Of a stretch of 64,000 nucleotides of DNA, positions 1 through 64,000 are shown one piece after another; within the stretch, counting starts at the first letter, position 1; every line of letters starts with the position of its first letter. Source of the stretch: Rhabditophanes sp. KR3021 (taxonomy: Eukaryota; Nematoda; Chromadorea; Rhabditida; Alloionematidae); assembly GCA_963281155.1 (NCBI GenBank), contig CAUJLY010000002.1:5084001-5148000 (forward strand). Reading direction: 5' to 3'. The position numbers were made by a program, and so were the translations under genes. Below the pieces are notes generated by a model, which searched no databases, had not been told where the DNA came from, and saw nothing but the letters and a program-made list of their open reading frames with translations.

Positions 1-1
1 A

Positions 2-1885
2 GAGCACGAAAGATTCAGCGATAATGTGACAACGATTGTCTCAAAAGCTGACGAAGTAGAAAAGGAAAAATTCATTAAGGAACTGGAGGATATTGAATGT
101 ATGGTGCAGATAGATTTGTTAATCTTATCTAAATTTGCTGAGATGAACAAAACCCCTGAATTGGTGAACCAGTTCAAAGATTTACACGTCAAAGTAAAAA
201 AACTGAGGTTAAATTTCGTTGAAGAAACCAACAACTACGAACCTTTAAGGCGATTGATGAACGCCTCCGAAACCTTCTTGGACCAAAGGAATGACAAAAC
301 GCATGAAGAACTTTACATAGCAATCCTTGCTTTGAGGTTGATGATTGCAAATCTTCCTGAAAACACGTGCAGTATCAAAAGTAGAATGTGGCTGGATAAT
401 TCTCTTGGTCATTACAATGAATATTTGTTTGAAAGGGTAAATATGATAAAGTATGACATGTACTGGAGTGATTTAGAGTACCATCTATATGATATGAACA
501 ACAAATATCAAGCTATCAGGATTGTTGAATGCTTTGGTAAAAGTCAGGCTTTGGCGACTTTAAAAGCTATGGAAGATTTCGTGAAAAATTGCCAGGATGT
601 TTATTACAAATTTGATTGGATTGAAGAGCGGTTTAAGTTCATAACTATAGATCATGAAGAGCTGAAATTGCAAAGAGAAGAGCTAACGAAGAAGGAGCAA
701 GGGGCTAGGAAAAGGATCTCTGTCCTTAAGCATGAAATTGAGGAAGAAGAAGATTACAGTGAAGAATTTTTTGGTTTTGTAGAAAGATGGAAACACCTCA
801 TTCATGTAGACCGACAAAACCTTGAAACCTCTCTTTTTAAACTATGGAAGAAAGATACGATGCTCTATTTGGAAAACTGGCAGGCGTTTATTCAAAGATA
901 TAAGAATCGTTCCAAGGTTTATATCAAGTCTAATACTTTGCTGGAGTCCATTACGTACAACGGTAAAGATATTATTTCTAAAGACATTTCAAAGTATGCA
1001 CATGCCTTGTTTGCTTCAATTCGAAGTGGCAAAGTACGATTTTCATTTGTGCCAAGTGAATTAAATGGTACTTTGCTTATGTCTCCTTTAAAGGATAGAA
1101 GCAACGATGTAGCAATTAGTCCTTTGCCACAATCACCTTTAAGAGATATAAGCAACCATAAAGTACTTAGTTTTTTGCCACAATCTCCGGCAGTACAAAT
1201 GGAGATGGATGAAGAAATGATTGAACTGTGCAATAGTGTTAATAAAATGGCCTTTTACGATGGGGTTGTAGAAGATATGGGTGAAACATCTGAAATATTA
1301 GATAATTTTTCCGAAAATGGTTCAATTGAAATACAAGCATCAGCTCTGGATGATTTTGAAGAAAACAAAGCTACTATTTTGGAAAAATTTGAAAATATGG
1401 CAGCCGGTGATAAAGATGCTCTTTCTTCTGGTAATTCATCTCCTCATTTTAAGCAAGAGGAAGAACAAAGCCTTAATTACCAATCTCCGAGATCCTGTGA
1501 AGTTGAACAAGATAAAAAAGATGTTAATGAGTCAAGTGATTGTAATAATACAATCAAAGAAGCATTAGAAGAACATTTAATTATTCCCGTTAAACGTCAC
1601 AAAAGGAACTCTTCGAAAGACAGCCCCCTTAAACTTCACACTCGTCTAAATCAACCAATGGACAATTCTTCTCCTTCAATCTTGACAAGGTTACTTTTTG
1701 CGTCAGTAAGTTTTACCACACTAAACCGTAATGTAATTAATATTAATTTTATGTTCCAGATAATAATTTTATTCCTAATTTGCACTTTCCTAGTACTTAA
1801 CAACTATAAAAATGAATTTATGCCTTGCTGTGTTAAAGAATTCTGGTGGAAAAGTTTAAGAAAAAGTGGGCCTGTGCCCTATTAA
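2..1885 (+). CDS. KASH-domain (nesprin-like) nuclear envelope protein, 3' end, 5' partial
   Basis: The frame is open from the window edge, so the start lies upstream. The first ~330 residues are helical and charged, spectrin-repeat-like. An acidic, Ser-rich linker with repeated SPL/LPQSP motifs follows. The C-terminus has one membrane helix and then ~25 residues ending in LRKSGPVPY. A terminal membrane helix plus a short tail with a Cys pair and an LR..GP.P end is the layout of KASH domains, which bind SUN proteins between the nuclear membranes and link nucleus to cytoskeleton. A 54-nt stretch at 1706-1759 (gtaagt...ttccag) looks like a phase-0 intron; removing it gives one continuous ~18-residue hydrophobic helix. 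It is a multiple of three without a stop, so the frame stays open either way. An AATAAA signal lies near 1994. The KASH call is inference from tail pattern and architecture. Confidence 0.62.
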   Translation, partial: EHERFSDNVTTIVSKADEVEKEKFIKELEDIECMVQIDLLILSKFAEMNKTPELVNQFKDLHVKVKKLRLNFVEETNNYEPLRRLMNASETFLDQRNDKTHEELYIAILALRLMIANLPENTCSIKSRMWLDNSLGHYNEYLFERVNMIKYDMYWSDLEYHLYDMNNKYQAIRIVECFGKSQALATLKAMEDFVKNCQDVYYKFDWIEERFKFITIDHEELKLQREELTKKEQGARKRISVLKHEIEEEEDYSEEFFGFVERWKHLIHVDRQNLETSLFKLWKKDTMLYLENWQAFIQRYKNRSKVYIKSNTLLESITYNGKDIISKDISKYAHALFASIRSGKVRFSFVPSELNGTLLMSPLKDRSNDVAISPLPQSPLRDISNHKVLSFLPQSPAVQMEMDEEMIELCNSVNKMAFYDGVVEDMGETSEILDNFSENGSIEIQASALDDFEENKATILEKFENMAAGDKDALSSGNSSPHFKQEEEQSLNYQSPRSCEVEQDKKDVNESSDCNNTIKEALEEHLIIPVKRHKRNSSKDSPLKLHTRLNQPMDNSSPSILTRLLFASVSFTTLNRNVININFMFQIIILFLICTFLVLNNYKNEFMPCCVKEFWWKSLRKSGPVPY

Positions 1886-2141
1886 AAGGAATGTAACCAA
1901 TAATCTGTGTACTCACTCATTAATGTTATCTCAATTTGTACATATCAACAAATTGCTGCATGTATTTGATTGTCATCTGCCCTTTTAATATGAAATAAAC
2001 TATTTTTGTTTTTTGTTTGATTGATAAGAAGAGAGTAGAGTAGTTTTACTTTGATTTTTATTTGTTTGTTCGCACACATTTTTTGTTGCTGTTTCGACAT
2101 ATTTATTAGTCATTTTTCACATTACTTCGTAATCGGAAGAC

Positions 2142-2148
2142 TATAAAA
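2142..2148 (+). promoter_or_regulatory. TATA box of the serpin gene
   Basis: TATAAAA lies 71 bases before the serpin ATG, in the 327-base gap after the KASH gene. The rest of that gap is AT-rich 3' UTR and promoter with nothing else recognisable. Confidence 0.5.
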
Positions 2149-2212
2149 GAAACCAAAAATATACAATTTAAACATTCACTCTTCTATAACTTCACAGATT
2201 TTAACTATTAAA

Positions 2213-3347
2213 ATGTGCTCTACTGCTAATAAAACTATTCCACTTGCTCACGCTAATATTGCAATCAATATATTAAAGCTATTAGTAGAAGAAAATGAAA
2301 AGGAAGCTCATGTAATTTCACCAACTAGTTTAGTTATTGCCTTGTCAATGGTATATGCTGGAGCTAAAGAAAAAACTCTAGAAGAAATGCACAAATTATT
2401 AGCTGACAAGGAATCTTGTCAAGGTCTTCACGAAACATTAAATGGGTTTTTGGAAGAGATGATACAAAATGGAAAATCCTGCCGTTCAATTGTTGGCAGC
2501 TAACCGCGTTTACATTAAGGAAGGATTTTCCTTGCTTCAAGAATTTAAAGACACTATTACAAAATATTATTACGGTGAATTTAAAGAAATTAATTTTAAT
2601 GAAAACGTCAAAGCTGCCGATGAAATAAACACATTTGTTGAAGACAATACAAACCGTTTAATTCGTAATTTAATTAAAGCTGATATGCTGACCAGTGATA
2701 CTCGTCTAGTTTTGATTAATGCCCTTTACTTCAAAGGAACATGGCAAAAAGTATTTAAACAAGAAAATACCTTTGAAGCGACATTTTATGGTTGTCATGG
2801 GCAAAATAAACAAGTCCAAATGATGCAAAAAACTGGCCTTCATTTGTATGCTAGCAATAGATTCTATCAATTTCTTATGATTCCATACGTGAATGGAGAC
2901 ACTTTTATGGTTATAGTTTTACCCAAGAAAAAGAGCAATTTGTTACATTTGATGGAATCTTTTACTGGAACTACGTATATGAATCTAACTGAAACGGCAT
3001 CAGAACACAATGTTGATATTCAATTGCCTAAATTAAAAATTGAAAGTTCATGGGAATGCAATGACGTTCTAAAGAAGTTAGGAATGCCAACTGCTTTTTC
3101 AGAAAAAGCCGATTTTTCAGGAATAACTGACCAAGAACCACTTGTCATTTCCAAAGTCATCCAAAAGGCATGCATTGAGGTGAATGAATCAGGAACAGAA
3201 GCTGCCGCCGCTACAGCAGTAATGATGATGTGCAAATCATGTGTCATGATAAAGGAAGAACCTATCAAGTTTACCGCAGATCATCCCTTTATGTACTTCA
3301 TTGTTCGTCCATATCATAGAATTTTGTTTGCTGGAATTTACCAATAA
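2213..3347 (+). CDS. Serpin (clade-B/nematode-like, intracellular) with one frame break
   Basis: Single-exon serine protease inhibitor of about 377 residues, the usual serpin length, without signal peptide. Visible family features: N-terminal ISPTSLVIALSMVYAGAK, LLAANRVY, ALYFKGTWQ, the hinge GTEAAAATAV and C-terminal DHPFMYFIVRP...LFAGIYQ. The Ala-rich hinge is typical of inhibitory serpins. Counting from the hinge Gly (P15) puts Lys at P1 and Ser at P1' (codons near 3234-3239), predicting trypsin-like targets. P2 and P2' are both Cys, which is unusual. The frame breaks near 2465-2471, inside an A-run: the first 85 codons are in one frame and the remainder, from 2469, in another. Both sides are fully serpin-like and adjacent, so this is a one-base indel (recent mutation or assembly error), not an intron. 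It converges tail to tail with cytohesin. Confidence 0.88.
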
Positions 3348-3565
3348 ATAAACACATAATATATTATTAATTTTATTTTAATCAAATAAAAACTTTTCTT
3401 GACAATAAATTAATTTTATATGATCACATGAAGTCTTATCCTCAAAAATAAATCTATTTAAACCAAATAAAGATTTATTTTATTGGAATCAAATTAGCAC
3501 ATCAATTATTAACTAATAGCCGGAAAAGGAAGGTTATTTATATTAATTTGTACATAACATATGTA

Positions 3566-4777
3566 TTATTGCAAACTCGCATTACTACTCTCACCACCGA
3601 TTGAAGAATCAGAAATAGTCCCAATCATTCTTCTTTTTCTGAGTTGAAGCATGTCGAAAAAGGGATCATTGTTGATGCTTCGTTGGATAGCATTTATCCA
3701 AGTATGCATTTCCTCGGCTGTTGAAGTTGACATTCGATAGGTGGTGTGTTTGCTTTCATTGACACGTCCGTCAACGTCTGTTTTGCAGGCTTTGATTGTT
3801 TCGGAGTTGTTTGAGAAGATTTCAAAGACGTGTGGTCGAGATTTGTCTTCTATCAACCTCACTTTTACATTTTCCAGGGGGATTATTCCTCTAGGTTTTT
3901 TGTCACCAGTATTTTCAAAGTAATACAGACACTTGTCATTCAATATAAACCACCGTTTCTTCCAACTCTTGTAAAATCCCTTCTTCCATAGAAAGCCTTC
4001 TCTGTCCGGATTAAAGAATGTATGCATGAGATCATCAGACTCATCATCTGGAATTTTAAACGGCTCACTTTTGATACTTTCATACAAACTAACTAGTAAA
4101 TCTCTGGGCAAGTCCTTATTTTCATTTATTCCCCTGTTCATTGACACAAACTGATCAACTGTGATTTTTTCTTTTACTGAGGGATTGTGAAGACATGTAT
4201 TTAGCATTATAATTGAAAATGAGAGCATATAGCAAACATCAGGATGGCTGAAGACTGACGGATTTTGGTCGCAGTATCTTTGAGCAAACATCTCCATCAT
4301 ACGATCTATCTTTTGAGATTCCCCTGGCAAGCGAAAGGACCACAGAAAATGGCGGAGAGCATCCACTAGTAGTTTGGAGGAGAATTCATGTCTCTTCACA
4401 AATAAATCTAATACTTCTAGATTAAAATCGGCTTTTTCGCCTAAGTATTCTCCTATCGCTGTCTTTGAAAGACCCTCTCCGTTGTATAAATATTCAGCCA
4501 CATCCACTGCTGATTTGTTCACTAAATTGTGCTCAAATAAATACTCCATTCCTTTTTTGGGATTGTTGGAAAACTTTTTCCGTCCAATAATTACTTGTTT
4601 TGTGCGGGAAGCCAAATCGTCATCTTCCACATCTAGAGCTTCAATCTGACCTTCAATCTGTTCCATCTCTTCTTTTATCCTTTGTATATCCTCCAGCAAC
4701 TTTCCTTTTTTCTTAGCCATCGCCGACAGGGCTTGCAATTCTTCAGGTGACAAGTCGTTAACATTAAACCCTATCAT
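3566..4777 (-). CDS. Cytohesin, Arf guanine-nucleotide exchange factor (Sec7-PH)
   Basis: 403 residues in one exon, close to the ~400 of animal cytohesins. Order: short N-terminal coiled coil (about residues 8-50), Sec7 domain (about 60-245) with the glutamic-finger motif FRLPGESQKIDRMM, then a PH domain (about 260-375) with the signature GFLWKKGFYKSWKKRWFIL. Cytohesins load Arf1/Arf6 with GTP at membranes carrying phosphoinositides. I chose the Met at 4777 because it begins the family-like IGFNVNDLSPEELQAL. The frame stays open upstream to 4894, but that extension is not family-like, and an acceptor-like ATTACAG lies 12 bases before the chosen ATG, suggesting a 5' UTR or trans-splice junction. 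The short polar C-terminal tail is lineage-specific. Confidence 0.93.
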   Translation of the reverse strand: MIGFNVNDLSPEELQALSAMAKKKGKLLEDIQRIKEEMEQIEGQIEALDVEDDDLASRTKQVIIGRKKFSNNPKKGMEYLFEHNLVNKSAVDVAEYLYNGEGLSKTAIGEYLGEKADFNLEVLDLFVKRHEFSSKLLVDALRHFLWSFRLPGESQKIDRMMEMFAQRYCDQNPSVFSHPDVCYMLSFSIIMLNTCLHNPSVKEKITVDQFVSMNRGINENKDLPRDLLVSLYESIKSEPFKIPDDESDDLMHTFFNPDREGFLWKKGFYKSWKKRWFILNDKCLYYFENTGDKKPRGIIPLENVKVRLIEDKSRPHVFEIFSNNSETIKACKTDVDGRVNESKHTTYRMSTSTAEEMHTWINAIQRSINNDPFFDMLQLRKRRMIGTISDSSIGGESSNASLQ

Positions 4778-5328
4778 CTTTCTGAGACTGTAATACAAAT
4801 AGCGTAAATTAATTTTCATTCCAATGAATAAGTATATATGTGAATAAGCGAAAGTGGTAGATGATATTTGATTTATAAAAGAGCAAAGCAACAAAAAGTT
4901 TTGTTATTTATCTACAAACTAGTCAAATAAAGTAGGAGGTCTACTACAAATATCTAAATGTAATCGGAAACGGAGTGATAAATTCACTAAATTTTAAAAA
5001 CCAAGCTTTTTGCTATCGTTAGATAAGAAAAGGAAGCCACATGGCATTTTAAAAGGAGATGTTGTTGGTCAGTCAATCTCGTATAGATTGGTGGTAAAGT
5101 GTGTATCCATTTAAGACATCATAAAAACAAACAAAAAACACAAGATGATTGAAGTAAATAATTTATTTTCAAAATATAATTAAATAGGCATATAGGATAG
5201 TTATATAGATTAATGTTATTTACACAAATTATTGCATTTGATAGAGAAACATTACTAGCAATTAATTGTTTCTAATTTGAGTGTGGAAGTTGGAGAAATA
5301 ATTGAAATATGGAACAAATACTCACCAC
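4778..5328. other. Intergenic, cytohesin 5' region and phosphatase-like gene 3' end
   Basis: 551 bases between two minus-strand genes. AT-rich; I see only the open but non-conserved extension of the cytohesin frame and no other gene. Confidence 0.5.
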
Positions 5329-6681
5329 TTAACAGTCGGCAAATTGCACAATAGGTCTTTTGTTGGCGCTTTTAGGTAAATATCCAATGGTAGAATTGGC
5401 GAAAACCTTTTTGTTCTTTCTCTTTTCTTGATTAACTTTTGATAGAAGATCTGGGTCATAAGTTGGACAAAGTTGCAAATACTCAGGAACAGGCGAGTTG
5501 AAATTGTCAATGAATAGTCGCTTTTGTCTTGATTGAAGCCAATTTGCGTAATCTTCCTCAAAGTCCAGCATCTGCCCAATAAATGGTCGCAGGAAATAGG
5601 TGACAACGCGATGGATAAAGATGTATTGCATCGGTGTCTCGACTGAAAAAGAACGGTACTTTCTAAGAGTTTGGACCGCATCTTGAATCGGAAATTGGAC
5701 TGTTGGTCCGCGCATCATCTTACAGATTCCTATTTCAATGGCGACTAGACAAGCAGCTCGTGAAATTCCATAATGATCATGAACAACTGTGGGTGTATTG
5801 CAATTTCTGGATAAGCGTAGAAGACGTAGCGGCAATTCCAAATTAGCAGAGTTGTTCATATCACATTGCCAATGCTCCATAAAGAAGTACTCCCCATTAC
5901 GATGAGTAATCTGTAGCCGTGTAATTCTGGTGAATGGTTCACTGGTATGATCGACGTCTCCGCAAGTCACCGTCAAAACGCCAAAATTGAGAGATCTGTT
6001 GATTCTGGTAGGGTAGTAGTCGACGCATTTACCTGGGTCGCTTCTGCTCATCAGCATGAAGATGTACTTTGACTTAGATTGGAAAACCATCTTCCAAAAA
6101 TCATAAAGTGTCTCCTTCATCGGCGCTTGAGTAACGATAAACTTGTTGAACAGAATTGGGTCGTCAACGAGGTTAGCATGGATAAAGGGTAAATCACAGC
6201 CGACTGTGTTTCTCCAGAAATTGTCACCCAGTAAAGATTCTTCAGCAAACAGTTTGTTGTCGATCTTGAACATCGTGCTAACATTACACTCAATTCGATC
6301 GTTTCTACTTTTCTTTTTCAGATCATCAGATTTACTTGACTGGTACACAACATGGTTCACCTCACTATCCATAATTTCGAACCGTCTTTCCATCCCTCCA
6401 ACAATCGACTCCATATAAACAGGCTTTTTTGTGGCATTGAAGATACGTTTCCCGAGATTGATGTTGTTGTAGAACTGCCCCCTAAGCCGGACGTGTACTC
6501 TGTCAGTCTCCACGGCTTTCTTAAACAATTCAGCGCGACGCATGGTTCCACTCCTACTGCATTCATGGCATAGATACGACCTTAACTTGTCATTGTCAAA
6601 GGCTTGATCTTCGTTCCCATTTAGTCTGTCAGTAAGCCATAGTGAAGGTTTGGCTTTCTCCATCTTTTGAAAGAACAGCAT
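5329..6681 (-). CDS. Catalytically dead protein tyrosine phosphatase-like protein
   Basis: 450 residues in one exon, a classical PTP domain with family blocks NDRIECN, FIHANLV, FIVTQAPMKETLYDFWKMV and KCVDYYPT. The signature loop H-C-x5-R reads HDHYGISR (residues 301-308): Asp302 replaces the catalytic Cys while Arg308 is kept. The WPD loop is also altered, to WQCD (271-274). Without the Cys nucleophile no phosphocysteine intermediate can form, so it should act as a phosphotyrosine-binding or scaffolding pseudophosphatase. Nematodes carry expanded PTP families including pseudophosphatases such as C. elegans EGG-3/4/5; whether this is an orthologue cannot be decided here. The N-terminal ~120 residues and the basic C-terminal ~60 residues outside the PTP domain are unrecognised. 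Start: first Met at 6681; Met7 is possible. Confidence 0.85.
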   Translation of the reverse strand: MLFFQKMEKAKPSLWLTDRLNGNEDQAFDNDKLRSYLCHECSRSGTMRRAELFKKAVETDRVHVRLRGQFYNNINLGKRIFNATKKPVYMESIVGGMERRFEIMDSEVNHVVYQSSKSDDLKKKSRNDRIECNVSTMFKIDNKLFAEESLLGDNFWRNTVGCDLPFIHANLVDDPILFNKFIVTQAPMKETLYDFWKMVFQSKSKYIFMLMSRSDPGKCVDYYPTRINRSLNFGVLTVTCGDVDHTSEPFTRITRLQITHRNGEYFFMEHWQCDMNNSANLELPLRLLRLSRNCNTPTVVHDHYGISRAACLVAIEIGICKMMRGPTVQFPIQDAVQTLRKYRSFSVETPMQYIFIHRVVTYFLRPFIGQMLDFEEDYANWLQSRQKRLFIDNFNSPVPEYLQLCPTYDPDLLSKVNQEKRKNKKVFANSTIGYLPKSANKRPIVQFADC

Positions 6682-7395
6682 GGTAATAAGTGATTAAAAG
6701 GGTTAGTTTGACCACAACTTTCAAAGTGAAGTTTTTAAAAATGATTTAGCAAATGAGCTTTTCCACAGTATCTTGCAAAGAATTTCTATAAACTTTTTTC
6801 TTTCAATCACAACTACAGCATGGACTGTACTTTTTCATCAACTTTTACATCGTGTTATCTTTTTAAGGAATTTTTTAGTTGATCATCGTTTTAAAACGTT
6901 CAAGAAATGGTATGTCTTTAAGCTAAATGTGCTGACATACTTTTCATCAAGTCCAATGTATGCTGGGATGTACTATCACCATATATCACGTTTATGCTCG
7001 ACTTAGCTTGTTATGTGGGGCAAAGGTAAAAGTATATCATGATACATAACATTTTCATCGAAGTATATCATTCTTTTTTACTCTATGTGATCTGTTTTGA
7101 TGAGTTGATTAAATATTTCTTGATGACATTAGATAATGTCTTTGAGTTCTAGTTCTCAAAACGTAAATTCATCATTTTTGTCAAAATGTGCCGACATTCA
7201 TTACTTAAGCCTGTACACTGGCAAGCTGCGCTTCAATTAATATAGATGAAGTTAGATGTCACCTTTTATTATTAGTTTCGTAATTCGGCTAAATGTGTTA
7301 CATCCAGCCAAAGTGTTATGTGTGTGCCTTCATTCGTGTATTTCTACGTTTGAATTACCAAGTCTCTTATTTGTATTTTTTGTTTATTTCAGAGG
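6682..7395. other. Divergent intergenic region (phosphatase-like / LRR gene)
   Basis: 714 AT-rich bases between head-to-head genes, presumably carrying both promoters. No coding signal. An acceptor-like TTTATTTCAG ends at 7392, three bases before the LRR gene ATG, indicating either a 5' UTR intron or spliced-leader addition. Confidence 0.5.
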
Positions 7396-10194
7396 ATGGC
7401 TAGAACTAACCTTCTCTTATTACTGACACTCTTAACCACTAACCTACCGTGGGTCTACGGAGCTGCGGAAGACAAAGGAGGAGTTGAGTGTCCGAACGAT
7501 CTGAACGACTTTTGCGAATGCAGCTATGGGGTGATAGGAAGTAAAATTGCCTGCCAAGGAGGAAATCCAGAAGACATCTTAAGAAGACTGGCCAATCAAT
7601 ACATCCACTGGCTGAAGATTGAAGATTGTGAGAGCAGTCCTGTACTCGGAATCTTGCCTGCTGCAAGAATTAGGGCGTTGGAGTTGGTTAAATGCAATCT
7701 AGTTGGTGTATCTGTGGGATCATTTGCACTACTTGGACTAGAACTGCGGGAACTAACACTCAGTGGGAACAAGTTCAAGACATTGCCTAACTTGGGTAAC
7801 ATGCCGAAACTACTCTCCTTGAATGTTGCCGAAAATGAGATTGCTGATGTCGATGAGAAAGCGGTGGCCGGATTGCAACAACTCCAACAGTTGCGGTTAT
7901 CTAACAACAAAATTGGGAATGTCAAAGGAGTTGAAAAAGTTTCTAAGTCTTTAAGATTGATTGACCTCAGTCACAATCACATCAAGACCCTTCCTGACTA
8001 CTTGTTCCGGAGATTCAACGATCTCAGATACGTCGATTTGTCGTTTAATGAAATCGAGCGGGTATCATCCAACACTTTCAACGGAGCTGGAGAATTAACA
8101 GAGCTGAGACTGAGCGACAATTCACTCACTGATATTGATGGCCAATCTTTCGAAGGAAACCCGAAGTTACAGAAGTTGATCTTAAGGAACAATGGGTTGA
8201 ATGAAAGCACTTTTGGAAACTTGCGAGGAGTTGGTTCAATTGACTATGCCGATCTTAGTGGAAATAAGATGGAGAAGATTCCATCTCTTCTACATTTCAA
8301 GAACCTCACTACTCTTCAGCTGGACAGCAATGCTATTGGAGCAATCGAGCGACTATCACTCAAACATGGTGGGAACTTGACAAAGCTCTCACTGGAAGGG
8401 AACAAGATCTCAAAAATTGATGAAAATTCATTTAAGACATTGGGAAATTTATTAACACTTGGACTCGGGGGGAACTCCTTAACTGTTCTCGGTAAAGATA
8501 CGTTTGTGGGACTGGTCAAAATTGAAAAACTTGGGCTGAAGAACAATGCTTTGAGGGGGCTCCATGATGACGTATTCAAACCTGCCGTGGGAATCACTGC
8601 ACTGGATCTCTCACGTAACGATCTCCTTACAATCTCGACTAAACTGTTCAAAGGTCTAGCCAAGCTTGTGTACATTGATCTAAGTCAAAACAGGCTCAGT
8701 GTAATTGAACCTTTGACGTTTGACCGACGAATTGCTTCGATCCATCTAAATGCCAACCCTCTAAATTGTGGACCTGGAATGGAGTGGTTTATGAATTGGG
8801 CTACTGGTCTTAATGTACGGACGGCTCCAATGTCGATGAAAGAGGCTACTTGTGTGGTTCCAGAAGAGTTTGCCGGGAAAGGATTAAGGGAAGTTGTTTT
8901 GAGTAAAGTCAATAATACGATTACTAATTCACTTGGATCTTTGGGAGCTACTGGTCAAAGAAATGGGTTGAATTTCTTTGGCGCCGGGCTACCTCACGGC
9001 GCTGCTGGAATTCCTATGCTGACTCAAAGCATACAAACAGTGCCTGTTTTGGGTGCACTTAGTAGAATTTTGCCGGGCCTTCGTGATATTGCCGTCAAGG
9101 ATTCAGGATTGCTAAGGTCAAATGGAGGTTCAACTGACAAACTCAACTCTGCAATTGAAGACTTCGCTGCTCCCCTCGTTCGAATGTCTACTGGAAATGG
9201 ACCAATGTACTATGACATCGAACAACTTGTCCAAGCTATTCCGAAGATTATTGTTCATGCTGACGATACTAGTGAAGCCAGTCAGAAGTTCTTTAATATT
9301 TCTGCTATTCCACCAAATGTTTTGGCTCACATCATGAAAGGGAACACCATTCCTGGAATTGATAAAGAGACGATGAAGTTGTTTATTGACAAGTACTTTA
9401 GTCGCATTGTCAACATGATCGACCGTCTAAACAAAGGAGAAGTTACTGAAGAGGATGCTGCTAAAGTTGTGCCTAACATCAAGACTTTGCCACCAGTGAT
9501 TGTATCCAGCTTTATCAATAATGAAGGGTTGCCTATGATTAACGAGACAAGCATTGAGATCATCAAAGGCTACTACATGAACAGATTGTCGCTTGATGAT
9601 GATGAAGGTAGTGAAGATGGGAATATTTTGAGTAGCTCTCCTTTTGCTGGGAAGCTTCTTAAGCTTATTCCAAAAGGGTACAATATGAAGAAAATATCAC
9701 AGTCTGTGATTCAAGAAATTATGAATGGAAAAGTGCCCAACTTTGGCGAACTGCCTGAAGACCTTCAAGAACACTTCAAATCTAACAGTGCTGACTTATT
9801 CGAAGTTTTTCAATACTCCCAAACTTCAATGGAAGAACTAATGAAAAAACTACCGAATTTCGACAAGTCCCATCTGAATAGAGTCAAACCGTATGATATT
9901 GGGGAAATTAAAGCCACTGTGCCAAATGCCGAGGATAGTCAAAAGTGGAATGAAACTGTCTTTATTGGAACGTGTGTCCTTTTAATCTTTTTGCTTGCCT
10001 TGGGAGTAATCTACACCGTGTATTTATGTATGAAGATTCGTGCAATGAGAAAGGCACTTCCACAAAAAGAAACAATTCCTCCACCAAATCCTAGAAACAT
10101 GTCATTTTATCCTTACGATAGTTCAACACCCCGTGAACAAAGAAATTCTGATCTTCGCTTAAGAACTTCGGGAGATCGCAACAGGATGGCTTAA
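7396..10194 (+). CDS. Single-pass leucine-rich-repeat membrane protein (eLRR type)
   Basis: 932 residues in one exon. Signal peptide (about 1-22, Leu-rich), Cys-rich N-cap (about 31-60), then roughly 14-16 leucine-rich repeats (LxxLxLxxNxL) to about residue 450, capped by a Cys-containing flank (NPLNCGPGMEWFMNW...ATC). A ~400-residue stretch without recognisable domains follows, then a membrane helix (about 856-880) and a ~50-residue cytoplasmic tail beginning with basic residues. This is the architecture of extracellular-LRR surface proteins that act in nematode epithelial matrix, junction or neurite patterning; the specific orthologue is not clear. G/C at third positions is higher than in neighbours, suggesting stronger expression. 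The ATG follows a TTTCAG acceptor site directly. Confidence 0.85.
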   Translation: MARTNLLLLLTLLTTNLPWVYGAAEDKGGVECPNDLNDFCECSYGVIGSKIACQGGNPEDILRRLANQYIHWLKIEDCESSPVLGILPAARIRALELVKCNLVGVSVGSFALLGLELRELTLSGNKFKTLPNLGNMPKLLSLNVAENEIADVDEKAVAGLQQLQQLRLSNNKIGNVKGVEKVSKSLRLIDLSHNHIKTLPDYLFRRFNDLRYVDLSFNEIERVSSNTFNGAGELTELRLSDNSLTDIDGQSFEGNPKLQKLILRNNGLNESTFGNLRGVGSIDYADLSGNKMEKIPSLLHFKNLTTLQLDSNAIGAIERLSLKHGGNLTKLSLEGNKISKIDENSFKTLGNLLTLGLGGNSLTVLGKDTFVGLVKIEKLGLKNNALRGLHDDVFKPAVGITALDLSRNDLLTISTKLFKGLAKLVYIDLSQNRLSVIEPLTFDRRIASIHLNANPLNCGPGMEWFMNWATGLNVRTAPMSMKEATCVVPEEFAGKGLREVVLSKVNNTITNSLGSLGATGQRNGLNFFGAGLPHGAAGIPMLTQSIQTVPVLGALSRILPGLRDIAVKDSGLLRSNGGSTDKLNSAIEDFAAPLVRMSTGNGPMYYDIEQLVQAIPKIIVHADDTSEASQKFFNISAIPPNVLAHIMKGNTIPGIDKETMKLFIDKYFSRIVNMIDRLNKGEVTEEDAAKVVPNIKTLPPVIVSSFINNEGLPMINETSIEIIKGYYMNRLSLDDDEGSEDGNILSSSPFAGKLLKLIPKGYNMKKISQSVIQEIMNGKVPNFGELPEDLQEHFKSNSADLFEVFQYSQTSMEELMKKLPNFDKSHLNRVKPYDIGEIKATVPNAEDSQKWNETVFIGTCVLLIFLLALGVIYTVYLCMKIRAMRKALPQKETIPPPNPRNMSFYPYDSSTPREQRNSDLRLRTSGDRNRMA

Positions 10195-11465
10195 AGATAT
10201 TCTATAAAATATATAACTAACAACATAAATTAAAACTAACTCTATCTGCCCTTTAATTATTTTGTATAAATTTTATGTGTATATCAAATAAATTTGTAGA
10301 AACATTTTATTCTTTCGTCTAAACATGAACCCAGGCAAATAGTTTATTTTACAAGATTTCTGTTAAATTGTGTTGTCTAAAATAATACTTGGAAGTTGAA
10401 CCAACGTAATACACCTAAAACACTTTTTGGCAACTTGCAGCATCATAAAAGCAAGTTGTAAGCAGCCTTTACTCAAATGCTGAAATAGACTATTATTTCC
10501 AACAATTTGCTAGCATGTTTTTACTTTTTATAATTTAATTAAAATACAAACATGATCCATTAAGGACTTTTGAGTTGTACATATAGTTGTTGTCATATTA
10601 TCAAGATTGCTTAATGGCAAATATTTTTAGTTTATCAGAATTTTTCTTGTTCACTATACATAAATTATTCGTATATTACAAATATATATCACACGTATAC
10701 AACAATGGACTACAGATTAATAAATACTTTTCATACAGTTAAGTTGGATAGATACTTTGCAATCACTTTAATTGAAATAAAATTTATTTACATCATCATG
10801 TTCAAATTAATAAAAATTTAATTTAATTTCTTGATCATTTTCATTAAAATTTACCCAACATTTTGAGTGTCTTCCTGCGAGACTCAATTTTTAATATGTT
10901 TGCATGCAAATTCTTTATATTCTAAATTCTATGGCAATGATGTAGAAACATTTAAGAAAGATTTTTCAGCAATCATGCAATTTTCCTCAGAATCATAATC
11001 AGATTCATCATTTTTGACTCTGTATTTTGCTTTCTGGACCAAATACATTATCATGTATCAAGGCGACGTTAGAACAATTGCCGATTTGTAGTTATATAAA
11101 ACTATGCGTGATTTTGTCGAAACATGTTTATCTGAGAAGCATTTCTTCATCTAACAGTAATGATTGAGATATTGGTAATGATTTCAATATGGACAATACT
11201 TAAAAATCTAATTTTATTTGTATATGACTGGTTATTTTAACGAGGCTTAATTTTATTCTGATTAACGTTCCTTTCTTAACTTTTAAATTGCTATATTATC
11301 CAAATAAATTTTTCATTGACTATTTTCTACACTTTATAATATTTCATGCTTATAAAATGGGATACAATTTACATATGTACTTTGTGATATTATTTCTGAT
11401 AAAGTATCAAAACAACACTTTTGTTTACAACAATTATTACCAAGAATCGTTTATTCGTTTAGCAA
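10195..11465. other. Convergent intergenic region
   Basis: 1.27 kb between two gene 3' ends. It contains AATAAA signals shortly after 10194 and is otherwise AT-rich with no coding or RNA-gene signal that I can see. Confidence 0.45.
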
Positions 11466-14436
11466 TTAAATAATAGACAGCAAAGTATCGGAACAACACT
11501 TAACAGAATAATGGACAATCGAAATCTGCTGTGCCAATTGTCTTTCTAAACTTTTGATAACGTCTTCATCGTGGGCTTCGTGTAATTTTGCAATCAAATC
11601 ATAGACAGTTCCCATTACTCTTGCAGAGTAGTTGTCGTTAGGACTAATTGAGAAAAGAACGTGTCTAGCGGTATCTTTTCCGGGAATGCCTCTAGGATTA
11701 ATATAGCATCTTTCAATTGCAGCTAAACGGCTGTTAACTGAATTAAGACGACGTGAGTCATGCGGATTTTCCTCAAACTTCTTAAGCACATATTTTATTC
11801 TTGAATCAAAGCGATTGCATTCTTTCATGAAGTTCTGAAAATAACATTATATCAGATTAGAGATTCAAAAGAAGAATTACTTTAGTTTCCAAAACTAAAT
11901 GATTGAATTGTTCCTTAACTATGTTTCCAGCTGTGTTAAGTTGTCTGAGAGCTCCTAGTTGTTTTTTTAATTCGGGTAAATATTCTTTCAAGAAAGATTC
12001 CGCAAGAGTTGTTACATTTAAAGGAATAACAGCGGAATCTGCAAATCTTCTTGCTATTTCGCCCCAATACTGGCCAACGGCCCTATGAACAGCAAAGTTA
12101 TTTGTGTCAAAAATGTGTTCGTTGACAAAAGGTGTTTCATAAAGACTATGATAGAGTGGGTATTCAGACCAACTAAAATGAAGCGATTAAAATAGAATGC
12201 AATACAAATAAAAGTATAAGTAAAAGGCAATAAGGACATACCTAGCGTTTCTATAGTTGAAATCTGCAACCGGGATTCCGGCATAGTTTAAAAATGAGTT
12301 TTGGTCACTACCACCCCCTGGAATTGTAAACAGTGGTCTGATCCCAGGATACTTGGGATCTTTAAATGTGTTTATCCATGTATCCCAAAGTGTAAATCTA
12401 TTCTTTCTTTTTTCACTAGTCATTGGATTTTTAACAACTTTTGAAGCTTCAATGGCCACGTTATATAGAGTTGGAATGGTTCTAACGTCTCTAAAAAGAA
12501 AAGTTATTCTGCTTGATCTGTTTCTTTAAACTTGCAAAGACTGATTTGAATAAATCGTGTCGACGTTTAGATAAACAATTGCTCTCTCCTGAAGAATATT
12601 TGTAAATTCCTCTACAAATTCTGTGCTGCTAAATAAATGACAGATGAAGTCTTGCCGAATCAAGCTAGTTAATTTAAGTTATCATATCTTAATCATATGA
12701 AACTCACACACAATAAAAAAACAATTCAAATGAAACTACCGCCACACGTGACCTACCCTATTAATCCATACTCTTCTGCATCCCATGAACAAAAAACAAG
12801 TGTTCTACTAGGTCTCCAATTTGTTTCATTAATAGTTTGGACCATAGCACGCGCAACTTCGGCCAAAACAGCAGTTCCACTGTTGGGATCCAATGAACCA
12901 TATGCCTGTAAAATATACACACGATGTAGCTATATTTATTACTCAAGTTATTTTTTAGCAATAGCAGTATGATGAAACATAATTCATGTTATATAATCAG
13001 GCTTCATGCTCATAAAAGCAATTATTCCTATCCAAACTAAGATGTGAATATGTCTAATACCATGATAATGATACAAGCTACATATCACTTAGGTGCAAAG
13101 TGTATTATATATTAAAACCAAGCCCCCAAGGAAGAATACTAACCCAACTGTCAAAATGGTTTCCGAGTATAATGTACTTATCCGGTTCGTCATATCCATG
13201 AATGTAACCTATTAAATGATTGTGTATTTGCATAATATATTAACTCACCAATAACATTTTGAATTTCGCGTGTCTCGAAGTTTGATTTGACATCGATACG
13301 GACCTTGGCGCTTCCTCCGAATCCGGGTCCAAACTTATACCTAAAATTGAATCCTCCTTGCCATTCTGCTGGTATTTGTTTTCCGCCTAATCTTTTCAGT
13401 ATTTCTCTTGCATCCGTGTAGCTCAATGGAAGAACGGGGATTCGTGGAATAACTTTGGCCTCTTTGACTTCCTCCAATGTTCTACTTTTGAAAAAATTGT
13501 TTTTTGAAGGATAATGCGGACTCAAAGGATCTCCCCCATCTCCATTCATGAGACTAAATTGGGTATTAATTAGTGTATATTAAAAATAATTTAAAATATG
13601 TAAATAAAATGTAAGAGCATTTGTTTTTTAGTAAAATTGATTGTTGTTTAACTAAATGTAATTTTCTAAGTAAGAGTGACCAAATTATTTTACCTTCCCC
13701 TTTGTACGCCCATATGAGGCATAAATTCAGTGCTTGGGTAGATGTGCTTAATGTCCATTCCATCTTTAGCTACTTCCGCGGGGTCAGAATAAAGGATAGC
13801 ACCAATTGCACCATGGTCTTGTGCTAATCTCACTTTATCGCCACGATAAGAAAATCCGTATCTTAATAAAGCTATTTTCCCCTTAATCTCAATGTTTAGT
13901 TTCCTTAGTTTTTGAAAATCTTCGGCTCGTCCATGGTGGCAATACACGACATCACCTTCAACCATTCCGTTAGCACTATAGGCAACCCATTGATGAGCGG
14001 CATCTGTAGAATTTTGTTCCTCGGGTATAATGATTGGAGAAATTCCTATAGTTTTATAAACTTCAGTCCCGTTGGTTTCAAAAATTGTCATTATATTTGG
14101 ATTCTTATAATCGGGATAATTTAGCAAAACTTGGTATTTAACGTAATGAACATTATCGAGACCGTTAGCTTTGTGCATGTCCAAAATCTTTTTAGCAAGT
14201 CTATTGTTAGCATCACTGCCAGCAACATGGGCTTGTTCTGTAAAAAAACGCAGATTCTGTCTGATGTTCTCCCCTTTGATGTTATTCATTAATGCTTGTG
14301 AATTAATTGCATGAATCGACTCAATCGTTACTACGTCATTGACCACAACTTTATTTTGGGTGTGGAAAACGCCTAAGGTACCAATCAGGCAAATAACCGC
14401 CATTGCAACGAAGCATGATATTAACGCCCGATACAT
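11466..14436 (-). CDS. FOLH1-like: Glutamate carboxypeptidase II-like (NAALADase, M28B) membrane peptidase
   Basis: Eight exons: 14436-13694, 13553-13249, 13208-13144, 12905-12757, 12628-12536, 12490-12242, 12172-11881, 11834-11466; they join in frame to 754 residues, matching the ~750 of human GCPII. Type II topology: short cytoplasmic end and one helix (about 4-25). The protease-associated domain is followed by the M28 zinc domain with GNHFDSW, GSLDPNSG, WDAEEYG, GGGSD and YPLYHS supplying the His, Asp, Glu-Glu, Asp and His expected for the two-zinc site. The C-terminal dimerisation domain is complete. The family removes C-terminal glutamate from peptides such as NAAG or from folyl-polyglutamate. 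The intron at 12491-12535 must be read as GC-AG (donor GCAAGT) to keep frame and the conserved NQSL-DVRTIPTLY junction. Other introns are GT-AG, the shortest 40 nt. Confidence 0.92.
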
Positions 14437-16479
14437 TGCGGGATTCAGCAGTTTCCCAGCTAAAATTATCTTAACATAAATACAAACGAGAATTATAACT
14501 TGCCATAAGGATCTTTATTTACGTAAGGCATTTTATTTTGCTTTCTTAAAATATTCAATTAAGTAGTAATAAAATCCGTGTCTAAGGTTTATGTAAAAAT
14601 AGTGACAAGATTGACTTTTATACCTCACTTATGTTGACATATTTTATCTATTCAAAGCTCATTTGTAATTTGCATCTACATTTGCCGAATAGATTTTATC
14701 AGTAAAGCCCAATTATCTTTGCATTTAAAGTTTGTAGGCAATGGTGTGATCTTGGAGATACCAACTGTCTTCTATAAGCTTAATTAAATTTCTTTGTTTA
14801 TTCTTTATTAATGCTAACATTAGTAGGACATTACTTTAGTGTAATTGATAAAAAAAGTATTTCCGCTTTTTTGTAAAGCCATAGGCCAATAATATAATTT
14901 AGTCAAACATTATACATTACAAATCATCTATCAAATTTTTTAATGATACTTATATAGATACAACATTTTTGTGCAATACATTATTTATTAAACCCATTAA
15001 ATAACATATTTTTAAATAGAATTTATAAATATTTACTCTCATCAGAATTAAAGATAGTGATTATATAAACTCCAAAAAATATTACATTGATTTATGCTTC
15101 GTAAGAGTACTAACTTCTTTATTCATGAAAACAATATTTGCCATAAATTTATTAATGAAAACTGAATGTTTGTGTAGACTTTTTTTATTATGAAGGGATA
15201 TAATGAATCAAAATGCCATAAATTTGTTCTGAAGAAACACATAGATATAAGTGCAGTTATCTACAAAACCAACAGTTTATGAACAAGGAGATAATGTCTC
15301 TTTAGTTGATTTAACAGTTTTACATTAAATCTTTTAGAATATTCTCAATTCACAACGTACATATAATGTTCGCAGAGTTAATGTCACCCTTTACTTCGGA
15401 TTTACCCTTATTTACGTATAAATGACTAACTGAAAAATACTAAAAATGGTTTAAAACTCCAAGTTGAGATTAGTCTGCATTTGCAATTCTATATGAATTC
15501 TGATTATTAGTTTTGGAATGAGATTTTCAAAATTTAACGATTTTTATTTTGAAGCAGTTTACAATCTTGAAAATATACTTTGCATTAATAACATTTATTT
15601 CAATAGTTTATTAATCATGAATAGCTAGTTATATTTGCAATAGTAAATGTATAAAGTAAGCTCTAATTACTAATACTTCCTGAACCAATCTAAATAAGCA
15701 TACATAGTGATCCAAATAATTTTACTCCGTAATAAATGAAAATGCTGCTGAATATCCTCAATAAGTATGTTAAGTAAATAATATTCGATACATTAATAAT
15801 ACGTTTTGGATCTTTTAAAATAATTATTGCTGCTCCTTTTATTTTAATCTAAGAATAAACTCCGATTATGACTTTTCGAATGCACACTGAATAGCTTTGT
15901 GCGAATAATTAAAATAAATTTTCTCATTTCAGAAATTAAGCAGTCGTAGTCACTTATTGTATAGTTTATTATTTTGTAGTTGCATTGCAGAAGAGATATT
16001 CAGTTTGATGGAATTAAATAAGCAAAGTGGCTAGAGTAATTGCAGCTAAATTTAAAAATAATGAAAGATTACAAATATAAAACTAATTATATTTTAAACC
16101 AGCATGATATGTAATAAGCATTGTCAAAATTGAAATGATTGGTAATGCCATTTAATTCGATAAATTTTAGTAATTATTTCCGCCAAAATAATATGTTTTC
16201 CTCAGGTACTCAACAGTTATTATTCGTGATTATAGAAATAGATATTATTCTAATGACATAATAATGAACCAACAGAATTAAGATCAATGAACAAATGACG
16301 TACATACACACACAAACCCAATTCGACACCATTTTTTTAACCCAACTCTCCTGTAATCATATCGAGGTTAAGAGAAAAAAATATATTTGACATATTTGAA
16401 ATCAAACTTCATAGGATCTTCTATTGTAGTTTTTTTCTAACGTTTTTGACAAAAGTCAATCACACTAAAGCGGCGGGGA
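14437..16479. other. Gene-poor AT-rich region
   Basis: About 2 kb upstream of the carboxypeptidase gene. Many stops in all frames, no repeat array or RNA gene seen. Confidence 0.4.
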
Positions 16480-16619
16480 TTAGATACAGCCTCCTTTCTT
16501 GAGCACGAAGATGCGTCTTGAATTCCTTTGTGGATTCATACGCTTGATGACTGCCAGGTAAGCTCTTTTGCTCTCCGATGGAGAGGACGCCTTCTGAGCC
16601 GTCTTTTTTAAAACAACCT
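16480..16619 (-). other. Candidate isolated exon in a GC-richer island
   Basis: A ~150-base block clearly richer in G/C than its surroundings. On the minus strand an acceptor-like TTTGTAG precedes an open frame with basic, Ser-rich content (includes SESKRAYLAVIKRMNP and RRIFVLKKGGCI) ending in TAA at 16482-16480. No start codon or partner exon was found, and I do not recognise the family. It could be the last exon of a gene, a fragment of one, or chance. The flank to 17076 is AT-rich and empty. Confidence 0.25.
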
Positions 16620-17076
16620 CTACAAATGGATAGATAAAGAAACGGTTTCATCTTAAACACAATATAGTCTTAAAAAAGAGGCCGTTGTCAACGTTTCATT
16701 TGAATAATAAAAAGAATACCACATTTTATGTAGTAAAATCACTCTCGCTAACACTAATATTCCTCAATTAGCTATTTAAATTATTACTTAATAAATTTCT
16801 TTCAAACATTATTTGGTCAGTTATAAAATAAGCATATTTATATTCAAACACTAGTTGCATGAATATCAATAATTAAATAAAGTTTCAACTAATAGGTTCG
16901 AACTTCTAAAAGCCTAATTATTTATATGCATTAGATAGACATGAAAAAAACTATAACGAGGATGTTTAATCCGATTTTAAAAATGAACATTAAAAATCAC
17001 ATAAAATTGAAAATATTAAAAAGCACAACTAATTCCAAGACTGAGCCGCGTCGAAGCGTATTTATAATAAAAAAGC

Positions 17077-18145
17077 TCATTTGCCAAAATGTTCTTTGTA
17101 TGTTACATGTAGGGCTCCAGTGAAATAATCTTCTCCGTCAATGTCAATACTGCGTGCATATCTATGAATTTTTACTTCTCCATCATCTGTCCGTCCTACA
17201 CCATGGTTATAATTAAATGACACCATATGTCTACTGAAATCTCTTCGTTCTGCAAATGAATATTTGCTAGCTGGTATAAATAAAGCAAATGCTCTAAGAT
17301 AGGCAGCATCTATATGATTAAGAATCATAATTGCAAAGTCTATCATTTGCGGAACATCCATTTTCTCTAAACATTCAAAACGTATTTTTTCGAATTTGTT
17401 ATTTAATATAAATTGGTCCCAGATTACTATGTCAAAGTTATCTTTATTTGCCCTTGTCGAAAAGTTAAGATCTATATTATCAGCAAATCTGCGTAATTGG
17501 CTTTTAGTCTCAAATGCAAACGAATTAAAAGGTGTTTGAGAAACCACGCTGAGACTTTTCAATGACTTTGACCACTTTGATCCCAACAATTGCAGACGCC
17601 TGTCCTTCTTTTCATGACTATAATAATTAAGCAAAACATTCTTGATGTTGGTTATTTGCTGTAAGCCATTTTGCAATGCAAAGATAAGTGGAGTATGTTC
17701 ATGATAATCCAGAATTAATTCGGCAATAGATTTTGAACAGGTACTATTAGAAAATGCCATTTAAGGGATCGATTTATATTAGGTGGCATACTTAAAGAAT
17801 ACGAATAAACTGCATTTTTAATTGATGGAATTAGAAATAAATCACCATCCCATGTTTCATCGACTGGAACGCAAATGCCTCCTATTAACTTGACTGCTCC
17901 AATGCACGTAACAAAGATTCTAAAATCCTTTATAATGTTCAAAATAATGCCGGCTCCGTTCCATGGACCCAAAAAACTACTTCCGTTGGATCGAGTGTAA
18001 ACTAGAAAACATAAGTACGACAAATATAGACTTGTCCCATTCGTTTTATGGTAATATGTTTTTTAAGAGAAATACTTCTGCTGCCTGAGTTTCTTGTAAC
18101 TGATAGTGCAATCAGTATCATTATGCAAAGGGATACTAATAACAT
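17077..18145 (-). CDS. Unrecognised protein with N-terminal membrane/signal segment
   Basis: Proposed exons 18145-18076, 18001-17803 and 17743-17077 join in frame to 311 residues. The last two exons are well supported by coding content; the first is a proposal. It begins MLLVSLCIMILIALS, a signal peptide or anchor, and its donor phase fits. An alternative 5' exon at 18564-18635 joins exon 2 in the same phase. The ectodomain-like remainder has RSNGSSFLGPWNGAG, VPVDETWDGDLFLIP and a C-terminal block rich in Arg, Tyr and His (HRYARSIDIDGEDYFTG). N-glycosylation sites are present. I recognise no domain. The junction between exons 2 and 3 uses donor GTATTC because the nearer GTATGC would break frame. 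Confidence 0.5.
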
Positions 18146-18563
18146 TATCCCGAGATGAAGATTTCACTGGATGCTGAATATCTACAGTGAATGACAATGT
18201 ACATTATTTGCAGTCTGAATAAACAGCAACTCAAAAGACAACCAACAAATCAAGAAATAAGAAAGGAATTAGTTTTAAAATGCTTCTTTCTGTTGAATAA
18301 AGTCATTATATATGCTAAACTCCAGTAAGTTGTTATTTTACAATATTTAAAAAAACACCAAATTTTATGAGGATATTAGTGTTGTTAATTACTGATAAAA
18401 ACTTAGATCACTTTTTTGCAAGATTCGATATAAATTCTAAGTTGATGATCACTAGTTTCATACCAATTGGATTGTCTTTAATAAAATAAGAATAATATTT
18501 ACGCTATTTTATGAACAAAATTATTTTAAATGTAAATATATAACATCTAAGTGCTATTAAGAC

Positions 18564-18635
18564 CTCCATCATATGTGGTACGGAGTTCGGCAAGAGACTT
18601 AGTAAACGACGCCAAGATAGGTTGTTTATTATCAA
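18564..18635 (-). other. Possible alternative 5' exon of the 17-18 kb gene
   Basis: A 72-base coding-like stretch preceded by CCCCCTTTAG and followed by a GT. It reads DNKQPILASFTKSLAELRT and ends in the phase needed to join the exon at 18001. No upstream start was resolved. The rest of 18146-18987 is AT-rich and empty. Confidence 0.25.
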
Positions 18636-18987
18636 CTAAAGGGGGTTATATAAGTATGATAATAGAATATAAATATGAGTATAATAATATCTATATGCAG
18701 ATTATGTTACAAGTGCAAAAGTATCTAATAAGGATATATTTTAAAGGAATGTGTTTTATATTAGTTCTTAATGAAACAATACAGCAATCAATTTGCAAGG
18801 CAATATTAAACATGCAAAAATAATAATAGACATCCATTTTATCCATATCTTTATTTAGGTATACTTATTTATTATGATAACATCAATGTAATTAACTATA
18901 ATTCACATTTCAACTTACAAATATTTATTTTAAAGTGAAATATATTAGACAAACCAAATTAAATATTTTAGTTCGTTTGAGAATAAT

Positions 18988-20253
18988 TTATGATCCAAAT
19001 AAATTACTGAAAAAGTTTCCCTTGGATCCTTTTCTATTTGAAACAACTTTATTTTCATATGGTCTTTGGCAAGCTTCGTACAACTCATCGTACACTTTTT
19101 CTCTCAATTTGATGTTTTCTTGAATTAGAGCATCTTCGGCCTTAAGTTTGGCCTTTGCAGCTTCCCATTTCTTCTTTAAGTCAACGTATTCGTTTTGAAA
19201 TTTCGACATTTCTTGTTTCTTCGATGACAACAAGCTTTCGATGCCAGTGATTTCATCTACTGAGGCTTTACACCCTTCATTCAACGGCAAAAAAGAAACT
19301 TTGTATGTCACTTTTTGAATCCAATTGTCGCCATAAACACATATGACATGATCCCCCAGCTTAATCGGAAATTGGTCTTGATTTTCTAGTGTATCTAGAT
19401 AATGGAAGGCGATTGGGATATCCTTATTCTTGTCTTCCATATAATATTTCATTGGCACAAATTCAGATATATCTACTCTTTTGAAGGGGACATAAAATAG
19501 TTCAGCGGAAGTATAGGCTTTTCTTTTTTGAGATTCTTGAATTTGACGGACACCTCCCTCTTTGTCGAAGATAATTAGTTTGAATTTAGACATGCTCGTA
19601 GAGGTGACTCTAATGACGACTCCGTGCTTTTCGAGATCTGGAGTCATCTTAAATTTGTAGAAATCTCCGTCTTGTTTGGCTACGACTCCATCTTGGACTG
19701 TTCCTGGCATAAGAATTTTAGAATCGGGGGAGCCTGCTTCATTGCAACAAATGTCTTTTGCTGTTCCCAGAATTTTGGGAGTAATAGTAGTTGGAATTGG
19801 GACTCCTAGTTTACTGAACAGAGCCCCGAAGAAACGGCCAGTATTTCCAACTTCGCTGATATCAATGCCATCAAAATCCATTGCATTTTCACTAGGCCCG
19901 GAAACATCGTATTGTCTTTTACGAGAAGGGTCCGACAGCACAGAGTAAGCAACACTTATATTTTTGAACATTTCTTGGGCTAAAAAATATCATTATAAAT
20001 AAGACAAATTAAGTTTTAACAAACCTTCCAGGTTATTGGGGTTGCGGTCAGGATGGTACTTCAAGGCAAGCTTTCTATAAGCATTTTTGATTTCATTTTC
20101 CGTGGAGCTCTTACTAACTCCTAGAAGCTCGTAATAGTCAACAACAACTTTGGTAGTAGAAGCATCAACAGACATGTCTTCTATTTCTGGTTGAACTTTT
20201 CCAAGGCAATCTGTAAGTGAATCGGAAAACCTATTAAAAATAGTTCTACCCAT
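18988..20253 (-). CDS. DnaJ (Hsp40) protein of the ARG1-like family
   Basis: Two exons, 20253-20025 and 19979-18988, joined in frame through a 45-nt intron: 406 residues. J domain at about residues 38-105 with [10 protein letters not shown], the invariant HPD (KYHPDRN) and a typical helix IV. Next comes [31 protein letters not shown], a segment characteristic of ARG1-like J proteins (known from plant gravity response and from nematodes), then a beta-rich region and a C-terminal coiled coil (about 320-385) ending in a Lys/Phe-rich tail. Length matches ARG1 (~410). A J domain without the zinc-finger/CTD of type I/II indicates a client-specific Hsp70 co-chaperone. ARG1-family assignment is from memory of that motif and not from alignment. 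Confidence 0.8.
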
Positions 20254-21167
20254 TATGACGGTTTGTCGAAGGAATGTGTTTGGGACACGGTGTCAATATA
20301 ATAAAATTTATTTAAATTATGAATTTAAGATCGAACAACTTAGAGAGAACAAGAAGGTGTGTGTTGACGGTAAAAGATATGAATAATAAAAGTGATATCT
20401 AACGTTCAAACCGTAGAAATCAATAGCTTCTTTATAAAGAACTACCACGAACCATGTTTGGGGCTAGTGATAAGTTTTATTGTCAATGCTGCATTTTTTA
20501 TCATCTAACGTAATGCAAAAGTCATTTTTTAATGTAGGATGTACGCAATAATAGTTATGAAATAATATTATCAGTCTGTTGATGAGTCATGCTTATTGGG
20601 GTGTGCTGAAGGTGGTATATATGTGGATGCAAAAAATAAACAGTCAAATAAGCGAAAGTTAGTTGAAGCGGTTATAAAGACCACAAAGAAATAACCAAAA
20701 AAGTATCGTGAATAAATATGTACTTGGTAGGAGAGCTTACATTTGCTAAAAAGAGAGATTAATTAAGTTTTGCTTATAGCTTGCTATAAAAATAGTAAAC
20801 GTGGATATAATAAAAGGACGTTTAATTTAATTTGAAGCAATAAACATGATTAGATAGTTTGTTGCTGAAACTATTTTTAGCTCGAAATGATGTGAAGTGG
20901 AAAAACTAAATAGTTGTTTAGAAGTTCACGAAGATAAATAACGGGCTTTTGGCAAAGACTTTAAAGGAAACAATAATCGTGCTAAGATAATGGTTTGAAC
21001 GACGTCGTAGTGGAGTAGATTGATATTGAACAATGCATCGTAAATATGTGTACAGAATATATTGTTATACTTAACACAAAGATTAGGGTAATCAGAGATA
21101 AGCTCAATACGCAAGAATATCCAGATTTTTGTATAAATAGTCAAATTTGAACTATAGTTTGAGTACA
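20254..21167. other. Divergent intergenic region (DnaJ / sulfotransferase)
   Basis: 914 AT-rich bases between head-to-head genes, presumably holding both promoters. A TATAAAT is at 21132-21138. No other feature seen. Confidence 0.5.
21132..21138 (+). promoter_or_regulatory. TATA box of the sulfotransferase gene
   Basis: TATAAAT sits 36 bases before the ATG at 21168, implying a very short 5' UTR. Confidence 0.4.
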
Positions 21168-22270
21168 ATGAAATATTCAACCACATACAATGTTGTTATC
21201 ATAGTACTTTTGCTTTTATATATTTGTTTGTATTGTGGATTTAGTGAAACTAAACTATCTTTAGAGAGTACTGAATACTTGCAACAAGCTTCATATAGAT
21301 CTTACAAGTATTTTCTCAATTCAGATCAAATTGTTGAATGTTCGGATGATAAGTTAAGGCCTTGTATTCCAGGTTCAATTTCTTTTTATCCTCGATACAG
21401 AGTATCTTCAAAATACAAAATAAATGTATGTTCCATAGATAAAAATCTTTCAACGCTTATGACTGCAGTAATCTGCTTGTTAAAAAATGAAACATTTTTT
21501 ATGGAAAAGAAAATGAAATTAAGCAAGGAAGAGTATCATGTTAGAAGTTGCGGAAGATCAATTGAAGAAACTAATCTAACGAAAGTATCAATTAAATTTA
21601 ATGATAACAGATCTGATTTGTTTGAAGAAAATGGGAGATGGTTAAATTTGGTCATTATTCGTGAGCCTATAGAAAGGTTTGTATAAGATTTTTGTTTAAT
21701 AATATTATCATTTGTAGGTTTGTGTCTGGATTTGTTGATAAATGTGTAATAAATCAAACGTGGCAGAAATATCCTAACCGTTGTGGCGGGTGTAAAATGA
21801 ATTTGAAATGTTTTGTTGAGTACATGTATAAACGAATGATCAAAAGAGCGTTATTAGATGAAAAAATTAATAATTTCGATGATCAGCATTTCAATCCTCA
21901 AACTTGGTAATTCACCCACACTTAATTTTTGTAGTTGCTATAATTTTTATTTATTAGGCGTTGCGAAGACAAATTTGAAAAATTTACACGGCTAAAATAT
22001 TCAGCAGATCCAGCACTGGGAAAGACCTTTTTCGACCAATTATATGTATTACTTCATTTGCAGAATGTATCTTCAAGTACAATAGATTACATCAAACGAG
22101 AAATTAATGAAGGTCGAACAGATCACGCAACTTATTTTTCAAATGAAAGACTTTTCTACACTCGAACTTTGACAACAAATCCATATTTGATGGATCTAAT
22201 ATCTAGGATGTATTATTCTGATTTTAAGATACTAAATTACACCTTCCCCAAATATGGTCGTTTTGTCTGA
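21168..22270 (+). CDS. Golgi carbohydrate sulfotransferase (nematode Sulfotransfer_2 type)
   Basis: Three exons, 21168-21676, 21718-21906 and 21958-22270, joined in frame to 336 residues; introns are 41 and 51 nt. Type II layout: short N-terminus, one helix (about 9-25), lumenal domain. PAPS-binding motifs are visible: the 5'-phosphosulfate loop region KNLSTLMTAVICLL and the 3'-phosphate motif IIREPIERFVSGF, followed by the paired-Cys RCGGC. These mark the multi-copy nematode carbohydrate sulfotransferase family, which transfers sulfate from PAPS to sugar hydroxyls. The ATG at 21168 is the first in frame. Third-position AT content is high, unlike the LRR gene. Acceptor sugar is unknown. Confidence 0.86.
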
Positions 22271-23761
22271 CTGTAATCAGTCATCATTAACTTAACTAAT
22301 AATAAACAAAATGTTATTTTATCAATCAAAATATTATTTTAGTTTTTGTTTCAATCCTTGTCGATTAATCACGTAATGTTTTGTTTATTATGATTCATTC
22401 AACAAAATGAAGAAAAGTTATATCGTGTTAAAAAAGAACTTGATATTAATTAACTTTTTCGTACAGTCAGTGCCACCATTTCTTCCCACATTAATCTCCT
22501 GCTGTTGATTTAATATCAATTAGTTGGTTGCGAAGACCTGTCAACGATAATTTCAATGGGATTCGCAAACACTTTTTTATCCCAAAAATGTTATACACTT
22601 TTTCATTCTCTTTAATGTGAAAAATGCAAAGCATCTTTAAATTAATTATGGGTGAGTAGGTATATAACAGTTAATTCAATGTAATTTGCATCATTTTAAC
22701 ACAACACTAAACTTTTTACATTTCTTCTATCTATTTTTGGGCAACTTCAGTTGACATAAAGATGATAATAAATAAAATTTTAGTGTTGTCTTGTTTATTA
22801 CGAATCATCCCACCCTTTTAGTTACAATCATACTAAAAATGATGTGTAATTAAGATGTATTAATATAAATTAAGATATGTAATTGAGATGTTTTAATTTA
22901 AATTAAGATATATAATATGATTCAGAAAATTAGTACAAATTAAGATGATTACAGCACTTATTATTAAAGGTTTGCAACTTCTTTGAATAGAGACGAATTT
23001 GTACATAAATTTTTATATATGTATTCAAAGGTTTACTTCCATCCTATTAAGAAAAGACTATGGAAAGACTTTAATTGTAGGCAATTAAAAAGATGATGTT
23101 AAAAATCTTGTTATTTATTATGATAACTTTATATATTTAAATAAAGTGGCGCAACAATTTATTTAATAACGTTTATTACAGCTTCCAGTCCCGTTAAAAT
23201 TGTTTTTAATCACAAACCTTCATTAGTTAATGGGAAGGCAAATCTGATTTGACTTTTCACCTTGCGCAAAACAAAATTCTTTCCCATAAATGTAAATGAG
23301 AATAAATGTTAATGGGTTCGTCTTGTCATTTATTAGGAAACATTATCTTATTATATATTATTCGTGATCCATTCTACAACTTCATTCTACTAAACAAAAA
23401 CCACATAATTATGATGGTGACGCATTTTTGTTGGTCATGAATATATTAGACATATTTACGTTTATATCACAACCTTGATTAATATTATATACTTCTTTAC
23501 ATTACTGTTTACCATTATTGTAATGATGCCAAATGATTAGAAAGAATTTTATTTGTTACCTTTTTATGGGGTTGGGAGTGTCCGCACAGTTAGATAAATT
23601 ATTATTTCTGCCAGTAGAGGTATTGTATTAACTTTTGCACTAACTTCTGTACTATCTTCCTTTATTATTTTGCATTTACTTGATATTGTCTTACTTTTCA
23701 TTTTACTTCATGCTTCTTTTTAGTTTGTGAGACAAATTCTGGCTAAATCAAATTATTAATC
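22271..23761. other. Intergenic region before the intermediate filament gene
   Basis: 1.49 kb, AT-rich. Holds a short tandem duplication (22847-22912) and otherwise nothing recognisable; the promoter of the filament gene must lie here. Confidence 0.45.
22847..22912. repeat. Imperfect tandem duplication, 33-bp unit x2
   Basis: Two adjacent 33-base copies (22847-22879 and 22880-22912) built on AATTRAGATG...TTAAGATAT, differing at about four positions. A partial third copy may follow. Confidence 0.6.
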
Positions 23762-25658
23762 ATGTCTTCCGAAGATTTAAGAAGCAGCTCTATTAGTGCC
23801 AGACCTGAGTTTCATAGAATGAGTACTAGCAGCACTAATTTAGGTCCAAATGGTAAACAACCAACTAGTAAATTGTCTCTTAAACTTCTTTTTAGTCTCT
23901 GGAAACAAATACGTAAAAATTGTAACAGAAGTCCATTCATCCCGTGCTTCGGGTGGGACCATTCCAGGTTCATACGGTCAAAATGCAGCCTCCACCATTC
24001 GTGATTCTCGTGAACGTGAGAAGAAAGATATGGTTGATTTGAATGACAAATTGGCTAACTTCATTGAAAAAGTTCGTTTCTTGGAAGCTCAAAATAGAAA
24101 ATTGAACGCAGACTTAGATATGTTGAAGAGCAGGTCTGGGACTCACACTAAGAAAATCAAAATTATCTATGAGCATGAATTGTCTGAAGCCAAGATTTTA
24201 ATTGAAACCACAGGAGGTCAATCAAAAACTTTGGAAGCCAATTTGACCAAGATTACAAAAGAAGTGAGTGAGATGAAAAAAAAATATGAGGAAGCTTTTT
24301 CAGCTAGACAGGAATTGAGAGTTCAATTAGACGCACTGTTAGTTACATTAAGTAATTTGGAAGCTGAGATTGCTCTTTTAAAGAGAAGAATCGCATTACT
24401 CGAGGAAGAAGTAAATTATCTCAAGAAAGAAAACATCCGCTTGATGAGTGATCTTCAAAGAACTAAGATTGAATTAGATCAAGAAACCTTAAATAGAATT
24501 GACTATCAAAACCAATTGACTACCTTGGCTGAAGAGATAGATTTTATTAAAAAAAATCAAGAAGAAGAAATCCGTGATTTGCAAGCTTTGGCTTCTAGAG
24601 ACACTACTAGTGAAAATAGAGAATACTTCAAATCTGAACTGTCAAGTGCCATTCGCGACATTCGTAATGAATATGACCAACTTTACGCAAATAACAAGAA
24701 CGACTTTGACTCCTGGTACACACGTAAAGTACAAGAAATTCAAACTCAATCTGCGCGTCAAAATATTGAACAAAACCATCAAAAGGATGAATGCAAGAGA
24801 CTCAAGACAAATGTTACTGAATTGAGATCAAAATTGGCTGATTTAGGTAGGTACAGCACTTAAAAGTAGAAAACCTTAAGTATTGGTGATACCTACCCTT
24901 TTAATTACTATAAAATAATTTGTTTGTTTATTCATTCACTAATTATTATGACTTATTTAGAAGGAAGAAATGCCTTGTTGGAAAAACAAATTGAAGACTT
25001 GAACTACGAAATTGAGGATGAACAAAGAAGTTACGAGGGAGCTTTGAATGACAAGGATATGCAAATCAGAAAGGAAAGAGAAACTGCATCAGCTTACATG
25101 GTTGAATTGCAAATGCTCTTGGATACCAAGCAAACTCTTGACAACGAAATTGCCATTTACAGAAAGATGTTGGAAGGTGAAGGGGATGGTAAAGGATTGA
25201 GACAATTGGTGGAGCAAGTCGTCAGAACTACTGGAATTAACGAAGTTGCTGATACTGAGACTATGCGTGTTGTTAAGGGAGAAACCTCAGCTAGAAGTTC
25301 ATATTCTAGATCAGCTAAAGGAATCGTTAGTATTCAAGAGACAGCTGAAAACGGAGACTTTATCCAACTTGAAAACACCCATCGTGGTAAGGAAGAAAAT
25401 ATTGGAGAATGGAAGTTGAAGAGAAAGATTGATAATAAACAAGAAATTGTTTACACATTCCCCAAAGACTTTGTCCTCAAGCCCTTCAAGACCGTAAAAA
25501 TCTTTGCCAAAGGAAAGGGGCCTCACAATCCACCAGAAACTTTGGTATTCGACAAAGACGATACGTTCGGCGTTGGCAACAATGTCCAAACAATTCTATA
25601 TAATAAAGATGGAGAAGAAAGAGCAACTCATACTCAAAGATCAAGCAGCACAAACTAA
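23762..25658 (+). CDS. Cytoplasmic intermediate filament protein, protostome type with lamin tail
   Basis: Three exons, 23762-23852, 23896-24846 and 24961-25658, join in frame to 579 residues, as in C. elegans IFs. Ser-rich head (about 1-60), then the rod: coil 1A starts [13 protein letters not shown] and contains [22 protein letters not shown]; coil 1B is the long lamin-like version; coil 2 ends with the IF consensus [16 protein letters not shown]. The tail carries an Ig-fold lamin-tail domain (about 455-570), seen in [11 protein letters not shown] and [16 protein letters not shown] residues. Such proteins form epithelial and muscle attachment filaments in nematodes. Codon use is Lys/Glu-rich and A/T-ending. 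The head-rod junction at intron 23853-23895 keeps frame exactly. Confidence 0.95.
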
Positions 25659-26363
25659 ATTCTATATAATGATGTTTCTTTAAAATCCACGCTGTTAAAC
25701 ATAATATAATTCCATGTTCAACATAAATTAAAAATATACAAATAAGTTGTTTATTTATATAAAATACAATAAAGAGTGTATGAACACATTTAAATTAATT
25801 GTTATGGGTAAAATATCATTGGATATTAGCCATCTAAATACAATTTAGTTTTAGATATTTTAGTCTTAAGACCAGGACTACTTAACCACCTATCATCCCT
25901 TATTATTGCCACAAGTACTTAAATTTGATTTTCATAGTTTGCAAAATATGTAAAAAACCGTAAAAACTGCCTAGAGGTGTATTCATTTATTATTATTTTA
26001 TGCGTATGCAACTAAATAGATAATATTGTATTGGTAAGCAGTTTCTGAAGAGTGAAATGCGTGCCTTCATTAATAATTTATTTATAATAGATCAAACATT
26101 TACTGGATTATTTTAATAAATCAAATAATTTATACATCACCTGTCTAATCTTGATAAATTAGCATGCATTTTTGTCAGATCTACACAATAAAAGGCGTAT
26201 TACATTAGATCTACAAAATAAAAAGCTTATTTTTATAGCCTATATCTAGCTGTCACGACATTTAGATTTATTAGAATCAGCATCGTGTCACCCTAATATT
26301 TTCTGATTAAAAAAGTCTTTGTTTTAATTGAGCGTTATTCTTATTAGTTTAATATCTTTCGAA
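25659..26363. other. Intergenic region
   Basis: 705 AT-rich bases with polyadenylation-like AATAAA near 25768 and one short direct repeat. No gene seen. Confidence 0.45.
26177..26236. repeat. Imperfect tandem duplication, 30-bp unit x2
   Basis: Two adjacent copies (26177-26206, 26207-26236) starting AGATCTACA followed by AATAAAA and GCKTATT. Position is just upstream of the four-helix gene, so it could be regulatory or simple slippage. Confidence 0.55.
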
Positions 26364-26961
26364 ATGCCCACTACAAACTCGACAGCTTCCCTTATTACAA
26401 AAGAATATACTCTAATTGATACAACAGACCAAAAGAACGCCGAAGATAAATGCAGGAAATATTTAGCATATTTGTTGGTTTTCTATTATTTGATGCTAAT
26501 TCCTAACATCGCATGTCATCTATACGGAAGTAAGTAAAGCTTTTTGCTACTAATTATCCAATATTTAAGTCTACCAAGTTTACTCCATACAAAATGAGTC
26601 CTCTGTCAGCAAATTTCTATTGAAACACTTAGATCTTTCCTCGCAAAAACAACGAGCAATTTGCTTTGCTACATTTGCAGCTATCATTCTCTCAATTCAT
26701 TCAATCTTACTTCCTATTTTGGTAATTAAATATGAAAAACTAATCAGACACCTCTTTTACGTAATAATATTTACCTCAATTTCACTTTTGATAACTGTGA
26801 TTGCGTCAACAACTTTTTTAAATTCGTTTATTATTCAAATTGATAATACTCTCTGTGATTTCATGAACTATTTTCTATTGTTAGGATCGTTTATTTGGAT
26901 TGGACAATATTTCGTAGAATTAATTGTATTCCATTATATATATGCAGAGTTAACCAAATAA
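26364..26961 (+). CDS. Small four-helix membrane protein, unrecognised
   Basis: Two exons, 26364-26529 and 26633-26961, join in phase 1 to 164 residues. A polar N-terminal ~30 residues precedes four hydrophobic segments at about 33-54, 62-85, 92-116 and 128-155. Short loops connect them, and the C-terminus is short and polar. The acceptor at 26631-26632 (ACACTTAG) was chosen because the stronger-looking CTGTCAG at 26608-26609 breaks frame. No motif points to a family; tetraspan orphan proteins of this kind are common in nematodes. High AT content of codons matches the surroundings. Confidence 0.6.
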
Positions 26962-27202
26962 AAGTTTACCTAAAAATACGTATGAAATTTATAACACAGT
27001 TTACTTATTTAAAAATGTATTCAAGTCTTTCCTAAAAGTTTATTTGCTATTTATAATAGAAGATTACATTTAGGCAACATTTACAACAAAGTTTATTTGT
27101 AACAACTAACATTTATTACAATTCTTTTTAATTAAACGAGGAAACAAATATAAAATGGTTCATATTAAAACATAACAACAATAATAATAAAAGTACATCA
27201 GG

Positions 27203-30200
27203 TTATTCTTCTCCTTCTTCAATTAGTTCTTCTTCCTCTTCAAGTGGTGTGTCTTCTACTAAATCTTCACCCGAAGCCAATTCCTTTTGTCTTTGCACAT
27301 AATCATCTGGCAATTTAAAGTAAGGTAATTTTCCTCTTTGGAAGTCATTCAATACCATCTTCGAAACAGTTCCATAGTCAGGTTCCCCTCCCTTGAGTAG
27401 TCTTCCAGATATACGTGCAATCTTCTCCAAAAAGTCATCGACTCCGTCAAAGTCCCCGATTCCATAATTTTTAATCAAATGTTCCTTCTTAACTTTATTC
27501 AAGACTCCCTTTAAAGAAATATTATTAGTTTTGTGTGAATATATATAAAAACGCGGACATTCTTTAGACCAATGGTCCATTTTAATTAATTTTTTGTAAC
27601 TTTAATAAACTTTGTTGTCTAAATTTTAGTCAGAAGATGCACTTACAATAACGTGGTTTTCTGGGTCTTTGACATTTTCTACACGAACAACTCCTTTAAG
27701 AATGATGTCGGTTTCAGTATCCCCTTGTGGATATACAACTCCAGGGCAATCAACCAAATATATCTTGTTCATCAACATGACATACTGCCAGACTTTAGTT
27801 TCTCCAGCAATTGGTGCTGTCTTGCAAACTTTCTTCGATCTAAGTGTATTAATAATACTACTTTTACCCGCATTTGGATATCCAATGAAGCCTACGGAGA
27901 TTTGAGGTTTATCCTTGTGGAGAACTTGAAATTGGCGAAGTAAGTTGATAAGAGACCCCTTTCCAAAAGAATGTTGGATTGAAGCATGGAAGGCGACCGT
28001 TGGTAATTCTTCGGAGTATTTCTTCAACCACAATTTAGTGACCCATGTAGGTACTAAATCAACTTTGTTCAAGACTAAGATGAGATGCTTGTGAGGTTTC
28101 TCCTTTCTTAAGAATTCTTCAACATGTTTGCACCTGGTTCCTTCAGGGTTTCTGGCGTCGACCACTTCAATGATCACATCTGAACTGTCAATTACCTGAA
28201 ATTATTTAATTATTAAAAATGATTAAAAACGTTTAAGACCCTTAAATTTAACAAAATCATTTTTAATGATATTGGAAAATAAAGTGGGATCAAATTTTGT
28301 TTAATAAGACATTATTTGTAGAGTCATTTTCCGTCAATGTTAAAAAATTAGCTTAGGCTATTATAAATACAAATTTGCAGCTTTCTTAACTAATATATAA
28401 AAACAAGATACAGAAATTGTGATATCAATGACTGTTAAGGCCAAGAAATAGAGGTAATGCCGTTGGAAGTATTCCGCTAAGAAGAAGCCCTGCAGTAAGC
28501 TGTCAAATGGCAATCAAATTTCTAGACGGGCAAATGCTTAATCAAGAGTCTCTACTATAGAAGCCCAGAATTGACTCTACAAATAGAGTATTATTAGAGG
28601 AATTTAAAGAAGAGTTTGAAGCAAATACTGTCCTGAATTTTGTCAGTTACAACAACGATCAAGCAATCAGTACGACAGATACTTTTGAAACAAGGTTAGA
28701 GATTATGGACTCGGAAAAACAATCTACATTGCTACGTTTTTTCCCGGGTGCGACGTGTTTAAATTCTTCGGCGACAAGTCTCCTGAATTAGAAACTATCT
28801 AGACGTCAAATGGGTACTGCCAACACCACGGAACCGTCCACAAGTATTATGAGATCCTGCATTACGTACTAAGATTGGTGAAAGACTAAAATAAATGGTC
28901 AATCTTTCGTCGATTAAGGATCTTGAGAAACCGGCTGTAGGAGATCGGAACTACAAGGACAAAAGTAGGCAATGTGACATCTTAGTCCAAGTTGACCATA
29001 ATACAAGAGTACCGGTTAAGGACCAATTTGTGAGAGATTAATAGCTCAAAAACTTCACTGCTATTGCTGAATAATCAAAATTGGAGACTGTTCAGTTTTG
29101 GCAAAGTTTCCAAATGAACAAAAGTCTGAAAATGTTCCTTACTGGGGTAAATATCACTAAAGCAAATAATTTTGGGAATCAGCTGTAAGTTTGACTATCC
29201 TAAGAATCAAATAATAAATGTTATAGACGCTGGATGCTTAATCTAACGAGTTATTTCTACATGGCACATGACAAAAAGATGGTTACTGTTTATGTAGGAA
29301 TTTTGGGTGCCAAACAGTTTCTCAGATGACGGACTAATCAAAAAATGTACATAGCAAGCATGTCTCAATGGTTAATATGGGTATTGGTCCCATGACCAGA
29401 AAGGAATCAAATTGTGCTGAGTTGTTTTGTAAAGGTGGTTAAATATAAATGATTTGCTCGAAGGTAAAGTTTACCCGGGATGCCGAGTTTAAAATCGAGA
29501 ATCCAATTAACTACAGGTCGCCCTTAATGGATTAATTATAGCACAAACAAAAATATGAAATTTGTACGGCTGCTATTTCCTGAAAAGTTGAGTGACTACA
29601 TGAATGACTATCTCTTAGCCATGAAGTCGACTTTGGAACCTAACAGTGCACACAAGATTGTAAGAGGTCTCAAATGCATGATATCTAATGATATTCGGTT
29701 TCCTTTTGTGGTATTTTATCGGTTTTTCGGATAAAAACTTCTTAATTGTCCTTTAAACTACCTAAAATGGAAAAAATATTTGGTTAATATCGATGGAGCG
29801 ATATGATTCACCTTATACAATTCACCCCAGACACGGTTCGACTGCCCGGCGCGGAACAAAGGGTTCAAATTTTCAAATCTGACCAAGTCCGCATCTTTGT
29901 CGTAGATATCCTTGTCTGTCCCACTCTTATAGACCTCATTTCTAGACTCAGCATTCTTAACTAATGATTCCAAATCGTTGACTGCGAGATTAGGCTTCTT
30001 TCTCAAGGATTTCTTTCCAAAAGTATACCCGAAGGATTCTGTGTCGAGGATGTGGACTCTTTGTTGCTTGCTACTTTCTTGCAACAACGTAACAGGTAAG
30101 TTGGTTTGTCTGAGAACAACTTGGAAGGGATCGTTGATAACTTTGCCCATATTCTTCTGGAAAGTCTGAAGTTGTTGCTGCCCTGGAGCATTTAATAATT

Positions 30201-31504
30201 AGTAGGTGATAAATGATATAAATAAATTTTGATTCAATAATTTTTTGAAACAATACCCTTTTGGCGCTTTAAGAATAATGATTATAACAAACAAAGGTAA
30301 ATTGTTGATTTTAAAAAATCCCATAAAGAAACTTAGGGGGGTGTTCGCCATTAATTTTTAGCATATAAGGAATAGTAAAATACAATTAATTCACTTGATT
30401 TTTTAGCGGTCAATCATGAATAAAAGAAAAGGTCCACAACGAACTCCTGATTTTTGGATTAAGAAACCGAAAATGAAGTTATTGTGATTTTGGATGACGA
30501 GACTGAAAAGAAAAGTGAATCGATGAAGGCATCTGTTGTAGAAGTCGAAGAAGAAACAATAGAGAAACTTGATTTGGTGCAAGAGGCACATGATGTTAAA
30601 CCTATTGGAGCCAGAACTTGTCACGGACATGGATGTCCAAATTGTTTAACTGTATCAAAATTACATGACGATACAAAAATTTTTTTGGAAAAGTTTGAAT
30701 TGAATGGTCAAAAGTTAATTTTTGGTACTGACAAAACTTATAGTGGACTCAAGGGAATTTCCGGGAAGTTATTGTCATATCATTTCATTATTGGTAAAGA
30801 TTTATTGCTTGAAATTGATGGAGTTTACCATTTTACTATGTCAGGTCACACAAATGGAGCCGCTAAATTTGGAAAACAGCAGTTGTATGATAAGATGAAG
30901 AATGAGTATGCTAGAAACAATGGACTACATTTGATTAGAATCTCTTATTCAAGATCTCAACAAATGAAGTCAATTTTAACAGATGTTCTAAATAGATGGG
31001 GTGCTGGGCTTGGCAAAGACTTGACAAAGTTGAAAGGTACACAATATCAATAATAATTTTAATAAACTAATTCAGTTGTAAATAATTTTTGAATGTTTGA
31101 TTTTTATAAACATACCGATGACTCTAGTATTTCCGAACCATTTTCTGTGTGGTTCAACGCGAGCTACAGTTCCAGAAGCTAGACGCTCTTGAAATGGCGC
31201 TGCTTTGATTACTTTACCCTTTTCATCACGAATAGGCTTGGAGTTCTTGTACATCAACAAGCGCTTGATGGTAGCTTTTGATCTTTGATGTGGTCCTTCT
31301 CTCTTTCTATCTAAAATCAAGAAATTAATCATTAAAAGTTAAATTATTAAACAAACCTGGATTGAAAGAATTGTTTTGTCCAGATTGGAAGGTTCTGGCA
31401 GTACTTTTATGGTCAGTCTTAGCATGCTTCAATTTGCTTTTAACGGGTTTAGATCCATCCTTGAGAGGCCTCGTTTGTTTTAAAGATGTTCTAGGTTTTG
31501 CCAT
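27203..31504 (-). CDS. GNL2: GNL2/NOG2 (NGP-1) nucleolar GTPase, ribosome assembly
   Basis: Five exons: 31504-31357, 31310-31116, 30182-29812, 28195-27647 and 27508-27203, in frame to 522 residues. The N-terminal domain has SGTVARVEP and KWFGNTRVI; then [20 protein letters not shown] and the circularly permuted GTPase: NKVDLVP (G4) comes before GYPNAGKSS (G1), followed by DCPGV (G3). The segment ending [28 protein letters not shown] is diagnostic. The protein works in the nucleus on pre-60S subunits, checking maturation before export. It is shorter than human GNL2 (731) and near yeast Nog2 (486), because the basic C-terminal extension is replaced by an acidic end. Two long introns (933 and 1616 nt) contrast with the usual 40-50 nt and hold other sequence: a nested antisense gene and a decayed coding relic. 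Confidence 0.95.
28440..29730 (+). pseudogene. Decayed coding relic inside a GNL2 intron
   Basis: Within the 1616-nt intron and antisense to GNL2, base composition is less AT-rich and several plus-strand stretches read like protein between stops and frame changes, for example [20 protein letters not shown] (near 28590), [20 protein letters not shown] (near 28920) and [18 protein letters not shown] (near 29590). No intact frame exceeds ~110 codons and no start or family could be assigned. Best read as a dead retrocopy or a mobile-element remnant. Confidence 0.45.
30416..31053 (+). CDS. Restriction-like endonuclease-fold protein nested antisense in GNL2
   Basis: Single-exon frame ending at 31053, wholly inside the second GNL2 intron on the other strand. 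The main open segment has ATG at 30523 (176 residues) and remains open upstream to about 30463. An earlier ATG at 30416, directly after a TTTTTTAG acceptor-like site, lies in another frame, and that frame breaks near 30461. After an acidic N-terminus and CHGHGCPNC, the C-terminal ~110 residues show [11 protein letters not shown] then [22 protein letters not shown]. That E-x-DG..HF ... D..KN.Y....G..LIRI pattern is typical of PD-(D/E)XK/VSR-like nucleases found in large DNA viruses and mobile elements. Activity and origin are inference. Intact or degenerating status depends on whether the frame break is real. Confidence 0.5.
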
Positions 31505-31846
31505 GTTAGTTTAGGCAATATGTAAAATCAGATGATTATACCGACTTTATTTATTATTTCAATTTTTCGGTTGGAAAAAAGTGTACGGCAAAGTCGTTCT
31601 GAAAGACAGCCATTGGTACGATGCGTATCGTTTTGTTAAGCCAGTTGCTTATTCCTGCAAAATCACTTTTCCGTCAAATATAAATATCTTTTCTTATTTT
31701 GATTAGCAAATTTGATGTTTGTTCAATGATATGTTTAGCATGCTAATATAAGTGGCCATCCAGTGATTGCCGTTACTTAGATCAAAACAACAATTTTATA
31801 TCGACCATATGATTATTGTATTTTGTTTTAGTTACTATATTGTAAT
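31505..31846. promoter_or_regulatory. Bidirectional promoter region, GNL2 / PRELID1 cluster
   Basis: 342 bases separate the divergent start codons of GNL2 (minus) and the PRELID1-EMC5-NDUFAF6 run (plus). Both sides are housekeeping genes. A TTTTGTTTTAG acceptor-like site ends at 31831, 15 bases before the PRELID1 ATG. Confidence 0.45.
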
Positions 31847-32512
31847 ATGCAAATTTGGCACGGGACACCCTTTATTTTCGGGTACTCGTTCAATGATGTG
31901 GTCAATGTGTTCTGGTCAAGATACCCTAATGATTATGCAAAACATATAGTTTCTGAAGATGTGATAGAAAGAACAATTGTTGACGGCAAGATATTTACAA
32001 AGAAGCTCATTGTAAAGAAAGGTAAGTTTTATATGCATTTATTTAATATTTTCTATCTACTTGTAGGTTCTTCCTTCCTAAAAAAGATCCCGTCATGGAT
32101 GTCGACGTTAAACAAAATTCAATTCATGCCGGTATTAGAAGAAAGTGTATTTGATCCTAGGGATAATAGTTTAGTGACGTACACACGAAACGTCGCTCAT
32201 AGAAAAAACTTTCAAATTGATGAAAGATGTATTTATAAGCCAAAAGAGGCACAAAGTACAGAACTTAAAAGATCTGTTTATGTTAATGTAGATTATGGTA
32301 AGATTAGTGGAATCGTTCAAAGGATTCTGATGATGAGTTTCAAAAGAAGCATCGCCAAAACATGCCTTGGGTTCAATCAGAGGCTAAGTCAAGAGGGAAT
32401 CCAATCAAATGAAAAACAACAAGACATGCCTTTTCAATTAGAAAAAGGAAAACAACTGTACAAACGACTGAGCAAAATGGAACGTCAAACACTATTGACA
32501 CAAACAAGTTGA
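31847..32512 (+). CDS. PRELID1: PRELI/MSF1 domain lipid transfer protein (PRELID1-like)
   Basis: Two exons, 31847-32021 and 32067-32512, give 206 residues. The PRELI domain fills about residues 1-170; FWSRYPNDYAKHIVSEDVIER resembles PRELID1/Ups1 more than the slowmo/PRELID3 branch. PRELID1 moves phosphatidic acid across the mitochondrial intermembrane space for cardiolipin synthesis. The C-terminal ~45 residues are Gln/Lys-rich and not conserved. The 45-nt intron (GTAAGT...TTGTAG) is a multiple of three with no stop, so an unspliced message would insert 15 mostly hydrophobic residues. It is first in a tight plus-strand series, 162 bases ahead of EMC5. Confidence 0.87.
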   Translation: MQIWHGTPFIFGYSFNDVVNVFWSRYPNDYAKHIVSEDVIERTIVDGKIFTKKLIVKKGKFYMHLFNIFYLLVGSSFLKKIPSWMSTLNKIQFMPVLEESVFDPRDNSLVTYTRNVAHRKNFQIDERCIYKPKEAQSTELKRSVYVNVDYGKISGIVQRILMMSFKRSIAKTCLGFNQRLSQEGIQSNEKQQDMPFQLEKGKQLYKRLSKMERQTLLTQTS

Positions 32513-32674
32513 TTTGGGGGAAACCACATGAAGTGTTATTGTTTAATTAATTATTGTGTCGTTATAAAAGCATATAATCGCAACATACTTTTGTTTATAA
32601 TGTTAAAACATGTCCTTTCCAGATTACCTTTAAACCCCTCTTTTAATTCATTATATTTTTAACAATTAGATATC

Positions 32675-33057
32675 ATGTATTTTCCAGCCAGCTACCACCC
32701 ATTACCCAAGTGGTTATTGTTGTTCTCTACACTCTCATTAATACACTGTGCTTTTTCTGTTGCTCAAGTAAGTTGATACTGATATTTTTAATTAATTAGT
32801 CCTTTTAGCACCGTTCATTTTTGAGACTCGCTAGTCAAGAATATACTTATTTATCTGGAGATATCTACATTCAATTGTTCGTATCGTTGTTATTGGCCTT
32901 GTTCAGTGCAACTTCCTTTTCTGGTGACTTCCAAAAGATCCGCTCCGACAGCGAAGAAGATAAAGAATCATGGGATTCATTGGGAAATGCTCCATCTTTC
33001 TACAGTTTCGAGCACAGAGGCAAAGCCTTAGCTCAATCTATTGCCCGAGACGATTAG
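32675..33057 (+). CDS. EMC5: ER membrane complex subunit 5 (EMC5/MMGT1)
   Basis: Two exons, 32675-32767 and 32809-33057, separated by a 41-nt intron: 113 residues. The conserved start of the second exon, AQHRSFLRL, and the C-terminal APSFYSFEHRGKAL match the EMC5 pattern. Two membrane helices lie at about 12-30 and 48-68. EMC5 is a core subunit of the ER membrane protein insertase. The final 88 bases also lie in the open frame of NDUFAF6. An acceptor-like CAATTAG ends five bases before the ATG. Confidence 0.9.
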
Positions 33058-34049
33058 TCTCCGGCAAAAGAGATGAGAAACAAGAAATAGATGAGAGTAT
33101 GCTAAAAGAACACATTGTAAAAGATAATAGTATGGAACAACCCGATAAAATAATTAAAAAGAAAGTTGTTGTTGATAATAGTGGTGATAATTTTAAATAT
33201 TGTATGGATCGAGTCAAGGAAGCCGATTATATCAATTATTTGGCTACTTTATTGATGCCAAGAGAGGCTATTCCACACGTTTTCGCCATCCTTGCTTTGA
33301 ATGTTGAATTGGCTACCTTAAGAAATACGATTGCTAGAAATACTGGCACCGCTGATATTAACAAGTTGGCTTTTTGGAAGGATACTATTGATAGTGTATT
33401 TGGAATCAAGAAATGCCCCATTCCGAGGCAACCAACTGCTCAAGCTTTGAAGCAATTTCTGAAGTCTGAAACTACGATTGAATATTTGCACGACATGATT
33501 ACTGCTAGACAAAAAACTCTTGGAGATCGGCCTTTCAAAACAATGGCTGATTTAGAAGATTATGGTGCTAAGACAAATGGAAGTGTTATCAAAATCATGT
33601 GCGAAGGCTTAAATGAGTATGATAGGAAACTATCCGAGAATTCCATCAATGCAGCTGATAGCATGGGCAAAGCAGTAACAATAGTAAATCACATTCGCAG
33701 TATTGTACCATTGCTTAAAAGAGGAATTGTCTTGTTACCACAAGATATTATGACTTTGAATGAGTATAGTGGCGATAAGCTGTATAATGGCAAAGAAATC
33801 GACAAGGCCTGTCTAGTTGTAAGGGAGTTGTCTCGAGTTGCGGAATTCCATCTTCGTGAAGCAAGACAAGTGAAAGATTTTGTACACCAAAAACAACGAC
33901 TAGCTTTCCTTGGAGCTTCTCTTGCCTGTGATTATCATCTTGAAGGCTTGAAGAAAAACAATTTCATGTTCAACTATGGCGAACTTCAGAAGAATGATCC
34001 TTTTGTGGCTATGAAGTTGGCTAAAATGCGACTTTTCCGATCTTATTAA
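32970..34049 (+). CDS. NDUFAF6: NDUFAF6, mitochondrial complex I assembly factor
   Basis: 359 residues in one exon from the first ATG, which follows an in-frame TAA. The squalene/phytoene-synthase-like domain spans about 75-355, with FKYCMDRVKEADYINYLATLLMP, VFAILALNVELATL, QFWKDTID-like and LPQDIMTL matching NDUFAF6. Catalytic Asp-rich motifs of true synthases are absent, as in the family. The N-terminal 34 residues contain seven Lys/Arg and no acidic residue, which fits a mitochondrial presequence. They are encoded by DNA that is also the EMC5 C-terminus, in a different frame. If the protein instead started at Met44 (33099) it would lack a presequence. Translation would need a separate or trans-spliced message; the site is not certain. 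Confidence 0.85.
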   Translation: MGFIGKCSIFLQFRAQRQSLSSIYCPRRLVSGKRDEKQEIDESMLKEHIVKDNSMEQPDKIIKKKVVVDNSGDNFKYCMDRVKEADYINYLATLLMPREAIPHVFAILALNVELATLRNTIARNTGTADINKLAFWKDTIDSVFGIKKCPIPRQPTAQALKQFLKSETTIEYLHDMITARQKTLGDRPFKTMADLEDYGAKTNGSVIKIMCEGLNEYDRKLSENSINAADSMGKAVTIVNHIRSIVPLLKRGIVLLPQDIMTLNEYSGDKLYNGKEIDKACLVVRELSRVAEFHLREARQVKDFVHQKQRLAFLGASLACDYHLEGLKKNNFMFNYGELQKNDPFVAMKLAKMRLFRSY

Positions 34050-34744
34050 GGCAACGACTTTCAGTAGATTATTTTTAGGTGTAGTTCTATAATGTTTTTT
34101 AAAATAATGTGTTCTTTTAATGTATTGTTATCTATCTTTGTGTTTTAATAATAAAATGGTAATTTTTGGAAGTGTACATATTATTATTATTGTATTATTG
34201 CCAATCAAAGTGTTTTTTGCATTTTAACAAACATTCACTTTAAACTTTTTCTGGCGAATGTAAACAGAAGTGATCATTTAATGTCATAAACTACATTTAC
34301 AAAGATGGCGATGATAAGAGCAAAATTATAGATGATGTTAATATCTCACGTAAAACAAGTTCAAACTTTAGCATTTGGCATGAGTAATGATTGATATCAC
34401 TACATAAAGTTAGCTTGCATGGAGTATAATGGTATGAGTTGACTATCTACCAAAACTACTCTTAGCGCGTAAATCTGTCAGCCTCCCTAATTATTGCAAC
34501 TAGTCTATGATTACTAACTGTAATTGCTTTAAACTATTTCTTGTCCCGTTGATTGAACATTTCATTTTTTGCTGTACACAATTTCATCATTTATCCTCCG
34601 CATTTTATTCTTTCGTTTACAAGCTTTACCTAATTGTATTAATCAGGTTTTGCCAACTTTTAGATTTACTTATTTAATCTCTAGGACACTAATTTCAATT
34701 TGTTCTGAAGATAGTAGCTGCCTAAACCTCTGGAGTACTTGAAA
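34050..34744. other. Intergenic region
   Basis: 695 bases; AATAAA near 34151 fits the NDUFAF6 3' end. The rest is AT-rich with no gene seen and presumably includes the kinesin-like gene promoter. Confidence 0.45.
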
Positions 34745-37597
34745 ATGGATCGGCGAGACAAGCTAAACACTTTCATTGCTATAAGGTAACTTTTAATCAT
34801 CGTTTTTATTTATTTTATCACCTTTTATCATAAATTAAAAGTTGTACGTCCACAAGATTATAATTCAATAACTACTCGAAAGTAGCTGGGCAATGTTTTC
34901 CACACATCCCTATCCCTAGCCATCTGAATAACCTTGTTAACACCCAACATTTAAAAGCAGTATCCATTAACCTTTGTCTCTTGTATTTCTGCAATACCAT
35001 AGCAGAATCATTCTTTGAGGGCTGCCAGCCTTTCTTAGTTGATGACCAATATAGGTTGATTGTAGATTCACAATGTATTCCTGGAGTTACCTTTGTGATT
35101 ATGCAAAGTTCCTCGTTGTGCATGTTTTCCTGCGTCAAGTCGTTCCACCTGCGAATATTAGATAATCTTCGGAGAATGCTTCTTTCGGTGTTTGACAGCT
35201 CTCTTATTCCAGTTACGTCTAGAACCCATGTTTGAGCGGAGTAAGTGATACAGGGTCTAATTAGCATGTTATATATAATAGTTTGATGTCCTCTTCCGTC
35301 TTGAATCTCAAAAGTTTCACTTAGTTTATGGACAGCTAAAATTAAATACGCTTGCTATGTGCGCAAAAGAGAAAAATTTTTAACCATCGTTTATCAGTTT
35401 AATAGCTTGTTTTTATAGAAAGACCGTCAATCCAGCTTTGATCAAGAAAGCAACCAAAACATGCTTGGAAGTTGATAGCGGCAAAAATGGGACCGCAAAG
35501 TACAAGCATTTTAGTGGGATCTGTGAATATGATGAATCGGTGAAAGGTTCCCGATTAGCTCGCGATTCCGTCCTTTTTCACGCGTCTCAACTAGTCGAAG
35601 GATACAACACTGCCATTGTAGTAAATGGATCGAATGGAGCTGGTAAAACTTCCCTTGTTTTTGGAAAGAATGGGGACTTTGAGTCAAGCTTGACAGGCAT
35701 TGCTGCTGAGCGAATCTGGGGAGAATTTGCGACCCTCAAAGCATTCACTGGACAATTGGAGGTTTCAATGATGGAAGTTTCTAGCTCAAAAATAGCTGAC
35801 CTTATATCTGGGGGTCTTTTGAATATTAACTCAACAAAAGAAGGTGCGGAACTACCCGTAGTTGGTCAAACGTGGTGGAGATGCCAGTCATATGAGGACA
35901 TGAAGAAAAAAATTAGTGAAGGTTTGGGAAGGAGAGATGTAGGATTGACTTTTAATAAATCTTACACAAGCAACAAGAATTCAGTTTTCTTGACCTTCCG
36001 AATGATCCTGCTCTCCAACAATGTAACTGTGGTTAACAGGAAATATGGGTCCTTAACGTTTGTGGACTGCGCAGGATTTGACTTTCCGGAAAAAGCTCTC
36101 TCCTCAGGAAACAAAACTAACATTTGTGTGCTGTCTCGGTGCATCGAATGCCTGGGGTCCGACTCAGGAGCAGTGCCACCGTATCGTGAGTCAAAATTTA
36201 CTCAAGTGCTTAAACCTCTCGTTAATGGGAGATCAATTTCGACTTTGATAACGGTCGTTCCTCACGATGGGAGCTCTTTGGGGGTAAAGACTTTATTGGA
36301 TACGGCAGTCATGTTTGGCAAAATAGAATGCTTTGCCAAACCAGTTGTACGGGCTGATGTGGGGCGTTTGCTTGGGGAAAGCAATATTCCCCTTGACAAC
36401 ACTTCTGATCTGGAGCAAAGATCTTATGTTTCATTTATGGTTCCTTTTGAAAATTGGAATCGCCCCAACGCGATTGTGTATGAAAAAATAGAAAGCTTTT
36501 CTAAAGAGTCTGCCGAAGAAGCCCGAAAGCTGGATGGCGGAACAGAAGAGAGCACTTTACATCATTCTGAAACGATGATCATTGAGGAAGAAGTTCTGAA
36601 ACTAAAAGATACCTTAAGAGTTATTGAAAAAAATGAAGAACTACTTGAATGTGAAGATTCTGGGTTAGCAGCATCCATTGTCGACATAGAAAAGAAGAAG
36701 AAAGATGGACACCTAATCTACGTCGAAATGTCTGAGGGCAACAACCGGGAATTGATGACGCTCAATATCAATGGTGAGGATAGTCAGAATGCTTTCATCG
36801 CAGCAGTTGAACGATCTCTTGCCACTCAAAAAATTGCCAACATGGAAGCTTCTATCGTAGATGGGAATTCAAACATGATAGAGTCAACCATCAATACAGA
36901 TTGGGAAAATTCTGCCCAAGAAATCAAAGTTGGAGATGAGATGCTGAACGGGACAGTGACAACGGTATTGAGGAACTTCGGTCACGAAATCTACGACAAC
37001 GATTTGCACAGAGGGAAAACACTAGCAGAGATGTCAAAAATTGAGAGCGAGAATATTTGTGACGAGAAAGTTGAAGAGATAAAGAATGATCTTATTAGCA
37101 AGATCACCGAATCATTTGTTGCTGTATCAAAGGGTCACCGTGATTTGCAAGAAAAAGTTGAAAGAGATTCGGCTGAAAGCGAGAAAGCTATCTCCACTCA
37201 TGATAGAGACATCAAAGAAATCGTTGAAATAGCTGAAGAATTAAAAATGCTCGTTGAGGAAAGAGGCAATCACCTTAAAGAATTAGCCATCATACGTGAT
37301 GTTGGTGGGATCAAACATTCTCTGGCTTCAATTGATGAGCAGGTGGGGAGATTCAGTGAATACGTGCCAGTATTCAAAGAGATGGAAGAATATGTACTTC
37401 CACAACATGTCCCCTTCAAAGAATCCAGACAACCTGATGGTAATGTGGCTTTAGAGTTTACCTCAAAGAGAGACCAATTCGGAACTATCATGGAAGCCAA
37501 GGCTCTTGTTGGCTACGACTATTCCAACAAAGCAACAACTACTGCTCCTGATTCTTCTTTAATTTCCGGAAACAACAACAAAGAAAATGAAACTTAA
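34745..37597 (+). CDS. Divergent kinesin-like protein
   Basis: Exons 34745-34785 and 35419-37597 join in frame to 739 residues. Motor landmarks: P-loop GSNGAGKTS (84-92) in place of the usual GQTGSGKT, a switch-I-like NKSYTSNKNSVFLTF (usual N..SSRSH), switch-II-like LTFVDCAGFD (usual LVDLAGSE) and PYRESKFTQVLKPLVNGRS, typical of kinesin. The motor lacks several normally invariant residues, so ATPase activity is doubtful though the P-loop Gly-Lys-Thr remains. The C-terminal ~380 residues are acidic with coiled-coil stretches (about 540-650) and end in a polar tail. I cannot place it in a kinesin class. Its only intron, 633 nt, is long for this locus and carries a LINE fragment. Confidence 0.75.
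34872..35267 (-). mobile_element. LINE-type retrotransposon remnant (3' end of reverse transcriptase ORF)
   Basis: A 131-codon open stretch, antisense in the kinesin-like gene intron. LIRPCITYSAQTWVL followed by NTERSILRRL and a Trp-rich, basic end is the pattern found after the RT catalytic domain in many LINEs (tYgae.W.l......L...e...LR.i). There is no catalytic FADD box, start or 3' tail, so it is a dead fragment. Confidence 0.65.
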
Positions 37598-37996
37598 ATC
37601 TATTATATACTCTATTTCAATATTTATGTACTAATTTATTAAAAAAATGCCTGTTAATTAGAATAAATTTTTTTGTAAAACTTTGTATTTTTAAATTTCA
37701 AATGCTTTATTGAGGCACACAAATCATCAATATAAGTAGCAAAGAAATAAGCATATAAACATGAAATACATGCAATCTTAAATTCAAATTATGCAACACT
37801 AAAACATCATATGTGTTTTTAAAAAGTTTGGTGAATTATTGCATATATATACCATGATTCACCAAAATTTCGATGAACTATGTATGGCTCGAATAAAATA
37901 TTTCATCGAGAATGATATTACACACGAGATATTATTTAAAATGATGTTACAAACAATTGCATCTAACTATTTATTCAGCTTAAAAATACATGTATA
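37598..37996. other. Convergent intergenic region
   Basis: 399 bases between the ends of the kinesin-like and thiolase genes. AT-rich; no feature beyond likely polyadenylation signals on both strands. Confidence 0.45.
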
Positions 37997-39273
37997 TTAA
38001 ACATTTTCCAACAAAACAGCGATTCCTTGTCCTCCGCCAATGCAAGCAGATCCGACTCCATACTGAACTTGTCTACGTCTCATTTCATATGCCAAATGTC
38101 CGAGAATTCTAGCACCACTAGCAGCCAACGGATGGCCAAGGGCAATAGCTCCTCCTAAATATTAAAAAAAATAAATTAAGGCAAATAAACATGTCACAAC
38201 ATACCGTTTACATTGTAACGATCGGATTCAACTTTCAATTCTCTTTGAACGGCAAGGGCCTGGGCTGCGAAGGCTTCATTTACTTCGATCAAGTCAATTT
38301 TGTCGAGACTAAGATTTGTCTTCTTGAGGAGGCCTTGAATTGCTGTGACTGGGCCGATTCCCATAATTGTTGGGTCGCAACCAACAACATGCCATCCAAC
38401 AACACGAACCAAAGGTTGGAACTTCAAATTCTTGACAGCATCTTCTGAAGCCAATATCAAAGCAGCAGCTCCGTCTGAAATCCCCGAAGCATTTCCTGCC
38501 GTAACAAGACCGTCCTTTTGGAAGACAGACTTTAGACTTGCCAACTTTTCAATAGAAGTTTGCCTCGGGTGCTCATCAACTTCAAAAACAACCTCCCCTT
38601 TCTTTCCTTTAATTGTTATAGGAGCAATTTCCTTCTTGAAATAGCCAGCATTCTGAGCAAGTGACCAACGAGTTTGTGATCTATGAGCAAATTGATCAAC
38701 TTCATCACGTGTCAACTTGTACATAGCTCCCAACTTTTCAGCAGTCAGACCCATTGAGATTTTGGCATATTGGTCAGTCACGGCAGCCCATAGAGTATCT
38801 TCAAATTCGATTGGCTTTCCAAGTGTAGTTCCAAAACGGGTGTCGCGAACAACATAAGGCGACTGAGACATTGATTCAGTCCCTCCAACAAGAACCACAT
38901 TTGAGTCCCCAGCCAAAATTTGAAGAGAACCATCGATAGCAGCTTGGAAACCGGAACCACAAAGTCTATTGATAGTGTAAGCTGGCTTTTCTTGAGGAAC
39001 TCCAACTTTAAGGCCTACGTGACGAGCGAGGTAAGGTCCACACTTTGAAGTTGCTTGGACATTTCCGAAGACTACATGATCTATGTGCTCAGGTTTGATT
39101 GATGCAGATTTAAGAGCGGCTCCTGCCGCGATTGCTGCCAACTCAGTTCCGGAATGATTCTTGAGTGAGCCTCCGAAAGATCCAAACGCGGTTCTTTTCA
39201 TTCCGCAAATAAAAATACCTAAATAGAATGATTATATGGTTAGCTAAAAGCCAAACAAACCTTTTCCACTCAT
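37997..39273 (-). CDS. ACAA2: Mitochondrial 3-ketoacyl-CoA thiolase
   Basis: Three exons, 39273-39261, 39218-38205 and 38154-37997, give 394 residues (human ACAA2 397). The first exon encodes only four codons plus one base. Active-site elements are complete: NRLCGSGFQ with the acyl-accepting Cys, [21 protein letters not shown] with the catalytic His, and SACIGGGQG with the second Cys. The enzyme cleaves 3-ketoacyl-CoA with CoA in the last step of fatty acid beta-oxidation. As in ACAA2, the N-terminus is not a long presequence and there is no peroxisomal C-terminal SKL; a matrix location by uncleaved signal is likely. Introns are 42 and 50 nt. Confidence 0.95.
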
Positions 39274-39917
39274 AATTCAATTTAGCAAGATTAATTTGTA
39301 TAAATCAAGTGATCCAATAAATACCACTACTTGATGATATCTAAAAAACAACACCAAGTTAACAAGACCGAGAAAAACAGTGGAAGGTCGTTCATTCTAG
39401 CCGTTATCTTATTATGACATCACATCGTACCAGAAACATTCATATTTTTAAGAGCTGTTTTTTGGTGCGTAGTTCGTAGTACATTTATTACTACAATTAT
39501 GACATTTACAAGGTGATACTCAATTTTTGGAGTGTAATCATTTTATTTGCCCTTCTTGATGTTTATTTTCATCACACTTTTTTATCTGGTACAAAAAGTA
39601 TAAGCATGCAATAATATACATATAGTATTGGAAACCAATTGGAAGACTGTTTTAGGTCAAACTTTATGTCCTTTAAAAGCATAAAAATAATATCAAATAC
39701 ATTAGTTAAATCAAATTTGTGGTTTTGTCAACGTGTAACTACCAATAACTAGTCTTTGATTTTGTCTTTTCGATTACTCTTCTTTTTGTCACCTTCCGTT
39801 ATCAATGTGAATTTTAATTTTTGTATACTTTATAAATAGACATCCTTTTCGTCAGTTTGTTGTATTATTAGTATCGTGATATGGTTTATTGGACTTATTA
39901 TTCTATTTTTGTAGGCA
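39274..39917. other. Divergent intergenic region (thiolase / TRAPPC8)
   Basis: 644 AT-rich bases between head-to-head genes. An acceptor-like TTTTTGTAG ends at 39914, three bases before the TRAPPC8 ATG. No gene seen. Confidence 0.5.
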
Positions 39918-42900
39918 ATGTCAGATGAATTCAGGCCATGCATTGCTCTACTAAATTCAGCGGGTGTTTACGATGTTTGCGGGAAGAATAATTTAAATTT
40001 TGCCGACATGCTTATGCCGTATTGCGGTATTTATGGGAAGGCAACAACAACTGTTAGAGATCCTAATAATATTGCTGTCACCAAGAAAATTAGTTACGAT
40101 GTGAGGGATATCACGAGAGACGGCTTCTTCCTGTCGCTGACGGTACTTCCGTCTGTCCTTTACCAATCCGTCTTGTCTAGTGGTTCTGGAGATGCCGAGG
40201 AGTCAACCAATGCTTTCATCAGAGCTCTCAATACTTTTCAAGAGTCGGATGAACACGAGTTTCTGCGGTCTTACTTGGCGTGTATCTTTGCGGTCTCTGC
40301 ACACGAATCTTCTCCAATGGTTGAATTGGCTAAACTGGTGGGGCAACAACATAATTCGCAGCATTCCATTCCAGACAAAGGAGATAATTTAGTTGTGCCT
40401 GGTCATTGTGCCCCTCCAAAGTGGTTTATGAACAATATCCTCAAGTTTTATATCCTAATTCAAGACATTTCTTTAGACGAAGATAAAAATATTGACGGGA
40501 TCTTCAAGCAAATGGTAACAACATACGGGCAGAACAACTGCCATCTTCTGAAAATCAACTCAGCTAAAGAAGCTTTGAATTTGCCGGATGTGTGGAGTCA
40601 AATGGTAGATTCGAGGGACGATTTGGTGGATAAAGGATTGACCTTGGCAAGAAAGAAGTTAAGCGAAGCACCTCCAGTTAGTGTTAAATTGCCTGCTTCA
40701 AGAACAGGTTCTATCTCTTCGTTGTCAACAGTCTCGGTCACTTCTTCTTCAGCTAATCAAAGGAATGGTGGAGATGACTACTTGGCATATCTTTCAGCTA
40801 CAAGTGTGGCAAACAGTAATATGGCAAATCATGCACCCGTGGCCCGTGAAAAAGTGTTTAGAGGTTGTTGGTTGGATAGCAGTGACAGGGATCGCCTTAG
40901 CATTTTGATGACCGATTTCTCTCAAAACGCCCTGGTGCCTTTTGTAGAAAGACAACTGAAAGTTTTGAATGATGGGTGGGTCAACAGAAAATCTATCTTG
41001 CCAAAATCATTCTCACTCGGAATGAAGAAAATCTTTTCGCAAAGCTCAATGTCTAATGTTGGTAATTCTAAGACCAACTATACACAGGAATGTGGTGAAT
41101 TCCAATCCAGAAGGTTAGCTGATTTGTGTGTTTTGTTCGGACTGTATTCATACGGTCTTCAAGTTTATCAATCATTGAAAAAAGACTTTGAAAACGATGG
41201 GTCATGGTTGCATTATGCCGGTGTTATTGAAATGGCAGCCATTTGCTTGTCTTTGTCGAATTCCAAAGAATACCCTAAGCATTATATGGATAAGGCCCTG
41301 GAGCATTACACGAAAACATGTCACAAGCCGATACTTGCAATTAGAGCTGGCCTTGAAAGCTACAATATTTTGTGCAAGTTCAATTCGCATGAGGATGCAG
41401 CAAATCAGATGATTGAATTAGCTAAGCATCCATTTGAAAACGACTTGTTTGCTGCCATTTTGAATGAAAGAGCTGCCTTTGCTTTTCAAAAAGCTAGGAT
41501 GTTTAGAAAGATGGCGTTTCAGTATGTCTTGACTGGCTACAGATTTAACAAATGTGGCCTGAAGGAAATCTCACTAAGTTGTTATATTAAATCATGGCCA
41601 GATATGCAAGGAAAGAAATGGAAGTTTGCTGATGACCATATTTTACATATGATGGCTGCGGGGTGTACTCAGCCAGATCTGGCCATAGAATGTGGAAGTA
41701 AATTGTTAAGAGAGGGAAGTGAAAAGAACGAAGAAGAACAAGGAAAAGTCCTAGAAGATTTCCTAAATCTGTTGATTAAGCATAACGTGGAGATGCCGAA
41801 ATTTGAGTTTGTTAAAGTTGAGACAAATGACATTAAGGTTGTGTATGGAAACTTGCCGGAGAAATGCGACGAGGTTTATGAAGATCATGCTGAATTAGAT
41901 TCCAACAAAGCTCAAGTCGGGTGGTATGAACTGGAGAGAGCTGCTTTCCACACAACTTTCGGTATGAGTTGTAACTTTAAGAAGATTGGTGTTATGAGTG
42001 ACAAGACTACTGAAAATGGCAAAACTGTCAAAGAGGTTCCGTCCAATGAAAAATGTAGATATTACATTACTTTGCTCAATCCATTGACAATGCCTTTGTG
42101 TCTGAGGAATGTCAAATTAGGGTATGGCAATATCCTTCTAACAAATGATCAAGAAGGTTCAGAGACAAATTTCGTGGAGGAAAAGGTGATTGAAGAAATC
42201 ACTTTGGGACCAGCTCAAGGCTACAATTCATCCTCGTCCCAAATCGAACTTTATTTCATTCCTGGGGCAAATGTTAAAGAAGTTCACGTAGATTGCTTGA
42301 TGTTCGATGTTTCTCTCCATAATTTATCTGTTCGTGGGTACATTCAATTGGAAGTGAAAGGAAAGAGATTGAACAAAAATTTGGAGAATAGGACTTCCAA
42401 AATGTATAAGGAAGACAAAAGATTATCTGTGAAAGTTGCCTCAACATCAGCTCCTCTTATGAACCTGAAATTATTCAAAACTAATACTAATTCCAACAAC
42501 ATCACAGCATATTGCGATCAAATTTTCCAAATTAATACTCAAATGGAAAATATTGGACTGGTTGATATCGACAAAGTAGTCATAACCACGGATCATCCTC
42601 AACTAGTATCTGTTTCCGAACAAGACAACGACAAGTGGAGATTATGCAAATCACATCTGTTTTCTGTAAATGAGCATGTATTGGTACATGAAGTGTCCGG
42701 TGAAGGCTCCACGATAAGCTCGAATTGTATGAAAAAATTGCAATTCTCTTTCAAAGCACCCTCGATTCCTGTTACGAACAAGCCAGTCAACTTAATCGTT
42801 TATTACAAGGGGACTAACAATGTCGCTAGGTTAAAGAGATTCCAAGTGACTTTCACTACGACTCATCTGTTAAAAACAAAAACAAGGTTAATTGATCCTT

Positions 42901-44221
42901 ATGTTGGTTTGTGCTCGGTTGATTTAAAGAACGTTTCCGATATCAAGCAGTCCGTCTTGATTAAAATTGAGGTAATGCGAATGATCACGTCGTTTAAATG
43001 GTCGCCTGTATTGAAGATGAATACAAATGGTCAGATTGTACCCGCGAACGAAAGTATCGAATATAATTTGGGAACGAATTGCAAATTACTGCCAGTGTCG
43101 AGCAGACAAATTACTATTGATAATGATCAAGGTGATTCTTTTCCATTTTACCTTTCATTTGTAGGGGAAGATGACAAGAGTTTCCAGGAAAATTGGTGGT
43201 TAACTCAGCCCTTGCCGGAAGTTCCAACCTTTAGCAATCATCTGCCTAGATCTACCTTTATCACACCAACCCAAAAAGACGTTTACTCTTTTATCCACCC
43301 AAAACTATTTCAAGGTCTTGATTTTATCAATTATTTCGGTCATTTAAACATCTTTTTGCTGTGGAAAGCGTCGATTTTCAACTCAAATGGATCGTATGAA
43401 ACAATCTTCGGGGAGTCATGTTTATTGAATCCTTACCTTCAGCACAACCCTACTCCAACCGCGATTCAAGAAGCGTATCTACCACCCCAACTTTCACAAC
43501 ACCGCCTCCCCAACAGTCTCCCCCAACTTTTGTTTGTTCCCAGTCAGACCGATTCTACCCAACTAAAACAAGCAATAACCGAAGATCAATGTTTGAACGC
43601 GACAGAGATGAAATCAATTGACTTGTGGACTAACCCTGTCTCTATAGATGATGATTCTCATAACTTGGAGGTGACAGAAGTGGTTGCTGCCCTTAAAATT
43701 GATGTTTATTTTAATGGTTCCGAACTTCAACATAATTTTAATTTAGAAAGGTATGTTTTTTGTTATTAAGAGCTAAAGATCAATTATTCGTTCATTTTAG
43801 AATATGTACTATTCCAGTCAATATTAAACTTATTAATTATGATAGGAAGGAAAGACCTATTAGTGTGGTGGTTGTTTGTAGTTCGGCTGTGCCTAAGATC
43901 AATTCATTGTTCGAAAGGCATGGTCAACCTTTGATACAAAACAATACTATTGGGACAAACTGTCATTTAATATCGAGTTTGTCGAGGTTGAAAAAAACTA
44001 TTAAATACAACCAGACCGAGATTGTTACACTACAACTAAAGACGGCATTGCCCTCTGTATTTGACACATCTTGTTTTACAATTACTGTTGGATACTTGGA
44101 CTCGCCTAATTTAGTTCAGTTAAAGATACCACCGACTCACATTAGTGTTTTTGATGTTTCTGTCCAAACACCTGTTATATCACCAAATGGTTCTAGATGT
44201 AGTTCGGTGCCTGTTATGTAG
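39918..44221 (+). CDS. TRAPPC8: TRAPPC8 (Trs85), TRAPP III complex subunit
   Basis: Exons 39918-43750 and 43801-44221, in frame to 1417 residues (human 1435). Family blocks: PPKWFMNNILKFYILIQDIS (about 165), HLLKINS, then the helical-repeat middle with LADLCVLFGLYSYGLQVYQSLKKDF, AEDH-like WKFADDHILHMMA, and an Ig-like beta-rich C-terminal half. TRAPPC8 directs the TRAPP III form, acting on Rab1 in early secretion and autophagy. The ~50 residues at about 1165-1215 are Pro/Gln-rich and variable. It leads a same-strand row with V-ATPase G (189 bases on) and UBL5 (338 bases further), a possible operon. Confidence 0.93.
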
Positions 44222-44410
44222 GTATTCAAAGACGCACAAATGCAAGTATTAGTGCCTTACATTAATTTATTATATCTATATTTATCCAATAATATAACTT
44301 TATTGCCTATAATTGTATAATTTTCATTTATTCGTTTGATCGAATCATTATCTGATATTTATTATTGTTGCGATTAATGTTTGTTATTTATTTAAGTTAG
44401 ATTATTCAAA

Positions 44411-44841
44411 ATGGCTTCCCAAACCGCTGGAATTCAACAATTGTTGGCTGCTGAAAAAAGAGCAGGAGAAAAGATCAATGACGCTCGTAAACGCAAGGCC
44501 CAAAGATTGAAGCAAGCTAAGCAAGAAGCTCAAACCGAAATTGACCAAATCAAGAAGGTAATAAAATTGAATCTAATTGGTTAGAGTAATATAACGTATT
44601 TTAGGAGCAAGAATCCAAATTCAAGGACTTCGAAAGACAATTCTTCGGATCCAAAGAATCTGACAAGGAAAAGATTCAACAAAACACACAACACACCTTG
44701 GGACAATTAGAACAATCCGTTAATGCTAACAAGCAACAAGTCATTGTTCGTATCCTCCAACTTACTTGCGACATCCACCCCGAACTCCACAAAAATCTTC
44801 TCCTCCAAAAGGAACATGAAGCCCTCGAAGCCTCTAATTAA
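44411..44841 (+). CDS. ATP6V1G: V-type proton ATPase subunit G
   Basis: Two exons, 44411-44557 and 44605-44841, encode 127 residues. The start [21 protein letters not shown] and the following Lys/Arg/Gln helix ([16 protein letters not shown]) are diagnostic. Subunit G pairs with E in the peripheral stalk of the V1 sector. Codon choice shifts to C-ending codons in exon 2 (ATC, CTC, AAC), as expected for a highly expressed gene. An acceptor-like TTAAGTTAG ends at 44400, ten bases before the ATG. The intron is 47 nt. Confidence 0.95.
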
Positions 44842-45179
44842 GTGTTTGTCTATACTATGGAATTCTATATTAAAAACAAAATGATTAACTTTTTTATATA
44901 AATGATTATAAAAGAATTATGTATTAAGTTCACTTCTACAAATGTAACATAGACAGATGGTTAAATAAAATGATTTTTGTAACTATTTGTTTTTTCTTTG
45001 ATTTCAATTATATATTGTATTTGCCAATTTATGCATACTACTTTACATGTTGTATTTTGATTGTTGATTTTTACTTTGCTTTTTGTGGTCGGTGGGTCTT
45101 AAAAGGAAGTTTTTTGTAAAAAGTCTCTTCTTCGTTGGGTTGACATAGTTTGTTATTTGCATTTTTGTCATTCTATAAA

Positions 45180-45441
45180 ATGATTGAAATTACAGTTAAT
45201 GATCGTTTGGGAAAGAAAGTCCGTGTGAAGTGTAATGTCACAGACACCATTGGAGATCTTAAGAAATTAATAGCTGCTCAAACCGGAACCAGGTAATTGT
45301 TCGTTAGTTTGGGCTTAACTCATCTTTTTTAGACCCGATAAACTCCAATTGAAGAAATCCACTGTCATCTACAAGGATCATATAACACTTTTTGATTATG
45401 AAATTAATGATGGCTTCAACTTTGAATTGTATTACTCTTAA
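45180..45441 (+). CDS. UBL5: Ubiquitin-like protein 5 (UBL5/HUB1)
   Basis: Two exons, 45180-45292 and 45333-45441 (40-nt intron), give exactly 73 residues, the invariant family length. [19 protein letters not shown] and [18 protein letters not shown] are near-identical to UBL5 in other animals, and it ends in the double Tyr (LYYS) rather than a diglycine. UBL5 binds spliceosome proteins non-covalently, affecting splice-site choice, and in C. elegans also serves in the mitochondrial unfolded protein response. Confidence 0.97.
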
Positions 45442-45846
45442 ATCGCTTCAATAAATCATTTTTTTTTGTGTAATGAGTTTAAAAGAGTCAAGAAAGGTAA
45501 CCATTAATCAAAACACTTATGTAGAAAAAGAAAAGCTCATTTAAGTAGGGTTAGGCCGCCCGAAAGGCAATAAAAGGAAGTTTTGAAAAATGCATTCCGT
45601 ATCTGATAATATTAAAATTTACAAAATTAAATAACTGTCAAAAGAAACTCGTCTTTTGCTGTATCCATTGCAGGAGTGCCTATTTCAATTACTAAAAACA
45701 ATTAAATTATTAATTAAATAAATAAACTTACACACATCAAATGAAAAAATTCTCTGAAATTGCCCTCGCATAAGACACCGAGCTATGCACTTATTAACAC
45801 TAGTTTATATAATATAAATACCATCTAAAATTAAATATGTACTAAT
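45442..45846. other. Convergent intergenic region
   Basis: 405 bases, AATAAA close after UBL5 (45450). Nothing else seen. Confidence 0.45.
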
Positions 45847-47171
45847 TTATTGTAAAATATTATCATTCAAATCTATTGGAACACTATGCAGTTTAATAAA
45901 ATTAAATATATCTATAAACATTTTGTTTCTCGTTGACCCTCCTGACAAGGTAAAGATACCATGAAAGGCTGTTTTGTAGTGATGCCATGTTGTTGAGGTT
46001 CCATTTCTTGCCAACTTTTTTGCATATAAGATTACCTCATCCCGCAATAGATCGTACTGACATGAAATGACTAGGGCTGGCGGTAAATTTTTTACAGCTG
46101 TTTCAGGTGCTAATAAAGGAGAGAAGTCCGGATTTTTTAACATTTCACAATATGCTTCTGATTCAATTGTATTTGAGTAGATGATGTGTGGTTTTTTGTA
46201 ATATATTGTTTTTAGAAACTCTTCTGGCAAAAGAGCATGATCTAAATTTACTTTCCACACATTGCTTGCTCTAAATTCAGGTGTAATTAGCTTATTGCCA
46301 CTAAAAATTTCTTCGGAACCATCTTGTGCTTTAATACCAACATACTCTAGCATCATCCTCGAAATCATTCGGGGTTGGAGGAGCATTGAGTCAAAGTATG
46401 TTTGCTCACACTCTTGGAAACAAGGGCTAGAAGTATCAGCGCATGCGACCGATGGATAGATTAAAATTTGAGCCGCAAATAATTGTTTGCCTTCTCTTCT
46501 TGCCTTTTGTGTTAAGCCAGCAGCAAAGTTACCGCCTGCACTGTCACCAAGAAGAATTATTTGACTTGGATCTATATTAAATCTCGAATAATCAGTTTCA
46601 TGCAATTTCGTTGCTACACTCCAACAATCATTAAAACCACAGGGAAACATATATTCAGGAGACAATCTATAATCAATCGACAAAATTGAGCAACCTATTT
46701 CTTCCAAAAATGGAAACATATGTTCGTCAAAATGTTTTGGCGACATCATTGAAAAGGCACCTCCATGCATGTACAAAAGACATGCATTTGATTTTCTATG
46801 ATTTCCTTGAGGTTCATACAAACGACAGGGGACATTTTCAATTTTTACTGTTTGGATCTTGACCCATTTGGGCATGAAGAATGGTTTAAAAAAAGCTAGA
46901 TAGTGAAAGAATGCTCTGTCTAATTGACATAGTATACGGTGATTGATACACTTTGACAAAGTATATTTCTAAAAATAACGCAGTTTTAGTTAATTAACTA
47001 ATAAATAAGAATACTTACAATGACAAATAAATAACTTTTAATAATCAAGCCAACAAATCGAATAACATACTTATTAGCACAATCTCTAGGAATAGGTTTG
47101 ACAAAAAGATGGTAAAAAATGTTTGTTATTGACAAGTATCCTCTCACAAAAATATTTGTTTTTTTGACCAT
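45847..47171 (-). CDS. Arylacetamide deacetylase-like lipid hydrolase
   Basis: Exons 47171-47019 and 46968-45847 join in phase 0 to 424 residues. A hydrophobic N-terminal stretch (about 35-51) suggests membrane anchoring, as in AADAC of the ER lumen. The alpha/beta-hydrolase domain has the oxyanion motif YMHGGAF, the nucleophile GDSAGGN (GxSxG), CQYDLLRDE with the acid, and HGIF with the His. These belong to the hormone-sensitive-lipase/AADAC branch that cleaves esters and amides of lipids or xenobiotics. Substrate is unknown. The intron is 50 nt. Confidence 0.87.
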
Positions 47172-47791
47172 GATTTTGACAATGTAAATTTATTTATTTA
47201 GAATGAATAGATAGTAGATAGACCTAAAGTATGATGTACCAATTAATCAAAGTTTTATTTCAGCAGTGTGAACAAATTAATGGATATGTGTGTGTCATTA
47301 ACAAGGTCAAATCTTGCAATTTAAATCTTTCTTAGAACTGAATATAATAAATATTTATATTTATGTAGGTTTACCTATAAAGACATTGTTGTTAATATTT
47401 AATATCAACTTTGTGTATTTTGATGTTATCAGAAAAGAGAGAAACACCAAATGAAAATATTGCATCAATTGTTTAGTTCAAGATAAGGCGGTTAATCAGT
47501 CGTTGGTGAAAATCATAGAATATATCACTTTTTAATATTGCACATAATCAAATAATTGTATAGTTAATGATTGCTTTTTAATCTTTAGATTATGAAACTA
47601 ATTTTTATTATGTTATATAATAGGTACAACACAAATGATCCTTAAATTTAAGATATTTAATATAATGGTGATTGTAGCGGGAATGCAACAAATACTATGG
47701 AGCACATAATTGATTTTTTGGATAAAAGTGATACCAAATTAAAAAATTAAACGAAATTTGTTTACGCCAGTTGTTGGGACTTTTTTGAAGG
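47172..47791. other. Intergenic region
   Basis: 620 AT-rich bases upstream of the hydrolase gene; no gene seen. Confidence 0.4.
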
Positions 47792-48336
47792 TCAGCGTTG
47801 CCTGGGTGTCAATTCTTCGGCATGTTCGGCTGGCTTGGTTTCTTCGGTTTTAGGGGTTTTGCGTTTTCGACAGGTTCCTTTGATGCATTTGGAAGATGGT
47901 TCAGTTACCTGGATGGAGACAGGACCTGCTTCAGAATGAGATGCAGTTGTGGTTGTTTTGGTGCAGATGTCTCCGTCGACTTTTGTTGTTTCGGTGACGG
48001 TTGTTTCAGGATAGCGGTGTTGCTAAAGAAACCTTCTCTTGCAGATTGAATTTAGTCTACAACAATATCCTTAACATTGATGATAGATTCTTCTCCATCA
48101 GTCAACATCGTAGTAATTTTCTTGGTTACTTCTTCACCTGCATCATCAGCAATTCCCTTGGCATTGGCGAATTTTTCGTTAGCTTTAGCTGTCTTTTTCT
48201 CTTTTAATTGTTGAGCAGCTTTTCTAAAAGATTGTTCGGTTAAGTCGAGAATTGATGTTTTGTAATCATTAACTTTGTTCTTGATATCAGCTCTTCAAAC
48301 ATCCAAAGCTTCATTGTTGATCAAATAGTTGGCCAT
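47792..48336 (-). pseudogene. Decayed Lys/Glu/Thr-rich protein gene
   Basis: From ATG at 48336 the minus strand reads coding-like for ~95 codons (contains KAAQQLKEKKTAKANEKFAN and VTKKITTMLTDGEES) but with an early TGA after 13 codons and a TAA after ~95. A second frame then continues for ~70 codons with Thr/Lys/Glu-rich content ending KPAEHAEELTPRQR. Less AT-rich than the flanks, no splice sites at the breaks, so a disabled gene or retrocopy. Parent family not recognised. Confidence 0.6.
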
Positions 48337-50589
48337 TTTTGGTTTTGATTCGTTCCATGTCTTAATGTAGTTCCCTTTCTAGCTATAGCTAACGTCAAAA
48401 TTGTATATGTTCTTAGAATGCTATGCACCATCAAAATTCAACACCACATTTGACACAAAACTTTACTAAGACAGTGATACTTCGCTGATTGTTGCAAGGA
48501 TGTTGAAAATAAATGCGGATATGAGATTGGCATTCCCGATTCTATTATATATAGTTTGTGAAAGATCAATAGCTTTCTGTTCAAATAAATTGGAAGATCC
48601 AAGTTATGTAGTGCACAATTTTTTTGTTTTTTTGACTGGTATTTTAATAATTTGATTTGCAATCTGTAATAACACATTTTTGCGCATGTAGTAAACTTAA
48701 ATTACAATTAAAAGCAACAGTTGTAAGCACTACTTTCATTATTTGCATCACACCACTTAAATACAATTTTCAACCAGACTACTTTGTCTAATAGACTTTA
48801 TCAAAAGGTTAGTAACTTTTAAGATCAAATGATCTAATTGCGAAATTTTGGAATGAAAGTTGAAAAACTTTCTAATTTGTTTTCATGGAATTACGTTTTG
48901 TAAATGCACGTAAAAATTTTGATGCTGTTAATAATGCTGGCCGTTTTTAATCTATAGAATTGTTATTTTAATTGGTTTAGTAAGTTTAATTTTTTTGTTT
49001 CTCAAATATCAAATATTTAAGTGTTCAATTTAATTAAATGGATTTTAAAATATGAAAGCTTTGTGGGTATAAGAGATTCAAAAATATTTAAGAAAATGTC
49101 AATGATCATCCTCAACCAACACAAAAGATATTAATAATAAATTCAAGTCATGTATAATCCACTAAACCTTTTTGTAAAAATATCACTTAGTATGTCATAG
49201 TTCAAATAATTAAACTTCAAACTCCCACCTCCAAATTTCTTAAAGTACATATTTTTAAAAAAGCCCATATTTCCGATGCAGTGGTCATTGTCCATTTATA
49301 AACATCACCAGTCTCCATGTCATTTCCTTCAAAGTGCAAGTATCATTATTTATAAAGGTAAATTGTCCTACTGGCCACCATTAAATCATAGTCTGTTTAC
49401 AACAAACAATATTTTGAATATATTATAAACTTATATTCACTATATTCATTTTTGAATCATTCCTCAACACTTACTTTATTTGAGCTTTTATATATCTATT
49501 AGCATTTAACCATCAACAACAAACGTTTACGTTTCAACAATTCTTTAACTAAAAAATGGCTGAATAAATGAAAAAATATATTTTGATAGACTGGCCTAAG
49601 AAAGTTTAGTCTCTAGCAATAAAATGCCTTTGTATATTCAAAATAATTGGTCCATGAGTAGATTTCACATTTCGACGCACTGGTCACTTGCATACAACAA
49701 TTACCTTCCTAAATATATTCTAGTTTGCCACAAATAATAATATTTACATTATACTTACTTATCTAATTTCATCATATTTAACAACATTATACAATTCCTT
49801 AAAGCCCGAGACTTTTCTGTATCATGCTTATACTCTGAATGGCTAGAAGATACAAAGCTTGTAAAAGTATGGGTCTTAATTTGAATGGCTATTTATTCCC
49901 TATTTATATACGCATTATCTCCCTTCCATAACAATCCGAGTCAAATTTTTTGTGCCTATAAAACACCCACTACTTAAGGTGATATAGACCTTACCACCAT
50001 ATTATATACACATCTACAAAACTTTTTAACAATATCAGACTCCATTATTTTTAGCCCTGCCAAAAAGACATATTTTAGGTAAAAAGAAAATTTGAACAAA
50101 AAAGTTACTTTAATATCAGTGGATGTAAAAGTTTGGGTAGATGATATGTTACATTGAACAAACCAATTTGTAGAAATGAAAAGTCGGTACCCAAAAGTTT
50201 ATGCTTCACTTCTTTTCGCCAAAAATAAATGGTCTTTTATATTTAGTTGGTAGAGGCAATATGCAAAACCAATACCATTTTTTAATAACATATTTCATCC
50301 CACCCACTCCTGTCATATACTAATTTGATACTATCTTCTGTTATCCATCATTCATTTTGATATTCAGATATTTGATTTGATGTTTATTTTAGGATTGCAT
50401 TTATGCAACAATCTAATTCAGCCAAAATTTATTTATTTTATCCTTATAATCAGAAGCAAAAAGATATACTAAACATATACTAAACACATACTCTATATTT
50501 ATTAAACACTACCCTAACTACTTTCAACAATTACAACCAAAAGATCTTTCAATACCTTCTCAATATTAATCTTTCGATAATTTATATGA
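48337..50589. other. Gene-poor AT-rich region upstream of the TRPN gene
   Basis: 2.25 kb with stops in all frames, short A/T runs and weakly similar segments (near 49270 and 49670), but no gene or array that I can support. The TRPN promoter should be in its right part. Confidence 0.4.
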
Positions 50590-53500
50590 ATGGCAAATAA
50601 AATAAAACCTACAGATTTCGTGGAACCAGAATGGCATTTGGCAGGTGATTAAATCTTTTATTACTCAAAATCACAAATATAGTAAATGCATAAAATAAAC
50701 AGAGATATTATTAATATTTTAGAATGATTTCATTTAAGTTAAACTGTTGCATCAGTTCTAATAGGCTACAACATCTTACTTAGAAACTTCACCAATATTT
50801 CTCTTTGTTACACCGTCGTTACCCCTTCTTTAATTTTCGTTTAATGACACCACGTTTGAGAGATGTTGCAAATTTGTAAGAATGTTTTATATACACTAAA
50901 ATTGATTTTAAATATACAAGTAAATAGCTTGAGCCAACATTAAAATTCCATAGTACAAAGTCATAACAAACTGTTTATAAGAGTCTTTAAATTTGATACT
51001 AAATACCAAGAGATATAAAAATTTAAAAACAAAACTAACGACAAAAAGGAAAATATGGTTTCAAACTTAATGTATATTGTTGTAGGTTCATCAAAAAAAC
51101 CAGGAGGAATTTTGGCAGGTACATTATGGGAAGCTAGCAGACAGGAAACAATAGTAAGACGGGTAAATGCCACTCCTCCATTGCCTTCACCAAGGACAGG
51201 CATTTTGGGAAATGCATTAAAACAAATACCAAAATCTGTTGATAGACCTAGAAGTGCTTCTGCTGAAGATTTGACACATGAGAAGGCTTTTGCGAATAGA
51301 GCAAAAAGACAATCAATTATCAAAAGTTCACCTCCTAGGCCTTTGACAACGTCCAGGAGATCTTCGTCTGTTTCACCAACAACACACATACCAGACCCTT
51401 CAAATTATAGGCAGGGAATATTGGGTGCGGAGTTAGAAAAAAGAAGACGAGTAGGCTCGATAAATTGGCATGGGAAAGAAACTAAATTTGATCCCGAAGT
51501 ATTTGCAAGTAAAAGACATGCTGAAAGTATCAAGAATCAAGATAAATTTGGGCATATGAAGCATGATGTCAAAGACGAAACCACAAAGTCATCAAGGTCA
51601 CCTTCGAGAAGTAGTATGATCGCAATGGATGGCAGTACTAAAGATCTCAAAAAACAAGGAAGTAGGCAAAGTTTGTTACGAGAAGATTCACGAATAACGG
51701 GTGGCATCAAGCCAAAAAACGCGTCTCTCAAATCAGTGAATATTGATATGGAAGATTTGTTGAGTGATGAAGATGAAATGACGGGACCAGCTAATTCAGA
51801 AATAACAATAGCTAGATCTGCCGCTATCAATTTGTCACTTCAAGTGTTGCAATTCGGAGAAAAAGAGAATTGGGCGGAAGTTGAGAGAATTATTACCCAT
51901 CATCCCAACCGCAAATTCGATCAAGTTGATGATAAAGGAAGATCCTTATTTTATTTCATAGCTCTAAATGGACCTGTCAAATTAATCGACAAAGCTTCAA
52001 CTCACTACCGCGATGGCCTTTTATTTTACACTTCAAATAAAGAAAATTTGGTGCATGCAGCTGCTCAGAAAAATGATTCTGCGATGATCAGGTTCTTATT
52101 ACTTCATAAAGTTTCAATCCATTTAACAACTGTCGACAAAGGATACAGACCAATTCATTATGCCGTCCAAAGAATTGATGCTAATGCCTTTGGTGTCATA
52201 GATGTTTTGCTCAAATTCGATTCAGATGCCTTAACTATTCCTGATATCCTTGGAAATTTGCCGATTCATTTAGCCATTAAAAGTGGTGGTAATATAACCA
52301 CTCTGTCTAGATTACTGACGACCAACCAAAAAGTACAAATGGAAAGTCTCGACGAGGAGGGCAATTCCGTGTTGCATTTATCTGCTGCCCGCAGTAGTGA
52401 TCTATTTAAATATTTATCTTCTCAAGAAATTATTCCTGATATTAATTTGCAAAATAAAAATGGAGAAACTGCTTTTCATTTTGCTGTTCGAGGAGGCGAC
52501 GAAAATATTTTGAAGTTTTTGTATAAGTTAAAAGCAAGCGCAAATATCTGCGATAATCAAGGTAATAATATTTATGATGACTGTTATATTTTTTATAGAT
52601 AAAAGTGTTTTGCATGTTGCTGCTGAGCTCGGACATACTGCAATCGTTGAAAAATTAATCGACAAATTTGATTCTTCATTGACAGCTCGAACAAAGGATG
52701 GGCAAGTTCACGTTAAAATAAATTAATATTTTTAATTTTTAAGAGACACTTTACTACATATTGCCGCCTGTTCAGGCCATTCTTCAACTGCCTTGGCATT
52801 TTTGAAAAGAGGTGTTCCATTAAATATGCCAAATAAAAAAGGAGCCTTAGGATTACATACAGCTGCCGCAGCAGGTTTCAATGAAGTTGTTAAGGTTTTA
52901 TTAAACAAAGGAACAAACATTGACATTAAGACAAAAGAAAATTACACTGCCTTGCATATTGCTGTCCAAGCAAATAGACCTCAAGTTGTAGAAACATTAT
53001 TAGGGTATGGGGCAAATGTGCATTTGCATGGTGGTGTCTTAGGTGAAACTCCTTTGCATGTAGCTTGTAACTTCAATGATGAAAGTGCAACAGAAACTGC
53101 TTTGATGTTATTGAAAAGTGGCTGTCAACCAAATGTAAGAATGAATGACGGACAAACTTGTTTACATGTAGCAGCCAAACAAGGCATTGAGAAGATGATT
53201 AAATTGTTGTTGGATGAAGAAGCGGACCCTTTATTGTTATCAAATAATGGTGAAACTGTTCTTCATATTGCTTCGAAATATTGTAACTACAAAGCTTGTT
53301 CTATCATAATTGAACATGTTAGTAAATTACTAATAAATGAGAAAGATGCTCTCAAATCCTTTATTAATAGCTTAACGGTTGATGAAGGAAAAAGTGCCTT
53401 ACATTATGCTTCCGAAATAACATCTGATCAGCCTCATTTCCCTAGCGAAGATGCCGATATAATTAAATTATTAATTGATCATGGAGCAAACTCAGAATTG

Positions 53501-56500
53501 CAAACTACAATGGCCGGTGAAACATGCATGCATGGCGTGTGTAAAACAGGAAACAAATCAGTAATATTGGCGATAGTTGATTCATTAGATGTTGGCCAAA
53601 TTCAAATTATCCAGAACAAACAATCTAAAAAAGGGTGGGCGCCGTTGTTAGAAGCATGTGCTAGAGGAAATACTGATGTGGCTTTAATTTTGTTAGAACA
53701 TAATGCTAGAATTGATGTTTTTGATGAGTTTGTAAGTAAAAATGAGTTATAGTAGGATAATTGAGATTTCTTTCAGGGAAAAACAAGTTTGCACTTAGCT
53801 GCAGCAAATGGCCATTTGGAATTAGTTGAAAGCTTGTTAAAGAACAAAGCTTTTGTGAATTCCAAGTCAAAAGACGGAGCAACCCCTCTTCATTGCAGTG
53901 CAATGGCGGGTCACACACATGTTGTATACTCATTAATAACAAAATACGGAGCTGCAGGTAAAACACAATTAAACATATTTATAAAAATGGAAAATAGCCA
54001 ACTTTTTCAATATCATTATGGGTTTCAAAGAATTCTCCTAAGATGAGATCAGCTACTTCTTCATTCATTTCTTGAAACATTAGAAGTACTTCTTCGAATA
54101 AAGACTTCCCGGGGTTCAACATTGAACTAGACTCATTATTTCCATCTTAGATTGATCTATAATAACTATTACAATATTAGTTGCTTTTAATCTTACCTTC
54201 AATGACTTGACCATCATTCTGTGGCAAACCAGCTCTTTCAACTGCATTCCTATTACTTACTTCATCAGTAATTTGACTTAAAATGAAAGAATTATACCAT
54301 AAAATTAGTTTTAGACTTACTCTTATCCACAAGGTTTTTACTCCTCCTTAAGATCGGCTTTCCATCGTCAGAGCAACCAATTTTTTCTCCATATTGATAC
54401 TAGTACTTTCGCCAAATGCCTAAAAATACTGGCATCACCTCTTTTGCGTGGAGACTTAGTTATCTCTTGTTCTTCCATAATAGTTTAATAAACACCTAAT
54501 AAGAGGCGATCTTGAGCACTAAAATAAAGAAAATGAATTAGTAAATGTGTATTAGTGTTTCACTAACACATTAATTAAAAACATGGTATCTTTTTAACTT
54601 AATTTACAAATCGGTATCTCAGTGGAGGCAGTAACTTTGGACTTGCGGACTCCCTTACATAGTGCAGCTTTGTATGGCCAATTAGGAGCTACACAGACAT
54701 TATTAGCATGCCAAGCAAATCCAAATGCCAGAGACGACAAAGGTCAAACACCTCTTCATTTGGCTGCTGAGGAAAATCATGCACATGTTGTTAAATTGTT
54801 TTTAAAAATGAAGCAAAATAAACAGGTATTAACGGCTGTTGACTCGAATGGATTTACTTGTGCTCACATTGCTGCGATGAAGGGTAGTTTAGGGGTAGTT
54901 AAGGAATTGATGTTGATTGATAAAAATATGGTTTTAAATGCAAAAACAAAATCTCTGGATGCTACAACTCTGCATATGGCCTGTGGGGGAGGGCATAATG
55001 ATATTGTGAAGTTGTTGTTAGATAATGGAGCAAATCCCGAAGAAGAAAATAGCCATGGGATGACACCTTTGTCTGTTGGAGCAATGAGAGGGAAGGACTC
55101 AATTTTAGAAGTATTTGATAAAAGTTTGTGGAAAAAATGTAGCAAGAAAACGTAAGTAAATGATTAAAGAATATTTATTTTAAACACAAATATTTTAGTG
55201 GGTTAAATGCCTTACATGTGGCAGCATACTACGGAAATATAGAATTTGTGAATTCAATGTTGATGCATATTTCAGCAAATCAAAGATCTGAACCGCCACT
55301 ATATAATCATTTGGTCGTTAAAGAATTTGCGACCGAATACGGTTTTACTCCCCTACATTTAGCTTCTCAGAGTGGACATGAGGGGTTGGTTAGGATGTTA
55401 TTGAATCAAAATATTCAAGTTGATGCAGCTTCTACCACAATGAATATCACACCTTTACATTTAGCTTCACAACAAGGGCATGTTGCTGTTGTTGGAATGT
55501 TATTGTCTAGACTTACGACGCAACAGACAAATAAGGATTGGAGGTATGTAGTATAAAATTAAACTTTTATAAAAATTAAACATAGCCACTAGAATTAATG
55601 TTAAAAATTTTATCTAGGATAAGGTTAACAATAACAATTTGATGTAAAATAAGCTTAATAATAAAATTAGCAATAACAATTTTATCTCGAATAAGAATAG
55701 CGACTTCGCTGTTCATTTCCCATGAACTTCTTCGAATGAGGGCTTTTATGATAACAGGTGGTTTTCAGCTTTAAAATAATCAGAATGATATTAGTAAAGC
55801 TAATTTTATCTTAGCTATCACCCTGACATGTAAATATATTGCAACTAAAGTTCAGATTTCAAAGGTACAAATTCGTAAACCAGCCTTGATATAGAATCTC
55901 GGTGATACATTTCAACTTAAAGTTAATGAGACATTTTGACTAAAAATTGATAAACATTTAAATCCAAATATTTTCATTACTTTTAGGGGCCGGACTGCGT
56001 TACAACTTTCAGCGATGAGTGGCCATTATGAGATGGTTTCTCTCTTAATAGCTCAGGGAAGTAATATTAATGGGATGGACCAGCTCGGAATTACTGGTCT
56101 TCATAGTGCTGCTCGAGCAGGCTATTTAAATGTAGTTAAACTATTTATTGAATCTTCGGCAGATCCCTTAGCTGAAACAAAAGAGGGAAAAGTCCCGGTG
56201 TGCTTTGCGGCTGCTAACAACCATTTAGATGTCTTGAAATATTTGCTGAGGCAAAAACATGACACACATGCATTGATGGAAGATAAGAAATTTATTTTTG
56301 ATTTGATGGTTTGTGGAAAAAGTACAGACAACGAACCTTTGCAATTATTTATATTAGAATCGCCGGCTCCTATTGACACAGCTGTTAAATTGAGTTCGTT
56401 GTTTAGAGATATGAGTGAAAAGGAAAAAGAAAGAGCTAAAGATTTGTTGAATGTTTCTATCTTTGCTGAAGAGATGGCGGTCGAGTTGTTGAGTATAACG

Positions 56501-58064
56501 GCTGCTGAATATAATCCGGCAATTTTATTAAAAGCTAAAGATCACCGTGGCAGGCCATTATTAGATGTTTTGATTGAAAATGAACAAAAAGAAGTTGTTT
56601 CCTATGCGTCTGTTCAAAGATATTTAACTGAAATATGGACGGGTCGCGTGAACTGGAGTTTCGGAAAGACTTTCGCCTTTACGTTGATGGTTTTCCTATT
56701 TCCTCCAGCATGGTTTTATTTTTCACTGCCTCTAGAAACAAGAATAGGAAAAGCACCTATTATTAAATTTGTTTGCCATATCGTTTCCCATGTCTATTTT
56801 ACGATCTTACTAACCATTGTCGTATTAAACATAACTCACAAAATATACGAAACAACCTCAGTAATGCCAAATGTTGTTGAGTGGATTTTGTTGGTTTGGT
56901 TGTCTGGTAACTTGGTTTCAGAACTAAGCAACGTTGGAGGAAGTTCAGGACTAGGAATAGTTAAAGTTTTAATACTAATATTGTCGGCTGCAGCTATAGC
57001 AGTTCATATTTTGGCCTTCTTGTTACCCGCAGTTTATTATACGCATTTGGATAATGATGAGAAATTGCATTTCGCAAGGACATTGCTTTACTTAAAGAAT
57101 CAATTGTTTGCATTTGCCTTGTTACTGTCATTTGTTCAGTTCTTGGATTTTTTAACAGTACATCACCAATTTGGACCGTGTAAGTTTCTATATCAACACT
57201 CCCTAATTGATAATTTTTAACTTTAGGGTCGATCATTATTCGGGACTTAATTTACGATTTAACACGGTTTCTTGTAATTCTAATGTTGTTCATTGCCGGT
57301 TTTACCCTTCACGTAACTTCAATTTTCCAACCAGCTTACCAACCCATAGATGACGATTCCGCCGAGTTCATGAGATTGTCCTCACCACTTCAGACGTTGG
57401 AAATGCTATTCTTCTCGCTCTTTGGACTCGTCGAGCCTGATTCGATGCCCCCTCTACACTTAGTTCCTGACTTCGCAAAGATTATTCTGAAGTTATTGTT
57501 CGGAATTTACATGATGGTCACCTTGATTGTTTTGATTAATTTGTTGATTGCGATGATGTCTGATACTTACCAACGTATCCAGGCTCAATCTGATAAAGAA
57601 TGGAAATTCGGAAGAGCTATTCTGATTAGGAAAATGAATAAGAAGGCTGCTACTCCTAGTCCCATTAATATGCTGACGAAGTTTTATATTGTAATGAAAA
57701 TAGCTTACCGCCACAAAAGTAGGTTTGACCCTTTAATTGAACTTAGTTTTAACTATTTTAGTGCGAATTTGTACGCCAAAAGCTCAATTGGATTTACGTT
57801 ATGAAGAAAACATTGATGCATTTTCAATGACTGAGGGTGGCAGAACATCCCCAACTTTGAAAGATGAAAATGGTAAAAAATCGTACAATATAATAATTTT
57901 ATTAATATTTAATTTCAGGCCAAGCCGAAGAAGATGGCCGAAATGACAATTCGTATTCAATAGAAAGTGTCGTTGATTGGAAGAGAATAGTGCAAATTTA
58001 TTATCAAACAACAGTAAAAGGACGTGTCTTTGATGAAGCAAATAATATTCAGAATGCAGAATAA
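50590..58064 (+). CDS. trp-4: TRPN mechanosensory channel (NOMPC / TRP-4)
   Basis: Eleven exons: 50590-50644, 51086-52561, 52599-52701, 52744-53731, 53777-53957, 54623-55151, 55199-55543, 55987-57179, 57227-57718, 57762-57872, 57919-58064. They close in frame at 1872 residues (C. elegans TRP-4 is of similar size). A polar, Ser/Arg-rich N-terminal ~250 residues precedes a long run of about 28-29 ankyrin repeats, then linker helices (LQLFILESPAPIDTA), six membrane helices (S1-S6), a pore region and the conserved TRP-box stretch after LINLLIAMMSDTYQRIQAQSDKEWKFGRA. In NOMPC the ankyrin spring tethers the channel to microtubules and gates it by force. The intron 52702-52743 uses a GC donor (GCAAGT). 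The start exon MANKIKPTDFVEPEWHLAG is supported by phase only. Introns 5 (665 nt) and 7 (443 nt) are long. Confidence 0.93.
53968..54480 (-). pseudogene. Antisense coding-like relic in TRPN intron 5
   Basis: On the minus strand an ATG at 54478 after a TTATTTTAG site begins EEQEITKSPRKRGDASIF. Later stretches read DDGKPILRRSKNLVDKS, SNRNAVERAGLPQNDGQVIE and LFEEVLLMFQEMNEEVADLI, ending near 53981. GTAAG/TTAAG-like splice sites are present but the frames do not connect, so it is probably a dead nested gene; a real multi-exon gene is not excluded. Family unknown. Confidence 0.35.
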
Positions 58065-60944
58065 ACTGTCTTTAACACTTATCTACTTACTTATTACTTA
58101 TATTTAATTTGTTGTGATTATGTTTGAATTTATAAGTCTTTAATAAAAATATATTATAACTTTGATAAACTTTGATATATCCCAAATTCAATTATTTGGT
58201 CAAGTATTATATTATTCGTGCATATTTCTGACGGCACACGAATATTTATTACACTTTAAAACTTTAAATGTTGACCCTATAAATAATTTATTTCAATAAA
58301 CTAAAGTTAATACTAAACATAATTTTATATAGTTTATTATGTTTTGTTTGTTTATGTACAATACGTTATGTAGGAATAAGTAATTTGTTCACAATACTTA
58401 CTACATGATGTAACAATAGAACTCCTTGCTTTGTTTTAAAAGACATCCTTAATGTAATAAATTGTGTTTTGCATAAAAAGTTTAGGTCTAAAATAGTAGA
58501 ATAAAAAATATGTGAAAAAATAAGCTCATTTTTTGATGAAAAGCTAATGGTTTAATTGAATTTCCTATTTTTGGATTATTCACAAATAATAAAACATTTC
58601 CCATAAAAGAGTGCGGCAATGGTCATCTTTGTTTTATGCATTGTCAGAAGGCGTTACGATCATTTATCTAAAAAAAGTCACTTACTAAATACATATTTAC
58701 ACATACAATTTTATTGCCTTAAATAACGAAATTTGTAATAAACTTTGCCACATTATTGTTTGTAATAGATATGTATTTAGTTCAGCAAATGAAAGTTCTC
58801 CCTAAATTCTATTCACATATCTTAAGGACTTGTGTAATGAGATTTGTGCATCAATATGTAATAATGAGATTTTGTATGTCCTTTAGGAAACTTAATTTAA
58901 GCATTATATTTACTTTGAATCAAATCAAAAAAGTACCCATATCTGTGAGTAAAGTCAATTACTTTGTTGTGCCAGTTATATTTTAGAAATATTACAGTGG
59001 TGGACAACTTTTTTGTGTAATAATTTTGGATATTGTAAATTGCGCAATGGCATTTGATGATGGTGTCAGTCATCATCTTGTAAATGTTGAATGTGTTTAA
59101 GATTATGTATTTTGACTAATAGATTATTTTGTTGCATTAAGAGGTATTTAGCTAGTGTGGTCGTCTACTATATAAACATATCATTGAAATGTAAATTCAA
59201 AAAGTAATTAATTTTCGGATGTATGTTCAAATGATATGTAAATGATATGCTTCTTACATTTAGTATTTAATATATGCGAGAAATTATAATGCATCATCAA
59301 CTTCTTTGGTCATAAGTAAGAAAATGCTGTTGGAAGCGATTTTAAGGGAAATGTTCTGATATATTTTTTATTAACTTTAAACAAAACGTTTATATCATTA
59401 TTTGTTTAAGAGTAATCATAAGTTCAGAAACAAATCATTTAAACCTGGACGTCGAGATTGTTCCCTGAATTTGAAAACAAGGAAATTGTAAATTGTACTT
59501 TCTAAATAGGCTTAGTGACATCATGACCTTAAATTATTTTTACTAAGCATGCGTCTTTTACAATTAGTTTAAACTATTCACTTAGATAATTATCCTAAAC
59601 GCAATTTTAATAAATAATTTTCTTAACATTAATAAATATAGTCCAAGCATTTAGTTGCTTAATATATTGAAAATTTTCACAGCATTGTCAATCAATTTTG
59701 ATTTGATGATATTTGAGATGGTTGTAATTTGGGTGTACTAAATAAATGTTTTACTTAAAATATTAATAATTGGCAAATCATAAATATTTTATTTTAATAT
59801 ATTTCTCGAAGTGATCGACATACAGTTGTTGGATTGACAAGATTTGATATGTTTTTCATAAATTTGAATAATTTAATATTAAATACTTATTATGTTGCAA
59901 TCACCTGGCTTTGTTTTTTGTAAGAATATCCCTCTCATAAACACCCAACTTTCAAAAAAATATCTACTTTTTTCAATCTTCTTCATTTTCTTTCAATTCC
60001 TATTATTTTAATTATTTTTACAGCTTCCATTTCATTAAACAATAATAGTATATTAGAGTAATGGCAAAACAATGCCACTAAAATGGATCTTGACTGAATC
60101 TTCTTCTATATGCCTCTAATAGATGTGAACAATAACTTTGTTACAATGGAATTAGCTTTAGAAAATGTTTAATACGTTTTTGTTTGGACCCTTGAACAAT
60201 GCCTTCATCAAATACGTGTAAATAAATTGCTAAAAAGAGTATATGGTGCATATTTTTTGCTCAAATTAAGGGATGTCAGAAATACAAATAAGTGTAGTGT
60301 ATAAAGTATATAACAAAGTATGAAAAAGAGTGTATAAATAAGTGTATTTGTATCTATTATTTTCCATCTAGATAATTTGCTTCCGTATTTAATAGGTGTT
60401 AAAAATAGCTTCTTTTTTGTTATGGTTAGCTAAATTGCAGAGATACATAGTATAAAGGAATTTAAAAATTGTTAAATTGTAACAAGTTTAAAAAATTTAC
60501 ACAAATTGAAATGGTCACTAAAAGTGCGACATTACTTTAACTGCTTTCACACCTTCTTCTATCGTTGACAGAGTGGCATTTCCTCTGGGCCAATGTTATT
60601 AAAATGCCGTTTTTAAAAGGTACCATTTTTGAGAGTATGTTGTTTTTATTTTAAGGAAGCTAAACATTTCTCCATTAAGAGTTATTTGTTTTATCACTTG
60701 AATTCATATTTATCCCAAACTAATATCAATCCGCCCATTTGTCTAACATATCGCTTAGTATATATTATTTCTGTCAAAAATATTTTGATGAAATAAACTA
60801 AACGTTTTATGCATTCCTAATTAGTCTATGATTTTGGTAAGAGTGAAATTGTTATTTCACTTCATTTTTATTATACTTTAATTGTAGAAGCTATCATTAT
60901 ACTATTCTTTTAGATTACAAATAATAAACTGAATAATCACTTCA
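58065..60944. other. Gene-poor AT-rich region
   Basis: 2.88 kb between the TRPN and GluCl genes. Two AATAAA-like signals follow the TRPN stop. Otherwise A/T-rich low-complexity sequence with no gene seen; an acceptor-like TTCTTTTAG ends at 60913, 31 bases before the GluCl ATG. Confidence 0.4.
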
Positions 60945-63900
60945 ATGAAGTCAACAAATATATCGCATCATCTTCTGTTTATATTTTTAATATTTCTTTC
61001 CCTAAAAAAGAATACTGTCGAAGGAGCAGTAAAGATGCTAAAGGAGCAGGATGTTATTCAGAGAATCCTTGAAACTTATGATTCACGCGTTAGGCCACGC
61101 GGGTCTAATAACAGTTGGCCAGGTAGGGTTTAGTTGAAAAAGAGTCAAAATACAAAGTTAAGCATGTTTTTTCAAAACCACTTAAATTATTTTTTGCAAA
61201 CCATAAGTATAACAATGGTTGCCAAAATGTCTATTCATTCAAAGAGCTTTAAAATATAAAGGAGAAAGGTATTGTATAAAATTGCACACCTAACTAAACT
61301 TTACTCAAATGACTCGATATTCGATACTACACAGCGCACTTAATTTGATTTTAATGATATTTAATATGCCAAAATTACTAGACTGACTAACTAACTTATG
61401 TTACATTAATAATAATAAATAAGCTTTACACGTATAAAATTCATAGGTTGCAAATTACTATCTACAATTCATCTGGAAGTGGTGAGGGAGCATATTGTAG
61501 CAACATATGTTAATGAATTAAACTAATTGCCGTTTCATTCAAAGTTTGAGAATATGAGAGCTCAAAATAATTAGACTGAATTAATATATTAATAAATTTA
61601 ACTTACAAAATATAAGAGTAGTTTAGATGGACTTATTACATATTATTTTCAGAAACTGGAGGGCCTGTGGAAGTGACAGTAAATATATATCTACGTAGTA
61701 TTTCAAAGATTGATGATGTCAACATGGAATATTCAACACAGTTCACGTTTAGAGAAGAATGGAAGGATCCTAGATTAGCCTATGGTAGATTCGCAGATGA
61801 GAACACCCAAGTTCCTAAATTCGTCGTTCTAGCAACAGACGTTGGAGATGATCGTCAGCAAATTTGGGGCGCAGATTCCTTTTTCCAGTAAGCGTTTTGA
61901 CTATTTTTTGAAGAGATTTGAATAATACTCTACATATAAGAGCTCTCGCATTTCTGAATGATTAAACAATTTTAATAATATGGAAGATTATGATATTGTT
62001 TGTCTTTCTACATTTTAATTTATTTTAAACTAATTTTTTTATTTTTTATGAATGAGAAAGAAGCTAGAAGACATCTTATTGACAAACCAAATATTCTGAT
62101 TAGAATTCATCCAGATGGACAAGTCTTATATAGTGTTCGACTTTCGCTTGTTCTATCTTGCCCTATGTCTTTAGAAGTAAGATAAGAATATTGTCTATTA
62201 AATCTTAAATTTTAGTACTACCCACTTGACCACCAAAAATGCTTAATTGATCTTGCCAGCTATGCCTATACCACAGAAGATATTAAATATGTAATTTTAA
62301 CCCGAAACACTCTTACAATTTAAAAATTATTTTGCTTTTAGCTTTGGAAAGAAACAGATCCCGTTCAACAGAAAGCCGGCCTTAAACAATCTTTACCAAG
62401 TTTCGATCTCCAGGAAATTAATACAGGATATTGCACCTCAAAGACTAACACGGTAAATGCCACTATTTATTTAATTTATATTAATTCGCTTTTAGGGTGA
62501 GAAAATTAATAATTGTGCATTAACAAATTGCATTATGCATGATAATAAGCTTAACTAACTTCTTTTAGGAGAGTATTCATGTTTACGTGTCGAATTGTTA
62601 ATCAGACGCGAATTCAGTTTCTACTTGTTGCAGGTTTGTCTTTAATTGTCCCTGTTTTGTCATAAATAATGCTTAAAATATTGTCAAAGCAACTATTTGT
62701 TCGAAAAAGGTTAAAGAGGTTAAAAATCGTTGTAACTTCTGTACTAATTGTTGCATTGTCCTTAACGCTTAATCTTTTGTATTTAGTTATATATCCCGTC
62801 GTTCATGTTGGTCGTAGTTTCTTGGGTAAGTTTCAATTTGGCTGATTAATTATTTTTAAAGATAAGTTTTTGGCTGGACAAGGACAGGTTGGTGTCTACG
62901 TTGATTCCTTTAACTTTTTTTAGTGTTCCTGCAAGAATCACGTAAATTTACAATTCATTAAGTTTGTTCACAACTATTTTTAGACTCGGTAAGTCTCTCA
63001 AATTAAAACAGTAATTAAGGTTTTCTTAGGGTAAGTGCCAGAAATGGATGAAATTGATAAGAATTTTAGGATCACGACATTTTTGGCTATGACTAGCAGC
63101 AGTGGGAGTAAGATATTTAAATCTTTTTGAAAAGATGTACAGCTTTACACATACTACACTAAACAAGATTAAAAATAATCATAAGAAAGTATACGTATTA
63201 TAGTAAAATATATATATTTTTGATGTTCACAACACTATGTTTAGTTCTAATATTTGAAAAGAGTGTGGTGTGTAACTGTACATTCATGGATGTAGTACAT
63301 ATTTTGTAAATATATTCAATAAGATTCCGTTCAAAACTGTTAAGTATCTTTTGATAAATGATTTACGCAATAGCTACCTACATCCATGAGCTTTAATAAA
63401 CTTACATCTTTTAATTCCATTTTAAGGTATAAACGCAAAACTGTAAGTTGCAATTTAAACGAAATAATCACATTAATTTAAACATTTCAGACCTCCAGTC
63501 AGTTACACAAAAGTTGGTTTTTACATGTGTTAATTTTATACATAAAAATTGTAGGCAATTGATGTTTGGATAGGTGTCTGCCTCGGTAAAATAAAAATCT
63601 TAGAACATTTTTTATAAATCATTTCAGCATTCATCTTCGGAGCTTTATTGGAATTCAGTTTAGGTATACTTTTCTTTGTTTAAATTTTAAACAACAAATC
63701 TATTTATAGTGAATTACAGCGCAAGGAAGGATATGGCATTCAATCAAAAAATGAGGTCCATGAAGCAAAATGGTCATTATTCGGAAAATGCGCGAGGATA
63801 CCAATTACTAACCCAAAACCCAAATAGACGATCATGGCTATGTTGTCAATTATTCTTTAGTAAATATAAAGAAAGATCAAAAAGAATTGATATTGTTTCA

Positions 63901-63966
63901 AGAATATTGTTTCCACTGGGTTATCTGGCATTCAACATTTTGTATTGGTTTATTTATCTGATATAA
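60945..63966 (+). CDS. GluCl: Glutamate-gated chloride channel subunit (GluCl), intron-dense
   Basis: Eighteen exons: 60945-61122, 61653-61887, 62050-62176, 62216-62290, 62342-62452, 62496, 62569-62633, 62787-62825, 62862-62887, 62924-62941, 62984-62988, 63030, 63070-63107, 63427-63442, 63491-63512, 63555-63585, 63628-63663, 63710-63966; 1281 nt, 426 residues. Signal peptide ~1-27. The Cys-loop is C175-C189 and the second pair C236/C247 (CTSKTNTGEYSC) marks GluCl/GlyR types. M1 ~256-279; M2 begins SVPARITLG, the PAR motif of anion-selective pores; M3 KAIDVWIGVCLAFIFGALLEF; M4 ends the protein. The M3 Gly (VWIG) is the residue linked to ivermectin sensitivity. Every junction is GT-AG except 61888-62049, which ends in AT. 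The family sequence continues unbroken across all joins, which is the main support for the very small exons. Confidence 0.9.
62496..62496 (+). other. One-nucleotide exon (G) in GluCl, first
   Basis: CTTTTAG, then a single G, then GTGAG. Including it makes the Gly243 codon of the conserved TNTGEYSC; skipping it shifts frame and meets a stop within 12 codons. Flanking introns are 43 and 72 nt. Confidence 0.65.
62984..62988 (+). other. Five-nucleotide exon (ACTCG) in GluCl M2
   Basis: CTATTTTTAG, then ACTCG, then GTAAGT. It supplies the end of Thr292, Leu293 and the first base of Gly294 of the pore-lining TLG motif. Flanking introns are 42 and 41 nt. Confidence 0.7.
63030..63030 (+). other. One-nucleotide exon (G) in GluCl, second
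   Basis: TTTTCTTAG, then a single G, then GTAAGT. It is the middle base of Gly294, whose first base is in exon 62984-62988 and third base at 63070. Flanking introns are 41 and 39 nt. Confidence 0.65.
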
Positions 63967-64000
63967 AACATCACACAAAATCAATTATAAAAAATCAAAC

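What the first reader, a model, noticed from the sequence alone, without database searches (positions are those of the whole stretch)
62942..63107. A glycine codon assembled from three exons, one of them a single nucleotide
In the GluCl pore helix, ACTCG (62984-62988) and G (63030) are each flanked by strong acceptor and donor sites (TTTTTAG/GTAAGT and TTCTTAG/GTAAGT) at normal intron spacing (42, 41, 39 nt). Only with both does the frame give the invariant PAR-I-T-L-G-I-T-T of anionic Cys-loop channels. Gly294 would take one base from each of three exons. Single-nucleotide exons are extremely rare; how a spliceosome recognises one (recursive splicing from AG|G|GT?) is open.
Basis: partly seen in the sequence, partly recalled or inferred. 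Interest (0 to 1): 0.92.

Follow-up and report, generated by a model that had tools for sequence, protein, structure and literature searches.

The report
Two one-letter exons in avr-14
In a bacterium-eating roundworm, the gene for a glutamate-gated chloride channel seems to be readable only if two of its exons are a single DNA letter long, which would be rare and possibly a first for an animal nuclear gene.

Summary
Without it both alternative 3' modules (this one and one just past the window) hit stops, so it is the hub of the A/B splice. In the window, both strands, only these two places have acceptor-1 nt-donor of that strength (thresholds set post hoc); about 0.001 expected by chance in the two introns. 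A deposited Rhabditophanes KR3021 protein is reproduced letter for letter and reads the same bases around 62496, so a missing G there is unlikely. One-base exons are known in plants (APC11, VPS55) and Fusarium (CYP621A, also AGGGT in a Gly codon); my searches found none in an animal nuclear gene. Likely mechanism: two introns removed one after the other. Against: no RNA; intron 61888-62049 of the same gene has no AG acceptor, unexplained; no second record covers 63030.

The parts
60945..61122 (+). exon 1 of avr-14 (start codon, start of ligand-binding half)
   Evidence: orthologue-guided spliced alignment
61653..61887 (+). exon 2
62050..62176 (+). exon 3; its upstream intron 61888-62049 ends ..TTTAT|G, no AG acceptor; start placed by protein homology, the AG-only aligner used a GC-donor 7-nt exon instead
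62216..62290 (+). exon 4
62342..62452 (+). exon 5, last long exon shared by both alternative 3' modules (ends TNT, phase 0)
62453..62495 (+). 43-nt intron gtaaat...cttttag before the first one-base exon
   Evidence: retained in the deposited KR3021 protein model
62496..62496 (+). ONE-BASE EXON 1: G, first base of Gly243 codon; shared hub of both 3' modules
62497..62568 (+). 72-nt intron gtgaga...cttttag (to module 1); the same donor serves the acceptor at 64168 of module 2 beyond the window
62569..62633 (+). first exon of module 1 (phase 1: GA GAG TAT)
62787..62825 (+). 39-nt exon, M1
62862..62887 (+). 26-nt exon (ISFWLDKD)
62924..62941 (+). 18-nt exon (VPARIT, start of M2)
62984..62988 (+). 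5-nt exon ACTCG
62989..63029 (+). 41-nt intron gtaagt...ttcttag
63030..63030 (+). ONE-BASE EXON 2: G, middle base of Gly294 codon
63031..63069 (+). 39-nt intron gtaagt...attttag
63070..63107 (+). 38-nt exon, rest of M2
63427..63442 (+). 16-nt exon
63491..63512 (+). 22-nt exon
63555..63585 (+). 31-nt exon (M3)
63628..63663 (+). 36-nt exon (M3)
63710..63966 (+). last exon of module 1, M3-M4 loop, M4, stop TAA 63964-63966

Best explanation
The gene is the avr-14 glutamate-gated chloride channel gene of a Rhabditophanes worm. It carries two constitutive exons of one nucleotide, G62496 and G63030, each lying between two canonical introns, plus a 5-nt exon. Shown from sequence: the frame, the conserved residues and the splice signals. 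Inferred: the spliceosome removes the two introns around each G one after the other by intron definition, because one base cannot hold both splice complexes at once. If the upstream intron goes first, the join re-creates a donor (CGG|gtaagt; CGG|gtgaga); if the downstream one goes first, the acceptor ..ttag|G gains a normal exon. I favour the upstream intron first at 63030 (better-scoring acceptor), with low confidence. G62496 must be joined before either alternative 3' module (A-type here, B-type just downstream), so it is a shared hub; its loss, or loss of G63030 alone, gives premature stops. Origin (inferred): a second intron arose one base away from an older phase-1 intron at each place.
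For: Spliced alignment with orthologues P0022 and P0023 picked both one-base exons and the 5-nt exon unprompted. Barring G63030 cost 13.8 for 4 of 5 references (the fifth, P0030, has its own insert there and did not use it); barring G62496 cost 25.5 for 5 of 5. With module-1 acceptors barred, 5 of 5 references reached module 2 through G62496; barring it cost 48-55. Without G62496 both modules hit stops. PAR-x-x-LG or AAR-x-x-LG is found in 117 of the 120 homologues listed, TNTG in 114 of 120. Only these two AG-1nt-GT places of this strength in the window, both strands; 0.0012 expected in the two intron pairs. The deposited KR3021 model P0161 is reproduced exactly by window exons that use donor 62497 and acceptor 62569 and retain 62453-62495, so that record has no extra base at those borders. 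22 paralogue models have no exon under 8 nt among 49 internal core exons.
Against: No RNA evidence. The same gene has a third oddity, intron 61888-62049 without an AG acceptor, which weakens the claim that this copy is spliced normally. The donor after G62496 is only at the 36th percentile and the acceptor 63069 at the 34th. The fixed pattern TTTYAGNGTRAGT is not enriched genome-wide, 38 places against 77 for the backward control; neither of the two sites matches that pattern exactly, so it is a weak test. One more site of equal strength lies in the neighbouring locus L063, not examined. For G63030 I have no second record of the bases. In-frame alternatives exist at 63030.
Confidence: 0.82

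Rival explanations
1. Assembly error: one G is missing at an exon border at each place and a single ordinary intron keeps frame.
For: Each place needs exactly one G next to an existing G, the kind of base an assembler can drop. My aligner allows no frameshifts, so the paralogue models say little about the error rate.
Against: The deposited KR3021 protein implies the same bases at the 62452 and 62569 borders, and a review lists KR3021 with 47.0 and 537,195 (read as Mb and N50, header not seen), unlike this assembly of 44.8 Mb in 6 contigs. It leaves the two strong AG-G-GT sites to chance. Not excluded for 63030.
Confidence: 0.06
2. Donor slipped by one base: the intron starts at TA (GG|TAAGT) and the G comes from the donor itself; the inner AG-G-GT is not used. 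The cDNA would be identical.
For: At both places the first intron base is G, so the mRNA sequence cannot tell.
Against: Needs a TA-AG intron twice in one gene and leaves both inner sites unexplained.
Confidence: 0.03
3. The real product differs: both microexons skipped (PARIT-ITT) or the 9-nt exon 62984-62992 used (TLGKITT).
For: Both keep the frame.
Against: PAR/AAR-x-x-LG is found in 117 of 120 homologues; ACTCG+G encode exactly the missing residues; barring the 63030 acceptor, which led to the 9-nt exon, cost 13.8 for 4 of 5 references, and barring the 5-nt exon cost 17.8-19.9 for 5 of 5. It says nothing about 62496.
Confidence: 0.04
4. A decaying copy: avr-14 is losing function in this species and the odd junctions are lesions.
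For: Three irregular junctions in one gene, including an intron without AG; the deposited model is a 174-aa fragment.
Against: The 18-exon model has no internal stop and is 75% identical to the Strongyloides ratti match; the last exon of module 2 is open to a stop in one frame; the three irregularities sit at splice borders and two have ready-made one-base exons.
Confidence: 0.05

Closest known systems
CYP621A one-nucleotide exon of Fusarium (PMC12940212; parts 1-2 of 3 of the text read)
   Same: AGGGT; a G in the middle of a conserved glycine codon; phase-one boundary joined to a phase-two boundary; transcripts and gene models wrong there.
   Different: Fungus; supported by 18 transcript reads and by 20 orthologues; one such exon is described per gene. 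Here an animal channel gene, two in one gene, no RNA.
APC11 one-nucleotide exon of Arabidopsis (PMC4674806; parts 1-2 of 3 read)
   Same: One base between AG and GT, needed for frame.
   Different: Base A in a 422-nt stretch; tested by substitution and deletion in protoplasts; plant.
VPS55 / APC11 1-nt microexons of land plants (PMC8831610; passages only)
   Same: One-base exon missing from annotations, conserved GTRAGT donor.
   Different: Plants; conserved across land plants, RNA-supported.
avr-14 A/B alternative splicing of nematodes (PMC3144221; passages only)
   Same: One gene spliced to two subunits; found here as one ligand-binding half with two 3' modules.
   Different: Here the split passes through a one-base exon.
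Recursive-splicing ratchet points of Drosophila (PMC8605326; passages only)
   Same: Acceptor next to donor, introns removed in steps.
   Different: Those are juxtaposed sites (0-nt), mostly in long introns; here one base stays and most flanking introns are 39-72 nt.

Membership tests
Single-nucleotide (1-nt) exon | one base flanked by a plausible acceptor and donor | tested here: met
   sites scored against 70 introns, 36th to 94th percentile for the four sites that touch the two bases
Single-nucleotide (1-nt) exon | the base is needed to keep frame across the junction | tested here: met
   at 63030 other in-frame joins exist but break the conserved motif
Single-nucleotide (1-nt) exon | the base is present in mature RNA | not testable with these tools
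   no RNA data held
Single-nucleotide (1-nt) exon | changing the base changes the cDNA | not testable with these tools
   needs a minigene
Single-nucleotide (1-nt) exon | conserved in related species | not testable with these tools
   no other nematode DNA was reached; scans of genome contigs and viral contigs with P0022 confirmed no relative
avr-14 orthologue | best matches are nematode avr-14 / GluCl alpha | tested here: met
   Pfam PF02931 and PF02932; no tree was built
avr-14 orthologue | shared ligand-binding half with two alternative 3' channel modules | tested here: met
   by sequence only
Spliceosomal twin intron [D1,2] | inner intron splits the outer donor between its first and second base (abstract) | tested here: not met
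   donors GTGAGA 62497 and GTAAGT 63031 are whole
Zero-base recursive ratchet point | AG directly joined to GT, no base kept | tested here: not met
   one G lies between and the frame needs it
Introner / repeated intron | similar copies elsewhere in the genome | tested here: not met
   only self matches, (the search skips simple repeats and very common words)

The most novel reading that the evidence does not exclude
Both one-base exons are real and the hub exon G62496 is a control point: its step-wise splicing gates production of both AVR-14 subunits, and failure sends the mRNA to decay. With the AG-less intron in the same gene, Rhabditophanes avr-14 would be the first animal nuclear gene known to depend on one-base exons, and a tractable animal case for asking how a spliceosome handles an exon too short for any exon definition.
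Probability: 0.15. Interest if true: 0.85.

Novelty: new member of a known kind. Interest (0 to 1): 0.7.

Why it matters
If RNA confirms it, one-base exons exist in animal nuclear genes too, twice in a single gene and at the branch point of an alternative splice. It gives a bacterium-eating worm in which step-wise splicing of an exon with no room for exon definition can be tested directly, and it offers a reason why the deposited annotation of this well-studied channel gene is a 174-aa fragment.

Tried and rejected
Considered and set aside: a missing G, a slipped donor, skipping of both microexons, a decaying gene (see rivals). Twin introns, ratchet points and introners were tested and not met. 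A canonical microexon that would explain the AG-less intron 61888-62049 was sought: 7 in-frame AG..GT candidates were listed (flanking introns of at least about 25-30 nt), all 7 with stops. A search for close relatives' DNA in genome contigs and viral contigs confirmed no relative. The idea that this genome is full of one-base exons was tested by fixed patterns: spacing 1 gave 38 places (control 77), spacing 2 gave 50 (60), spacing 4 gave 29 (79), spacing 0 gave 112 (72): no excess at spacing 1. Neither of the two avr-14 sites matches that pattern exactly (one has donor GTGAGA, the other acceptor TCTTAG), so it would miss others like them. L046, one of the 38 places, proved to lie in an exon; the other 37 were not examined one by one. 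In paralogue models the aligner placed a one-base exon in L025 and two-base exons in L010, L023, L026 and L027; all lie outside the core (before the first or after the last exon of 150 nt or more), and I treat them as noise; L019, L022, L024 and L030 were dropped as overlaps. The first run of that survey failed on a BLAST field. Four homologue models break at or just after the same TL|G (P0010, P0030, P0046, P0051); I tried to infer a shared microexon from the proteins and could not. Pairwise comparison of seven avr-14 introns printed no pair under its cut-off.

Full report
What the gene is. The spliced 18-exon model at 60945-63966 gives a 426-residue protein with no internal stop and both Pfam domains of neurotransmitter-gated channels. 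Its best matches among the 120 listed are nematode GluCl alpha / avr-14 proteins, Strongyloides ratti first at 75% identity over 94%; the best sequence match among solved structures is 3rhw, named avermectin-sensitive GluCl alpha. A second 3' half begins at what would be window position 64169 (L062 6169) and matches AVR-14B-type references, so the locus has the known avr-14 layout, one gene alternatively spliced to AVR-14A and AVR-14B (PMC3144221, passages). I call the module in the finding A-type because P0026, named alpha3A, has PARVTLG while P0059, named AVR-14B, has PARVSLG; this is an inference.

Which organism. A 174-aa deposited protein of Rhabditophanes sp. KR3021 (P0161) matches the model at 100% over 43% of a 242-aa query, and a chain of window exons reproduces all 174 residues. 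A review's table lists KR3021 as a bacteriovore with the values 537,195 and 47.0 and 5A (PMC9071541, one passage; I read these as N50, Mb and five autosomes, the header was not seen); the window's assembly is 44.8 Mb in 6 contigs. So the window is Rhabditophanes, apparently in another assembly. Whether the raw reads are independent I could not check.

The finding itself. Removing G63030 from the allowed sites lowered the score by 13.8 for 4 of 5 references; the fifth (P0030, Panagrellus) carries an insert at the same spot in its own model and never used it. Outcomes of the possible joins: both exons, PARITLGITT; neither, PARIT-ITT, in frame; 5-nt alone or 1-nt alone, early stop; 9-nt version, TLGKITT, in frame. 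PAR/AAR-x-x-LG is found in 117 of the 120 homologues listed; the three without are P0030 and P0046 (models that break there) and P0083. So conservation, not frame alone, selects the double join.

A second one-base exon. Exon 5 ends in phase 0 (TNT, 62452), but the next exon of module 1 (62569) and the first exon of module 2 (64169) both start in phase 1. Between them, 43 nt on, sits cttttag|G|gtgaga. With that G both modules read TNTGEYSCLR; without it both stop. TNTG is found in 114 of 120 homologues. Barring this exon cost 25.5 for 5 of 5 references for module 1 (the fallback was an acceptor at 62573 that loses Gly-Glu in frame) and 48-55 for 5 of 5 for module 2, where module-1 acceptors were barred by design. 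Two separate acceptors asking for the same base make a sequence slip at the acceptor side unlikely. On the donor side, the deposited protein reads TNT-VNATIYLIYINSLL-GRVF, that is, straight through the 43-nt intron, out at donor 62497 and in at 62569, so its DNA has no extra G at 62452/62453 or 62569. Its annotation found the second intron of the pair and missed the first.

Chance. Against a matrix from 70 core introns of 22 paralogue models, AG-1nt-GT sites at least as good as the weaker of the two on each side occur twice in the window on both strands, and they are these two. Thresholds came from the sites themselves, so I used other spacings as background: 5.9e-6 per base and strand in 152,021 bases (window plus 23 of 63 loci held, leaving out overlapping loci and those fetched for the motif), 0.0012 expected in the 197 nt concerned. 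In that whole sample spacing 1 has 3 sites, the third in L063; a looser rule adds one on the minus strand of the window near 24147. Genome-wide a fixed pattern shows no excess at spacing 1, though it matches neither site exactly. The 22 paralogue models have no internal core exon under 8 nt among 49. So this looks like a property of this gene, not a habit of the genome.

How it probably works. One base cannot be bound from both sides at once, so the two introns must go in turn. Guo and Liu argue for intron definition combined with stepwise removal at Arabidopsis APC11 (PMC4674806, parts 1-2). In C. elegans, microexons are freed from the helper PRP-40 when a flanking intron is made unusually short (PMC8378409, summary and passages); here the flanking introns are 39-43 nt, apart from the 72 nt (module 1) or 1,672 nt (module 2, by coordinates) after G62496. 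Order of removal is a guess. Nelson and Syed suggest that such exons arise when a base is lost near a border and a cryptic AGGGT restores the frame (PMC12940212, part 2); an intron gained one base from an old phase-1 intron would do as well. C. remanei P0054 joins TNT straight to GVTTLL, which fits one common phase at both places in that species but does not prove it. No copies of the introns were found elsewhere in the genome.

What speaks against. There is no RNA. Intron 61888-62049 ends in TTTAT|G although the join there gives QNEKE; none of 7 in-frame canonical microexon solutions is open, and the deposited model simply starts at the ATG of that place, so the bases agree in both records. 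Either a non-AG acceptor is used or this copy does not make the full protein. For 63030 there is no second record, because the deposited model ends before it. The donor after G62496 and the acceptor 63069 are in the lower half (36th and 34th percentile). cDNA alone cannot separate a one-base exon from a slipped donor.

Novelty. Searches for single-nucleotide, one-nucleotide, 1-nt, 1-bp and related exon terms listed plant APC11 and VPS55, Fusarium CYP621A, and a placozoan mitochondrial cox1 case (PMC5436844, listing only); I saw no animal nuclear gene among them. The library holds only open-licence papers and I read only the papers named here, so this is not proof of absence.

Changes made on checking: the coding end is 63966 (not 63967); the homologue count is 117 of 120 by a recount; a fourth broken homologue model (P0051) and a third site of equal strength (L063) were added; the statement that paralogues need no frameshift was withdrawn because the aligner allows none.

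Noticed in passing
61888-62049: Intron needed for QNEKE has donor gtaagc but ends TTTAT|G, with no AG; no canonical microexon explains it, and the deposited KR3021 model starts at the ATG here.
   Followed up: partly
62048-62923: The deposited Rhabditophanes KR3021 avr-14 protein (P0161, 174 aa) is a fragment that retains the 43-nt intron and runs into a stop within intron 62888-62923.
   Followed up: yes
L062 6169-7241 (about 5148169-5149241 of contig C2): Second alternative 3' half of avr-14 (AVR-14B type), with no intron inside PARVSLGVT.
   Followed up: yes
homologues P0010, P0046 (Pristionchus), P0030 (Panagrellus), P0051 (Haemonchus placei): Four of the 120 listed protein models break at or just after TL|G of M2, the place of the 5-nt and 1-nt exons; cause unknown.
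   Followed up: partly
60945-63966: avr-14 has 18 exons, 11 of them of 1-39 nt, while other ORFs of the window run to 1283 aa without interruption.
   Followed up: no
whole genome: TTTYAGGTRAGT (acceptor joined directly to donor) occurs 112 times against 72 in the backward control.
   Followed up: no
L063 minus strand, 4882: A third AG-1nt-GT site as strong as the two in avr-14; gene context not looked at.
   Followed up: no
16398-16602: U3 snoRNA on the + strand (Rfam RF00012, 85 bits).
   Followed up: no
51055-57220: Three ankyrin-repeat ORFs on the + strand (51055, 52793, 56015).
   Followed up: no
32970-34049: Squalene/phytoene synthase-like ORF (S. ratti match is named complex I assembly factor 6); P0121 is 100% identical over 78% of it.
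   Followed up: no
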